Source: Macrosoma leucophasiata
Taxonomy: Eukaryota; Arthropoda; Insecta; Lepidoptera; Hedylidae
Reading direction: 5' to 3'
Length of the DNA stretch: 64,000 nucleotides
NCBI GenBank assembly: GCA_036365455.1
Contig: JAWQUS010000032.1
Location: forward strand, 16,872,001-16,936,000
Shown here one piece after another: positions 1 through 64,000 of this stretch. Each line of letters starts with the position of its first letter. Position 1 is the stretch's first letter. A program made the translations under genes and the position numbers. The notes under the pieces are model-generated. The model did not search any database. It saw only the letters and a list, made by a program, of their open reading frames with translations, and had not been told where the DNA came from.

Positions 1-68
1 TTAGAAAGCAGTGCACATGGCATGGCAGGAATACTTCGATATATCTTGCGAGAAGGGGAGTTGATATC
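1..68. other. Left flank of the gypsy insertion
   Basis: No gene is visible. Positions 64-68 read ATATC and are repeated at 4709-4713 on the other side of the retrotransposon, so they are the left copy of its 5-bp target-site duplication. Confidence 0.6.
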
Positions 69-199
69 TATTATATATGTGGATTGGATACAAGTGAAAG
101 GCTCGCTGGTTTGAATCGCACTGGTTTATTAGTAGTCAGTTAAGTGCGTAGACGCAGCTACGCACACATAGGTATCAACTAATACACGCATACATACCA
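69..199 (-). repeat. 3' LTR of the gypsy element
   Basis: Direct copy of 4578-4708. It is preceded on the minus strand by the polypurine tract and followed by the target duplication at 64-68. Confidence 0.9.
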
Positions 200-210
200 T
201 CTCCTCCCTC
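200..210 (-). other. Polypurine tract of the gypsy element
   Basis: The minus strand reads GAGGGAGGAGA directly before the TGG that opens the 3' LTR. This is the expected plus-strand primer for reverse transcription. Confidence 0.75.
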
Positions 211-329
211 TTATCAGAGACATTATCAACCAAACCCCCGACTAGTTATACAATGGCAATAATATACCTAATCTCAATCACTGGGACGGACGGCGTAACA
301 CGAGTAGGTACCTTCGAGTTTCATGTTCA

Positions 330-3300
330 TTATCCGTCATTTTCATAATCATCAGCTTCATGGAATTCATCATCAGATTTACTGGCAGCAATGATTTCAT
401 CCCTCTCACTTGACATGTTCGGCTCATATATTTCGCCTCTCCTCCCCCTATCGACGTTACAGTGTTCCCAACCTAAAGAATCGTCAAAATCCTGAGAACG
501 TCTTGGTCGTGATCGGGTCCGCATGGTCGGTGAAAATTCATGCGGTGGTGAATGACACGGCGGCAGAGGCGAAGCTGTTGCTGTCGACGGAGATGGTGCC
601 GGTGACGGTGATGGCAGTGCCGACGACGGAGGCGGCGGCTGCGGTAGCGCGTGTACCACTTGATCAACTTCTGGTAAACATGTCGTATTATGTGTATGCG
701 TACTCGTGTTATCTTTAATACTGTCACGCGTCCCTTTGTAAAGCAGTAATTGATTTTTATGCCGTTTAATTAATCCAATTTCTTTAAAGTCTTTTATCAA
801 ATAAACAACTTTGCCTATCTTTTTAACAATAATACCTTGTTTCCATTTATAACTGGACTTGTTGAAAAACTTTTTATATAAAACTATATCATTTTTTTTT
901 AAAAGTCTCGTTTTGGCCGTAGTTTGTAATTTACTTCGCGTACACTGTTTTAATTTTACGGGTGTATGAATCTCGGGTGATGAGAGTGACGATGGTTCAC
1001 GCGTAATTAAATCCAGCCGGGATCTTAGATTATACCCAAAAACCATTTTCGCAGGTGAGATTCCCGTGGTAGTATGCATGGAATTGCGGTAGTCCATTAG
1101 ATATTTTAATAATTTAATTCGCGTGTCTTTAATGTTGCAATTAGACAATAGACATGACTTAATTCCTTTCTTTACAATTTTTACAAAACTTTCAGCTTGT
1201 CCGTTACTTGCGGGGTGATAGACCGGTGACGTAATGTGACATATGCCATTCAATTTGCAAAATTCTTCGAAGTCATGGGAACAAAATGCTGTGCCATTAT
1301 CACTCACTAACGTTTCCGGTAGCCCAAACCTTGATATAAAATCACACAACCTCTCAATTACAGCCCTCGAAGTGGTAGTACTCATAGTATAAACTTCCAC
1401 CCACTTAGTGTACGCATCTACTATCACGAGATAAGAACAATTCCTTATAGGACCTAAAAAGTCTATGTGAATTCTACGAAACGGGCGAGATGGGTATATC
1501 CAAGACGAGAGCGGGGCGCGCGGCGGGGTGGGACGCAACTGAATGCAAATCTCACATGAATTGATTAAAGTTTCCAAGGCTTTATCTATGCCTGGAAACC
1601 AAAATCTCGACCTAGCCTCAGCTTTAGTTTTTACAATGCCTAAGTGAGATGAATGTAGTTCTTTCAATATAACATCATATAAACTGCTCGGAATAACAAC
1701 TTTATGGCCTCGCATAACACATCCATTTTCAAAAGCCAGCTGTGATCTACAATTATAAAAAGGTAATATTCTCACATCATCAACTTTCTTTGGCCAACCC
1801 TGTAATATGTATTTTACAATCAGATTTAGAATGTAATCTAATTTTGTTTCCGTCCGTAACTTATTCATCGTGACCGGCATGCTTCCGTCTGTAACAAAAC
1901 AAACGTAAGCTGCTCGGTCACAGTCTATCTCGCTTTCGCCGAGTTGTTCGGTGCACGTGTCCGCGCCGCGGTCGCTCGCGGTGTGTGACGCGGGCGCCGG
2001 CAGACTCGCTCGAGATAAATAATCTGCACTATTATCCGAACTGCGAACATATTCGATAGCATAGTTATATGCACTAAGAAATAACGCGTACCGCTGTAAC
2101 CTATTTGCAGAGACCTCCGGTATGCCTTTATACGGTCCAAATATTGATATCAACGGCTTATGATCCGTACGTAATATAAATGGAACAGATCTACCATATA
2201 GGTATTGATGGAACCGTCGAACTCCAAACACGATAGCGGTCGCTTCCTTTTGGATCTGAGCGTACCTCTTTTCCGCGGCATTAAGGGTTCGGGACGCAAA
2301 ACAAATAGGTCTCTCAATGCCGTCTGCCTCTACTTGGGACAAAATTGCACCCAACCCGCTCGGGGACGCGTCCACGGTCAATATCAATTTGGTATTGGGA
2401 TTGAAATGCGTCAGCACCTGTTCCGACGTTAACACTCTTTTAATAGTGTTGAACGAGTTTTGATGCACTGAGGTCCACTGCCACTTACAACCCTTTTTTA
2501 GTAAGTCGTACAGTGGGCTAAGTATAGTGGCAGCGTTTGGTACAAAATTTCTGTAGTAGTTGATCAGACCCAAGAAAGATTGAAGTTGGCTAACATTACT
2601 AGGCGTCGGTGCATCTACCATAGCCCTAATTTTTTCAGGTGATTTTTTAAGACCATCCTTTGAAATTATGTATCCAAGATAGCTAACCTCATCCTTAAAA
2701 AAATCGCATTTCTCCCGCTGTAACGTCAACCCGGCGTCTTGTAAACGCTTTAGTACGGCATGGAGTCTATCAATATGTTCTGACATGTTCTTACCCGTCA
2801 CCAACACGTCATCTAATAGTACCAGAACTCCATCCAGCCCCGAAAGGACACACTCCATTGCGCGTTGAAAAATAGCAGGTGCGCTAGCTAACCCGAACAC
2901 CAGCCGAGTATACTGGAATAAACCGCGATGGGTATTAATGCAAGTAAAGCGCTGCGACCCCTCATCTAATAAAAATTGGTTATATGCCATAGATAAATCC
3001 AATTTCGTAAATTTCTCACCCCCGTATATTTTAGAAAATAATTCCTTTACTGTTGGAAGTGGATATTGGTCAATTATTAGCTGTTTATTAAGGCTCACCG
3101 AGTAATCGGCGCACAATCTAATAGACCCATTCCGTTTTAAGACTGGGACTATCGGCGAAGCATATTCGGAATGCTCAATAGGCTTGAGAATACCCAAATC
3201 GACCAACCTATCGATTTCCTTACCTACTTTGTCCCGTAATGCGAAAGCCACTGGGCGCGCTTTGAAAAAAACTGGTTTTGCATCATCTTTTAATATTAGC

Positions 3301-4544
3301 TTCACCTCGTATTTGTTAAATAAACCTAACTTATCCGAGAATAAAGTCGGATATTGGTCTTGCAAATCTTTAACAAATGAAGTTTCCTCATGACAGAAAT
3401 TAACTGGCATTAATTGTAAATTGAACCGGGATATGAAATCTCTTCCCAATAAGGGTGGGCCCCCATCACGGACCACGTACATATCCAATTCATGAGTCTG
3501 TCCCGTATATGATACGGGCACTCGGATCGTACCTAAACATACAATATGTTTACCATTATACGACACAAGCTTTTTGCGCGTTACTGACAATGGCACATCA
3601 TTAAAATTACTTTTGTAATAATTCTCCGATATTACAGTCACAGCAAAACCGCTATCAATTTCGAATTTTAAAATGAAATTCCTAATAAGTACCGATTCTA
3701 CCATGGGTTCTCCCCTAAACGAACGAATGTAAAAAAACTTACCATCATCATCACTCTCATCACCGACACGCACATCCACGTATTTCAATTTCGTACACAT
3801 TTTACGTAGGTGACCTTTCACGTGACACTTAGTACATTCGTAATTTGCGAATCGGCACTCTGACGACTTGTGATTCTTATAACCACATACACTACACTTC
3901 ACTTCCTTAGATTTACCATTGTTGGCGTGCTTGTATAACTTAAATAACTGGTTATCAGCACCCGGTGTATCGGTAGGTAGGGAACAGTCAACGCGGCGCG
4001 AACTGACCGCGACCGCTGCGCGCGCACAACACTGATTCTCTGCAAGCTCCACCGCTTTTGCAAGTGTGAGACCATCTAGATCTTGCACATAAAGCTTCTC
4101 TTTCTCGGGACCCGGCAGCATGCCCATGATGAATTTATCGCGGAGGGCCTCTTCTACGTTTAAAAACCTGCAGTGTTCGGTCAACCCCCGCAACCTCGCA
4201 GCCCACTGGGAATGAGTCTCACCAACATTTTGCGATGTCGCGTAAAACTTATGCCGTTCACTAAATCCCACACGTCTCGGAGTGAAATGATTGTCTAGAA
4301 GTTTCAAAATATCTTCATATGGAACTTCATCAAGCACTTTAGGCAACGCCAAATCCGTTGCTAATTTAAATGTGCCATCGGTGAGTGCACTCAGCAAAAT
4401 AGCCCTTCTTTTTATCCCCACGGGGTCGCTCTTCACATCGATCTCGTTCGCGATAAAATATTGTGAAATTCGACTCTTGTACGTCTTCCAATTTTGCAGA
4501 TTGTGGTCAAAATTGTTTAAAATTCCAAACTGAACACTCGACAT
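330..4544 (-). CDS. Gag-Pol polyprotein of the Ty3/gypsy element
   Basis: One 1,404-residue frame holds every enzyme needed for retrotransposition in the order gag, protease, RT, RNase H, integrase, which is the Ty3/gypsy order. The first ATG is at 4544; the open frame continues upstream only through the primer-binding site. Visible signs, numbered from that Met: a gag-like helical region to ~200; two CCHC zinc knuckles at ~217-250; aspartic protease DSG near 297, followed by LLGRDF; RT with LDLS (D~516) and LLDD (D~578-579); RNase H TVDAS (D~725); integrase HHCC (~964-1000) and the D,D35E triad (~1028, 1082, 1118). A proline- and serine-rich stretch and an acidic tail end the protein. No frameshift separates gag from pol, so Gag and Pol would be made in equal amounts unless another mechanism adjusts them. 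There is no envelope. Confidence 0.95.
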   Translation of the reverse strand: MSSVQFGILNNFDHNLQNWKTYKSRISQYFIANEIDVKSDPVGIKRRAILLSALTDGTFKLATDLALPKVLDEVPYEDILKLLDNHFTPRRVGFSERHKFYATSQNVGETHSQWAARLRGLTEHCRFLNVEEALRDKFIMGMLPGPEKEKLYVQDLDGLTLAKAVELAENQCCARAAVAVSSRRVDCSLPTDTPGADNQLFKLYKHANNGKSKEVKCSVCGYKNHKSSECRFANYECTKCHVKGHLRKMCTKLKYVDVRVGDESDDDGKFFYIRSFRGEPMVESVLIRNFILKFEIDSGFAVTVISENYYKSNFNDVPLSVTRKKLVSYNGKHIVCLGTIRVPVSYTGQTHELDMYVVRDGGPPLLGRDFISRFNLQLMPVNFCHEETSFVKDLQDQYPTLFSDKLGLFNKYEVKLILKDDAKPVFFKARPVAFALRDKVGKEIDRLVDLGILKPIEHSEYASPIVPVLKRNGSIRLCADYSVSLNKQLIIDQYPLPTVKELFSKIYGGEKFTKLDLSMAYNQFLLDEGSQRFTCINTHRGLFQYTRLVFGLASAPAIFQRAMECVLSGLDGVLVLLDDVLVTGKNMSEHIDRLHAVLKRLQDAGLTLQREKCDFFKDEVSYLGYIISKDGLKKSPEKIRAMVDAPTPSNVSQLQSFLGLINYYRNFVPNAATILSPLYDLLKKGCKWQWTSVHQNSFNTIKRVLTSEQVLTHFNPNTKLILTVDASPSGLGAILSQVEADGIERPICFASRTLNAAEKRYAQIQKEATAIVFGVRRFHQYLYGRSVPFILRTDHKPLISIFGPYKGIPEVSANRLQRYALFLSAYNYAIEYVRSSDNSADYLSRASLPAPASHTASDRGADTCTEQLGESEIDCDRAAYVCFVTDGSMPVTMNKLRTETKLDYILNLIVKYILQGWPKKVDDVRILPFYNCRSQLAFENGCVMRGHKVVIPSSLYDVILKELHSSHLGIVKTKAEARSRFWFPGIDKALETLINSCEICIQLRPTPPRAPLSSWIYPSRPFRRIHIDFLGPIRNCSYLVIVDAYTKWVEVYTMSTTTSRAVIERLCDFISRFGLPETLVSDNGTAFCSHDFEEFCKLNGICHITSPVYHPASNGQAESFVKIVKKGIKSCLLSNCNIKDTRIKLLKYLMDYRNSMHTTTGISPAKMVFGYNLRSRLDLITREPSSLSSPEIHTPVKLKQCTRSKLQTTAKTRLLKKNDIVLYKKFFNKSSYKWKQGIIVKKIGKVVYLIKDFKEIGLIKRHKNQLLLYKGTRDSIKDNTSTHTHNTTCLPEVDQVVHALPQPPPPSSALPSPSPAPSPSTATASPLPPCHSPPHEFSPTMRTRSRPRRSQDFDDSLGWEHCNVDRGRRGEIYEPNMSSERDEIIAASKSDDEFHEADDYENDG

Positions 4545-4558
4545 TTTTATTTTCACAC

Positions 4559-4576
4559 GCGGGTATATCGTCGCCA
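4559..4576 (-). other. Primer-binding site of the gypsy element
   Basis: One base inside the 5' LTR the minus strand reads TGGCGACGATATACC, the usual place and TGG start of a tRNA primer-binding site. The reading frame is open through it, but the first ATG lies downstream at 4544, so the site is better read as non-coding leader. The primer tRNA was not identified. Confidence 0.7.
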
Positions 4577-4577
4577 A

Positions 4578-4708
4578 TATTATATATGTGGATTGGATAC
4601 AAGTGAAAGGCTCGCTGGTTTGAATCGCACTGGTTTATTAGTAGTCAGTTAAGTGCGTAGACGCAGCTACGCACACATAGGTATCAACTAATACACGCAT
4701 ACATACCA
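4578..4708 (-). repeat. 5' LTR of the gypsy element
   Basis: Read on the minus strand it begins TGGTATGTATGCG and ends in an AT-rich run (ATATATAATA). It matches 69-199 base for base as far as I can read. It should contain the promoter of the element; no convincing TATA box or initiator was assigned. Confidence 0.9.
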
Positions 4709-5149
4709 ATATCGAACCATCCAACCGCTTATATCTAATTATATATTCGGTCGGTATTTCGGTATCTAATAGAATATTCGGTTCGTATTCGGTATTCGGC
4801 ATCTTTTCCACTATTCGTATTCGGCCGAATTATTCGGTTTTGGTACCGAATATATTCGGTTCGAATATTTCTATTTTATTGGCTACACGACACGGTATAT
4901 AACTACATGATAAATATTCTTATGTTATTTTATAAGCCGAAGAAATTCTATAAAGAATGTGTTGAATAAAGCTAATAAAATAAAACCATTAAATTACAAA
5001 TCAACATTTATTTTGAAATTTCAAATCAACATATTTTTAAACCTTTAGTCCTATAGTTAGTTACATGCAGTCTACATTTATTTTAAACCTTAAATCAGAA
5101 TTTATTTTTCAACTTTTATATTTAAATATAAATTAAAATCAATCTATTC

Positions 5150-5538
5150 CGAGCCATCCCAATCTACTGCGGCTGGTGTGGATCGCAAATGATTTGCTCG
5201 GTTAAGCGATACGGACGCAGTCGGGTGTGTGATAGGTGACCGCCAGTGGCAAGTTAAAATGCGCGTTTCCGTGCTTCGGAGGACACGTCAAGCTATCGGT
5301 CCCAGTTGCTATCGATAGATAGCAGTCGTTAAACCTTGTAGGAGGCCTTATGGGCGGGTTGAAAGCATCCGACAGTGGGTTGGCCATTAACCCTTATCTC
5401 CACCAGCCACCAACCCGCATTGGAGCAGCGTGGTGGAGTAAGTTCCGGTCCTCCCTCCAAGAAAGCGAGAGACTCGTGTCCTGTAGTGAGAAGTATGAAG
5501 GGTTGCCAATATTATTATTATTACTTTTGGTACTACCG
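5150..5538 (+). mobile_element. 5S-rRNA-derived SINE (SINE3 type), copy 1
   Basis: About 390 bp ending in an (ATT)n tail. The 5' part around 5190-5260 follows the 3' half of a eukaryotic 5S rRNA (GGTTAAGC..., then GGTGACCGC...). The 3' part carries the segment (GACTCGTG...) seen at the 3' end of lepidopteran LINEs. A second copy lies at 9120-9488 in reverse. This layout, a 5S promoter head plus a LINE-like tail, is the definition of SINE3. Short ORFs here are not genes. Confidence 0.7.
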
Positions 5539-5651
5539 CCCCATCGAACGCATCATTAACGCACACCACACGCTAAGGCGCCTTTGAGCACGCGCGCTTT
5601 ACCAACGCCGCATGGTTCCGAGCTCCGGGCTGCCGAGCGCCGGCTCCGAGG

Positions 5652-5890
5652 CTATATAGAGGCCCCATATTTTGACCGAGGCCAAAAAACTATGTCGTGT
5701 TGATAGGTGCCGTGAAATGGTTCAAAGATGCACATATTGATGTGCATGGACACTATTTTGAAAAGATACGAGTATAATAAAACGTGTGACTTGCTGGTTT
5801 GCTCAGTTTTTGATTTTCTTGGAACTTTTAGTGTAACCTTCGAATGCAAGTAGCGACACGTTAGAACCACGTTTACGCGGCAAAACAGTA
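5652..5890. other. Unassigned stretch, possible transposase tail remnant
   Basis: About 240 bp with a short open stretch on the plus strand that vaguely resembles the C-terminus of a mariner-type transposase (aromatic residues followed by HYFE). The match is weak and I do not claim it. Nothing else is visible. Confidence 0.2.
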
Positions 5891-6002
5891 AAAAGGTAAA
5901 CCGAATAATTCGGCCGAATATTCGGTTCGGTATAGGTTAAACAGAATATTATTCGGTATTCTGTTATTCGGTGAAACCACTATTCGGCGCATCACTACTA
6001 AT

Positions 6003-6440
6003 TATCCTTGGATAGACAACATAGCATTCAAGCGTAATGAATTGAAAATAGCCCTTAGATTGCGTTCAGGACACATTGCATCAAAAAAGTTCGCATTTTT
6101 ATTGCATAAAGTCTCTTCACCGAACTGCGACGACTGTAAAGTTGTTGAGGTTGTGACACATATTTTGATGGAATGTGTTCGTAACGAAAGCTATAGAATT
6201 TTAAATTTCGGTTCCAGATCTGGATATGTTAGCTATATGAACAGTGTTCTGACTTCACCAACTTCAAGTGAAGCTAGAATATTGTTTAAATTAGCAGATT
6301 TAGGTTTATCATGAAAACCATAGTATGTAGTTTGGTTTGGTATTTTGTTTAATTGGTATATTTCTTGTTTTGTGGTATTTACGGGATGATATGGTCGCAA
6401 TGCGACAAAGTCCTTTAAAAAAAAAATAAAAAAAAAATCT
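6003..6440 (+). pseudogene. 3' end of a non-LTR retrotransposon (I/R1/jockey-like C-terminus)
   Basis: An open frame to a stop at 6312-6314 encodes the C-terminal region typical of I-, R1- and jockey-like polymerases. It has a basic R-L-R-S-G-H-I start and a Cys-Cys-His-Cys cluster (CDDC...H...EC) near 6127-6177. It is followed by a short 3' UTR containing GCGACAAAGTCC and an A-rich tail at 6418-6437. Everything upstream, including the RT, is missing: this is a 5'-truncated copy. Confidence 0.6.
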
Positions 6441-7080
6441 TTGCGCACCTTCAATGGAAACACTGATCTCTTTACCCCGTTTAGTTGGGCTCCGCGCAGC
6501 TCCGCTTCAATGGAAATGCACCCTAATTGTTAAGAAAGTTATGCCTTCGGTATTAATGCTTTAACAATGAGGTTCTTCGATTAAATCGCTTAGGTTAATA
6601 TGGTGGTATGTACCAACGTACAGAACTATTATTTCTCTAACAATAAGTTGTCAAAAGCACCTGTACCATTTATATCAACGCCCTACTTTAAAATATCGTT
6701 TGGTGGCGTTGTGTCCTATTCGCAAAATGTCCAATTGCCCAATTCTCAATTGGTCCAATTCGCGATTTGTCCATTTCGCAAATTGTCCAATTGGCAAATC
6801 GTCAAATGAGCTAAAGCATGAAAGTATGTACCTAAGTCTTTTTTTTAGATCAGTTATTGTCTGCCTGACTTGCTTATTTTTTAGTTGATTTCAGGTAAAT
6901 GTTGATGTCGGTGGCCATGGGTGCTCGGCACCCACTATTTGAATTTCATGGGTGCTGTAGCTCCCGAGCACCCACAGAGTCAGACAATAACGGAGTCGGC
7001 ATCGGTGGATAATGGCTCGCTTTCGCAGGTCCTACTCGGACTCTGAGAGTCCCAGAGTCCCAGACAAAATAGGTAATAAT
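6441..7080. other. Intergenic repeat-like sequence
   Basis: No gene seen. 6715-6808 is built from variants of TTGTCCAATTCGC, probably a decayed simple repeat. 6915-6985 contains an inverted pair around GGGTGCTCGG and CCGAGCACCC. Confidence 0.4.
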
Positions 7081-7325
7081 CTATAGATATGAAAATTAGT
7101 TTTTCTTGGTCACGGCATCACGCGTGAATGGCTGGACCGATTTGGCTAATTTTGGTTTTGAATGATTTTTGGAAGTCTAGGGAAGGTTTAAAAGGTAATA
7201 TGAAGAAATTGAAGGGAAACAGTAAAAACCACAATTTTATTTTTCCATACAAATAGTCCGTATCTATCAAACCTTTGACACATTATTTCATTCTGAGGCA
7301 ATACGAAGTTTGTCGGGTCAGCTAG
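7081..7325 (+). mobile_element. Non-autonomous Helitron-like element
   Basis: Ends in CAGCTAG followed by T, the CTAG end expected of Helitrons. It carries the GGCTGGACCGATTTGGC and ACGAAGTTTGTCGGGTC stretches. A reverse relative, split by another insertion, is at 53725-54232. The 5' limit is approximate and there is no coding capacity. Confidence 0.6.
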
Positions 7326-7560
7326 TATAGTAAAAAACTCACCATCCATTTGGGTTCAATTTCTCCTTCTCCCACTCAGCACCACCATTCCCCATTTCAC
7401 TGGTATCACTGGACTGTTTTTGACATTATCACAATTTCACTGGTAACTTTGTTGTATCACTGATCAGTCACTACTTTGTCTAGGTACTAATTAGGTATTA
7501 TAAGTGTGAAAGTATGTTTGTCTAATAACTTTACCTTAAGATTCGAAATAAGTAATACTT

Positions 7561-8010
7561 TATTTTTAAAGAAAAATGGAAAGAAAAATATGACTTCAGG
7601 CGAGACTCTGGGACTACTGGGAATCTAGTCCAGCCGCTCTTCCAATTGAGCTACTGAAGCCCTGCCCGATTTTGTCAAATCTTTCCTTCACATGAAATAT
7701 ATTTCACAAGCATGTGTTAATGCGAAATAATATAAAAACAATTATTAAGGGTAAAAGCGACTTCTTTACGATATTCAATAAACTGAAAAGTCTATTATAT
7801 CGGTTGCCTAACTAGCATAGTTGGTAATAGATGGCGTTGCTGCTACCATAAAGCAATGCTACTGGGAATCTAGTCCAGCTATCTGGACTAGATTCCCAGT
7901 AGGTCGCGAGTTCGAGTCTCGCCTGAAGTCATATTTTTCTTTCCATTTTTCTTTAAAAATAAAATATATGCACACAAGCATGTGTTAATGCGAAATAATA
8001 TAAAAACAAT
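7561..8010. mobile_element. Inverted tRNA-like retroposon, copy 1, with 12-bp direct repeats
   Basis: Flanked by TAAGTAATACTT at 7549-7560 and 8011-8022. The left part carries a minus-strand tRNA-like sequence (7592-7661, with an internal deletion). The right part carries the plus-strand second half of the same sequence (7883-7930) and the complete 3' tail ending AAAAACAAT. The left end stops at the A-rich site TATTTTTAAAG. The middle (7690-7855) reads from one unit's tail into the head of the next, as in a multimer. See 36316-38974. Confidence 0.75.
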
Positions 8011-8022
8011 TAAGTAATACTT

Positions 8023-8352
8023 ATTTTGACGTAGGCCTACCTACTTTATTTTTTTCATAATTATATGATAATTATCCAAAAGTTATTAATTAAATACTAA
8101 CACCATGCTGATTCATAAAATGCGTGCGTGTTGTCTTTTCATTTTCATTTTTCAATAAAACAAGTAGGTACATACCAAAATAAAATAAAAAACATACATA
8201 TAAAAAATACAATGGAATTATGAAGTTCGTTTTGAAGTCAGATAAAATTTTTTTTCATCAATTCTGTATAGGTAGAGTTCTATTGTTGGAGTTTCAGTGC
8301 GTAGGCACCATTGCAATAAGCCCTATTCAGACCTACGCGTTATTCGCTACCG
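8023..8352. other. AT-rich DNA, nothing recognised
   Basis: No ORF, RNA or clear repeat boundary found. Confidence 0.5.
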
Positions 8353-8543
8353 ACACGGAGCGGAATACCGAGCGGGTTTCGCTCGGGCATTTTGTATGAA
8401 GTTCCGCGACTAAGAGCACACGGAGCGGAATACCGAGCGGGTTTCGCTCGGGCATTTTGTATGAAGTTCCGCGACTAGAGCACACGGACCGGAATACCGA
8501 GCGGGTTTCGCTCGGGCATTTTGTATGAAGTTCCGCGACTAGA
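8353..8543. repeat. Three tandem 64-65-bp repeats with a stem-loop in each
   Basis: Units start at about 8353, 8418 and 8482. Each contains CCGAGCGGGTTTCGCTCGG, which folds into a short hairpin, and ends ...TTCCGCGACTA(A)GAG. The units differ by only a few bases. The array abuts the 3' side of the tRNA-derived SINE at 8544-8775. The open frame through it is not a gene. Confidence 0.75.
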
Positions 8544-8775
8544 GAGGAACAAAAAAATAAAATACGCTTACACTCACAGCCCCACAGTAGGTCGTGGGTG
8601 CCGTTGTACACATACAACACATACACAAACACCCAGACCCGAAACAAATATCTGTATCTGTGCATACAAATATTTGTCCCGGTGCGGGGATCGAAACCGC
8701 GACCCTTCGAATCAAACGGTCATCTCACACCGCTGGATTAACCGGGTCGAACAAACCGCATCACCACGCGCTATG
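8544..8775 (-). mobile_element. tRNA-derived SINE (family with CCCGGTTAGTCC head)
   Basis: On the minus strand the head (8673-8750) is tRNA-like with a B box close to GGTTTCGATCCC. It is followed by a body containing ACAAATATTTGTATG and a GTGTTTGTGTATGTGTTGT stretch. The same family occurs at 14165-14335 and as a composite at 34797-35334. Probably pol III transcribed and LINE mobilised. Confidence 0.7.
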
Positions 8776-9074
8776 TTCCCCACGTCGTTAGCGCATAACG
8801 CGCAGCTTTACCTACGCATAGAATGATCACAGGCTAAAGAACGTACCTATCTATTATTTATGTCCTATGGTACCTAATGGAATGGGTCCTCGAGTTCGCT
8901 ACTCAAACACCAGCAAAGAAATTCTATTTCGTATCATTTCGACCAAAATTAGTTAATCTTATATTTTCTTGAGTAATTTAATCCATATTTATAAAAATCA
9001 AATTTTGTTCGTTAGTCTGGCTAAAACTCGAGAACGGCTGGACATGAATAAATCAGTAAGGTAAAAATAGTACC
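8776..9074. other. No recognisable feature
   Basis: AT-rich sequence; 9003-9040 has Helitron-like wording (CTAAAACTCGAGAACGGCTGG) without clear ends. Confidence 0.35.
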
Positions 9075-9600
9075 AGTGAATGTTCTTTTAGCTCTCTAGG
9101 TAATATTTCAAAGCCTTTAATAATAATAATAATAATGGCAACCCATTATACGTCCCACTGCTGGGCACGAGTCTCTCCCTTTTTTTGGGGGGAGGCCTGG
9201 AGCTTACACCACCACGCTGCTCCAATGCGGATTGGTGGAGGTGGGTGGGTTAGTGGCCAACCCACTGTCGGATGTTTTCAAACCGCCCATAAGGCCTCCG
9301 ACAAGGTTTAACGACTGCTATCCATCGATAGCAACCGGGACCGACGGCTTAACGTGCCCTCCGAAGCACGGAAACGCGCATTTAATTTGCCACTAGCGGT
9401 CACCCATCACACTACCCGACCGCGCCCGTAGTGCTTAACCGAGCAGATCACTTACGATCTACACCAGCCGCTGGGCCATGCGCGCTTCTCAAAGCCTTTA
9501 CCTTGTTTTTTTTCTGTAGGTAATCAATGAATGTTCTTTTAGCTCTCTAGGTAATATTTAAAAGCCTTTAACTTGTTTTTTTTTCTGTAGGTAATCAATA
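9075..9600. repeat. 75-bp tandem duplication, split by the 5S-SINE
   Basis: A segment starting GAATGTTCTTTTAGCTC and ending CTGTAGGTAATCAAT occurs twice. The first copy is cut by the SINE (parts at ~9078-9119 and 9489-9527); the second is at ~9529-9593. The duplication probably predates the SINE. Confidence 0.65.
9120..9488 (-). mobile_element. 5S-rRNA-derived SINE, copy 2, with 12-bp target duplication
   Basis: Complete copy in reverse, flanked by TCAAAGCCTTTA at 9108-9119 and 9489-9500. The minus strand starts near ATGGCCCAGCGGCTGG, has the 5S-like stretch CTCGGTTAAGCACTACGGG then GGTGACCGC, and ends with CAGCAGTGGGACGTATA and (ATT)n. The clean target duplication shows retroposition. Confidence 0.8.
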
Positions 9601-9718
9601 TAATAATTGCCATAATTCGTTGTACTGATAATGGCGATGGTGCAGCTGACTCTCTTGCCGCGTTCCCATCGATAGGAGTTGTAGCTAAGCTAACATAACT
9701 CATTCAAAAAGTTCCAAT

Positions 9719-10090
9719 AAAGGAGATGTTGCGAGCTCGGCTCTGGTTCGTACACTACCTCAAAAAATGGGTAAATTAAAGAAGAATCCGAAAAAAATAC
9801 AATTAATTTATTCAAGAATATATTTTAGAGTTACCACCACATTTAATTCAAACGATTTTATCATTTTCAATATGAATATTAGTGGAATTTGTCAAAATGA
9901 CATCGCCCGCCATATTCGCCATCTTGGTTTTGAGTTGCAATTCTAACTGCAAATAATGTTTTGTAACTGCAAACAAAGCTAAATAAGTGAATATATGCAG
10001 TAGAAAACGTTTTTATATTGATTTTGTCTGTTGATGATATTGTGTACAATACATGGCAGGAGGTCCATACATTTATGCAACATCTCCTTT
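9719..10090. mobile_element. MITE with AAAGGAGATGTTGC terminal inverted repeats, copy 1
   Basis: 372 bp beginning AAAGGAGATGTTGC and ending GCAACATCTCCTTT. A related copy of 426 bp lies at 60593-61018, with the shared interior in the opposite order. No target duplication was clear in either copy, so the superfamily is open. Small ORFs inside are chance. Confidence 0.7.
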
Positions 10091-10290
10091 GAATATCAAA
10101 CTCGCATTAAACACACTGAACGTAGTACGAATGTACGTTTTGTTCATGCGCATTGCTATTATAATAGTTATAGGCGTTACTGCTCCCGCCGCGTCTGTGT
10201 TTGTGTGTCTATCTGACTATCTGTCTGTTCGCGATAAACTCAAAGACTACTGCACGGATTTTCATGCGTGTTTCACCAATGTCTAGTAAA
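10091..10290 (+). repeat. Helitron-like or LINE-like repeat remnant
   Basis: 10225-10285 carries wording common to butterfly interspersed repeats (CGATAAACTCAAAGACTAC, then GCACGGATTTTCATGCG). No ends were found. Confidence 0.35.
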
Positions 10291-10841
10291 ATATCGTATT
10301 GTTTCGATAATAATTGAGGGAGAAAATGGATGCAGGTGAAACATAAAATAACTGAGAATTTTTTATATCCTTTTTTAAATAATATATCAAAATAGTAAAA
10401 TTACTTTTCTATATTGACATTTAATTTACATCTACCTTTTTAATACTGACATTTAATTTACATTTTAATAAATACAAATTTGACAAATTTCAATATAAAT
10501 TATACTAATACTTAATTAACTATTAAAACATTATTACTATTTTACAGTTTGACATAGAAATTGCGCGTAATTTATGCGAAATTGAATAATAATTAAATTT
10601 TTAATTTTATTTATAATTATACTATATAGCTACTTCCCGACTGTCTGGTGATAGAATCAATTGATGCATTTATTAATGAATTATGTAATTAAAAAAAAAA
10701 AAAATACTAAGCAGGTACTTATACTACTAACATAGACCAACTACTACTAACATAGACCATAAGTTTTTATATATTACTAACCATGAACTGTGAATTGTTT
10801 GCAATAAAATGTAATCTAATCTAATCTTAAATAAAAAAAAG
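10291..10841. other. AT-rich DNA, nothing recognised
   Basis: Very AT-rich; no gene or bounded repeat visible. Confidence 0.5.
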
Positions 10842-11020
10842 AGGTCAAAATGTAAAGGTGTTATGCCTCTGTGCCGGAAATTACAGGGCCGTACATTACC
10901 ACCTGACCTGAACACGATAATGCTGAACACTACCATTTAGCGTCAAGCAAATTAGGTAATGCGGTGGTGCCTACGCCCGCGAGCTTCGTTACTGGAGCTC
11001 TAGCACCAGTCAAAAAGGTA
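10842..11020 (-). repeat. Abundant ~300-bp A-tailed repeat (family A), 5' half
   Basis: Minus-strand copy running from the middle of the family A consensus to its 5' end (TGGTGCTAGAGCTCCAGTAA). The A-tail half is missing. Confidence 0.75.
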
Positions 11021-11425
11021 TTGCGTGAAATGGGCCATAAGAGCAAAAAGTTATATTGGAGAAAACAACAGATAATAAACGAATAGGTACCTACTTAATA
11101 AAATAATAAATAAATACCTTCAAGGTCTTTAATAATGACTTATTCGACACACTTTTGGCATTATATTGACATAGTTTGGTTAATCGTTAAGTATTATAGA
11201 GTATAAATCATGATAGGTACCTACCTACTAAAAATAAGTAAAAAATCTGCTAAATTAAATAATGGATAAATATTATGACACTCCCAAAATTAGGTACAGC
11301 TGGCTATTGTTCAAAGATTAAAACAATTACCTACCTATAGAAACTTTATCACCGTCAATTAGGTACCTATTATGTAAAACGACCCGGCCTTTAGCTGATA
11401 ATTTTATATCCACACAAGTAATATA
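11021..11425. other. AT-rich DNA, nothing recognised
   Basis: Contains several TAGGTACCTA-like words; no ORF or repeat end found. Confidence 0.45.
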
Positions 11426-11578
11426 TTAACCCCCTTATTCATAATCGTATTTTAGCTAAAGTGTTGCTAATCTCTCCTTTGTCTTTTTCTATCCTGCACA
11501 TTGGACAATGCAACTGACAAGGACAAAGCATTCTATACTTAAAACGTATCTAATGTACGTTTATGAATAAGAGGGTAA
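11426..11578. mobile_element. Short MITE with ~22-bp inverted ends
   Basis: Starts TTAACCCCCTTATTCATAA and ends TTATGAATAAGAGGGTAA, near-perfect inverted repeats around a 110-bp core. The possible TA target site is too weak to assign a superfamily. Confidence 0.65.
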
Positions 11579-12412
11579 ATGTACATAAACACACGATTTT
11601 TTATACTTAACGATTTGCATTTACATACCTATTCCTAATCTAGGGCCTTTTTATATCACGTCTTGATTGTAATAATAATTAGGTTCACTGCAAAAATTTA
11701 ATAATTATCACTTAAATTTTATATCTTACACAAATACTTTAGTACGGGCTGTCCAACAAACTCAACTGTAATGTTTTTTAAATATTTTAACAATGTTTAA
11801 TACAAGGCATGATGATACACAGCACCAAAGTCCATGAAGCAATAAAAAAAGTAAATCTCACAAAAGCGCGCGTAAATCTTAAACGTACACACGTAGTGAT
11901 GCGCTCGTTAGTTGTTATCGACAGTCGATAGTAAACTATTTTAATTTCTATGTCAGGGTTTACTACAGTTAGATAACAGGTACATAGATGTCTCAATCAT
12001 TGTATTTATCTGACTAATAATCCCTCGGAATAATAAACTATCAAAGTCACCGAATGTCCCATATTACTGCGATGTGAGAGGCGTTTTAAAATGTACATCA
12101 CCGCCTATACAAAACAATTAAATAATAATATAGCTAGTACATATAATAATATACTTTCTAGCGGAATTTTCCCCGATAGTAACTAGGCATTATTTTAAAT
12201 AAAGATGGAAATTGCATCAACATTCAATAGTTTAGTTAAAAAGGCTAATAATTGATGAAGCACACACGAAAAGAATTTTTTAATAATTTATTTGAAAATG
12301 ATATGATTATTATTTTTATTTAAAAACGGTATTTTTAACAACCGTGAAGTAATGATTAATTTGTTTAGATATTAATACAATTCACAATGCGGACTTTTAA
12401 TCCGAAGGTTTG
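11579..12412. other. AT-rich DNA, nothing recognised
   Basis: No supported gene; the short open frames lack codon bias, start context or a family match. Confidence 0.45.
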
Positions 12413-12596
12413 GGTTTTTTTGTGTTTCGGTCAGGTGATTTCAGGCACAGACGCATAACACCCCAAGCTTCATAAGTGGCAACGCATCTACATTGAAATC
12501 TCTGGTTTTATTTATATGTTTATAGGATACAGTGTTACTCACCGTCAATGTAAACTGTATGCTTGTTTGCCACTTCATGACAAAAAAAGTTTTTAT
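12413..12596 (+). repeat. Family A repeat, diverged 3' part with A-tail
   Basis: Retains CGGTCAGGTGATTTC near the start and the end GCTTGTTTGCCACTTC followed by an A-rich tail. More diverged than most copies here. Confidence 0.6.
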
Positions 12597-13500
12597 ATAC
12601 AGTTAAACAATGACTAACGAGTGAACTATTTTCACTGTGTCACGTTACTCATATGCTTTATTAATTTCAAAAGTTAGTTTATAAGTATGTCAGTTACCTA
12701 TAACATAATTGTTACCCAAGACGCGTTAAAGGTAATTGACTAACGATTTTTACGGAGGCAAATCGTGCAAACTTTTTTTTTTTAATTTACTTAATATTTT
12801 TGTCACTTTTCAGTCTGCCCTAGAATACGGAATCTTAGTGACCGAAAAGTCGGAAAAACGGTTTGAAAAAAGCAAAACTTGTTCTATTTCAATACTAGGT
12901 ACACGTGAATTCGACAACACTAACAAAAGTCACATTCAATTAATTATTATAAATAAGTATCGTAAAATATGTCCGGTTTCCACGGAACAATAACTGACCT
13001 CGCACAAATAAAGATCATTCGCATTTGACCGGACCTTGAATAAAATATTGCCACCCAGTAAGTATCATTGAACTGGCGAATACGAGAAATTACCAAGACG
13101 AAATCATTAAATAAAATGCATGAGTAATCAATTCAAATAACAAGGAGTAGGCAGACTAGGCAGACACTTCTGAATATCACATCTGATTCAAAACACTTGC
13201 AGAACACTTGAATTATCAGAGATGTGATCATTTGGAGAGTTCTTGTCATGTGACATGTAAGCCACGCATGTGTAAACAAGGTCGACATTAATTTTGCTCG
13301 ATCACTTGATCTGTATTACCCGATCGATATGATATTATGTTATAGACATATTACAATGTGATACTTGACGTCACAGACTGACATTCGATTAGGATATTGA
13401 TAGGTATGTCATAGCAACAATGTCATTGCGAAATAGCACATTGTGATGAAATAGACATCTTCACAATCCTAACACCGAGACACCACATCTTTTGGAACCC
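12597..13500. other. AT-rich DNA, nothing recognised
   Basis: No convincing ORF. 13190-13330 has several words around GATCACTTGATC but no bounded element. Confidence 0.4.
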
Positions 13501-14083
13501 TCCACAACGCCCTAAACCGAGGATAAGATCTGCAGGGGTCTCCCTTAGGCAGTTGTGAAATGAATTTACACAACTGCTATTTAGGCTTAGACCCCTTTGC
13601 TCCCGCCGATTGCCCGGTGAAGTAACACTGCGATTGAAACCAAATATCACAGTTTACCTTGCACCCTCCACAACGCCCTAAACCGAGTATTGGACCCGAA
13701 GGGGTTTCCCCTAGGCAGTTGTGTAAATTTATTTAGACTTAGAGCCCTTTGCTCCCGCCGATTGCCCGGTGAAGTAACACTGCGATTGAAACCAAATATC
13801 ACAGTTTACCTTGCACCCTCCACAACGCCCTAAACCGAGTATTGGACCCGAAGGGGTTTCCCCTAGGCAGTTGTGTAAATTTATTTAGACTTAGAGCCCT
13901 TTGCTCCCGCCGATTGCCCGGTGAAGTAACACTACGATTGAAACCAAATATCACAGTTTACCTTGCACCTTCCACAACACCTTAAACCGAAGATCGGACC
14001 CGTAGGGGTCTCCCCTAGGCAGTTGTGTAAATTTATTTAGGCTTAGAGCCCTTTACACCCGCCGATTGCCCGGTGTAGTAGAC
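13501..14083. repeat. 152-bp tandem repeat, 3.8 copies
   Basis: Units begin at the word TCCACAACGCCCTAAACCG (13501, 13667, 13819, 13971). The last three are 152 bp apart; the first is 166 bp because of extra bases. Each carries GGCAGTTGTG and CCGCCGATTGCCCGGTG. Units two and three are almost identical, suggesting recent unequal exchange. An inverted single-copy relative is at ~17826-17880, so the unit probably came from a dispersed element. Confidence 0.85.
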
Positions 14084-14164
14084 TCAATCTCTAGACGTGT
14101 AGCCTAAAGTATAAAACCCTTCAATGTTTCAATATTTTATTGGGTAATTGATGTTAGAACTTCA

Positions 14165-14335
14165 CTGACAGAGTAGGCTGCATTATCGACAGTTGATTCA
14201 GCGCTATGTGACGACCGTTTGAACTTCAACCAAGGCTCACGGGTTCGATACTCATACAGGGACAAATATTTGTATGGCCTACAGATATTCGTTTCGGGTT
14301 CGGATGTTTGTGTGTAGGTATGTGTGTTCAACGAT
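14165..14335 (+). mobile_element. tRNA-derived SINE, diverged copy
   Basis: Decayed tRNA-like head with B box GGTTCGATACT, then the family body ACAAATATTTGTATGGCC and GTTTCGGGTTCGG. Same family as 8544-8775 and 34797-35334. Confidence 0.6.
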
Positions 14336-14689
14336 ACCTGCGACTTTTTCTACCACTTTCATTACACAAAAAGGGGCAAAAGAGTGTCTTCGCATACTAA
14401 ACGTTTTTATTTATAGTATGCGAAAATATTATTATGTCTATGTCATTGCCATAAACGTAACACCTAAATATTACTACAATAATATAATATATTACTATAT
14501 AATAAAACTAAAGCTGATTTGCAAATAAATTATACAGTCCACGTTAACAATTAATGCTTAGTATCTTAAAAATAATAAGTTTACAACATAATTAAACACA
14601 TAGTTCTAGGTCATACTACTCATACTACGTTGCTATTTACCTGAATAGTGTTGAACATCTATAAATACAAATACATAAAATAGGAGTGT

Positions 14690-14989
14690 CTGTTTGTAAT
14701 ATAAAAGTAACCGCTTTTTACTAAATGCATATGTATGTATACACGGTACATATACCAATACAACATTTTTTAAAATTTTTGTCTGTCTGTCTGTCTATCT
14801 GTCTGTCTGTTTGGCGGGGCTAATCTTAAGAACGGCTGGACCGATTTTGACGGAACTTTCACTGGCAGATACCTTATATAATAAAAAGTAACTTAGGCTA
14901 CTTTTATACTAGCTGCGCATACGACTTCGTCCGGGTAGATACTGAACAATTATAAATTCTCACGCGGGCGAAGTCGCGGGCACAGCTAG
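14690..14989 (+). mobile_element. Non-autonomous Helitron-like element with (GTCT)n
   Basis: About 300 bp ending CACAGCTAG/T. Contains a GTCTGTCTGTCT run at 14781-14812 and GAACGGCTGGACCGATT. A reverse copy is at 33253-33545, and the two agree over nearly their whole length. Confidence 0.65.
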
Positions 14990-15067
14990 TTACATTAAAT
15001 AAAGCGTTCGATATTTCTATTATAACATGAATATCACAAAACTATACCGACAGCAACTGCCAAGTAA

Positions 15068-15297
15068 GATTTTTTTTTATGTAAGGAAGGTGGTAAACAA
15101 GCATGCAGCTCACATGAATGTTAAGTCATGACTGCAGCTTAAAAACATTTCCACAAAAACCAGAGGTTGCAGATGCGTTGTCACTATTGAGACCTAAGTT
15201 GTTGTCTCTGTAATGGTTATTACGGGGCCAAACATTACCATCTAATCGGAACACGATAGTGCGGAACACGATAATGCTGAACACTACCATTTCTATC
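15068..15297 (-). repeat. Family A repeat, nearly full length
   Basis: From a poly-T start (A-tail on the minus strand) through GCAGCTCACATGAATGTTAA to CTGAACACTACCATTT. The 5' end is replaced by the inverted segment beginning ~15289. Confidence 0.75.
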
Positions 15298-15580
15298 ACT
15301 ATAGATTATCGAAAATGTGTCGATATCGATAGTCTTTATAGCACTCACGGGAGATGTGCTCTTACCGTCCGTTTAATTTTGTCTCGATAAGACCAGCAGT
15401 ACGGATAGGTTGTACGTAAGCATGGTGTGCTGTTTCAAAATGGTGTGCATTATTTATAATTATGTATATTAATTAGTATCCTATTAGTAGTAGTATTGTA
15501 GAGGTAACATTGCCCCCGTGCGAATCCAGGGCGGACCGCTAGTATCACATATTCAGGCTATACAGCATGAGTAACATGAT
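15289..15580 (+). repeat. Segment pair A'-B', left copies
   Basis: Block A' (15289-15412) and block B' (15412-15580) both recur inverted at 16706-16833 and 16875-17050, but in the order inverted-A' then inverted-B'. Block B' includes a Helitron-type end (GGACCGCTAG followed by T). Confidence 0.7.
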
Positions 15581-16700
15581 ACATTAGCGTGCACTATATC
15601 ATTACCAATGACTCAGCACCTTATCATATGTAGGACCGTCTCGTGAATACGCCAGCTGCAATGCTGTTACAACAAAGAAGATTTACAAATCCAGCTGAAA
15701 TAATATAAATTATATCTGTACTGTACGCGCTTCTGATAAGACTACAAGATTGCTAATTCAAATATTTTGAGTCTCTGACTTGCCTCTGTTACCTTTATTT
15801 TTAGTAGTAGAAGTTAAGCTAATATTGCATAGACATTTCAACACCCGGGTGATACGTTGTTGAAAGTACTGAGAGTTACTGGTTACATCTTCCGTGTTAA
15901 AACGGAAGTCTTATCATACCTTCTAGTTATTACAGCTTAGTGCTATTAAGACGTCTCTTAGGCTATTGGGGTGGTCAATGCATCGGCATTTTGGCTTCTG
16001 GTTTTTGACAAAAGTCTGCAGTAGGTACGAGTATTCACGTACCATTAGAACTGCATGGTTGTTTGCCACCTTCAATGTAAAAAAAAATGTACTCAACGTG
16101 GGTTTTAAACCCACATTTACCTGAAAAATATATATAAATATTACAAAGATGCCTAAGTACTTACTTAAACGCATGCAAAATCCTACAAGTTATAATAATA
16201 CGTTTTTCGCCCGAGCACGTATAAACGATGACTGTGCGATTAACAATATTATTAGGTATAAGGCCATTTCCCAAACTTTTGATTCTGAGCTACATCTATA
16301 TCTATGTAGATCGTTGATCGATTTATTCCAATAACTACTTAAATTGCTATGTGATTCGAAACAGTACGATTGAAATAACTCAACAATCTTTGTATCAATT
16401 ACCTTTTTGTATTCAAAGTCGATTCTTTTTTTATTGCTTGTAATTACAGGAATGTTGCTACGATGTTATTTCTAGATTATGTTATAGTATTGTGCAAAAT
16501 CAACCTAAAGGCTGTGGTTTGAAGGACTATTTCATCTATCGATTGATAAACGAAATTTACAATTTCTGTCTTAACTTCTCTCTTTTTATGAATGTAAAAT
16601 ATGTTAAATTTTTGAAACTGTAAAAATATGTACCTATTCATACGTTATTGTGCCCTACTCGTGAATAAATACTCATAAGGGATTTCGGTAACTATAGATC
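15581..16700. other. Spacer between the inverted segments
   Basis: AT-rich. 16047-16088 is a fragment of a family A 3' end. Nothing else was recognised. Confidence 0.4.
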
Positions 16701-16705
16701 TTCAA

Positions 16706-17050
16706 TATCCACCTATCCGTACTGCTGGTCTTATCGAGACAAAATTAAACGGACGGTAAGAGCACATCTCCCGTGAGTGCTATAAAGACTATCGATATCG
16801 ACACATTTTCGATAATCTATAGTGATAGAAATGGTAGTGTTCAGCATTATATATAGTGTGTGTCAGCATTGTATATATGTGTCATGTTACTCATGCTGTA
16901 TAGCCTGAATATGTGATACTAGCGGTCCGCCCTGGATTCGCACGGGGGCAATGTTACCTCTACAATACTACTACTAATAGGGTACTAATTAATATACATA
17001 ATTATAAATAATGCACACCATTTTGAAACAGCACACCATGCTTACGTACA
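16706..17050 (-). repeat. Segment pair A'-B', right inverted copies
   Basis: Inverted copies of 15289-15412 and 15412-15580, separated by ~40 bp of AT-rich sequence. They differ from the left copies by only a few bases by eye. Confidence 0.7.
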
Positions 17051-17216
17051 ACGAGGACATTTCTAACAAGAGACGGAACTATATCGTCCGCATTACAAAT
17101 TCAACTTTGAAGTTGAATTTGATATTTGATATCGTCTTCATTACAAATTCAACTTTGAAGTTGAATTTGTAATGTAGACGATATCGTTCCGTCTCTTGTT
17201 AGTAATGTCCTCGTTG
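17049..17216. mobile_element. 168-bp near-perfect palindromic MITE flanked by TACGTA
   Basis: Begins CAACGAGGACATT and ends AATGTCCTCGTTG; most of the element pairs with itself, including the internal ATTCAACTTTGAAGTTGAAT words. Flanked by TACGTA at 17043-17048 and 17217-17222. It interrupts the word GCTTACGTACAA that is continuous in the other copy at ~15412-15425. Confidence 0.8.
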
Positions 17217-17573
17217 TACGTAAGCAGGTTGCAGGTTTCTATTTAAAAGAATCTTTTCATTTATTGGCCCTTTTTTGTACAATAGATTAAATAGAAACCT
17301 TTTATTTTATAAATTAGGATATTTTAGCTGTAAAAAAGTTTTATATAATTACTTACAAAATATAAATTATGAATATACTGAAGAACTACTTGCTATATGT
17401 AAATAATAATTTTAAAAATAATCACTCACTGTTAAAGTTCCTTTAATGAATTTACCTAATATAGTTTTACTCTAATTGTTAATTAATCTCACAATATAGT
17501 GTAGCACTCTACCGCCTGAAACACAGGTTCAACCTAGTTCAGGTACGAATACAAACCAACCCTTATTTTATTT

Positions 17574-17689
17574 AAAAATAGTTTATTTATAAAATAGATC
17601 ACAAAGAAGATATACATGAAATTTCTTAACTATATAAGAAATTTCATGTATATCTTCTTTGTGATCTATTTTATACATAAACTATTTTT
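17574..17689. repeat. 116-bp foldback palindrome
   Basis: Two ~55-base arms (left AAAAATAGTTTATTTATAAA..., right ...ATACATAAACTATTTTT) separated by ~6 bases, with almost complete pairing. It could be a tiny foldback transposon or the source of a hairpin RNA. No target duplication is clear. Confidence 0.75.
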
Positions 17690-17759
17690 ATTTTATTTTT
17701 TATTTATTTATTATAATTTATAGTGTTGACAAATAAGTTATTTTTCCTTAAACCGACTC

Positions 17760-17950
17760 TGCTGTATCTGTTTCATATAGGCGATTGGTGAGCGCAGAAG
17801 TTGCTGCAGCCTAAACACAAAGTTAGCGCAACTGCCTAAGGGAAACCCCTGTGGGTCCGAACCTCGGCTGAGGAAGTTGCGGACATATGCGATTAGAGGC
17901 GCTGCAACTTTCGCTCTAGTCATCGGTTGGTGACAACCAGTAAAACAACC
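17760..17950 (-). repeat. Dispersed relative of the 152-bp tandem unit
   Basis: 17828-17872 (CGCAACTGCCTAAGGGAAAC...) is the reverse complement of the GGGGTTTCCCCTAGGCAGTTG part of the 13501-14083 unit. The rest has diverged. Confidence 0.5.
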
Positions 17951-18242
17951 GCTAGAGTCGAGGGCTAGTTGCGGGCGCGATAATTTACATACCTACGCTT
18001 TGATCAATAGTACATTATTGATCGAAGGAGAGAAATTATCAGAATTTTAGAATACGTGAACTAAGTTTGGCAACCGTCTCTGTAAAATACAACAGTCATG
18101 AAAATTAATGTGACAATCATTACAAAAAATGTACGGCTATAAATAAACTTAATACATGTGGCATACATAATTAACATCAGAATCAGTCGTATCCACTTTT
18201 AGCTATAAATATCTACATAGAAAAAATTTAAAAACGAGGTAT

Positions 18243-18482
18243 ATAGGTCGCGCCAGGTAAAAAGAACGCTGGCGGTCAAGCTGCGCGTCATGTATTTTTA
18301 TTTAATTTTATGTTATTCTATGTAATATAGTTTTCAATCTGCCTACCAATACACGAAACCGCAAACGAAAGCTAGATCAAAAATAAACCAATAGGGCTAG
18401 TACTTTCGTGCGCGAGTGTACCGATGCGCGAACACATCCCTTCTACTTTCTTCCAGCGTTCTTTTTACGTGGCGCGACCTAT
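18243..18482. mobile_element. 240-bp MITE with ~30-bp inverted ends
   Basis: Begins ATAGGTCGCGCCAGGTAA and ends TTACGTGGCGCGACCTAT, inverted repeats about 30 bp long (continuing AAAGAACGCTGG). Flanking bases allow a TA target site. No coding capacity. Confidence 0.75.
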
Positions 18483-18808
18483 ACAGGTACGTATATCTCT
18501 TTTTTATTTTTAGTTGCATACGTAATTATAATAGAAAGAATGTAAGTAGTAGTAAGTACCAAAAATATTCTCCGTCGTGTCTGACTTTTGTTAATTCATA
18601 CTGTGCATTCAATTAATTGTTGTATCGATGAACATATATTTTAAAAATGAAATACGTTAAAAAAATTGTTTAATACCCATAAAATACCTAACACATTTAA
18701 CATTAAACATTTAAAAATTATGAAAATATTAGGTACATAATAAAATCAGTCTCTTAATTAACTATGCTCGCAAAAGGTAATTTATAGTTTTAATCAACTT
18801 ATAATACA
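18483..18808. other. AT-rich DNA, nothing recognised
   Basis: No supported feature. Confidence 0.45.
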
Positions 18809-18990
18809 CTAGCGGCCCGCCCCGGCTTCGCGCGGTTGCCATGTTACCTACTCACCTTAGCATGTTATATAACCTTCCTCGATAAGTGGGCTATCTAACA
18901 CGGAAGGAATTTTTCAAATCTGACCCGTAGTTCCTGAGATTAGCGCGTTCAAATAAACAAACTCTTCAGCTTTATAATATTAAGTATAGA
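18809..18990 (-). mobile_element. Non-autonomous Helitron-like end
   Basis: Starts CTAGCGGCCCGCCCC, the reverse complement of a Helitron 3' end, and contains CTGACCCGTAGTTCCTGAG. Extends to about 18990; the far end is unclear. Confidence 0.6.
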
Positions 18991-19220
18991 AGTATAGATT
19001 ACGATACGCGTGACCTATAGGCAACATGGGTCTCAAGTATCGTATACTATTTTATAAAGTATGTGCATTTGACATGAATCTGCCTCGGATGCAAAGGGGA
19101 GGGATGGGGGGACGGGACATTAAGATACGTGTGACCTATGTAGCCTATTATAGCTGGGCGTGAATACAGCGCCCGAGAGCAGCGAGGGTGTTAAACGAGC
19201 GCAGCAAGGCTGGATCAGGG

Positions 19221-19870
19221 GTTTTGGCGGGAACCTTGAAAGAAGCGTATGGTGCTCTTATTTTATTTCATTTTCTTGTTGTATTTTTGAGTTATATTAA
19301 AGAAAGTTGGTGGCATTTTGTTTATTACAGTGCCCGAGTATAGTGAAATAGAATAACAGTGCGAAAACACGGCTTTTCAGGTTGCCCCCAAAACTGTACT
19401 TCATCGTTAATGTTCTAGTAAAGTAGCCATCGCTTTACTCGAATTATTTTTTTTTTTTTTTTTTACGTAATTGAAGTGGCAAACAAGCATGCAGTTCACA
19501 TTGATGTTAAGTGATGACTGCAGCCTATAGACACCCACACAAAGACCAAGGTCAAAATGCAAATGCGTTACCACTCCTGAGGCCTAAGGTGTTATGCCTC
19601 TGTGCCGGAAATTACAGGGCCGTACATTACCACCTGATCGGAACACGATAGTGCTGAACACTACCATTTAGCGGCAAGTAAATCAGGTAATGCGGTGGTG
19701 CCTACGCCCGCGAGTTCCGTCACTGGAGCCTGTACTCTCTTGACTGACTTAATAAATAATTGATAGGCTGACTAATACTAACTTTTACGCTGCTTAACTT
19801 ACGAATATTAATATCGTTTTACTTGACACTGGCAATAAGCGTAACAGCATTGCCAAAAAAACTTTTTAAA
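19221..19870 (+). mobile_element. Family F repeat, copy 1, split by a family A insertion
   Basis: Begins GTTTTGGCGGGAACC and runs through GTATTTTTGAGTTATATTAAA and GTGCGAAAACAC to an A-rich end near 19860-19872. A family A copy sits inside it (19441-19738). Other copies are at 59274-59655 and 61446-61768. The first bases match the consensus for an E2F site. Confidence 0.65.
19441..19738 (-). repeat. Family A repeat, complete copy nested in family F
   Basis: Full-length: poly-T, then GCATGCAGTTCACATTGATG, GCCGGAAATTACAGGGCCG, and the 5' end near GTCACTGGAGCC. One of the least damaged copies in the window. Confidence 0.8.
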
Positions 19871-20274
19871 AAAGGCTGGATCAGGGTGTTTAGAGCGGCT
19901 TTAAATAGGGATGTAGCATTATCAGAATCATCAGATGACTATTTGCACAATCTGTACATTTAAACAGTACGAGAATTTGGTTTACCTTGTAAGCAAATCT
20001 TACAGGAAAACCATAAATCTAGGTAATATCTTGAGCACGGAAATTAAAAAGTGAAACTGTTAAGTTTGAATACAGTTAGTAACTATGAAGTTATCTACAA
20101 AGTATACATGTTAAGGTCATGAAGAAAGGAAAAAAGAGAACTTATTATGCACCTTCAGTACAATATCACCTTGTCCTAATGATTTACGTTTAATAACGGT
20201 TCTTGTTTCAGTGATGTTAATGGTGTTTTTTTTCAATAATTCATCGATAAACATTTATGGTGAGTAATGATTAC
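19871..20274. other. Intergenic sequence before the MITE
   Basis: No gene recognised. Positions 20267-20274 are the left target duplication of the MITE. Confidence 0.4.
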
Positions 20275-20610
20275 TAGGGTTGCTGAGGATCCCTCTTCCT
20301 CATAATAAGGAAGTTCCGCAATATTTTGGGATCAACCGTTTCCGCATCCTCAAAAATTAGAATAAAAAATTCCTCTTCCGCTACCGCTTCCTCAAAATTT
20401 AAGAGGAATTTATGAGGAATTTTGTTGCGCATGCGCGTCGCGTATCGATGGCAACGCACACGCCGCAGCACGGTGCCAGGCCGAACAGGCGAGCGAGACC
20501 TTCCCACCCGCCACCGGCTTCCTCATAAAAATATCCTCTTCCTCATCCGCATCCTCTAAATTGGCGCATCACAATTCCTCTTCCTCATAATCACTTCCTC
20601 AACAACCCTA
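20275..20610. mobile_element. hAT-type MITE, 336 bp, 8-bp target duplication
   Basis: Starts TAGGGTTGCTGAGGA and ends TCCTCAACAACCCTA, flanked by ATGATTAC at 20267-20274 and 20611-20618. Eight-base duplications are the hAT signature. The interior is rich in CTTCCTCA words in both orientations. The minus-strand open frame across it is not a gene. Confidence 0.85.
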
Positions 20611-20618
20611 ATGATTAC

Positions 20619-23350
20619 GTCCTTGGCTGCCTTGGGTTTCGTGATGATTTAATAGTTCTACCAATAAAGATATGCGAATATAGGCTTCGAAACATATTCG
20701 AGTCAGTCAATCTTTCAATTCTGCCTTCTGGTCCAACTCATCATAATCTCAACACTTCTGACACTTTGCTTGACTTGATTGTTACGTCTTCTCTTAATCG
20801 CGTAATTAAACACGGTCAAATACCGGCCCCTGGTTTTTCTCTTCTTGATCTTGTTTATTTGGCGTATAAACTTAAATTACCTAAACCTAAGCCAGAAATA
20901 GTCTGGCTGCGGAATTTTAGCAGTATTAATTACGACTGCTTAAGAGCTGATGCTGCTCGCTTGGACTTCTTACCGGTTTATGATGCGTTGTCGGTTGATG
21001 AAAAACTTTCACACTTCAATTCTCATGTTCTGAAACTGTACGACGCACATGCACCGGTGAGGGCAGTCAGGTTGAAGCGGCCGCCTGCATCCTGGATAAC
21101 AGCGGGTGTTCGCATGGCGATGAGGCGTCGAGATAGAACTTTCCGGGTCTTTAAGCGTGACAGGTGCGATGATAACTGGTGTTTGTATAAGGCTGCTAGA
21201 AACCGGTGTAACCAAATGGTAAGAGCAGCCAAACGTCGATACTTTTTTGATAAAGTTGCAGATTCCTCTACAACAGAAATATGGAAATTTCTGAACTCTC
21301 TAGGTTTCGGCAAAGCTGCCAAGCCTGTGGACACTAACCTTTTTTCTCCCAATACTTTAAATTCTTATTTTTCTCATGTCTTTCCCCTTAACTCTTCTAT
21401 AAAAATAAGTACTCTGTCGGATATTTCTCTCTTAACTCAAACTTACACAGACTCTTTTAAATTTTCTAAAATCGATGTAGAGGACACCCTAAAAATTATT
21501 AACTCCATAAAATCCAATGCGATAGGCAGTGATGACATAAGTCGAATGATGATTATGCCTATACTCCAGTTCATTGTTCGCCCTTTAACTCATATCATTA
21601 ATTATTCTTTAGAGTCGGGGGTCTTCCCTTTGATGTGGCAAAAAGCTTTTGTGGTCCCACTTCCAAAAGTTAATAACCCCCGCGAATTAAAGGAGTATAG
21701 GCCTATTTCAATACTACCGTTTCTCTCAAAAACCCTCGAAGCTGTTGTCCATAAACAGGTGTCATCTTACGTGCATGCAAACAATTTAATATCTTCGTTT
21801 CAATCCGGTTTTCGACCTGGGCACAGTACCACCACTGCACTTCTTAAGGTTACAGAGGATATTAGGACTGGCATGGAGGATAAAATGGTCACTATTTTGG
21901 TACTTATAGATTTCTCAAACGCATTTAATATGGTATACCATGATATCCTCCTTGCTATTTTGAAACACTTTAATTTTGTCCCTGTAGTGGTTGAATGGTT
22001 TTCCTCTTACCTTAAAGATAGACAGCAAGCGGTTAGGGCCAATGGGGTGTTTTCTAATTGGTGTTATCTAAGTGCGGGTGTTCCCCAGGGCGGTATTCTG
22101 TCACCCTTATTATTTTCGTTGTTCATTAACATTCTTTCGACTATTTTGGACTGCTCTTACCATTTCTACGCTGATGACTTGCAACTATATTGTCAATCGA
22201 GTGTAGTAAATATTGATAGTGCTGTTCATAGGATTAACAGTAACCTTCATAAAATTAGTTCTTGGTCACACAAATATGGCATCCAAGTTAATCCTAATAA
22301 GTGCCAAGCCATTATAGTTGGTAGTTCACGCCAACTAGGGAAATTAAATTATAGTACCATCGCGCCTGTCCTGTTTGAAAACCAAATAATTTTACTTTCT
22401 ACAGCTGTTAAAGATTTGGGTTTACATATTGATTCAACGCTAAGTTGGAGAGTACAGATCAGCGAGGTAAGTCGAGCCGTTTATGCCGCATTACATTCTC
22501 TGAACCGACTTAGAAATTTTCTGCCCATTGATACTAAGATTCGTCTTGTTCAGGCCCTCATTTTCCCCATTATTGATTATGCTGATGTGTGTTATTTGGA
22601 TCTGAATGAGACCTTTCTAGACAAACTTGATAGATTAATAAATAATGCAATCCGCTTCATCTTTTGTCTTCGTAAGTTTGATCATGTCTCTTTATTTCGA
22701 TCAAAACTAAATTGGCTCCCAGTTCGACAACGAAGACAAACACGGCTTCTTTCTCAACTCTTTTCTATTCTTTCAGATCCTTGTACTCCTTCTTATTTAA
22801 AGTGTAAATTTCAACATCTTTCATCTTCACACTCACTACAATTACGCTCTAGTGATTCTAACATCCTTTCCATCCCTCTTCATCATTCCGGCTTTATATC
22901 CAGCTCATTTGGCATTCAAGTAGTACGTTTGTGGAATGCTCTTCCGGAGGATATACGTCGACTCACTTCAAAGGCTGCTTTCAAAAAAAGAGTCAAAGCA
23001 TACTTTCAAAAATAGTAAGTATCAGCAAAATCATCATCTATTATAAGCATATGTATATATCTTTAACGATATATTTATGTACTATAATTTCATGATTTTA
23101 GTATTATATTTATATTCATAAAATTCAGAATATTATCTAGATATGTATTTAAGTATATTTCATTATAATATGTACGTACTGTTGAGTGTATGTATTAAGT
23201 CATTTTTTTTTTTCCTAATTATTCATTAATGCCGCCAACCAATCTTTCTACACTACCAATGGTTGACTGGTAGAGAGCGCTTTTAGCGTTAAGTCCGCCA
23301 TTTGCTCAAATATTATGTATTTTGTGGCAATAAAGATTAAATAAATAAAT
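20619..23350 (+). mobile_element. 5'-truncated non-LTR retrotransposon (LINE) with 3' UTR and (AAAT)n tail
   Basis: The coding frame is open from 20619. The stop is at 23013-23015. A ~330-bp 3' UTR follows, with the word GGTTGACTGGTAGAGAGCGC, then AATAAAGATTAAATAAATAAAT. The same 3' UTR recurs as short copies at 28503-28612 and 46310-46425, so this is a multicopy family. Most of the endonuclease and any ORF1 are missing. Confidence 0.85.
20766..23015 (+). pseudogene. LINE reverse transcriptase ORF2 (partial, jockey-superfamily like)
   Basis: About 750 residues, 5'-truncated and with no natural start; TTG at 20766 is only a convention, and the frame is open back to 20619. Residues 1-40 are the C-terminal end of an AP-type endonuclease (LDLIVTS ... 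HGQIPAPG). Where an S-D/H-H active-site motif is expected it reads GFSLLD, so the catalytic His is absent. The RT spans ~280-550, with IDFSNAF (Asp ~382), GVPQGGILSP (~438-447) and YADD (~468-471). A thumb and C-terminal region end in VVRLWNALPEDIRR. The RT core looks intact, but without the endonuclease and 5' region the copy cannot move itself. Confidence 0.85.
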
Positions 23351-23521
23351 AAATAAATATAGCAGGATGGACATGCTCAATCATTTTTACATCATCTGTC
23401 GTAATATATTCTTAACGCAGAGGTATCAATATCATAACATAACATCTGATTGACATCAGAGCGGAAAGTCTGTATGGTATACTACGAGTATATTGACTAA
23501 TGGGTAAAATTATCAAGAGTA

Positions 23522-23705
23522 TTTTTTTTTTTTTTTTAATGTTATAAAAGTGGCAAACAAGCGTGCAGTTCACATTGATGTTAAGTGATGACTGCAGCCT
23601 ATAGACACCCACACAATGACCAGAGGTCAAAATGCAAATGCGCTGCCACTCCTGAGGCATTAGGTGTTATGCCTCTGTGCCGGAAATTACAGAGCCGTAA
23701 TAATT
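23522..23705 (-). repeat. Family A repeat, 3' two-thirds
   Basis: Poly-T start, GCGTGCAGTTCACATTGATG, ends after GGAAATTACAGAGCCGTA. The 5' third is absent. Confidence 0.75.
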
Positions 23706-25202
23706 ATTGACATAGTTCCTAAACGTACCTAAATACAAAACGATAAATGTGACTTAACGTCTGACGACGTAAGTACAGGTACAGTAAATCGATATAATTA
23801 CAATACATTTATTACAATACTGTTGCTCGCATGTAGGTCGCTTTTCGCGTGACCTGTGGAAACTCATCAAATCATCCCATGGCATCTCACAGAAACATTT
23901 TTTCGGAATAAAAACTATCCTTGTCTGTTGTGTTAATCCAAGTTACCCTCTATGTGTGTGCCAAATTTCATGAAAATCTGTTCAACCATTTTTGCGTACA
24001 TACAAACATACAAACTTTGGCATTTATAATATTAGTATGAAGTATGAATAGTATGATTATAACTACATACATTACTAGTAGGTAAGAACAAATAAGTGCG
24101 TAAGGGTTCAGTATTGTTCGGGGTTTGACTATCTGTTAATAATTGACCAATTGATGTCAAAAGGACCCTATAGGTAAATTACTGACCCAAACATGTACGA
24201 GTACGAAATAAATGAATTTTTAAGCAAGGAGACCACTTTTGGGAGATAAATTAGAAAAAAATTAGGTAAATTAGAATAACATACATTTCAAATCTTTCAA
24301 AAATGGAATATTATAATAATATGAGTACATTACATAGATGACGAAAGTGACGATACGCATAAGCAGGTTTTTCCGCAAGCAAAGAATTATGTTTACAAAT
24401 TATAAGGAAGTTGCTAACTAAGCGTTAAGTTAAATGTTCAAATAAGACACGTTCTTGGAAGTTTTATAGTGACTATGATGGAATGCGAACAATAGGTATG
24501 TTTTAGAGGAAAACATAATAATGTTACATTTTCATAGATATATTGCTTAAAGGGTAAATAAATACTACAATTTTACCATTTTAAGTTCTATGTAAGATGA
24601 GATAAATTGATATAAAACTTGGCAATTAATATGATATTATAGATGAGTACCTATGCAATATATTATTACGCAGTTAGCCAGTGTCCCGGTCTTAAAAAAA
24701 AATCACAGACAACTAAGTAGATTTGTTTAAAGAAAATAAATCTATTTCGCATAGACAAAATAAGACGGTAAATGATAAGAAAGACAAACTAAAAACTAAA
24801 AATGCTTGTTTGCCACTTCCATTACATAAAAAAAAATGCAATGTCAATTTATTTTTAAATTTTAGGACTATTGCGTCTTGAACCCTGATTTCGAGACAAG
24901 TTCGATACGCCAATGTTATTCGTCTGATCGATTTTTTTAACATTAAAAAATTGCGAGCTTTGTGAGGTTGTAAGATGAATGGCAAATGTATTTAGATTAG
25001 TTTATAAAGAACCATCTTCAATCGACTACGTAATGTTGGACCGTAATTTATCTAAACGGTTCTGAAACGAAGTTCGAGGCTGTAACAACACTACCGAGTT
25101 CCGTTAAAATAGGTGCCTATTCATGTGCGTCCCCATAATTAAGGACCTCAAACCCATATGACTTAGGCCTCACAGGAGTCACAAGTGGTTACATATATAG
25201 AT
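23706..25202. other. AT-rich intergenic DNA with weak Helitron-like remnant
   Basis: 23940-24045 carries wording common in butterfly Helitrons (CCAAATTTCATGAAAATC... and TTATAATATTAGTATGAAG). 24808-24836 is a scrap of a family A 3' end. No gene recognised. Confidence 0.4.
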
Positions 25203-25375
25203 CTTTTTGTAATGAAGGTGGCAACGAAAAACAAGCATACAATATATATGGATGGTACCTGAAAACTCCAACCTATAGACAACTACACAAAAACTGGCGG
25301 TCGAAATGCAGAGTTGCTACCCCTGCGCCCTAAATTGTATTGCCTGTGCGATAGCTGTTATTATAGGGCCATAAC
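25203..25375 (-). repeat. Family A variant, interrupted by a D-type MITE
   Basis: Diverged family A sequence (CAACCTATAGACAACTACAC...) that stops at the D element. Confidence 0.55.
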
Positions 25376-25600
25376 CAGAGAATATGTAATAATACTACGT
25401 ACCTATAGAATGGACACTTTGACGTCCCGCCCGATTTCCCCGCATCACCCAACCTCCTCCCCTCACATGGGCGACGGTTGGTGTTTTCTACGTGCTACGC
25501 ACACATGGGCACGTGTAAATACACGTCACTGATTGATGTCTGTGTAATAGAGACCAAATTAAGCGTTTGTATGGAATTTTGGCGGAGTGTCCGCGGTGTG
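25376..25600 (+). mobile_element. D-type MITE, copy 1 (CAGAG...GTGTG, 7-bp duplication)
   Basis: 225 bp from CAGAGAATATGTAATAA to GTCCGCGGTGTG. Flanks CCATAAC and CCATTAC agree at 6 of 7 bases. Other copies: 29857-30065, 50096-50280, 55770-55986. It contains TGGGCGACGGTTGG and CACGTCACTGATTG. Confidence 0.7.
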
Positions 25601-25735
25601 CCATTACAACTATTACCGTAAAATCGGATCACGATAAAATGGCGCCAAATGTTACAACTTCAGCACGAAGTGTAACATTTGCCGCCATAAGATTAGGTGA
25701 TGCGGTGGAACCACTGCCCTCAAACTCCGAACAAT

Positions 25736-26024
25736 TTTTTTTTTCTGTAATGTAAGTGGCAAACAAGCGTGCAGTTCACACTGATGTTAAGTGATGTCTG
25801 CAGCCTATAGACACCCACACAATGACCAGAGGTCAAAATGCAAATGCGCTGCCACTCCTGAGGCATTAGGTGTTATGCCTCTGTGCCGGAAATTACAGAG
25901 CCGTACATTACCACCTGACCGAAACACGATAGTGCTGAACACTACCATTTAACGGCAAGTATATTAGGTAATGCGGTGGTGCCTACGCCGCCGAGCTCCG
26001 TGCCTGGAGCTCTACCACCAGTAA
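25736..26024 (-). repeat. Family A repeat, full length
   Basis: From poly-T at 25736 to the 5' end ACTGGTGGTAGAGCTCC (minus strand). Contains all family landmarks. Confidence 0.85.
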
Positions 26025-26278
26025 AAACAACAACATGGAACTCTTTCACCCATTTGGTCCACTAGATTTTATGTGGAGCTCTGTAACTGGCAGTACCTAT
26101 TCACTTTGTTCTTATACCGAGCCGAGAGCTTACGTGCTTCATTCGTTCTTTTATAAATCCACCTACATAGGATCATTACCTGATATTTGCATGCTTTATG
26201 GTAGAATTTGGATGGCTACTTGTATTTATTATGTAAGATCTTAATAAAAATAAATAATCGAACAGAATTATAATATTA
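26025..26278. other. Unassigned; possible LINE 3' UTR fragment
   Basis: An open frame of 69 codons has no recognisable match. 26187-26205 (TTTGCATGCTTTATGGTAG) resembles wording seen in lepidopteran LINE 3' regions. Not called as a gene. Confidence 0.25.
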
Positions 26279-26462
26279 CTAGCGGCCCGCCCCGGCTTCG
26301 CCCGCGCTGCTCTGCTCCTATTAGTCATAGCGTAATGTAAGCTATCCTATCTCTCAAGTTGGATCGAACTGCACACGGTGTGCGAATTTTATTACAATCG
26401 GTTAAGTGGTTTAGGAGTCCATTGAGGACAAACATTGTGACACGAGATTTATATATATTAAG
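26279..26462 (-). mobile_element. Non-autonomous Helitron-like element
   Basis: Starts CTAGCGGCCCGCCCCGG and ends near TTATATATATTAAGATG. Same family as 38992-39180 (nearly identical) and, reversed, 35430-35620. Confidence 0.7.
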
Positions 26463-28010
26463 ATGTACCTTGTAGTACTTGCACATAAAAATAAATTATC
26501 GATAAAAGTAAGTACCAAATTTTTGTGTCACGTCCCTAAAATAGGGGACTTCTAATTTTTCAGTCGCTCGCCTTAGGTACTTAATTAGCGAGCCATGAAG
26601 AAATACTACCTACTACAAGGCAATAACTATAATAATGTAGATAGCATTTCTCATAAATTATTAGAGGCGTATTATTTTAATAGGTATGTCTTTCAGTTTA
26701 ACTTACGGACACAATTTTCGAGTTCACTGACAAACACACTTTCACAGACCCAGTTATTTTCACGAGACCTGAGCTCGTGTCGTATTTGCGATAAATAAAT
26801 AAAAAAATATTTCCTCCGTCCCGTACAGAAAGACATTGACTGAATTGAGTTCACATTTCTCATTGTCATTTGCTATTTTTGAAGGTTGAATGAATACCTA
26901 CCACAATACTCACAACAGCTGATCGATGTGTAACAAAAATTAAAGAGTTTTCTACTATTTTTTCAGTTATATTATTTAGTTAATTTGAACGATTGCAAAA
27001 ACTGTGTCTGCAAAATTATCGGTAAAAAATAAATGGAATATTAAATATTTTCCCGTATCCGATTTCAGTAATTGCGATAACAGACGCGAAATTAATATAT
27101 AATTAAAATATTGAAGAACTACCATTACAATCTTTTTCTTCAGAAGCTTAGCAACATTAATCTACTAAATACTAAATGCTTGTCAAATGTCACGAGTATC
27201 AGTAGCTTGTTATCACCAACGTTGCCAGACTTGCAATTTTAATAGCATTTTGCGTTACTTTTAATCTTATTATGATACTTTTATAATACATAACTCAAAA
27301 TGTTACTTTATTGTTATAAGTACTTGTGAAATAGAAACTTTCACATTTTCATATCGTTTTTGTTGTAGGTATAATAAAAGCTTAACGTACTAACAGAGCT
27401 ACAGTTACTTTAATTATTTTTCTTTCTTAAAGTGTGGCATATAATGCTAGTAATGCCGTAAAAATAAAAAAAGTAGGTAATATTTACAAAAAACTACATA
27501 AGATACACAATTTTTTGTCACGGTCTGAAGCATTAATCTTAATTTGTACTTGATATGATATAATGCATCCGGCAAATATTAATACTGCTGTTGATATAAT
27601 CGAGGCTAAAACAGTATAATTTTTTTTTTCCTGTAAATGTTACCTTTTGAGCTGTTGTATGTTGTATTTGAAAATCTAGTACTGGCAACACTGGTCAACA
27701 TGTCAATATTGACAATGTCAAATTTGTTCTAATTTCTGAGTAGATTTTTTGTGAAAATGTCTTTATTTAAATTAAAAATTCTTGTGTAACCAAAAACTTA
27801 TTGAAACCCAAATTAGTGTACATATTTAGTATTGATATTTAATCAAACAATGTACATTTTATTATAATTTCTGTGGAGCGGATAAAATTCTCACCTGTTA
27901 TCTAATAATTTTGGAAGACAAACTAGAAAATAATGGTAAAATGACCAATACAATGTTTTTTACGTAATAATATTACTAAATTCTGATTAAATAAGAAGGT
28001 TAAAAGGAAA
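26463..28010. other. Upstream region of MTFP1, AT-rich
   Basis: No other gene seen. The MTFP1 promoter and 5' UTR should lie in the right part; no TATA box or initiator can be named with confidence. 27690-27727 has a local cluster of TGTCAATATTGACA words. Confidence 0.4.
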
Positions 28011-28065
28011 ATGCCGGACGATAGTGAAAAAGATTTATTCCGAGATTCATGGGTTCGATATTTGG
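28011..28065 (+). CDS. MTFP1: MTFP1 exon 1
   Basis: ATG preceded by GGAAA; encodes residues 1-18 plus the first base of Gly19. Donor GTAAGT at 28066. Intron 1 holds an E-type MITE, a LINE tail, three family A copies and a D-type MITE. Confidence 0.93.
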
Positions 28066-28808
28066 GTAAGTAATATTTTGAATTGATGAATAGATAATAG
28101 CTAATAGTCTCTCTCATAGGGGAGTAGCTATATGCAGGCTTTCACTGGGTTTCCCCCTCTGTCAGGCTCTGTCAAAGTACAAGACCAAATGGTCCTATGC
28201 CTGTCGCCCAGATATTTGAATGTGTGCGTGTAATTGTTTATGTATTTTGTTAAACTCAAGGTGTGAGTTTCGTAGTAATAGATGATTTTTGTAGTGTGAG
28301 TGTGTGTCACATGTATTTTCCACCCTCAAAAAATGACTGACTATTTTGTATCAGTAATAAATGCTATGGCTACTACCCTTCGGTCCGAAGTGACCGGTGG
28401 AGCGAGTTGCTTTATGGTCTCTCCACACCAAGTACCTATCAGGGTAGGCAAAGAGCGCATGGATGGCTCCGGGGGCCGATGAGCATAAAAAAGGAACAAC
28501 TCTCCATTCTTTATTTATTTATTTAAACTTTCTGCACAAACAAAGTACATGAGGCGGACTTAATGCTAGAAAGCATTCTCTACCAGTCAACCTAAGGGTT
28601 GTGTGGAAAACAAAGAATGGTTGTGCATTTGGAAAATCGTCAAGAATAGATAAAAAGCCATAATAGTCATTTTGAAAGTAATTTACAGAGCAATGGGAGT
28701 TATATTATGGAGTTACAGGATAACACAAACTTAATAATGATATAATTAAATAAATACCTACATCAAAAAAAAAAATATTACTTATATATACAATACAAAT
28801 AATATTAT

Positions 28809-28853
<45 letters not shown>

Positions 28854-31800
28854 TGTCTGATTATGAAACCAACGTATGCATACTTTTTTTTACTTTATGC
28901 GGTTGCACACCTAAACCGCTAACCAGTTTGGTTAATAAATAAAATAAATTTTCTACTGGTGGTAGAGTCCCAGTGATGTAGCTGGCGGGCGTAGACACCA
29001 CCGCATTTCCTAATATACTTGCTACTAAATGGTAGTGTGCAGCACTATTGTGTTCGGGTCAGGTGGTAATGTACAGCCCTGTAATTTCTGGCACCGAGGC
29101 ATAAAATCTTAGGCCTCAGGAGTGGTGATGCATCTGCATTTTGACCTTGGTCTTTGTACGGGTGTCTATAGGCTGTAGTCATCACTTAACATCAATGTGA
29201 ACTGCTTGCTTGATTGCCACTTTCATGACATAAAAAATAAATAGACAAAGTTGAAGATATAAGGCTAGGCACTACCATACTCTACCTCTTGCTCTTGTAA
29301 TCTAGTCTTTGGGCATAGATTGATAGTTCTTAGGAGATACAGAAGGTATGAATATTGAGACCTACATTTGGTATCTGAAAGCTAAGAAGGAATAAGTAGA
29401 GTTCAAGTGACGGAGCTTCTGGGCGTAGGCACGACTTAGGTGACCGACCACCGCATTACCTTATATACTTGCTGCTAAATGGTAGTTGAACACTACCATC
29501 ATGCACTATCATGTTTCGGTCAGGTGGTAATGTACAGCCCTGTAATTTCCGGGACAGAGGCATAACACCTTAGGCCTCAGGAGTGGTAATGCATCTGCAT
29601 CTTGACCTTGGTCTTTGTGTTAGTGTCTATAGGCTGCAGTCATCACTTAACATCTATGTGAACTGCATGCTTGTTTGCCACTTCCAATACACCAAAAAAA
29701 AATTTGTAATAAGGTGGTAGTGTTCCAGTGTAGGTGCCCAAGGGTGTAAGCACCACCACATTACCTAATCTATCTACCACCAAAGGGTGAACACGATAGT
29801 GCTGAATACTAGCACTATCGTGTTCCGGTTACATGGTAATGTATGGATGGCCCCGTCACACCGCGGACACTCCGCCAAAATTCCATACAAACGCTTAATT
29901 TGGTTTCTATCCATCAGTGACGTGTATTTACACGCGCACCTGTGTGCGTAGCGCGTACAAAATACCAACCGTCGCCCATAAGAGAGGAAGTGGTTGTGTA
30001 TGTGTTCAAATCGGGCGGGACGTCGTAGTGTCCATTCTATACGTAGTATTATTACATATTCTCTGGCCCCGTAATAAGTGTCACAGAGACATTACAACCT
30101 AGATCTCAGGGATGGCAATACATCTGCATTTTGACCGCTTGTTTTTGGGTGTGCCAAGTCAGTTGATAAGATTGAAGTCAACTATTCTGCCCATCAGGTC
30201 TTCATAATAACGTACTACACTGTTTTGAGTATCTTTAAAGAGACTTTTGTCCAGGTGGACGTCTGTTGGCTAAAGGGATGATGATAGTTTTTTTTTATTT
30301 AATGAATAATGATGTTAAGCGATGACTGCAGCCTATAGTCACCCACACAAAGACCAAGGTCAAAATGCAGATGCGTTACCACTCCTGAGGCCTAAGGTGT
30401 TATGCCTCTGTGCTGGAAATTACAGGGCCGTACAAGTTATAGGCCTGGGCGTCGCCAGGGGGTGGCAGAGGGGGCAGCTGCCCTTCCTAGAGATAAAAAC
30501 AGCACAATTTACAACAAAAACACAATATTCCATACCAACCTGGCCTCCTAGAGCCAAAAAGTCCTATTCTGTCCTTTTCTAAAGTCAAACTGCCCCTCTC
30601 TATATCGTTGGCTGGCGACGCCCTTAGCTATAGAGGCGAAGTGCGTTTTGGGGAACTGGAGCAGTGTTTTAGTGTACCCGGATCCCCCCCCCCCTTTGTG
30701 CACTGAAGTCGGCACCGAGGTGGTTTTGGAGGGTTCCAGTCCCTCATATCCCGACTCTCTCCCCCTAGAGAGCCGGTTGAATGCGAAGACATTTCCACCT
30801 CGTAAAAAGAAATGGTTATAGGTACACAATGTAATAGCTAGTTGGAAATTAAAAAACATACCCCTCGTCCTTAGTGATGTACCGATCGCTGAACAGGTTC
30901 ATGTGTCAGGTTACGCGAACGAGGTGGGCGAGTCGTTCCGCTCTCTGGTGCCGGGGCGGGTGGTGCGCGCCAGCTACGGGCTGGCATTCGGCTACGTCCT
31001 CGCTGATACTGCTGACAAGAGTTGGAAGATGATCAAGGTTTGTTTCATTTTTTTTATGTAATGGGGCCGTTCAAGTATTACTTGAGCACTATGGTGGGGC
31101 GGGGGGGTCTTTGGTCTGATTATTTTGGATGACATGGGGGGGGGGAGTCTAGATGATGATTACGTCATCGGTAGTTATTTACGTTTTTACACGAATGGCA
31201 ACCCTCATATTGTCTTTGCTTGAAAACGAAACGCTTTTTCGGGGATACCCGCAAATAATGCATACGAATTATAACATTATAATTATAATATTTAAAAAAA
31301 CAATACATTCATTGAAAAATGTTTACGTAATGTTTACGGGAGGGGGTATGAGCTTTGCTTACTTTTGCTACTGGAACACGGTAATGCTGAACAATACCAT
31401 TTAGCGGCAAGTATATTAGGTAATGCGGTGGTGCCTACGCCCGCGAGCTCGGTCACTGGAGTTCTACCACCAGTAAAGTTCAGTTTACTCCTAGAAAGAA
31501 AATTGGTTCTAGATAAAAAAGAGGAATATGACAGGTATTGGCCTTCCCTATTATATAGGAGGCAGTCAGCAAGCCGCCGCACAACGCCACCCAAGGCGCA
31601 ACCATCGGCAAGACTAGATAGGAGATCTCTGAACTTCTGTTTATTAAAATTGGAAGGCTTTTGTCTAGCAGTGGACGTTTTTCAACTGGAGTGGTGATGA
31701 TGTTAACTGATATAGAATTATGATTTAATTCAGAGATTCCCAAACTATTTATGCTTGTTAAAAAATAATCAAAGGGGTCGCCTTTCTTTTTTTTCTGGTT

Positions 31801-34264
31801 CGGTGGACCCCTCCTTGCTGCATTTATATCACATTCCCATATTACCAATTATTATTCACGCCCACGTAGACCCTTATCGAGTCTCCCATGGACCCCAGGG
31901 GGTCCAACCTGGACCACTGGGAACCACTGATTTAATTGATTAAAATAAGAAGAGAGAATTAAAGAGTAACTGAGTAACTGTGTGGTACCCTAGAGAGGGC
32001 CAACGAACGAGAGGCACACCCCAGGCAAGTGGCTGGTGTGACGTGGAACAGAGTAGCTCAGGAAAGAGCAGAATGGAAAAGGTTGGAAGAGGCCTTTGGC
32101 GACTGGCAGACGGATTTGCATAAGATAAAAAAACGCGAAATATTAAATTAAATAAGTTCAGAAAAAAAACATTGCTATACGTTCTTTAAGTTTAAGATAG
32201 ATTTGTTAATGATTTTAAGTTTAGATCCGAATAAAGTGCTATATTATTATTATTAATTGATTAAAATGGTTATCTTCACACTATTACAGAAAGATGGCCG
32301 GCCCAGGAAGGTTTTGGTGGAAACAGGAGATGCTTTATTGTGGCAGACCCTCGCCTCTGTTGTCATACCCGGCTTCACTATAAATAGGTGGGTATACTTC
32401 TAATATGCAGTCATTGATTGTTATGGTGGTTATTTTTTTTATGTAAGGAAATTGGCCAACCAGCATGCAGCTCACATTGATATTAAGTGATGACTGCAGC
32501 CTATAGACACTTACACATAGACCATGGACAAAATGCAGATGCGTTACCACACCCGAGACCTAAGGTGTTATTTTTTTTTTAATTTTTTTTTTATGTAATA
32601 AAAGTGGCAAACAAGCATGCAGTTCACATTGATGTTAAGTGATGACTGCAGCCTATAGACAACCACACAATGACCAGAGGTCAAAATGCAGATGCGCTGC
32701 CACTCTTGAGACATTAGGTGTTATGCCTCTGTGCCGGAAATTACAGGGCCGTACATTACCACCTGACCGGAACACGATAGTGATGAACACTACCATTTAG
32801 CGGCAAGTATATTAGGTAATGCGGTGGTGCCTACGCCCGCGTACTCCGTCACTGGAGCTCTACCACCAGTAAAAATTATGTCTCTGCGATAGTTATTACG
32901 GGGCCATATATTACCATCTAACCGGAACGCGATAGTGCTGAACACTACCGATTAGTACCGATTGGCGGCAGATACATATTTATTAGGTAATGCGATGGTG
33001 CCTACGCTCTCGAGCTTATACAGTTGGAACTCGACCACCATTAAAAGAACATGTGCGTTATTCACACGTGGTAGAAGTAAAACCCTTAAAAAATTCATAA
33101 GAGACACAGCATTGTGTTTCATGCTTGCTATCTCACTTTCTCCCAAATCTTATGTATTTGTGTCTGTCTCTTTTTACTGTCGCTTTTTCGTTTCATCGAT
33201 TTTCAAATAACGACGTTATGAAGTTTTCACTATCAAAATTATTATTTTTTAACTAGATGTCCCCGCGACTTCGCCCGAGTGTGAATGTATGATTGTTCAG
33301 TATATACCCGGACTAAGTAGTCGGGCGCAGCTAGTAGAAAAGTAGCCTAGGTTACTCCTTATTACATCAGCTATCTGCCAGTGAAAGTCCCGTCAAAATC
33401 GGTCCAGCCGTTGACAAGATTAGCCCTGCCAAACAGACAGACAGACAAAAATTGTAAAAAATGTTGTTTTGGTATATGTACCGTGTATACATACATATGC
33501 ATTTAGTAAGAAGCGGTAATTTAATATTACAAACAGACACTCCAATTTTATTTATTTGTATAGATAATTTCATAAATTGTATAATTAAGGTGACATACCT
33601 ACGTATTGTCTTATATTATTTCGCGTTAACACATGCTTGTGAAATATATTTTATTTTAAAGAAAAATGGAAAGAAAAATTTGACTTCAGGCGAGACTCGA
33701 ACTCGCGGCCTACTGGGAATCTAGTCCAGCCGCTCTTCCAATTGAGCTACTGAAGTCCTGCCCGATTTGTCAAATCTTTCCTTCAATCTTTCCTTCAAAT
33801 TTGTTGCATTGCTTTATGGTAGCAGCAGCGCCATCTATTGCCAACTATGCTAGTTAGGCAACTGGCTAGGCTAGCTGGACTAGATTCCCAGTAGGCCGCG
33901 AGTTCGAGTCTCGCCTGAAGTCAAAATTTTCTTTCCATTTTTCTTTAAAATAAAATACCTACGTATCATACTATTATTTTCTTGAATGATTTGTGTATAT
34001 TTATGTGAAAATGTAATAATAAAATTAATTCCGTTGACTATCAAAAGTATCAAAATAGATTTATTGATTGATGAACCAATCATTTATTCTTCCAGATTAT
34101 GCGCATTCTCGTACGGCAAATTGAAGAAGACCAAGTTACCGAAAACGCCTCGAAAACTGTTGACAGTTGTTATAGGTCTTGCGTCCATCCCTATAATAGT
34201 GCACCCCATAGACAGCGGGGTCACGTACCTTATGAACCAAACTTATAGAAAATGGGTCACGTAA
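28011..34264 (+). CDS. MTFP1: Mitochondrial fission process protein 1 (MTFP1/MTP18) orthologue, four exons
   Basis: Join 28011-28065, 30910-31037, 32290-32387, 34096-34264 (450 nt, 149 residues and stop). All junctions are GT-AG and keep frame. MTFP1 is an inner mitochondrial membrane protein; in mammals it promotes fission and is a target of PI3K signalling. The product matches the family throughout: FRDSWVRYLGYANEVGE at 10-26, FRSLVP at 28-33, GYVLADTADK at 46-55, WQTLASVVIPGFTINR at 79-94, and IPIIVHPIDSGV at 125-136. The animal protein is about 166 residues; this one is slightly shorter at the C-terminus. Hydrophobic stretches at ~37-50, 80-92 and 115-130 fit membrane segments. Introns of 2844, 1252 and 1708 bp are mostly mobile elements. 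No second copy was seen. Confidence 0.97.
28130..28480 (+). mobile_element. E-type MITE, diverged copy in MTFP1 intron 1
   Basis: Contains GGGGAGTAGCTATATG near the left and GGCTACTACCCTTCGG near the right, the inverted ends of the family best seen at 49472-49780. Confidence 0.6.
28503..28612 (-). repeat. LINE 3' UTR fragment
   Basis: Reverse copy of the 3' end of the 20619-23350 LINE: AAATAAATAAATAAA tail and CTGGTAGAGAATGC on the minus strand. A severely 5'-truncated insertion in intron 1. Confidence 0.7.
28806..28852. repeat. (CA)n/(TA)n microsatellite
   Basis: ACACACACATATAT... simple repeat. Confidence 0.9.
28949..29238 (+). repeat. Family A repeat, full length
   Basis: From CTACTGGTGGTAGAGTCCC to TTTCATGACATAAAAAATAA; lies in MTFP1 intron 1. 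Confidence 0.85.
29403..29702 (+). repeat. Family A repeat, full length, with a local duplication
   Basis: From GTGACGGAGCTTCTGGG to the A-tail. GAACACTACCATCATGCACTA shows small internal additions around the CACTATC words. Confidence 0.8.
29710..29849 (+). repeat. Family A repeat cut by a D-type MITE
   Basis: The 5' half (AAGGTGGTAGTGTTCC ... ACATGGTAATGTATGG). The element continues at 30073 (CCCGTAATAAGTGTC...), so the D insertion came later. Confidence 0.7.
29857..30065 (-). mobile_element. D-type MITE, copy 2, with exact 7-bp duplication
   Basis: 209 bp, CACACCGCGG ... CATATTCTCTG, flanked by GCCCCGT at 29850-29856 and 30066-30072. It interrupts a family A repeat. Confidence 0.8.
30286..30440 (-). 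repeat. Family A repeat, 3' half
   Basis: GATGTTAAGCGATGACTGCAG through GGAAATTACAGGGCCGTAC. Confidence 0.75.
30441..30909. other. Intron 1 end, unassigned
   Basis: Contains a pair of half-related segments (GGGCGTCGCCAGGGGGTGG and CTGGCGACGCCC inverted at ~30447 and ~30610), suggesting a small decayed inverted-repeat element, then the exon 2 acceptor. No gene on the minus strand is supported. Confidence 0.4.
30910..31037 (+). CDS. MTFP1: MTFP1 exon 2
   Basis: Acceptor TGTGTCAG before 30910, donor GTTTGT at 31038. Encodes residues 19-61. It is markedly GC-richer than its surroundings, which helps mark it as coding. Confidence 0.95.
31374..31486 (-). repeat. Family A repeat, 5' third
   Basis: GAACACGGTAATGCTGAAC to CTACCACCAGT. 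Confidence 0.7.
31731..31929. mobile_element. hAT-type MITE, 199 bp, 8-bp duplication
   Basis: Begins CAGAGATTCCCAAACT and ends GGGAACCACTG, flanked by ATTTAATT at 31723-31730 and 31930-31937. Termini and duplication length are those of hAT elements. In MTFP1 intron 2. Confidence 0.85.
31985..32258 (+). pseudogene. C-terminal remnant and tail of an RTE-like LINE
   Basis: The frame from ~32025 to the stop at ~32149-32151 encodes ...TWNRVAQERAEWKRLEEAF..., like the C-terminus of lepidopteran endonuclease-reverse transcriptases of the RTE type. A short 3' UTR and an (ATT)n tail follow. Severely 5'-truncated. Confidence 0.6.
32290..32387 (+). CDS. MTFP1: MTFP1 exon 3
   Basis: Acceptor CTATTACAG before 32290, donor GTGGGT at 32388. 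Encodes residues 62-93 plus two bases of Arg94. Confidence 0.95.
32428..32572 (-). repeat. Family A repeat, 3' half
   Basis: TTATGTAAGGAAATTGGCC ... GAGACCTAAGGTGTTA; directly followed by another family A copy inserted next to it. Confidence 0.75.
32573..32875 (-). repeat. Family A repeat, full length
   Basis: Poly-T at 32571-32592 through GCATGCAGTTCACATTGATG and CTACCACCAGTAAAAAT; very close to consensus. Confidence 0.85.
32876..33046 (-). repeat. Family A repeat, 5' half of the interrupted copy
   Basis: TGTCTCTGCGATAGTTATTACG to CGACCACCATTAAAA. Probably the other half of the 32428-32572 copy, split by the 32573-32875 insertion. Confidence 0.7.
33253..33545 (-). mobile_element. Non-autonomous Helitron-like element
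   Basis: Reverse copy of the 14690-14989 family: CTAGATGTCCCCGCGAC at the left, GGTCCAGCCGTT and a CAGACAGACAGACA run in the middle. In MTFP1 intron 3. Confidence 0.65.
33607..33954. mobile_element. Inverted tRNA-like retroposon, copy 2, with 12-bp direct repeats
   Basis: Flanked by ATACCTACGTAT at 33595-33606 and 33955-33966. Complete minus-strand tRNA-like sequence at 33682-33757, then an inverted half copy at 33875-33922. The left end is the complete tail (TGTCTTATATTATTTCGC); the right end stops in the A-rich site TTCTTTAAAATAAA. The orientation is the mirror of the 7561-8010 element. In MTFP1 intron 3. Confidence 0.8.
34096..34264 (+). CDS. MTFP1: MTFP1 exon 4 and stop
   Basis: Acceptor TTCTTCCAG before 34096. 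Encodes the rest of Arg94 to Thr149, stop TAA at 34262-34264. No clear AATAAA was found before the SINE at 34337, so the 3' end of the transcript is unknown. Confidence 0.93.
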
Positions 34265-34336
34265 CGTATACAGGTAAGGAGGGATTTAGAACCAAATATA
34301 TATGTACGAATATATAATTGTGAATGAGAGAAACGT

Positions 34337-34512
34337 ATGTATGTATTGTATCTTCACGCCAGGTCCCTAACGGGGAAGGCAGAGAGTGTAGAGCGCCAGA
34401 TATCCCGGTCCTGACATACCTCTCGTGCCTCGTCTACCTTCATCATTCTCTTCATACATGCACGCCGATTCCTAAGACTTTTGACCCCACCATCAGACAG
34501 AACTCGACCTAT
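34337..34512 (-). mobile_element. SINE-H retroposon with (CATA)n tail
   Basis: On the minus strand: CTGATGGTGGGGTC ... GTTAGGGACCTGGCGTGAAG, then a (CATA)n-like tail. Other copies are at 50435-50600 and 53856-54076, the last with a 12-bp duplication. Confidence 0.7.
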
Positions 34513-34796
34513 TTGGTCATGGTACTGTGTTATAAAAAACGTAGTGCTATAGGCGGTTCCCTAATGTTTCGCCGACAAACGTTAGGCAAATCTTCATTTC
34601 AAAACCAACGTTTTGTATACTATTAATTCCAGAAAAATATATTTCCGCAAATGTATCATTTCGCAACTCAACGATTCGTATACTAATTATTACGCAAAAC
34701 TTTGATTACGTGAAAATAATAATTAATACTATCAGCAAAAAAAAAAAAACCTTACACCGAACGGTTCGGCACTCTTCTACCTAACCTGCCTATGTC
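34513..34796. other. Unassigned AT-rich sequence with repeated words
   Basis: TTCGCCGACAAACGTTAGG and CATTTCAAAACCAACGTTTTG are echoed, reversed, around 35690-35720 and 35880-35910, so this is probably part of a dispersed element. Confidence 0.35.
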
Positions 34797-35334
34797 GCTT
34801 ACACTCACAGCTCCACATTCTTCTTCTTAGTCGTGCACTCTTGGCAGAGTGGTCGTGGTCATGTATCGGTCACTTTATCTTTCTCCGTCGTGATCGCGAT
34901 GCGTCGCCATGTAGCTCGATGTCTGGCAGAGTGAGAGCTCCACATTAGGTATTACATAAACCTGTGTCGTAGATTGCACACATACAACACATACACAAAC
35001 ACTCAAGACCCGAAACAAATATCTGACGACCCGGTTAGTCCAGCGGTGTGAGATGACCGTTTGATTCGAAGGGTCGCGGGTTCGATCCCCGCACCGGGAC
35101 AAATATTTGTATGGCCTACAGATATTTGTTTCGGGTTTGGGTGTTTGTGTATGTGTTGTATGTGTACAACGGCACCCACGACACAGGTTTATACCTACTG
35201 TGGGGCTGTGAGTCTAAGCGTATTTTAGTATTTTATCTGTAGGCCGTACAAATATTTGTTTCGGTGCGGGGATCGAACCCGCAACCCTTCGAACCAAACG
35301 GTGGTCTCGCACCGCTGGACTAACCGGGTCGTCA
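34797..35334. mobile_element. Composite of a second tRNA-like family in alternating orientation
   Basis: Reverse tail (34797-34819 and 34947-35021), then a sense tRNA-like head and full tail (about 35022-35225), then a reverse tail start plus a complete reverse tRNA-like head (35226-35334). The head starts near GACGACCCGGTTAGTCC and has a perfect B box GGTTCGATCCC. A 116-bp SINE sits inside the left part. The inverted layout parallels the 307-bp family at 36316. Confidence 0.7.
34820..34935 (+). mobile_element. 116-bp nested SINE with 11-bp target duplication
   Basis: Flanked by AGCTCCACATT at 34809-34819 and 34936-34946. Contains GCACTCTTGGCAGAGTGG. It interrupts the tail of the tRNA-like element; without it the tail wording is continuous with that at 8571-8590. 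Confidence 0.7.
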
Positions 35335-35429
35335 AAAATGTCGTAAAATTTGAGAATATTTTTTTCAACTAAATTATTCATGAAGTGATGAGATATGATA
35401 GTTTGATTGATTAGTTATTAATCTTAATA

Positions 35430-35620
35430 TATATAAATCTCGTGTCACAATGTTTGTCCTCAATGGACTCCTAAACCACTTAACCGATTATAATAAAATT
35501 CGCACACCATGTGCAGTTCGATCCAACTTGAGAGATAGGATAGCATTCATCTCAATTCATAGTCGTAATATTAAGTATGTACCTAAATTGCAACCGTGCG
35601 AAGCCGGTACGGGCCGCTAG
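35430..35620 (+). mobile_element. Non-autonomous Helitron-like element
   Basis: Ends GGGCCGCTAG followed by T. Reverse relative of 26279-26462 and 38992-39180. Confidence 0.65.
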
Positions 35621-35622
35621 TG

Positions 35623-35998
35623 GTTTTCTAATAATCTGTTTGCCAAGTGAATTATTCCTGTAGTGATGTAGTAGTGGAAAGGTGAGATGTGCAACGAAAT
35701 CTTTGCGAAACGTTGGTTGTGTAATGAAGAGTTTTGAATTTTATCGGTAAAATGAATAGGCTGCAGTCATCACTTAACATCCATGTGAACTGCACGCTTG
35801 TTATTTATAGTTTTCTAATAATCTGTTTGCCAAGTGAATTATTTCTGTAGAGATGTAGTTGTGGAAAGGTGAGATGTGCAACGAAATCGTTGCGAAACGT
35901 TGGTTTTGAAATGAAGAGTTTTGAAACGTTTATCGGTAAAATGAATAGGCTGCAGTCATCACTTAACATCCATGTGAACTGCACGCTTGATTGCCACT
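35623..35998 (+). repeat. 188-bp tandem duplication carrying family A ends
   Basis: The segment starting TTTTCTAATAATCTGTTTGCC at ~35623 repeats at 35811. Each copy finishes with a family A fragment (GGCTGCAGTCATCACTTAAC ... GAACTGCACGCTTG). A tandem duplication after the family A insertion explains it. Confidence 0.75.
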
Positions 35999-36315
35999 AG
36001 TTCACTGTAGTTTAGTTATTCGTCCAAGCTTCGAAATTTAGAGATAGTGGCTTTTCCCTAATGGATTTTGCCTAGCTAGAGCTTGCGTCCTTACAAAAAG
36101 GTTTTTTAGGTGACTATGGCCAGTCTTTTGAAAAAGAAAGGAAGAAAAAGACCCTATTGGTTCAGTCGTGAGACCTGCGATCCAAACATACATAAATCTC
36201 ATAACAAAGGAATTAGACACACAAGGATACGAAAATTAAAAACACAAACTTAAATATTTATTTTAAATTGGTCTTCCAGGAGACTTTTGTATTGTCAGTT
36301 TACAAGCTACCTATA
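35999..36315. other. Unassigned sequence before the tRNA-like array
   Basis: No gene recognised. 36304-36315 (AAGCTACCTATA) is the left 12-bp direct repeat of the array. Confidence 0.4.
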
Positions 36316-37771
36316 ATTGTTTTATATTATTTCGCATTAACACATGCTTGTAAAATATATTTTATTTTTAAAGAAAAATGGAAAGAAAAATTTGACTTCA
36401 GGCGAGGCTCGAACTCGCGACCTACTGGGAATCTAGTCCAGCCGCTCTTCCAATTGAGCTACAGAAGCCCTGCCCGATTTGTCAAATCTTTCCTTCACAT
36501 CTATTGCATTGCTTTATGGTAGCAGTAGCGCCATCTATTACCAACTATGCTAGTTAGGCAACCGATATAATAGACTTTTCAGTTTATTGAATATCGTAAA
36601 GAAGTCGCTTTTACCCATAATAATTGTTTTATATTATTTCGCATTAACACATGCTTGTAAAATATATTTTATTTTTAAAGAAAAATGGAAAGAAAAATTT
36701 GACTTCAGGCGAGGCTCGAACTCGCGACCTACTGGGAATCTAGTCCAGCCGCTCTTCCAATTGAGCTACTGAAGCCCTGCCCGATTTGTCAAATCTTTCC
36801 TTCACATCTATTGCATTGCTTTATGGTAGCAGTAGCGCCATCTATTACCAACTATGCTAGTTAGGCAACCGATATAATAGACTTTTCAGTTTATTGAATA
36901 TCGTAAAGAAGTCGCTTTTACCCATAATAATTGTTTTATATTATTTCGCATTAACACATGCTTGTAAAATATATTTTATTTTTAAAGAAAAATGGAAAGA
37001 AAAATTTGACTTCAGGCTAGGCTCGAACTCGCGACCTACTGGGAATCTAGTCCAGCCGCTCTTCCAATTGAGCTACTGAAGCCCTGCCCGATTTGTCAAA
37101 TCTTTCCTTCACATCTATTGCATTGCTTTATGGTAGCAGTAGCGCCATCTATTACCAACTATGCTAGTTAGGCAACCGATATAATAGACTTTTCAGTTTA
37201 TTGAATATCGTAAAGAAGTCGCTTTTACCCATAATAATTGTTTTATATTATTTCGCATTAACACATGCTTGTAAAATATATTTTATTTTTAAAGAAAAAT
37301 GGAAAGAAAAATTTGACTTCAGGCGAGGCTCGAACTCGCGACCTACTGGGAATCTAGTCCAGCCGCTCTTCCAATTGAGCTACTGAAGCCCTGCCCGATT
37401 TGTCAAATCTTTCCTTCACATCTATTGCATTGCTTTATGGTAGCAGTAGCGCCATCTATTACCAACTATGCTAGTTAGGCAACCGATATAATAGACTTTT
37501 CAGTTTATTGAATATCGTAAAGAAGTCGCTTTTACCCATAATAATTGTTTTATATTATTTCGCATTAACACATGCTTGTAAAATATATTTTATTTTTAAA
37601 GAAAAATGGAAAGAAAAATTTGACTTCAGGCGAGGCTCGAACTCGCGACCTACTGGGAATCTAGTCCAGCCGCTCTTCCAATTGAGCTACTGAAGCCCTG
37701 CCCGATTTGTCAAATCTTTCCTTCACATCTATTGCATTGCTTTATGGTAGCAGTAGCGCCATCTATTACCA
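36316..37771 (-). repeat. Left arm: 4.7 tandem 307-bp units, minus orientation
   Basis: Unit starts are spaced exactly 307 bp. Differences are single bases, for example ACAGAAGCC for ACTGAAGCC near 36461 and GGCTAGGC for GGCGAGGC near 37015. The near identity points to recent origin, copying from one RNA, gene conversion or an assembly effect. Confidence 0.85.
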
Positions 37772-38974
37772 AATAATATAAAACAATTATTATGGGTAAA
37801 AGCGACTTCTTTACGATATTCAATAAACTGAAAAGTCTATTATATCGGTTGCCTAACTAGCATAGTTGGTAATAGATGGCGCTACTGCTACCATAAAGCA
37901 ATGCAATAGATGTGAAGGAAAGATTTGACAAATCGGGCAGGGCTTCAGTAGCTCAATTGGAAGAGCGGCTGGACTAGATTCCCAGTAGGTCGCGAGTTCG
38001 AGCCTCGCCTGAAGTCAAATTTTTCTTTCCATTTTTCTTTAAAAATAAAATATATTTTACAAGCATGTGTTAATGCGAAATAATATAAAACAATTATTAT
38101 GGGTAAAAGCGACTTCTTTACGATATTCAATAAACTGAAAAGTCTATTATATCGGTTGCCTAACTAGCATAGTTGGTAATAGATGGCGCTACTGCTACCA
38201 TAAAGCAATGCAATAGATGTGAAGGAAAGATTTGACAAATCGGGCAGGGCTTCAGTAGCTCAATTGGAAGAGCGGCTGGACTAGATTCCCAGTAGGTCGC
38301 GAGTTCGAGCCTCGCCTGAAGTCAAATTTTTCTTTCCATTTTTCTTTAAAAATAAAATATATTTTACAAGCATGTGTTAATGCGAAATAATATAAAACAA
38401 TTATTATGGGTAAAAGCGACTTCTTTACGATATTCAATAAACTGAAAAGTCTATTATATCGGTTGCCTAACTAGCATAGTTGGTAATAGATGGCGCTACT
38501 GCTACCATAAAGCAATGCAATAGATGTGAAGGAAAGATTTGACAAATCGGGCAGGGCTTCAGTAGCTCAATTGGAAGAGCGGCTGGACTAGATTCCCAGT
38601 AGGTCGCGAGTTCGAGCCTCGCCTGAAGTCAAATTTTTCTTTCCATTTTTCTTTAAAAATAAAATATATTTTACAAGCATGTGTTAATGCGAAATAATAT
38701 AAAACAATTATTATGGGTAAAAGCGACTTCTTTACGATATTCAATAAACTGAAAAGTCTATTATATCGGTTGCCTAACTAGCATAGTTGGTAATAGATGG
38801 CGCTACTGCTACCATAAAGCAATGCAATAGATGTGAAGGAAAGATTTGACAAATCGGGCAGGGCTTCAGTAGCTCAATTGGAAGAGCGGCTGGACTAGAT
38901 TCCCAGTAGGTCGCGAGTTCGAGCCTCGCCTGAAGTCAAATTTTTCTTTCCATTTTTCTTTAAAAATAAAATAT
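37772..38974 (+). repeat. Right arm: 3.9 tandem 307-bp units, plus orientation
   Basis: Begins inside the unit tail (AATAATATAAAACAATTATT), then runs through complete units and stops at AAAAATAAAATAT. It pairs with the left arm over more than 1.1 kb. Confidence 0.85.
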
Positions 38975-38991
38975 AAGCTACCTATAGTATA

Positions 38992-39180
38992 CTAGCGGCC
39001 CGCCCCGGCTTCGCCCGCGCTGCTCCGCTCCTATTAGTCATAGCGTAATGTAAGCTATCCTATCTCTCAAGTTGGATCGAACTGCAAATGGTGTGCGAAT
39101 TTTATTATAATCGGTTAAGTGGTTTAGGAGTCCATTGAGGACAAACATTGTGACACGAGATTTATATATATTAAGATTAA
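38992..39180 (-). mobile_element. Non-autonomous Helitron-like element
   Basis: Starts CTAGCGGCCCGCCCCGG and ends TATATATTAAGATTAAG. Nearly identical to 26279-26462. It lies directly beside the tRNA-like array's right direct repeat. Confidence 0.7.
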
Positions 39181-39814
39181 GATGAATGGTGTGTCCACAA
39201 TTCAGTAAAACACAACAGAACAACAGTGTCTCACGGCTGCACCAAATGGATTCCGGTTCAGAATGATTTAGGTTGGAATCTGACGCTGGTTTTCATGTTG
39301 CCTTTAGTTCCCAAAAATGGGGAAATCAGGCTGTTATTTATAAACTTATATAGCTATAGCTTGTGTAATGTGATAAATCTGCGAGCGATTTTTGGAGGTA
39401 CGACTTTATTAGACAATTTTTCTTTCTAGGACGCTTTTTATGAGTCGATTGAAAACGTTTGATGTTAATTGCTGTCAAATGTGACAAATAAAATCCGTAG
39501 CAGGTGACAAGTTGACTTGCATATTTATTTAATTCTACATAAGGCATTGTAATTGTTGTATTTTTAGGGTGAATAAAATTACTAAGTCGATGGGTATTGT
39601 AGAAAACAACGGTTTACTGATAAAACTCAAACTAAAATGTTTGCCCTGAAAAATGACAATATTCGACTTGTCAACTTATTCACGCCTAGAACGGAATTGA
39701 GAAATAGAAATACGCACACAACGCACAGTATTACACCCAATATAGTTCGTATAAAATTATTTGTAATAGGCTTGTAATTTGTTTCAGACAGAAGATGGCA
39801 GCATAATTTAATAT
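39181..39814. other. Unassigned sequence
   Basis: Two short open frames on opposite strands lack any family match. 39803-39814 is the left direct repeat of the next element. Confidence 0.4.
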
Positions 39815-40100
39815 ATTTTATTTTTAAAGAAAAATGGAAAGAAAAATTTGACTTCAGGCAAGACTCGAACTCGCGGCCTACTGGGAATCTAGTCCAGTCG
39901 CTCTTCCAATTGAGCTACTGAAGTCCTAAATCAAGAATTATAAACTGAGTATTGAGGACTTCAGTAGCTCAATTGGAAGAGCGGCTGGACTAGATTCCCA
40001 GTAGGCCGCGAGTTCTAGTCTTGCCTGAAGTCAAATTTTTCTTTAAAAATAAAATATATTTCACAAGCATGTGTTGATGCGAAATAATATAAAAACAATT
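39815..40100. mobile_element. Inverted tRNA-like retroposon, copy 3, head-to-head dimer with 12-bp direct repeats
   Basis: Flanked by ATAATTTAATAT (39803-39814, 40101-40112). Minus-strand tRNA-like core 39850-39925 and plus-strand core 39957-40032 face each other across a 31-base spacer not found in the 307-bp unit. The left end stops at the A-rich site (ATTTTATTTTTAAAG); the right end is the complete tail (AAAAACAATT). Confidence 0.8.
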
Positions 40101-40112
40101 ATAATTTAATAT

Positions 40113-40356
40113 TTCCATACTGGTTCCGTGAATCATATATGAGCATTGTTCAAGTTATTTTAATTGCAATTCGACAGAGAATGGGTTAAATATGGTTTAA
40201 AATTTTATTGCCGCTTTCTGCTGACAATATGTTATTTTAAATTTGTGTTTTTTTCCCAGTTTTTCCATATTTGAAAAATATCTTCCGTTTTTGCTCAAAA
40301 GCGACCGAAGCTAAACATTTTAGTTATGCGTGATAATTCCAAAAACTAGTTTTATT
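40113..40356. other. AT-rich sequence, nothing recognised
   Basis: No supported feature. Confidence 0.4.
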
Positions 40357-41020
40357 AGGGTTCCGTAGTAAACAAGGAACCCTTATAGTTTCGCCATGTC
40401 CGTCTGTCTGTCTGTCTATCCGTCCGCGGTTTAGCGCAAAAACTATTGGTACTAGAGAATAGAAATTTGGCACAAGTATACACCCTAATTACGCCGACAA
40501 AGTGGTAGAATAAAACATGAAAAAAAATATTTAGGGTAACTTCCCCTACATATAACGCGCGGATATTTTTTATCGTATTTGATATTATTTATTATATATA
40601 ATCGATTGCCATATAATGTGGGGTATCGTTGGACAGGTTTTTCAAAAATATCATGTGTTTGAACATCATTTTTCGATTTTGTTAACTGTTCGTGACAACA
40701 CTTTAAAGCTTTAAAGTGCAAATTATCGTTAGAGTCAAGTGTCCCTCCCCCTACCAACTAAACGGTTGTTGTTAGAAAGTCAAACGTTACGGCAATAGTA
40801 GCTATATACATATAATGAAATTAAAAGGAAAACTATCACACTTAAGTTGGCCTTGTAAGTTTGCGAGTAATGGTCGACCAAATGTATTTTACTCGAAAAT
40901 TTCGAACAACTACATAGAAAATATTTTTTTTTTCATTACGTTTCTTACTCTGTAAATACACTAAATACGGAACCCTACACTACGCGTGGCCCGACACGCC
41001 CTTGACCGTTTTTTTTTTTT
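40357..41020 (+). mobile_element. Dispersed element G (AGGGTTCCGTAGT...)
   Basis: Begins AGGGTTCCGTAGTAAACAAG, carries a GTCTGTCTGTCT run, and near its end has TACGGAACCCTACACTACGC and GACACGCCCTTGACCG followed by poly-T. GGTTCCGTA recurs inverted (TACGGAACC) near the end. Shorter copies are at 48525-48858 and 46439-46585. A widespread lepidopteran repeat; no coding capacity seen. Confidence 0.7.
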
Positions 41021-42716
41021 ATGAGTGTAGCTCGCGAAAACATAAGAACACTGTGTGAGGACGTTTAAGTATTTAATTTCAAATATCTTTATAAGATATT
41101 TCAAACTAAATATCTATTAGTTTGCAAAGTTTAATAGTTCAAGAAAGGATTTGGTTGCTGGAAAGTCGATTATGCTAAGTGTCCTTAAATAAGAATAAAG
41201 GAATTATATTAACTGTGTGAAAATAGCGCTTTAGATGACTGATTTGTATATCGTCTCTAACATTAACCATTTTTCGAACGTGTAATGTCTTTCAGCTGTG
41301 TAAGGGAAGCAAAATAAAGCACATGTACCAAACATTTTGCAAATCTGTACAATGTTTGTAATTGCTTAAGGTTAACCGGTAAATTAATTTTTTTTTAAAT
41401 ATCAAGATAATATTCCAAGCTATTTCGCCATGGATCTTTTTGCAAATCCACACATCAATATTGCCATGATCCTTTTGGTTTAAAATGAAAAATATGTTTC
41501 ACTCTGACTTAAAGATAAAAATAATACTATAATAAATAAGATACGTCCAAATGTTTGTCTGAAAGCGTGTTAAGGTTTGAAGTTTGAGCAAAGAGTTAAA
41601 TTATTATATTAAATTATAAGCCAGTAATTTTTTTTATAAAACATTCCTTTTATTGATCATATGTGTTTAAAATAATTAATTAAAAAAAAACTTAATTATG
41701 AACCACGTCTATCAGCTGATATTGGTTTTAAAAAAACTGCAAAATTTATTAGATTAGTAGATTTACGGCCAAATACTTAAACGTCACTTAAATCTAAGTG
41801 GGACTTAAAAGTCTTCTGTCTTTATAAAACACGTTCAAAGGTACGATAGCGCGTATTTGACGGTTGCTTATTATTGAGTCACGATTGAGTATTCAGCCAA
41901 TAGAGACGTACATATTCCGATACTCAGTATTAGTAGTACAATACTCTTTATGTTCCATATAGTAGTAGATATACAAATATATATATATATATAGTATGAA
42001 AGCTTTTAGGGATAATAGGCTGTGAAGATAATTCATCCAGATAATGTTAATTTTTATTCCATTGTCATTATTTTTTCATAAAGATCTGTCAATATGCGTA
42101 ATAAATATTTTTTGTGCATTAATGACGCATGTTCAAAATTAGTAGCTATACGAAAATTATAACTTAACGCGTAAATTAAATATGAGAATTTTGGCATAAA
42201 TTATGTGAAAAATAAACTACCATTTAATTTAATTCATATCGTTTTGTATAAATGAAAAATTGAAAAAAAAATTGAAATATTTTTGTTTTCAATGTCATTT
42301 TATATTTGGGACACAAACCGTATGTGCATATCTGACAGATATACACAGATAGTATCTGTACAAATGATTTAAATATTAATGTTTTATTTTTAAAAAAACT
42401 GCGTATATTTTGTTATTATATCTAATGGAGGCTAAGTTTTTTTGAAAGCGATCTTATTTCATCATATCCCAAAAACTATTTAATTATTGAGTAGATGTTG
42501 TATAGAAAATAATTACATATGTTTCCTTCATTTTTTAAAATTACAGTAAAAGATACTATTCAACATCTTATAATAATATAGCCTTTTTAAATAATAAGAT
42601 TTTTTTAAAATCGCTCCAGTAGTATTTGTGTGAAAACGTTACAAACATACATACAAAAACACAAATGTTTCCTCTTTTTAATGTAACCCAACACACGACG
42701 TGTCATTTACAAATTA
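41021..42716. other. AT-rich gene-free DNA
   Basis: About 1.7 kb, very AT-rich, with no supported ORF, RNA or bounded repeat. 41955-42000 has a small (TA)n run. Confidence 0.55.
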
Positions 42717-42860
42717 ACGTTATTGTAACATTTCACATCCTTTTCTCACTTATAGGAATCTGTTGTAGTTAGAGAAGGATGTGAAATGTCACAATAACTA
42801 ACAAGTATCTTGGTGCAACCCAGCCTTAATGTGTCATTGTTACTTTAATATATTTTTGTG
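42717..42860. mobile_element. Foldback MITE, copy 1
   Basis: TGTAACATTTCACATCC and GGATGTGAAATGTCACA face each other across ~30 bases, followed by CTTGGTGCAACCCAGCCTTAA. The same words occur in the interrupted copy at 44794-45012. Confidence 0.55.
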
Positions 42861-43192
42861 ATAAGTACCTTGGAGAAAAGTTAATATTTTTTTGCTAATA
42901 GTAACGACGTGCCATTACTGATGTAATCTCAATTATTTACCAAATTAATTTATTATTTAATATGTATTAGGTCTAATTATTATTGTAGTGCAATATACAC
43001 CTATATCTAATTATTTAACCACAAGACATGTTGATCTGTTAATAAAATGTTGATTGTTGATGTTGGTTGTATTATTTTCGCCGTAATTAAGTGAGTTTGG
43101 GGTAGCTAGTTAATTGTTGTCCAATTATTTTTTTTAATAATTTGCAAATTGTAAAAATCAACCTTAACCCGTCATACAAGATGTAACACCCG
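42861..43192. other. AT-rich DNA, nothing recognised
   Basis: No supported feature. Confidence 0.45.
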
Positions 43193-43376
43193 TCATCCAA
43201 TGTACGGCCCGGTAAATTCCGGCACAGAGGTATAACACCTTAGGCTTCAGGAGTGGTAACGTATCAGCACTTTGACCTTGGTCTTTGCGTGGGTGTCTAT
43301 AGGCTGCAGACCTCACTTAACATCAATGTGAGCTGCATGATTGTTTGCCACTTCCATCACATAAAAAAAATACAAG
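43193..43376 (+). repeat. Family A repeat, 3' half with A-tail
   Basis: TCCAATGTACGGCCCGG ... TTTGCCACTTCCATCAC then A-rich tail. Confidence 0.8.
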
Positions 43377-43397
43377 AAAAATATGACAATTGATTAT

Positions 43398-43433
43398 AAT
43401 TGTTCCGTAGCCGCCGGCGGCTACGGAACAATT
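43398..43433. repeat. Perfect 36-bp palindrome
   Basis: AATTGTTCCGTAGCCGCC followed by its exact reverse complement, with no loop. It is followed by CACGTTCGTCGAAACGTTCACGTTC, a run of CACGTTC words. Confidence 0.85.
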
Positions 43434-43611
43434 TCACGTTCGTCGAAACGTTCACGTTCTTCGAAGAGTTAAGTCTAAATTGTTCTTCATATGTAACTTG
43501 AAATATATGAAGATGAAGAAAATTAAAAGTAAAAAAATATGATTAATACATTGATCATTTTCATTAATAGTCCAGGCTAACTACGAGTTTCGTGAGGGAA
43601 GTCCGGGTGAA

Positions 43612-43850
43612 GCTGAGGAATTGCTTCAGCAGTCTAGTAGTAGTAGGCCGCTACGCTGTGGTCCTGGGTTCGATCCCTAGGTTACGGGATAAGTGTATGT
43701 GTCAGAGTTATAGTGTCAGAGTTACCCACGGAGTTCGGTAATGTCCCCGGATGTCAAAAGGCGTGTAAGATATACGTGTAAGATTGAATGCATGCATTTA
43801 CCTCTGTCTACGTACCTCCGAATAAAGGAATGTAGTAAAATTAAATAATA
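43612..43850 (+). mobile_element. tRNA-derived SINE-T, internally deleted copy
   Basis: tRNA-like head with B box GGTTCGATCCC, body with GGAGTTCGGTAATGTCCCC and GAATGCATGCATTTACCTC, AT-rich tail. Family as at 52679-52992. Confidence 0.65.
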
Positions 43851-44003
43851 AATAAATAAAAATAAAACTAATTAATTTTATGACGCCTGAAAGAAAAGTT
43901 ATAGCAACATTATATTTAGTTTGGAGTTAAATAATTACCAGGCGTTGTTGATATATTTATAATCCAAAATCCAACACTTAGTCTGGGTTGATAAAAGAAA
44001 TCT

Positions 44004-44779
44004 CCCCCCCGAGGGCTTCCGCCTTGTCGTGGCGGGGGGGCTCAGTACCCGGTGGTTGTCCCCACACCGACGAAGCCAAGAGGAGCCCAGAGAGGGGCGG
44101 CGTTTGGCGTGGCTTTGCCCGCCACTCGCTGCTGTGGAGAGGAGACGGCTGGGGAGGAGGTGTATGGGTATTTCGTTGGCCCTGCGCCCTATCCCCAGCC
44201 GCCTAACGGTGGTCCCGCCGTCAGATGGGGACGTGGTGGGAAGGCGGCTGGGGAAGAGGTGTATGGGTATGTTGTTGGCCCTGCACCTTATCCCCAGCCG
44301 CCTAGCGGTGGTCCCGCCGCTCGATAGGGACGTGGTGGGGCCGCGGGGGGGGGGGCTGAATGTCAGTTCATCCCTGTCACTCCCGCTCCCCCGGGGCCGG
44401 ACTGTGTGCCCCTGAACTCCTCCACCCGGGCGTCTTGGGACGCCTGGCGTTGTGAATGGTCGGGGCAGGGACCTTTGGGTGTCGGACTAGGGGATGTTCG
44501 TCGCCCAAATGGAGATAGGTCCCAAGCTGGGTGGCGTGCACGTGTTCCGCATGCCACTAGTGTTGGTTGGATCCTAAGAGCTCAACCTGCGTAGGGCTCG
44601 GAGACGAGCAGCCGCCGGCGGGGTCGCGGATGTGTGCGTAAGCGTTCCCGTGACCCCGCCACTGATGGCGGAAGAGTTGGAACACCGCGGGGTTTTAGTG
44701 AGTACGAGTCTCACACTACCCGCCGTCTTTTCCCTAGACGGCGGGTGCCGATGAGAGTGTCCCGCGTAAAAAAAAAAAA
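44004..44779 (+). mobile_element. GC-rich 776-bp retroposon with poly(A) and 14-bp target duplication
   Basis: Flanked by GATAAAAGAAATCT at 43990-44003 and 44780-44793 and ending in A12, so it is a clean retrotransposition event. The body is strongly GC-rich against AT-rich surroundings. It starts CCCCCCCGAGGGCTTCCG. A ~100-bp segment occurs twice in tandem (44140-44335); in one frame each copy encodes AGEEVYGY...GPAPYPQPP. Near the 3' end CCGCCGTC...GACGGCGG forms a stem-loop. A diverged relative at 57595-58310 keeps AGEEVYGYV. I do not recognise a known protein; it may be part of a LINE ORF carried by a non-autonomous element. Confidence 0.75.
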
Positions 44780-44793
44780 GATAAAAGAAATCT

Positions 44794-45012
44794 GTTAAAG
44801 TTAGAGAAAGATGTAAAACGTAACTTCACGCCTGTAATCCCCGAAGGGGTAGGCAGAGGTAAATGCATGTATTCAATCATACATGCAAACACCCCCGATT
44901 CGCCGGGTATGTTTTGGGTCATGTAACAGGTGGCGACCCTGTTGATGGATGTGAAATGTAACAATACCTAACTTTAACTTTAACAAATATCTTGACGCAA
45001 TCCAGCCTTAAG
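44794..45012. mobile_element. Foldback MITE, copy 2, split by a SINE-T fragment
   Basis: CTGTTAAAGTTAGAGAAAG on the left and CTAACTTTAACTTTAACA on the right, followed by GACGCAATCCAGCCTTAAG. 44815-44945 is inserted SINE-T sequence. The GC-rich retroposon landed at its left side (43979-44003 continues the wording). Confidence 0.55.
44815..44945 (-). mobile_element. SINE-T 3' fragment
   Basis: Minus strand: CGCCACCTGTTACATGACC, GCATGTATGATTGAATAC, CTTCGGGGATTACAGGCG. Headless copy. Confidence 0.65.
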
Positions 45013-45485
45013 CGTAATTCACAAAGACAGCGGGCGCGGGTCGTGTTCCTCGCGTGAGCTGCGCCGTTCTTCGTTTTCATACAAAACGCTGGCGCGGGTC
45101 ATTGGCGAGTCGGCAGCGGGCACGTTATTCGTGCTATTATTGACATCTCTGCGATACGATAACGATATAGATTATTCGCGAGACATTACCGCGATCACGG
45201 TTCCTTCAAGCAGATTTACATCGACGATAACAAACTATTCTTCAAGCTATTGAATATAAATTACAAAACATCTCGAAACACGCGCGTCGCGCGACCGGCG
45301 AGTGTCTATTGAAGAATACATGTATTAAAACAATCTAACGACACTATTCCCGCATCCGACCCGTGTTCTTTGCCTGTTGGCTGTACTGCTGTAGTGGTAG
45401 TGTGGCGGTGGAAGGCGGCGGACTGGAGGGCAGTAGCCATAGCGTGTATTACCAATGCAAAACAGTCTGTAATTTAGGGGGGGGG
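45013..45485. other. Moderately GC-rich unassigned sequence
   Basis: Contains GCGGGCGCGGGTCG and GGCGCGGGTCATTGGCG words and a poly-G run at 45479-45489. No gene supported on either strand; could hold part of an unknown repeat. Confidence 0.35.
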
Positions 45486-45690
45486 GGGGAATGCGTGCGA
45501 CACACACGCACACTACAAAAATCGTCTATTACGAAACTCACACCTTGCAGAAACAATTTCACGCACATATTTAAACATCTAGGTGATAGACATAGGCCCA
45601 TTTGGGCTTGTACTTTGACAAAGGGGAAAGCCTGCATATGGCTACTCCCCTCCGGTGTTGCTCTATGGGCGCGTCTCACGCGGTACCCAA
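45486..45690 (-). mobile_element. E-type MITE, partial
   Basis: AAGCCTGCATATGGCTACTCCC and CTCACACCTTGCAGAAAC match the 49472-49780 family. Confidence 0.55.
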
Positions 45691-45970
45691 CTTTTACTGG
45701 TGGTAGACTTCCAGTGTTCGGAGGTCGAGAGGCGAGAGGAGCTCGAGGGCGTAGCCACCCGCGGATTAACTAATCTATCTGTCGCCAAATGGTAGTGTTC
45801 AGCACTATCGTGTCCCGGTTAGATGGTAATGTATGGCCCCCTAATTATCACCGAGACAAACGCATCTGAATTTTGATCTCTGGTCTTTGTGTGGGTGTCC
45901 ATATGCTGCAGTCATCACTTAATCACTTAACATCAATGTAAACTGCATGCTTTTTTGCCATCAAAAAAAA
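45691..45970 (+). repeat. Family A repeat, full length, diverged
   Basis: CTTTTACTGGTGGTAGACTTCC to GCATGCTTTTTTGCCATC then an A-rich tail. Confidence 0.75.
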
Positions 45971-46309
45971 CAAACTTTATTATTTCTTTACAAACATTAG
46001 GCTTACATAAGGGGTTAAATATAATGTGAATGAGGTACAATAATAGTTTGTTAAGAACTGGCGCCTGTACTAGGTGTCAAGAGAACCTGAAAAATAGGTT
46101 TTAAAAGATTTGACCAATATCGGACTATTAGTGCTTACGTAGGCAGTGTGCAGCAGAGATAATCGTAATGATAATATGTCATGTATGAATTTTTGTATTT
46201 ATTAATAAGTAAGTACCTATATCAAGAGATATATTATTTTTTTTTTTGTTCTGTACTTGATATCATAAGTATGAATAATACTTTTTGTAACTTTTTTTTT
46301 GCTCCCACA
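45971..46309. other. Unassigned, possible reverse LINE tail at its left edge
   Basis: 45970-46020 (AAACTTTATTATTTCTTTAC...) could be a reversed LINE 3' tail. Nothing else seen. Confidence 0.35.
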
Positions 46310-46425
46310 CCCTAGACTATTTCTCCCATAACCCCATGGTTGACTGTCAGAGAATGCCTAGTGGCATTAAGTCCGACATATGTATAATGTGCATAAAAGT
46401 ATAAATAAATAAATAAATAAATAAT
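46310..46425 (+). repeat. LINE 3' UTR fragment
   Basis: GGTTGACTGTCAGAGAATGCC ... GGCATTAAGTCCGAC then (AAAT)n; the 3' end of the 20619-23350 LINE family. Confidence 0.7.
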
Positions 46426-46438
46426 AATCGTAAGTCGG

Positions 46439-46585
46439 CGTAATTAAGGTGTATACTTGTGCCATATTTCAAGTTCCTAGTACATAGCGAAACTATAAGG
46501 GTTCCTGTGTACGGAACCCTAAAAATGGAACTTGTGGTTGGACATTGCGAGTTACCCGACACGCTCTTGCTCGGTTTTCTATGCC
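46439..46585. mobile_element. Element G remnant, collapsed copy
   Basis: Reverse left-end wording (CTTATAGTTTCGC inverted) followed at once by right-end wording (TACGGAACCCTAAAAATG... GACACGCTCTTGCTCGG). The interior is deleted or the end is inverted. Confidence 0.55.
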
Positions 46586-47202
46586 TATAATGATTGTAAT
46601 GGTCGTCATGGTAGTTCGATCTAGAAATGCAATCACACAACGTCACAGTGATAGGGAAAAAATCTAATTTCTGAACACATTCCAAGTTGATCGCTGAAAC
46701 AATCCGTACTCTGCGGTTTAAATTGCATGAAAATGTCACGTTTTATTAGTACTTAACATTTCCTATTGTTAATGCAATTAAATGTTGGTTATTTACCAAC
46801 TAAACAATATATCATAAACGTTAATATCATACTTTATTACCTATTATTATCATACCAATGATTATTTACCGAGTTGAAGAAAGATGCAAATCTAAGGCGG
46901 CCAACTTTCTGAAATGGTGAATGCGAAGTATGAAGTTTTGTCAGTATACATACGTACCAAAATTACATGAAAACACAAAACATACAAATTGGAGTCATTT
47001 CTTTTTAAAATAGTATTATATATCACTAGAGAGACACTTTTTTAAAGAATTCAAAATGAAACAAAGCGATCACACACACACGCAAGCAATTTTCTGTTGT
47101 TTGCATGCGTGTGTGGGTGTAGTGTAGTGTATGTTTGATATATGTGTGTGACTGTGTGGTTATGTAGTAGCTTGAAAGAAAATAGCACTGTCCCGAAAAA
47201 CG

Positions 47203-47248
<46 letters not shown>

Positions 47249-47857
47249 ATGCGGGACATGCGAGACAATTCTATTAATTCTTACAAAGCGGGATTACATC
47301 CAGCATTACGGGACGGTCCCGCAGAATCCGGGACGGTTGGCCGCCTTATGCAAATCGAGAATTAAAGATATCTATACATATAATCAAATAAGAGGGCGTC
47401 TATTAATTACGTGAGACGTTTAAGAGGGGGGAGGAGGTCGTGACAAATCTCATCTAATCTTACGTTGGGGATAGAGAGGGTCTCGGCAAATATCACGCAA
47501 TTATTTTTCTGATTGAAACAAAGAAATATTTTCGCGCGGGCTGAATTGGAGTACTTAGATATTATTTTTTTAATCGCAGTAGTTACGATTTGAGTATTAT
47601 GTTGTTTAATATTTATTACATTTTATAGCTATGAGCAATATTAATTACTAGTCTTTAGTAGTTGTATATAAAAGTACGAAGCATATTTATTTTTCTTTTT
47701 CAATAAAAATCCCACATTTTTTTTAATCTAAAGTGAGATTGCGGGACGGTGGAGGGGGTATAAAACCTCACGACATCTCAGCAGGGGGCAGGGAGGGACA
47801 GAAAAAAAAAAACTCCTTACATAATTTAAGGACGCAACCTAATAGATTCCTTTTTTC
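46586..47857. other. Gene-free DNA with microsatellites
   Basis: A (TA)n run at 47205-47245 and a CACACACACACG run near 47074. 47250-47345 is a small segment of GCGGGAC/GGGACGG words. No gene supported. Confidence 0.45.
47205..47245. repeat. (TA)n microsatellite
   Basis: About 20 TA units. Confidence 0.95.
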
Positions 47858-48000
47858 CAGTTCACATGGATGTTAAGTGATGACTGCAGCCTATAGACAC
47901 CAACACAAAGATCAAGGTCACAATGCAGATGCGTTACCACTCCTGAGGCCTAAGGTGTTATGCCTCTGTGCCGTCAATTATAGGGCCGTACATTACCACT
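47858..48000 (-). repeat. Family A repeat, middle part
   Basis: CAGTTCACATGGATGTTAAG to GGGCCGTACATTACCACT. Confidence 0.75.
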
Positions 48001-48001
48001 A

Positions 48002-48110
48002 GGGTTTCTGCTCGAGACTTCTCGAACTCGAGACAACTCGAGAGTTTCGCCTCCATTCGAGACGAGAAATAAATAGCCGACTCTCGAGACTCTCGAGTTC
48101 CGGCGAACAC
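48002..48110. repeat. CTCGAG-rich degenerate repeat
   Basis: Many CTCGAGAC and GTCTCGAG words in both orientations, preceded by TAGGGTTTCTG. Possibly one end of a hAT-type MITE related in style to 20275-20610. Confidence 0.45.
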
Positions 48111-48524
48111 GAAATAAGGGTTAAACATTTTGCCGCATTTAGCAATAAAACGTCACCCGCGCCCTACAAATTCACATACATCATACCATTTAGTCAGTTA
48201 GCTCCAATGTTAGCTCAGACTGCTAAATAAAATTAGTGTAAATAAATGTGTTGTGGTTAATTCATGAATAAATAAGTTTATTTTTATTTATAGATTTCCG
48301 AGAAATTTTAATGTTACTTAGTTTTTCCTGATTGTATGCTTTGCAGTGTACGATACGTAAAATTAAAAACAAAAAATAATAAATACAAATATTTTAATAA
48401 TATCGGACAGTGACTTTGACTAACATGTCTTTTGTTTCAACAGCTGATTAATTTTAGATTATTTCTTGTATTGAAACGTAGGTAGTTAAGTACAATAAAA
48501 TTATTCCGATTTTTAATTGTTTTT
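48111..48524. other. AT-rich DNA, nothing recognised
   Basis: No supported feature. Confidence 0.45.
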
Positions 48525-48858
48525 AGGGTTCCGTAGTAAACAAGGAACTTTTATAGTTTCGCCATGTCCGTCTGTCTGTCTGTCTGTGTTTAGCGCAAAA
48601 AGTTTTGGCACTAGAGATTTGCAATTTGGCACAAGTATACACCTTAACCACGCCGACAAAGTGGTAGAATAAAAACATGAAAAAAAAGTATTTAGGGTAC
48701 CTCCCCTACATGTAACGCGGGGTTATTTTTTAAATTTTTTGTTTTCTATTTAGTGTGGGATATCGTTGGATAAGTCTTTCAAAAATGTTTGGGGGGTGCT
48801 AACGTCATTTTTAGATTTAGTTAACTGTTCGTAACTTATTAAGCCTTAAAGTGCTTTT
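48525..48858 (+). mobile_element. Element G, 5' half
   Basis: AGGGTTCCGTAGTAAACAAG, GTCTGTCTGTCT, CACAAGTATACACCTTAA, CGCCGACAAAGTGGTAG, all as in 40357-41020; the right end is missing. Confidence 0.7.
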
Positions 48859-48971
48859 TTCTTTTGCTTACGTAGGCAGTGTGCAACAGAGATAACGCTC
48901 TACGAAGTCGAAACGAGCCGATCATCTCTTTCGCAGGCTCGATGAGCAATATAAATTGTTTAGTATGTACT

Positions 48972-49138
48972 GAGTGCCTAGTGCGAGATTTCCGATCGCG
49001 ATTTTTGATCGCGATCGGAAATCTCGCACTCGATCGATTCACCGCTAGATGACGCTCCTTCAATTCCATACAAATCTGCGTTTACTCTTACGCGATCGAA
49101 TTCGCGTAAGAGTAAATAAAATCTCGCACTAGACACTC
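48972..49138. mobile_element. MITE made of nested palindromes
   Basis: Ends GAGTGCCTAGTGCGAGATTT and AAATCTCGCACTAGACACTC are inverted repeats (one mismatch). Inside are two hairpins: 23-base arms ending GATCGCGAT around TTTTG, and CTCTTACGCGA...TCGCGTAAGAG. Flanked by TGTACT on both sides. Confidence 0.75.
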
Positions 49139-49149
49139 TGTACTGTACA

Positions 49150-49424
49150 TTGGTTTTTATTTAGGTAGATGTTTATAGGCTACAGTATTCATTTACTTAC
49201 AATGTAAACTGCATGCTTGTTTGCCACTTCATGACATTAAAAGTATCCATTTTTTATGCCTAAGGTTGACTTTTTTTATGTAATGGAAGTGGCAAACAAG
49301 CATGCGGTTCACATTGATGTTAAGTGATGACTGCAGCATATTGACCTTACATCAAGGCCGAGGTCAAAATGCCGATGCGTTACCACTCCTGAGGCCTAAG
49401 GTGTTATGCCTCTGTGCCGGAACT
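49150..49424. repeat. Two facing family A 3' fragments
   Basis: 49150-49250 is a plus-strand 3' end; 49270-49424 is a minus-strand 3' half. They meet tail to tail. Confidence 0.65.
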
Positions 49425-49471
49425 TGAACGATGGGAAGTGGTCACCGTTGCCTATGAACATTTGCAACCTT

Positions 49472-49780
49472 AGAGCAACACGGGCCACCGGCCGCGGCGG
49501 ACCGGAGGGGAGTAGCCATATGTAGGCTTTCCCCTCTGTCAAAGTACAAGTCCAAGTAGGCCTATGCCCGTCGCCTAGAAGTTTAAATGTGCGCGTGAAA
49601 TTGTTAATGTATTTTGTTAAAGTTAAGGTTTGAGATTCGTAGTAGTAGACGATTTTTGTAGTGTGTGTGTGGGTCACACGCGTTTTGCCCCGCAAAAAAT
49701 GACAGATCGTTTTTCATCGGTTATACACGCTTACGGCTACACCCCTCCGGTCCGCCGCGACCGGTGGGTGGCGTTGCTCT
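49472..49780. mobile_element. E-type MITE, best copy, ~45-bp inverted ends
   Basis: Left AGAGCAAC...CCACCGGCCGCGGCGG and right CCGCCGCGACCGGTGG...GTTGCTCT are inverted repeats about 45 bases long. The interior contains TTTTTGTAGTGTGTGTGTGGG. No coding capacity; target duplication not clear. Confidence 0.7.
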
Positions 49781-49814
49781 ATGTTGAGCAATTATACGTT
49801 CGAGTCCGCTCCGA

Positions 49815-49935
49815 TTGAGCGGGTAGAACTTCTCTCTTCGGCGGGTAGTTCGGTGTAGGAAAAGTAACGGTGGCATATCAGACAGTTCAGCAGAGCACTC
49901 GCCATTGTAGAGACGCTAAAATCGCGCAGATTTTC
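49815..49935 (+). repeat. Dispersed 110-bp segment (copy also at ~56005-56120)
   Basis: CTTCTCTCTTCGG...GTGTAGGAAAAG ... CAGTTCAGCAGA...CTC.CCATTGTAGAGACGC is shared by both places. Both times it lies close to an E- or D-type MITE. Confidence 0.5.
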
Positions 49936-50095
49936 ATGGTAAGTGGACATTGCAACCTATCTACGATGACTATCTATAGATTTTGTGTGTAGGTCCCTTA
50001 TTTTTTTTTTTGGTGTACGGAAGGTGGCAAACAAGCATGCAGCCCACATTGATGTTATGTGATGATGCCGCAAATAGACACAAAAACCAGAGGCA

Positions 50096-50280
50096 CAGAA
50101 TATGTAAAAATACTACGTATAGAATGGACACTTCGACGTTCCGCCCGATTTCCCCGCATCACCCAACCTCCTCCCTTCTTATGGGCGACGGTTGGTATTT
50201 TGTACGTGCCACGCACACAGGTGCACGTGTAAATACACGTCACTGATTGATGTCTGTGTAATAGAGACCAAATTAAGCTT
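50096..50280 (+). mobile_element. D-type MITE, copy 3, right end truncated
   Basis: CAGAATATGTAAAAATAC to GACCAAATTAAGC. Lies between two family A fragments (50003-50095 and 50320-50400), as if inserted into one family A copy. Confidence 0.65.
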
Positions 50281-50434
50281 TTCACCCCTGTGAGCTAAGT
50301 TGTCATGTCCATGTGAAGTTGTTAGAGAGCCATACATTACCATCTAACCGGAACACGATAGTACTGAACACTACCATTAAGCGGCAGATAAATTAAGTAA
50401 AGAAACAGAAAAATATAGACAGTTACTTTGTAAA

Positions 50435-50600
50435 AACTGTCTGATGGTGGGGTCAAAAGTCTTAGGAATCGGCGTGCATGTATGAAGAGAATGATGAAGG
50501 TAGACGAGGCACGAGAGGTTTGTCAGAACCGGGATGTCTGGCGCTCTACACTCTCTGCCTACCCCGTTAGGGACCTGGCGTGAAGATACATACATACATA
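50435..50600 (+). mobile_element. SINE-H retroposon
   Basis: CTGATGGTGGGGTCAAAAG ... GGGACCTGGCGTGAAG then ATACATACATACATA. No tRNA head seen. Confidence 0.7.
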
Positions 50601-50761
50601 CTTTGTAAAAAAAAAAAATAATAGGTAATGTGGTGGTGCCTACGCCTTCCTGAAAAACCCCCACCAGTAAGGGCTTGCGCTGTTTCTTTTCAGCCAGAAA
50701 TTAGGCCAGGGCTACCTAACCGGAACACGATGGTACTGAACACAACTGTTTACCTACAGGT

Positions 50762-51042
50762 AGATTTTTTATGTAATGAAATTGGCAAACAAGCATGCAG
50801 TTCACATTGATGTTAAGTGATGACTGCAGCCTATAGACACAAAGACTAAGGTCAAAATGCAGATGCGTTACCACTCCTGAGGCCTAAGGTGTTATGCCTC
50901 TGTGCCGGAAATTACAGGGCCGTACATTACCACCTGACCGGAACACGATAGTGCTGAACACCATTTAGCGGCAAGTATTTTACGTAATGCGGTGGTGCCT
51001 ACGCCCACGAGCTCCGTCACTGGAGCTCTACCACCAGTTAAA
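50762..51042 (-). repeat. Family A repeat, full length
   Basis: TTTTTTATGTAATGAAATTGG to GAGCTCTACCACCAGTTA. Confidence 0.85.
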
Positions 51043-51164
51043 GATTACTAGTGCTCTACAATAAGACATATACAGCAGTATCTCAAACGTTATCAGTAAA
51101 TGCATCTTAATCGGATCCTCTCATTATAATGTTAATATTTACAGATTATATTTTATATTTATAT

Positions 51165-51437
51165 GTTACAAAGGTGGCAAACAGACATGCAGTTCACATT
51201 GATATTAAGCGATAACTGCAGTCTATAGACTTTCACAGAAAGACCAGGTCAAAATGCGGATGCGTAGCTCCCCCTAAGACCTTAGATGTTCTGTCCCTGT
51301 GAAAGTTATTACGGGGGCATACATTACCACCTAACCGGAACACGATAGTGCTGAACACTACCATTTAGCGGCAGATAAATTAGGTAATGTGGTGTTGCCC
51401 TCGAGCTCGTACACTGGAACTCTACCACCAATTAAAA
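51165..51437 (-). repeat. Family A repeat, full length, diverged
   Basis: TGTTACAAAGGTGGCAAACAG to GAACTCTACCACCAATTA. Confidence 0.75.
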
Positions 51438-52314
51438 AAAATAATATTCAACGTGAACTATAAGCTTTTTTGCTACTTACTTACGACAAATATGAGTATC
51501 TAATGAATTAACTTTGAATTTCTAGATTCAAGTAAACTGAACTTGACTGAAAAATATTATTGCAGTAGTACCCAATTCGTATGAAAAAAAAAATGGCACA
51601 ATGAACTGAAAATTATGTAAGGAACACAATTAAGAACTTGTATAAAGTAGGTATCTAGTCCTGCAAAATAATGACATGCTCGCTTGAACTCGCTCACAAC
51701 TCGCTTCTAATTAATTTGTATAAAATACAGGATAAATAAAAATCTCCATTTTTAAAATTAAAAACTTCTCAGACGTTCTATTCCTAAGGAGAGGTTCTAT
51801 TGAGGATAAAATTATTCCCGAAAAAAAATCATGCGGTTGGTATTCAATTACCATAAATATAAACTCTTACAACTTCTGCACCTACTAAAAAACTTATCCG
51901 AAATAGGTAAGTACAAAGTTACCTAATAACCGATATCTGGCTGAATTGCTTCAGGATCCGTGACACCTTTCACACAAAAAAAAAACAAAAACTCACCGAA
52001 AAAAATAAAACAGGCAATGGCACGGGATCACTGGGTGACTGAGGTACTACCACAGACTGACACAATTAATTGATAGTTACGACGTATCGTTTTAAATTGT
52101 TTGTATGGTAAACAAATGCGTGTTGTATGTTGACGCGGTAATGTAACACTGGGTGCAGGCGCCGGCGTAATGCTTGTGATTCTGCTGCGAGAGTTACGAG
52201 TGAGCTTGGTCGATAAGAGGCGGCGGCAGCGATAGCGTATTTTTTGTTCTGTTGATGTAAGCAACTGGAAAAAAATCTGTTGTCTGTTTTAAAGAATATT
52301 GGAAAGATAACTTT
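51438..52314. other. Unique-looking sequence, function unknown
   Basis: 52100-52260 is GC-richer than its surroundings, with an open minus-strand frame of 78 codons rich in Arg and Ser. A minus-strand GTGAGT near 51990 could be a splice donor. This could be the first exon or promoter of a gene outside the window, but no family match is visible. Confidence 0.25.
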
Positions 52315-52390
52315 GACTTCAGGCGTGACTTGAACCCGCGACCACTGGGATCTCTAGTCCAGCCGCTCTCTCAACCGAGCTACCGAAGTC
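52315..52390 (-). tRNA. Diverged single tRNA-like sequence
   Basis: 76 nt with the same layout as the 36316 array cores: paired acceptor arms (GACTTC/GAAGTC), A box TAGCTCGGTTGA, B box GGTTCAAGTCA. The anticodon stem has an extra base. Body wording resembles tRNA-Lys and tRNA-Phe. Probably a retroposed relative rather than a functional gene. Confidence 0.5.
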
Positions 52391-52447
52391 CACGACCGAT
52401 CGCCAAATTTTTCTTTACTATTATTGTATTGTCTTGGGGTGGTAGTA

Positions 52448-52560
52448 TAAAGGTCAAAATGCAGATGCGTTACCACTTTTGAGGCCTAAGGTGTTATGCC
52501 TTAGGAAATGCGGTGTTGCCTACGCCCGCGATCTCGGTCACTGGAGCTCTACCCCCAGTA
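52448..52560 (-). repeat. Family A repeat with central deletion
   Basis: CAAAATGCAGATGCGTTACC joined to TTAGGAAATGCGGTGTTGCC; ends CTCTACCCCCAGTAAAA. Confidence 0.7.
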
Positions 52561-52678
52561 AAAAATGTATTAATTATAATGCCGCACAGTAGATGACCTG
52601 ACAGGTAATCTATCTAAAGTCAATGAGGCTTTTTCACTGCCACTCATGATATTATAGTATTTTTACTTAGGTCGTAAC

Positions 52679-52992
52679 TGCCTCAGTAGCGTAGTGGTAG
52701 CAGGCCACTACTATTACGCTGGAGGTCCTGGGTTCGATTCCCGGGTAGGGGATATTAGAGATAACGGTTTAAAATCCTTTATCTCTGCTACTATTGGGAT
52801 TTTTCCATTTGCTGGAAGTTTCCCAGTACCCCGGAGTTTGGTAATGTGCCCGGAGATGGCAACAGGTTCGCCACCTGTTACATGGGCCAAAACGTAACAG
52901 GCGAGTCGTGGGTGTTTGCATGTATGATTGAATGCATGCATTTACCTCTGCCTACCTCTTCGGGGATTACAGGCGTTAAGTTACGTTTTTTA
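52679..52992 (+). mobile_element. tRNA-derived SINE-T, complete copy
   Basis: tRNA-like head at 52679-52752 with A box TAGCGTAGTGGTAG and perfect B box GGTTCGATTCC. The body contains CCCAGTACCCCGGAGTTTGG and a GCCACCTGTTACATGGGCC stretch; the end is CTTCGGGGATTACAGGCG. Longest member here. The head resembles a class of tRNAs with a GTAGTGGTAG D loop (Gly-like), which is an inference. Confidence 0.8.
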
Positions 52993-53377
52993 AAACCCCT
53001 CGGATCGCTCGTCGCTTGCAACAGACACCAAAGTTCAGTTACCCTATCCACCTGTTTAGTTGCACATTTTTTTAATACAGGTTCTCAATTGCTTATAAAT
53101 AGGACCTAATTAAAAATAGTGATGGGTACCGTTAAAATTAACTAGACAGACAGTGCATGGGGTATGAGTAAATTGACCATACGTCCCGTTTTCGTGCAGT
53201 CCGTCCCGGTGTCCCAGGCAAACTTTTGGGAAGCGAAAACGTCCCGTTGTCGGCAATCATAGCAAAAATGTGTAGAAAACTAGCGTACCCGCCTGAAATT
53301 CTCCTGTAAGCGTTAATCCGATTTTTTAAAAAAATAATTTATAATAATTTCAAAAGGAATCGATAGCGATACACACA
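52993..53377. other. Unassigned sequence
   Basis: 53180-53260 has GTCCCGTTTTCG and GTCCCGTTGTCGG words. No gene supported. Confidence 0.35.
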
Positions 53378-53520
53378 CCTACCATATAACACTTAGGCCT
53401 CAGGAGTGATAACGCATCTGCATTTTGACCTTGGCCTTTGTGTGGGTGTCTATAGGCCGCAGTAATCACTTAACATCAATGTGAACTGCATGCTTATTTG
53501 CCACATCCATAACATAAAAG
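53378..53520 (+). repeat. Family A repeat, 3' half
   Basis: ACACTTAGGCCTCAGGAGTG ... TTTGCCACATCCATAACAT. Confidence 0.75.
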
Positions 53521-53539
53521 AAAACTTATCTATGAAAAT

Positions 53540-53718
53540 GTTTTTACTATGTTGCAAAAATGACAAAAAAACATGTAGTTCACATGGATGTTAAGTGATG
53601 ACTGCAGCGTATAGACATCTACACTAAAACCAAAGGGCAAAAAGCGGATGCGTTGCCACCCTAGATTACCTTAGTTTTTATGTCTCTGTGATAGTTTATT
53701 TATCTATTCTGTGGTTAT
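53540..53718 (-). repeat. Family A repeat, 3' half, diverged
   Basis: AACATGTAGTTCACATGGATG ... TTTTATGTCTCTGTGATAG. Confidence 0.65.
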
Positions 53719-53724
53719 TACCTA

Positions 53725-54232
53725 CTAGCTGACCCGGCAAACTTCGTATTGCCTCAGAATAAAATAATGTGTCAAAGGTTTTATAGATACGGACTATTTG
53801 TATGGAAAATGAAATTGTGGTTTTTACTATTTCCCTATTTATTTACTATTTCCCTATTTAATTATTTATTTATTTACTGACCTACCATGACCAAATAGGT
53901 CGAGTTCTATCTGATGGTGGGGTCAAAAGTCTTAGGAATCGGCGTACATGTATGAAGAGAATTATGAAGGTAGACGAGGCACGAGAGGTTTGTCAGAACC
54001 GGGATATCTGGCGCTCTACACTCTCTGCCTACCCCGTTAGGGACCTGGCGTGAAGATACATACATACATACATACATACTATTTCCCTTCAATTTCTTCA
54101 TATTTTCTTATCTTTTGAACCTTCCCTAGACTTCCAAAAATCATTCAAAACCAAAATTAGCCAAATCGGTCCAGCCGTTCTCGAGTTTTAGCGAGACTAA
54201 CGAACAGCAATTGATTTTTATATATATAAGAT
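53725..54232 (-). mobile_element. Helitron-like element split by a SINE-H
   Basis: CTAGCTGACCCGGCAAACTTC at the left; TTAGCCAAATCGGTCCAGCC near the right. It is the reverse of the 7081-7325 family. The halves are separated by the SINE-H at 53856-54076. Confidence 0.7.
53856..54076 (+). mobile_element. SINE-H retroposon, complete, 12-bp target duplication
   Basis: Flanked by TACTATTTCCCT at 53844-53855 and 54077-54088. The head contains CCATGACCAAATAGGTCG; the tail is (CATA)n. The TACTATTTCCCTATTTA wording also repeats just upstream (53825-53841). Confidence 0.8.
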
Positions 54233-54254
54233 TATACCCATACATTTTAATTTT

Positions 54255-54845
54255 ACCGGAACACGATTGTGCTGCAACTCCACTATACCTGAGGGATCGC
54301 TTCAACTTTCTTAATAATAATCACTCCCTTTCACTTTGTTCTTCCAATAACCTTTCCCTTAGTACTCCTTTACACTCCTCTCTATTCTATCACAAATCTT
54401 TTTCAGTTAAAGCAGTTCAACTTTGGAATAATTTGCCTGTCGAGATTCGTAAAACTCAAACTACCTAACCTTCAAGAAACAAGTTAAACATTTTTACCTT
54501 AGTCTCTAACTTTCTTAGTTCTGGTATCTACTTCTAATTTCCATTTTTCCTATCCCTATCTCTCTCATTCCCTTTATTTCTGTTATTCATCAATTGTGTT
54601 TTTTTTTTGCATTCCTTGAAACTTGTTGATGTTCTTATGACATTATTTGTATATTGTATGTTACACAGTTGTTACATTAAGTATGTATACCCTACCGACT
54701 TTTAAATTTGTGATCCTTTATGCAAGGTTGCCTGGCAGAAATCGCTACCTGAGCGATAAGGCCGCCTACTGTACCTGTTTTACTGTCGTCTATTTATGTA
54801 AATTGTTTCTGTTTGGTGTACGACAAGAAATAAATAAATAAAAAT
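54255..54845 (+). pseudogene. C-terminal remnant and 3' UTR of a jockey-like LINE
   Basis: The frame to ~54468 encodes ...FSVKAVQLWNNLPVEIRK..., the counterpart of VVRLWNALPEDIRR at the end of the 20766 LINE. It ends in AAATAAATAAATAAAA. A 5'-truncated copy of a related but different LINE. Confidence 0.65.
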
Positions 54846-55135
54846 TACCAAACTTCGAGGTACTGGGAAATACTTAGAAAATGGAAAAATCTCAATAGAA
54901 TCAGAGTTAAAGGACTTTACACCATTATATCTGAAAACCCTCTACTCGGGAATCTAACCCAGGACCTCAGCGTAGTAGTAGTGGCCTGCTACCACTAGGC
55001 TACCGAGGCAGTTAAACGAAAATATACAAGTTTAAAATGTCAGATGTGTTTCGAATCGTGTGTGTTTGCATGTATGATTGAATGCATGCATTTACTTCTG
55101 CCTACACCTTCGGGGATTACAGGCGTGAAGTTACG
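54846..55135. mobile_element. SINE-T pieces in opposite orientation
   Basis: 54846-55016 is a reversed head and body (GAATCTAACCCAGGACCTC... CTACCGAGGCAG). 55055-55130 is a forward 3' end (GCATGTATGATTGAATGC ... CTTCGGGGATTACAGGCG). Confidence 0.65.
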
Positions 55136-55617
55136 TATCAATATGATGTTAACTGCATGCTTGTTTGCTACTTCATCACATAAAAAAACTGGGACAAGAA
55201 AGATGAGACTGCGAAGCTGCGGGAGGTGAGCTCGTGATTTAAATGGGTCGTATTTTTATATGGAGATAAAATATGAACATTAAAATATGCACATAATTTC
55301 TGATAACAAGCGGTTTTATGTTTCAAATCGAATTCAAAAATTACGGATTTCTCCGAATTAAATTTTATTTAAATACCCATGTCCTTTAAATTATTAATTA
55401 ATTAATGTATTTCACAATTATTAATGACATATTCATAATTTTTATAGGTCAAGTTTTGCTAATCTATGTTTACGGAGTTAATGCGTTTTGATTACTTCTA
55501 CAATCAAAGTCAAATCTTTAATCTACAATGCTTCATTCATTAGTTAACGATTGAACTAAAATATGCGTTAAATAATGTGTATTAACAAATGCGCATTGTC
55601 TCGGTGGCTTAATTTGT
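55136..55617. other. AT-rich sequence with a family A scrap at its left
   Basis: 55142-55188 is a family A 3' end. The rest has no recognised feature. Confidence 0.4.
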
Positions 55618-55769
55618 TTATGTAACAAAAAAGCATGCAGTTCACATTGATGTTAAGTGATGACTGCAGCCTATAGACATCTACACAAAACCAGAGGTCA
55701 AAATGCAGATGCGTGCGTGGCCACCCCTGAGACCTCATGTCTCGTAGCGACCGTTGAGCACTATCATGT
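55618..55769 (-). repeat. Family A repeat, interrupted by a D-type MITE
   Basis: TGTAACAAAAAAGCATGCAG to GAGCACTATCATGT. Confidence 0.7.
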
Positions 55770-55986
55770 CAGAGAATATGTAATAATATTAAGTATAGAA
55801 TGGACACTTCGACGTTCCGATTTCCTGGCATCACCCAACCACCTCTTCTCTTATGGGCGACGGTTGGTATTTTCTACGTGCTATGCACACAGGTGCAAGT
55901 GTAAATGCACGTCACTGATTGATGTCTGTGTAATAGAGACTAAATTAAGCGTTTGTATGGAATTTTGGCGGAGTGTCCGCGGTGTG
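55770..55986 (+). mobile_element. D-type MITE, copy 4, with exact 7-bp duplication
   Basis: 217 bp, CAGAGAATATG ... GTCCGCGGTGTG, flanked by ATCATGT at 55763-55769 and 55987-55993. Confidence 0.8.
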
Positions 55987-56120
55987 ATCATGTGTCCAGG
56001 CGGTACAGCTGGAACTTCTTCTCTCTTCGGTGGGTAGTGCGGTGTAGGAAAAGAGACGGTGGTACCATATCGAACAGTTCAGCAGAACACTCACCATTGT
56101 AGAGACGCAAAAACGCACAG

Positions 56121-56689
56121 TCTAAATGTATGAATGAAAAATGTAACATGAATGAAAATAAATGTATAAAATTTACACGGTTATGTTATCTACTACCTCT
56201 GGCTATTCCTTTTGAGGTTGTGTTTGTTGATGAAGATAGGCGATTTCTGGAAACTTATTATTTGGACTTGTCATAAAAACAAATAAATTTGTTTAACTTG
56301 AATTGAGACCTGTTGTGACAGTAGCAAGCAAACTAGAGCGCCGAAATCTTTAATAATACCTTCTTATTTGTCTTGGACAAACGTGTCACTATGTCTGAAA
56401 GTGCTAGGAACGGTTTTTTATCTTTTTTATGGTTTGATATTAGGTAAGTTGATATTTCCTTTGGCGGATGAGGAGAATTAGTAAACAATTTTAGAATTTG
56501 CGATATTAACTAATCTTCATCATACCTCCCTCCACGCGAACGCAAAGGGGGGGGGGGATGGTTCGGGGATTGAGGCGAATCCTCGTACCCCGGGCCTATC
56601 TGCCCCCGAAGCGTCGGGGGCGTGGTCCTAAATGGGGATTTTGGTACGCGGGGAAACTCGCTAAGGGAGGACATATACACACATTTTTT
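56121..56689. other. Unassigned; GC-rich patch at 56535-56660
   Basis: 56535-56660 holds a poly-G run and CCCCCGAAGCGTCGGGGGC, a short hairpin. It resembles the GC-rich 3' ends of nearby LINEs, but no coding sequence was recognised. Confidence 0.35.
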
Positions 56690-57455
56690 TTTGTTGTTTA
56701 TTTTTATTTTTTTATTTAGTTTTTTTTTCTTAGTTTGTTTTTTTTTGGTAGCTTTTTAGCCCATTTAAAACATTTTGTATTTTTTTTTAAATCTTTTTAT
56801 TATATATATATTTTTTTCGGGCATGTTTTTTTTCTCCCTTCAGCGATTCCCCCGCGTGCCGCTTACAAGTGGTCGTGGTCTATTAAATTAAATAGGTGTA
56901 AGTTCCCTATTGTGTGAGGCCACACGTCCACTCCGTCACTCTGGCCTAAGCCGGGCGACGCAGCCGCGGGCCCGATCGGTGACTCCGTTCCTCGACCGGG
57001 GCATGAACCCGGTCGGTGGGCGGGACTCGAACCCACCCAGTACGCGGGTGAGTGGGGCCTGTCAATTGGTATGTGGGGGTGTCAGTGTGAATGTATGTGT
57101 GGCCGGCACTTACTGTGATCCGGGGGATCGGAGCCTCCGCGGGGATGGGATGGGCGGCATCGGCCCGACGTGCTTCCGGCGATACAGGAGGGAGGATCTC
57201 GCGCGGCAACGGACGACCCTTGGGCGGACGGCTGTGGAGAGAGGCGAGTCCACGGAGATGCTCGTGGGGTCCATTGTCCGCGCGGTCGAACATTCGATGC
57301 GCTAGACGGACCACGAACTCCTCCACGGACTCAACCCCTAAGTCCCGGGCGATGACGTCGTTGCGCACGTCCCCGCGCCTGTGATCAGCCGGAGAGACAC
57401 GTTCTGCTGAACCTGAAGCCGACGTCGCTGCGTGGCGGAGCATTAAGCATACCAT
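56690..57455 (-). pseudogene. C-terminus and A-rich 3' tail of a GC-rich LINE (jockey-like)
   Basis: Minus-strand frame 57455-56946 encodes ...VESVEEFVVRLAHRMFDRAD... near 57350-57290, the kind of C-terminal helix that ends jockey-type ORF2 proteins. It is followed by the stop at 56946-56948 and a long T-rich (A-rich on the minus strand) stretch at 56680-56860. The high GC coding suggests a different LINE family from 20619-23350. The RT is not present in the window. Confidence 0.55.
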
Positions 57456-57594
57456 GCTGGCGCAGCGTACGTCAGCCTCGAGCGGACATAGGTTTTATAA
57501 AGCCGGATTTTGGTCCGGAGTGGCAGTCTCGATTGTAACACTGGGCGCAGCATCGAGCGCGCTGCAGCCGCCTGCTGCACCACGTGATTCACAG

Positions 57595-58310
57595 TGGGCA
57601 CCATGCGGAGTGCGCGGTCGATGCTAGCGATATTAATGAGTGGCCTGGCCTAGTTTGTACTTTACACAGAGGATTAGGGTTACCATTCAACGTGGCAATG
57701 CGGCTAGTCTTCTGGGTACCTACGTTACGATTCCGACTTACGGTGGTCTCGCCGTTTGGCAGGGACGTGGTGAGGAGACGGCTGGGGAAGAGGTGTACGG
57801 ATATGTCGGTCGCCTTGCACCGTTTCCCCAGTCGCCTTACAGTGGTACCGGCGTTTTTTGGTAGGGACGTGGAGGGGCCGGAGGAGCCGGAGGGTGGCTC
57901 AAGGGCGAACTCCTTTGACGCAAAAACTCCGCTACCGCTGCATCGAGGCCAATTGTACGTTCATGAACCCTTCCAGGTGTACGTTATGGAACGCTTGGTG
58001 TTGTGAGTGGTCTGGACCAGGCTGGCAGGATGGACTAGGGGACGTCCGTTGCCCGAATGTAGAGATCCCGAGTTGATTGGCGTGCAGATGTTCCGCATGC
58101 TACTAGCGTTGGTTGGAGCCAAAGCGCTCGGACAGTGGTGGGCTTGGAAGCGGGCAGCCGCAGGTAGGGTGGTGGACAGGACTGAGCGGAACAGATCACC
58201 GCGAGGTTTTATTGAGTATGAGTCTCACACTACCAGCTATGAGTCTTACACTACCCGCCGTCTATTTCCCTAGGCGGCGGGTGCCCATGATGAGATTTCT
58301 CCGTCTAAAA
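57595..58310 (+). mobile_element. Diverged relative of the GC-rich 776-bp retroposon
   Basis: Shares with 44004-44779 the words GGGGAAGAGGTGT, GTTGATTGGCGTGC, ATGTTCCGCATGC and the 3' stem-loop (CCGCCGTCTATTTCCC...GGCGGGTGCC). One frame keeps AGEEVYGYV. The ends are not sharply defined. Confidence 0.55.
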
Positions 58311-58399
58311 AATGGAGGAGAGCGATGTAGAGTTTTACGAAGCGTGTATGTAGGTGAATGCTATGGTCTTATTTTAATAAGTAAACATTACCCTGTTAC

Positions 58400-58524
58400 C
58401 GTAGTGTGAGTGTGATGAGCGGGGGTACCCTGTAACACAGGTTTCTTAACCCAGTATGGGAGCCCCTGTGATGTTACTTGTAAAACCGTTTAAAATGAAT
58501 AAAGCATTTTTGTTTTAAAAAAAA
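58400..58524 (+). repeat. Retroposed 3' end with poly(A) signal and A12
   Basis: AATAAA at 58498-58503, followed 13 bases later by 12 A. The preceding sequence (GAGCGGGGGTACCCTG...) has no recognised frame. Probably the 3' UTR of a LINE or of the element to its left. Confidence 0.5.
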
Positions 58525-58613
58525 AAAAGGTGCGAAGACTTCAAATGTAAATAGACAAATTGTACATTATGTGTATGTAGTCCTAGGTAGTTATCAATTT
58601 AGTATTCATTTAT

Positions 58614-59085
58614 CTACCGCCAAATGGTAGTGCTCAGCACTATCGTATCCCGGTTAGATGGTAATGAATGGCCCTGTGATAACAATCACAAAGACATAAC
58701 AACTGAGGACTAAGGTCTTAGGGGTGGCAACGCATCTGCATTTTGACATCTGGGGTGCGACCGCCTGTCGACATTGCTATTGTCGTTGTCATTGCTGTAA
58801 AATTTTCATGTCGATTTTTACTTTAACTAAATAACAATGATCGAAATAATCTACCATTATGGCTTGTTTATCACCTACGAAAATGAGAATATCAATCAGA
58901 ATATCAACACTACTCTTAAAAGAGTTACAAATCGACGTGAAAATTTGGCAGCAATGACAATGTCAGCAGCAATACAGATAGGCGGTAGCACCCCTGGTCT
59001 TAGTGTGGGTGTGTATAGGCTGCAGTCACCACTTAACATCAATGTGAACTGCATGCTAGTTTGACACCTTTATCACATAAAAAAA
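58614..59085 (+). repeat. Family A repeat split by a MITE
   Basis: 5' half 58614-58752, 3' half from ~58994 (GGTCTTAGTGTGGGTGTG ... GCATGCTAGTTTGAC, A-tail). Confidence 0.75.
58753..58993. mobile_element. MITE with ~65-bp inverted ends inside family A
   Basis: Left GGGTGCGACCGCCTGTCG and right AGATAGGCGGTAGCACCC; the pairing continues over words such as CATTGCTG and AAATTTTCATGTCG. The flanks allow a 3-bp CTG duplication. Confidence 0.7.
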
Positions 59086-59273
59086 ATATTGTATATACCT
59101 AATAATTTCTAATTTCTCATTGAAAATAAACGATCCGTCATTGGCCTCACTGTTTAAATATCTGTGCTAACTGGACCAAATTGCCCTATTAGTATTATCG
59201 CTCTTCCTTTAATTTATCTACTTTTTATCTAGGAATGCTGAGATTTTTTCCTGATCGACAAATAATGACCAGA

Positions 59274-59655
59274 GTTTTGGCGGGAACCTTGAAAGATGCG
59301 TGTGGTGCTCTTATTTTATTTTATTTTCTAGGTGTATTTTTGAGTTATATTAAATAAAGTCGGTGGCATTTTGTTTGATATAAGCTTATTACAGTGCTCG
59401 TGTATAGTGAAATAGAATAACAGTGCGAAAACGTTTTTTTGGGTTGCCTCCAAAACTTCAATGTAAATGTTCTGGTAAAGTAGCCATCGCTTTACTAGAA
59501 TTACTGACTGTGCCTGACCGACGGACTGATAAATTGACTGACGACTCAGATTTTTTTACTTTTACGTTGCTTAATACGAATACGAAATATCGTTTTACTT
59601 GACACTGGCAATATGCACAACAAGCGATGCCAAAAAATTAAAAAAAAAAAAAAGT
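59274..59655 (+). mobile_element. Family F repeat, copy 2, uninterrupted
   Basis: GTTTTGGCGGGAACC start, then GTGGTGCTCTTATTTTA, GTGCGAAAACG, GACTGACGACTCAG and an A-rich end. Confidence 0.7.
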
Positions 59656-60169
59656 CATGACCAAATGACTTAAGGCATGAGCATCTTCAACTCGGTTTAG
59701 TCCTGTAACCAGGACTCAGGACTCATACCTAAAAGATAGGTGGATCCTATTGAAATTAATTAAATTAAATTGTTCTGTCTCGGGAGCTAGTTCTTTGATG
59801 TGAATTTGCTATAAGACTACTATAATGTCGAATAAAATCCGGCCGAGAAATATAAAATTGATAGTAAATTTTTCAAATTCGTGTAATGTGTCCTATACCT
59901 TATTTGTTAAAGATTTGCCTCTTATTTTAAAGGAAAATAATAACTAATGAATCAGAGGTAAATCTGTAAGGTTCACACCAAAATATTTGTTAAAGTTAGA
60001 AAAAAACATTTTATATTCCGGTGAGGTAAAATTATTTTAAATAATGGAACGTTCTTTAGGTTCCGGGGAAGCCATTTTACCTCGTAACCTTTAAAATTTT
60101 TATTTGTACAAGTCAATGTATGGAATATAACTTGCCATGATTCTATTTGCGAATTTCACGCACACAATA
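59656..60169. other. AT-rich DNA, nothing recognised
   Basis: No supported feature. Confidence 0.45.
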
Positions 60170-60455
60170 TTACTGATGGTAGAGCTCCAATGACGGAGCT
60201 CGCAGGCGTAGGCACAACTGCATTACCTAATATATTTGCCGCTAAATGGTAGTGTTCACCACTATCGTGTTCCGGTCAGTTGGTAATGTACGGCCCTGTA
60301 ATTGGCACAAGGGCATAACACCTTAGGACTCTAAAGTGGTAACGCATCTGTATTTTGACCTCTAGTCTTTGTGTGGATGTCTATAGGGTGCAGTCATCAC
60401 TTAACATCAATGTGAACTACATGCTTGTTTGCCACTCTCGTAACATAAAAAAACA
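60170..60455 (+). repeat. Family A repeat, full length
   Basis: TACTGATGGTAGAGCTCC to TGCCACTCTCGTAACAT and A-tail. Confidence 0.85.
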
Positions 60456-60592
60456 ATTACAATGAATGCATGGGTACTGTACCCAAAGAGTATACAAATA
60501 CTATGTAAGAGACCTACCAGAGAATATGTATGTAGTACCTATAGTATCTCAATGTAATGAACGTGCATGTTAAGTGGATCTTAAAGGAGATG

Positions 60593-61018
60593 TTGCAAAA
60601 ATATATGGACCTCGGGCCATGTATTGTACACAATATCATTAAACAGGAAAAATCAATATAAAAACGATTTTTACTGCATATTATCCCTTATTTAGCTTTG
60701 TTTGCAGTTACAAAACATTATTTTCAGTTAGAATTGCAACTCAAAAACAAAATGGAGAATATGGCGGGCGATGTCTTTTTGACATTTTCATTTTTTTAAT
60801 TGTTTTTTATTACATAGTACTTGAAGAAAAAAAGTGATATTTTCTAAATACTGATGTTGAACATAGTTGAAAATGATAAAATCGTTTGAATTAAATGTGG
60901 TTTTAACTCTAAAATACATTCTTGGATAAATTAATTGTATTTTTTTCTGATTCTTCTTTAATTTACCCATTTTTTGAGGACGTGTACGAACCAGAGCCGA
61001 GCTTGCAACATCTCCTTT
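60593..61018. mobile_element. MITE with AAAGGAGATGTTGC inverted ends, copy 2
   Basis: Starts AAAGGAGATGTTGC and ends GCAACATCTCCTTT. Inner wording matches 9719-10090 in reverse (ATTGTACACAATATCAT; TCTTCTTTAATTTACCC). Confidence 0.75.
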
Positions 61019-61445
61019 GAATATGCATCAAAATTAAGTTTTTGTTTGATTTAAATATGGCGAACATTCGAAGCATATCGATTACAAGTGAAACCTTAAC
61101 ATTCCTTGCAAAAATCATGCGTGTCCAATTCTTGATTTAAAAAAAATTAATGTCATATTTTATGACCATTAAAAATAACTGGATTAACAGGTAAAATAAT
61201 TAAGAAAGATTATAAGTTATTAACTATATCATGTTACCTCTACCTAATTATACCTACTTTAGGTAAGATTATTAGACCTGTGTTCATTGTGGTATCTATA
61301 GTTATATTAGTTATATTACAAGTACATATCAATAAAGTTTATTATTTACTTTAAAAAATATAAAGATTTATGTTATTTTTAAGGAATTTAAAACTGAAAA
61401 AAACATATTATGACTGTGAACACCAATCACAAAGCGTTACGTCGA
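61019..61445. other. AT-rich DNA, nothing recognised
   Basis: No supported feature. Confidence 0.45.
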
Positions 61446-61768
61446 GTTTTGGCGGGAACCATAAAAGAGGCGTATGGTGTTCTTATTTAATTTCATTTAC
61501 TTGGTTTATTTTTGAGTTATATTAAGAACCTAAAGTTGGTGGCATTTTGTTTACAGTGCCCGTATATAGTGAAATAGAATACTAGTGCGAAAACACGTCC
61601 TTTCGGGTTGCCTCCAAAACTTCATTGTAAATGTTCTGATAAAGTAGCAATTCAGTGACTGACTGACGGATTGATAAATTGACTGACTGATTCTGACTTT
61701 TACGAATACGAAATATCGTTTTATTTGACACTGACAATATGCGTAATAGCGATGCCATAAAAAAAAAA
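61446..61768 (+). mobile_element. Family F repeat, copy 3, with probable 12-bp duplication
   Basis: GTTTTGGCGGGAACC start, A-rich end at 61759-61769. The left flank AAGCGTTACGTC and the right flank AAGCGAAACGTC agree at 10 of 12 bases. It lies 156 bp upstream of the YqaJ-like gene's ATG. Confidence 0.7.
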
Positions 61769-61924
61769 GCGAAACGTCACAGAGTGCGTCCGCCATTATT
61801 GTTGTTGTTGACGTTTCAGAAGTGAATATAGTAGTGATCGAAGAATTCATCCCAATATTTTTGCATTTTGTCATAATAGATAACCAGTTTTGCCGACTAT
61901 TTCACTAGTTTAATATAATTCGCG

Positions 61925-62697
61925 ATGCAGTCTGGATTTAGCAAAGCAAATTCTACGAATCTACCAAGAATTGACGCTGCTATGCTCGGAACATTTTTCG
62001 CCAGAAACAGTGATTTTTGCTCGTCGGAATTTCGCAATGTTAAAACTTCAATGTAAGTAAACACAAGTTTAAAATATTATTTAGTAACTTAGTTCAGTTT
62101 TCTCTTAATAAAGAGTTTATATGTCTCACTGCTAACATGATGACTTTGATTTTAGGTTAGATTATTTTGTGATGTTTACAATGGCTAATGGTTACACAAT
62201 AATACGCTTTCAGGTCTTCTCGAGCTTCATACGGAGACGACGCCATAAGCTACGTGCAGCTCAAGCGTGACGACAATTTGTGTATAGTGAAGTGCAAAGT
62301 GTGTCCAGAACACAAAGTCCAAGCTAAACTATATGGATGCACCTTAATTGTGGACGAAGAGGATGATGTGATTGTTTCCCTAGAGTGTGACGAATGTGTT
62401 GCTTCCAGAGGTGGTTGCAAACACGCAATCGCTTTTTTATTTTGGGTTCACCGTCGTAGCGAGGAGCCACCGGGCACATCAACTGAGTGCTACTGGAAAA
62501 AATCCAAGTTGTCAAGAGTTGGCAGTTCTTTAAAATATATCACGGCCAAAGAATTAACAAAGGGCAGTCCCTTATTGCCAGCAAATAATTCTGTGTTCTT
62601 AAAATTCATAGAAGAAGGACGGAAAAGAAAAGTGCTAAACTGTGAGTTTTTAAATTATCAACCTTCTTATTCTCGAAGTAAAACAGAGACACTTTAA
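61925..62697 (+). pseudogene. SWIM zinc-finger / YqaJ-family gene, 5' exons (partial)
   Basis: Join 61925-62052 and 62214-62697. The donor GTAAGT and acceptor TTTCAG keep frame, rebuilding a Met codon across the junction. Exon 1 starts with an ATG for MQSGFSK. Exon 2 encodes a cysteine-rich region: CKVCPEHK, then a SWIM-like CDEC...CKHA cluster and FLFWVHRR. This is the N-terminal half of an insect multicopy family that ends in a YqaJ-type exonuclease. The frame stops at 62695-62697, before the middle region, so the gene is broken or continues through an unseen splice. The ~150 bp upstream has facing ACGTCA and TGACGT words (CRE-like). Function in insects is unknown; a mobile or virus-derived origin has been suspected for such genes. 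Confidence 0.6.
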
Positions 62698-63017
62698 TGC
62701 ACTTTCTTGTTCTAAAATTTTAAGAGTAGTGTGTTGACATGGACGGCTTAACCTATAGAGCAGGGTGTGCGTAAAATGTAGCACAATTCCACTGTCCATA
62801 AAACTTAAAACACAAGACAAAAACATGAAAAAAGATGTGCTACAGGCATAACAACAATGAGTGTTATTCTGCCGTCATAAGAAAGGCCGTTTCGAATACC
62901 ATACTGTAAGCTATATCTACTTATAAAATAGCTTGTTGGAATATGAAAAAACTTTCTTGTTATGATGGAAAAGTTAATAGTTATAGCCGCGGGGGGGAGC
63001 AGGGTATTGCCTAGAGG

Positions 63018-63470
63018 GTGCCAGGGTTTTATTGCACACGGACACTACACGAGCTAGAGCCACCCCTGTGTGTTTATACATTTTTAAGTAAAGTCACTTT
63101 AACAAAAGATTTAATTGAGAAAGTTGAAGAGACAAGTGACCAAGCGAAAAACAATCTTATGTTTGAATTGAAATATTGTCGGATAACTGCATCAAGAGCT
63201 TTTGAAGTTAGTTGTTGCAAGGTAACTGGCACATCAGGATGGCACATTTATATCACTAATACTAGGTGGCAAATGTCTGACACCAAGCATATGAAACGTA
63301 GCCTTGTGTTAGAAGATAAAATGAGAGACAGAAAATTTTGAAAAAAAATTAAGAACTGGTCTGGTATTGAGTACTATATACCCAATGATCACTGGTTCTC
63401 TGGATAGAATTTCTGAAGATTGCATGATCGAAATTAAATGTCTTATAAGTGCAAAACTTATTAAACTATA
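63018..63470 (+). pseudogene. YqaJ-like exonuclease remnant with frameshift
   Basis: 63110-63341 encodes FELKYCRITASRAFEV and ...HMKRSLVLEDK, matching the N-terminal motif of the YqaJ nuclease fold (R-I-T-A-S). A frameshift near 63325-63335 moves the rest to another frame, which reads GLVLSTIYPMI...EDCMIEIKC (63352-63450), with the catalytic-type E-I-K. The C-terminal remainder is lost where a LINE begins at about 63471. Same strand and probably same gene as 61925-62697. Confidence 0.6.
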
Positions 63471-64000
63471 TTATCATTCCTCGCTCTGACGTTCGAGAGT
63501 AAGCACGGTTATACTTTTCAAAAGTTCCTAAAAACTACCCACCATGCTAAAGTGCGCGCAATGTAAAAAAATTGTGAATAAAAGATATCCTGGATTTGAG
63601 TGTAATAAATGTAGTGTTATTGTGCATGATAAGACGGAATGTTCAGGTCTTACTAACAAACAACTCAATGCAATACGCGCTACTGAAAACCTAGAGTGGA
63701 CTTGCAACGACTGTTCGAAGATAAGGCGTAAAAGTTCAATTGTAGCCCCTGATGATGACTTCGATGAAGATGAAGAAGTTATGAATCAAGGTAACAATGT
63801 CGTCTCCATCAATTCGGACAAATTAACAGCTGATATAGCAAAGCACGTAGATCGTATCTTAAAAAGAGAGATCAATGAGGTCACTAAATCAGTGCAATAT
63901 CTAGGTGACAAAGTTGATGAGTGCTTAGAAAATACCGAAGCCCTCAAACAAATAATAAAAGATCTAGAAAAGAAAAACATCGATCTAAGAAACAAAAATG
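63471..64000 (+). mobile_element. 5' end of a non-LTR retrotransposon, cut by the window edge
   Basis: A short GC-richer leader (TCATTCCTCGCTCTGACG...) followed by ORF1. The junction with the YqaJ remnant is abrupt. If the copy is full length its ORF2 lies beyond the window. Confidence 0.6.
63544..64000 (+). CDS. LINE ORF1 protein (PHD-like zinc finger plus coiled coil), partial
   Basis: Open from ATG at 63544 (context CCACCATG) to the window end, at least 152 residues. Residues 1-60 hold a Cys/His array (MLKCAQC, CNKCSVIVHD, CNDC) with PHD-finger spacing. An acidic patch (DDDFDEDEE) follows at ~69-77, then from ~90 a Lys/Glu-rich stretch with heptad-like hydrophobics. Proteins of this layout, often annotated as zinc finger DNA-binding proteins in Lepidoptera, are ORF1 products of CR1/jockey-like LINEs that bind nucleic acid and form oligomers. 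No damage is visible in the part seen. Confidence 0.7.
   Translation, partial: MLKCAQCKKIVNKRYPGFECNKCSVIVHDKTECSGLTNKQLNAIRATENLEWTCNDCSKIRRKSSIVAPDDDFDEDEEVMNQGNNVVSINSDKLTADIAKHVDRILKREINEVTKSVQYLGDKVDECLENTEALKQIIKDLEKKNIDLRNKN

Follow-up and report, generated by a model that had tools for sequence, protein, structure and literature searches.

Mirror-image tandem copies of a 307-nt tRNA-like unit as candidate products of Penelope-type two-strand priming

A 307-nt repeat unit with a tRNA-like domain was examined in the present study within a window of 64,000 nt, the term window referring throughout to the whole stretch of DNA that was analysed. The unit forms an inverted tandem array at 36304–38986, which we confirm as a real feature of the sequence. 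With a probability of roughly 0.7, we propose that the unit is a short, non-autonomous retroelement of the Penelope type (PLE), inserted by priming on both target strands from a multi-lap RNA. The mirror-image copies of this tRNA-like element would then constitute a compact natural record of how the Penelope class may integrate.

The array comprises two arms in head-to-head orientation, enclosed by exact 12-bp direct repeats of AAGCTACCTATA at 36304–36315 and 38975–38986, the last 3 bases of the left copy also matching the 307-nt unit. According to TRF (period 307), the left arm (36313–37772, minus strand) holds 4.8 laps of the unit, antisense on the plus strand, and the right arm (37771–38975, plus strand) holds 3.9 laps in the sense orientation, the two meeting in a 2-base overlap (AA) at 37771–37772. 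This agrees with the sequence-only reading, which had described opposed arms of about 4.7 and 3.9 units meeting in the same overlap inside one 12-bp repeat. The same reading held the outer ends to be non-equivalent, one being the complete unit tail and the other stopping at an internal site; the ends do differ, but the left arm stops, with its tail, at unit position ~298–301 and not at the end of a complete unit, while the stop of the right arm, which is without the tail, can be refined to unit ~257–258. The inner ends lie at unit ~67–70 in the left arm and at unit ~282 in the right arm. When aligned, as had been suggested, the laps proved near-identical, with 0 in-phase mismatches in the right arm and 3 mismatching in-phase pairs in the left arm, corresponding to two single-lap substitutions (at 36463 and 37018). 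A further tandem array is present in the window at 13578–14080, where a 152-bp unit is repeated 3.3 times with 95% matches; it has no Rfam match at gathering score.

A blastn search with one unit, in which matches under 50 bits were disregarded, located five loci of the 307-nt-unit family in the window, comprising the array and four others, and a profile search agrees with this count. Insertion A (7549–8022) is bounded by the 12-bp sequence TAAGTAATACTT at 7549–7560 and 8011–8022, with an antisense arm extending to 7693 and a sense arm that starts at about 7692, runs across the lap junction and covers 1.16 laps in unit coordinates; an internal inverted rearrangement is located at 7859–7879. 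Three near-identical 64-bp tandem copies (8353–8544) lie ~330 bp downstream of this insertion. Insertion B (33595–33966) is bounded by the 12-bp sequence ATACCTACGTAT at 33595–33606 and 33955–33966, its antisense arm (33607–33862) carrying the tailed end and its sense arm occupying 33874–33954. A 12-bp tandem duplication within the antisense arm of insertion B (33773–33796) has the same length as the target duplications, which may be coincidence. Insertion C (39803–40112) is bounded by the 12-bp sequence ATAATTTAATAT at 39803–39814 and 40101–40112, with an antisense arm extending to 39927 and a sense arm (39955–40100) that carries the tailed end and has a 12-nt deletion. Insertions B and C each cover less than one lap. 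The remaining locus (52272–52447, minus strand) is a diverged relative with 77% identity, consisting of a single antisense arm (unit 87–262), at which a second arm and a 12-bp repeat were sought and neither was found. Head-to-head arms within their own exact 12-bp repeat are present at four of the five loci and at every one of the four well-preserved loci, and the three further insertions, which are built alike, show that the arrangement is not unique to the array. Exact-pattern scans of viral and genome contigs, together with a distant blastn search of plasmids, returned no relatives, a result that says little because these collections hold no insects.

The four insertions have four different exact 12-bp direct repeats. 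Such differences among the 12-mers suggest that they are target duplications, not element sequence, and speak against the case that the sequence-only reading had named as fatal to its interpretation, namely 12-bp repeats belonging to the element itself. In a control set of 30000 pairs of 30-base windows at similar spacing, from which the insertions were excluded together with the array and two further tandem arrays, a word of at least 12 bases was common to 33 pairs; with the tandem arrays included the control was inflated, 0.86% of 19838 pairs reaching that length. The target repeats are A or T at 38 of 48 positions, compared with a fraction of 0.617 for the window. The earlier proposal of a single insertion within one target duplication, with priming on both strands as its simplest explanation, is supported.

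Outer ends were read by eye after removal of the 12-mer, blastn extending a few of these ends into the repeat (≤5 bases). In unit coordinates they lie at 298 and 257 in the array, 299 and 251 in insertion A, 296 and 253 in insertion B, and 299 and 256 in insertion C. Every insertion (4/4) has one far, tailed end (296–299) and one near end (251–257), separated by 41–48 nt, with the far end on the left in the array and insertion B and on the right in insertions A and C. With tailed and untailed ends assigned at random, one of each in all four would be expected with a frequency of 1/16, the sample being four insertions. Both outer-end sites are preceded by A-rich sequence, and, as judged by eye, the outer ends share with the target an A/T microhomology of 1 to 5 bases. 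The tail stretch, exemplified by 38668–38711 on the plus strand (unit ~258–301), lies between two putative start sites of reverse transcription and could fold into a hairpin; the same hairpin is predicted for the array, the first lap of insertion A and insertion C, with different folds in the second lap of insertion A and in insertion B.

Inner ends lie at unit positions of about 282 and 67 in the array, 252 and 114 in insertion A, 172 and 52 in insertion B, and 143 and 143 in insertion C, the latter both being two bases before the tRNA-like domain. They do not correspond in three of the four insertions, so that the junction is no snap-back palindrome, and arms that end at such unrelated positions speak for two independently started cDNAs. 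Filler is present at the junctions of insertion B (~11 nt) and insertion C (~27 nt), the best match to the latter elsewhere in the window being 12 nt.

The sense arm of insertion A spans more than one lap independently of the array, which demonstrates a multi-lap template, as the sequence-only reading had supposed; the lap junction that it crosses is the one found in the array, but for one substitution. States common to both arms of an insertion and absent from the other insertions amount to 6 columns in the array and 1 each in insertions A, B and C, against 1 to 7 other rows in each case, using three array laps and leaving out the diverged locus. Among the columns covered by the arms, 321 of 323 are identical in the array, 96 of 158 in insertion A (a value lowered by the rearrangement and gaps), 85 of 86 in insertion B and 105 of 119 in insertion C. 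Judging from these arm-shared states, the two arms of each insertion probably derive from one source, as would fit two cDNAs; the shared states could also reflect later gene conversion between the arms.

In the mechanism that we favour, the unit would be a short, protein-less retroelement mobilised in trans by Penelope-type machinery. A PLE-type protein, perhaps acting as a dimer, would cut the two strands of an AT-rich target with a 12-bp stagger, and each exposed 3' end would prime reverse transcription, one near unit 251–257 and the other near unit 296–299, with the two start sites flanking the tail stretch able to form the hairpin. Both cDNAs would extend toward the 5' end of the RNA, and the template would be a multi-lap RNA, either linear or circular, so that the coverage of a single cDNA may range from part of a lap to several laps. 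Joining of the far ends of the two cDNAs would rely on microhomology or involve filler, and the target duplication would result once the 12-nt overhangs were filled in. We infer that a PLE-type enzyme inserted all four insertions by such both-strand priming; the fifth locus, where neither a second arm nor a repeat was found, counts against this explanation.

The insertions agree with published descriptions of PLEs. The purified PLE protein of Anolis cuts and extends both target strands in vitro, as reported in 2024, prefers AT-rich DNA and is predicted to form a dimer. Its reverse transcription begins at two adjacent sites within the RNA, which bound a stretch corresponding to the optional tail of 30–40 bp found in genomic copies; tandem copies are reported for PLEs in the same study (PMC11167929). 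Penelope insertions of Adineta vaga have inverted head-to-head pLTRs with a 31-bp tail on one inverted copy, and their duplications measure 8–10 bp, some insertions being without any (PMC3846280). Tandem second copies, inverted pLTRs and short 3' extensions are listed as PLE features in PMC8969392. The present insertions share with the Penelope/Poseidon clade (PAc of Anolis, Penelope of Drosophila virilis) and the A. vaga Penelopes tandem or partly tandem copies (the array and insertion A), inverted head-to-head terminal copies within one target duplication (four of five loci), an AT-rich target, and two adjacent putative starts of reverse transcription matching an optional tail, which is found at one outer end in all four insertions and is 41–48 nt in length compared with 30–40 bp in PLEs. 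In contrast to those PLEs, the unit has no ORF, no hammerhead core was found in it, and it carries a tRNA-like domain, while the insertions have arms of up to 4.8 laps and duplications of 12 bp in 4/4 cases, more uniform than the 8–10 bp or none of A. vaga. A hammerhead motif is said to be carried by PLEs in the pLTR. Since the literature on PLEs already includes arms in head-to-head orientation, tandem copying and alternative 3' ends separated by a few tens of bases, the combination is not new in kind, contrary to what the sequence-only reading had suggested.

Short non-autonomous Penelope elements have been reported from heliconiine butterflies (PMC6685494) and resemble the present unit in having a lepidopteran host and in being short, non-autonomous and of Penelope type, the comparison being one of descriptions without structure. 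The two may be the same kind of element, and, given that report, elements of this kind may already be on record, though not their mechanism. Within the open-licence literature, no title or abstract opening was found in which PLE-type insertions of a tRNA-like unit are named. The origin of PLE head-to-head copies is unsettled, with self-priming on an antisense template preferred for the A. vaga Penelopes in 2013 (PMC3846280) versus both-strand cutting and extension in vitro in 2024. A short element that retains both start sites, both arms and the 12-bp stagger would offer a natural assay of PLE integration, and the SINE and Penelope worlds would meet in a PLE-type unit that carries such a tRNA-like domain.

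A likeness to animal retrozymes had also been drawn, and it holds in part. Metazoan non-LTR retrozymes likewise have short non-coding repeat units and target duplications (>4 bp), but they are defined by a type I hammerhead, and the word 'inverted' has 0 occurrences in the retrozyme text (PMC7229834). No hammerhead was found in the unit, either in the Rfam scan or in a core search, which detected neither CTGANGA nor a relaxed core on either strand; the unit is therefore not a retrozyme as described in the available text of that study. No ribozyme family was found in the array with Rfam up to an E value of 10, apart from two 13-bit matches to RAGATH-7 (E 8.6). Matches to MIR7526 and MIR7502 at 37.7–37.9 kb were given no weight because they span the inverted junction and fall below the gathering scores of those families.

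Twin priming by LINEs is an established process, in which, for LINE-1, both target strands prime on the RNA and an inverted 5' part results, and it affects only part of L1 insertions. An ordinary event of this type, with a tRNA-derived SINE inserted by LINE machinery and its 5' part inverted, would share both-strand priming and an inverted part with the present insertions and would suit the tRNA-like cloverleaf domain of the unit, particularly as lepidopteran tRNA-derived SINEs (HaSE1, HaSE2; PxSE2, PxSE3) also have a tRNA-related region and a length of a few hundred bp, and as HaSE1 has a LINE-like 3' end (PMC3272025). We nevertheless consider it unlikely. The inversion is found in 4/4 intact insertions versus only part of L1 insertions, and the outer ends are two internal sites, neither of them in poly(A) or simple repeats, as opposed to the poly(A) start of LINE-1. 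Duplications of 12 bp in 4/4 also differ from the 5–17 bp seen in 5'-truncated copies of HaSE1 (PMC3272025). The insertions have the tRNA-like region of a LINE-dependent SINE, and neither a poly(A) or simple-repeat 3' end nor variable duplications. The word 'inverted' is absent from PMC3272025 and occurs once, in a reference title, in PMC8010984, and no matching tRNA SINE was found in the available part of a Helicoverpa zea transposon paper. Head-to-head arms would also be produced by snap-back self-priming, in which a single cDNA folds back and copies itself, the model preferred for the A. vaga Penelopes (PMC3846280). Insertion C, with both inner ends at the same unit position, would fit this model, but the unrelated inner ends of the three other insertions and the non-palindromic junction make it very unlikely for the family. 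It is improbable, too, that a simple head-to-head insertion gained its laps later through unequal exchange or DNA slippage; the identical laps fit recent local amplification, yet both arms would need to have been amplified to a similar lap number, and insertion A already exceeds one lap. The reading to which we give least credence is a foldback or MITE-like DNA transposon whose tRNA-like arms serve as terminal inverted repeats and whose transposase cuts with a 12-bp stagger. Such an element would explain 12-bp duplications and inverted arms in 4/4, but the termini differ by 41–48 nt in every insertion where terminal inverted repeats would be symmetric, the tailed end changes side among the insertions, and the inner ends vary; we know of no transposase class with a 12-bp duplication.

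Within two-strand priming by a PLE-type enzyme, the template may have been a circular RNA of 307 nt that was reverse-transcribed in rolling-circle fashion, though we give this form rather less than even odds; it would be a sub-model and does not compete with the preferred reading. Laps within arms are identical but for the two single-lap substitutions, the array and insertion A share their lap junction but for one base, and circular RNAs are known for animal retrozymes (PMC7229834). On the other hand, no ribozyme was found that would cut the RNA into monomers, a linear multimer transcribed from a tandem array predicts the same junction, and a multi-copy PLE mRNA is part of the scenario in PMC11167929. 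One cDNA also stops near the start of the other in the array (16 nt) and in insertion A (1 nt), as would be expected on one linear template. This contiguity fails in insertions B (106 nt) and C (113 nt), and random ends did as well in 0.037 of trials; the test was a post hoc choice, with positions entered by hand. We rejected the contiguity as proof of a linear RNA and regard it as a weak hint toward a linear multimer.

The tRNA-like domain (for example, unit 145–221 at 38862–38938 on the plus strand, one of nine in the array) scores 41.7–49.4 bits against the Rfam tRNA family in all nine laps holding it, based on a permissive scan of the array, and was called tRNA-Ser(AGA) by ARAGORN, in keeping with its original description as tRNA-like. 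We treat it as tRNA-like because a long variable arm is a feature of true tRNA-Ser. The default Rfam scan of the whole window lacks the nine tRNA-like domains of the array, although the permissive array scan scores them up to 49.4 bits. On the minus strand at 35257–35330, ARAGORN additionally called a tRNA-Pro(TGG) for which Rfam gave no match at gathering score; it is possibly another tRNA-derived repeat. A 258-nt portion of one lap folds far better than shuffled sequences (z −4.45), and the flanks of the tRNA-like domain could pair in an extended stem of ~16 bp. Covariation gave no support for this stem among four sequences, only one of 38 predicted pairs being changed on both sides and the covariation term being slightly against it (+1.38). 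Five Ts occur shortly 3' of the domain, and a T run tends to stop RNA polymerase III. As these Ts would tend to end such transcripts before the start sites of reverse transcription, the template of the array family is probably a read-through or polymerase II transcript.

A doubtful extension of the preferred reading is that the tRNA-like domain replaces the PLE hammerhead, with processing at its 5' end defining the end of the template RNA, and that two-strand priming is obligatory, with one enzyme subunit for each start site (near and far). The 5'-end-processing part is suggested by a sole observation, the ending of both cDNAs of insertion C two bases before the tRNA-like domain. The pattern of one tailed and one untailed end in 4/4 insertions points to the part concerning near and far subunits.

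At 307 nt, the unit is far too short for the reverse transcriptase and GIY-YIG ORF of an autonomous PLE. Neither a PLE reverse transcriptase nor a GIY-YIG domain was found among the 20 ORFs scanned with Pfam, out of 45 stop-to-stop ORFs of at least 95 aa in the window, the only reverse transcriptases among those scanned being of LTR type and LINE type. An open frame of 1434 aa at 333–4634 encodes reverse transcriptase, RNase H and integrase, apparently representing an LTR retrotransposon with its coding region open. A lepidopteran host is probable, judging from a transposon, the LINE ORF at 20529–23012, for which the matches that name an organism are all from moths or butterflies among the 120 listed of 939 found (7988 candidates scored).
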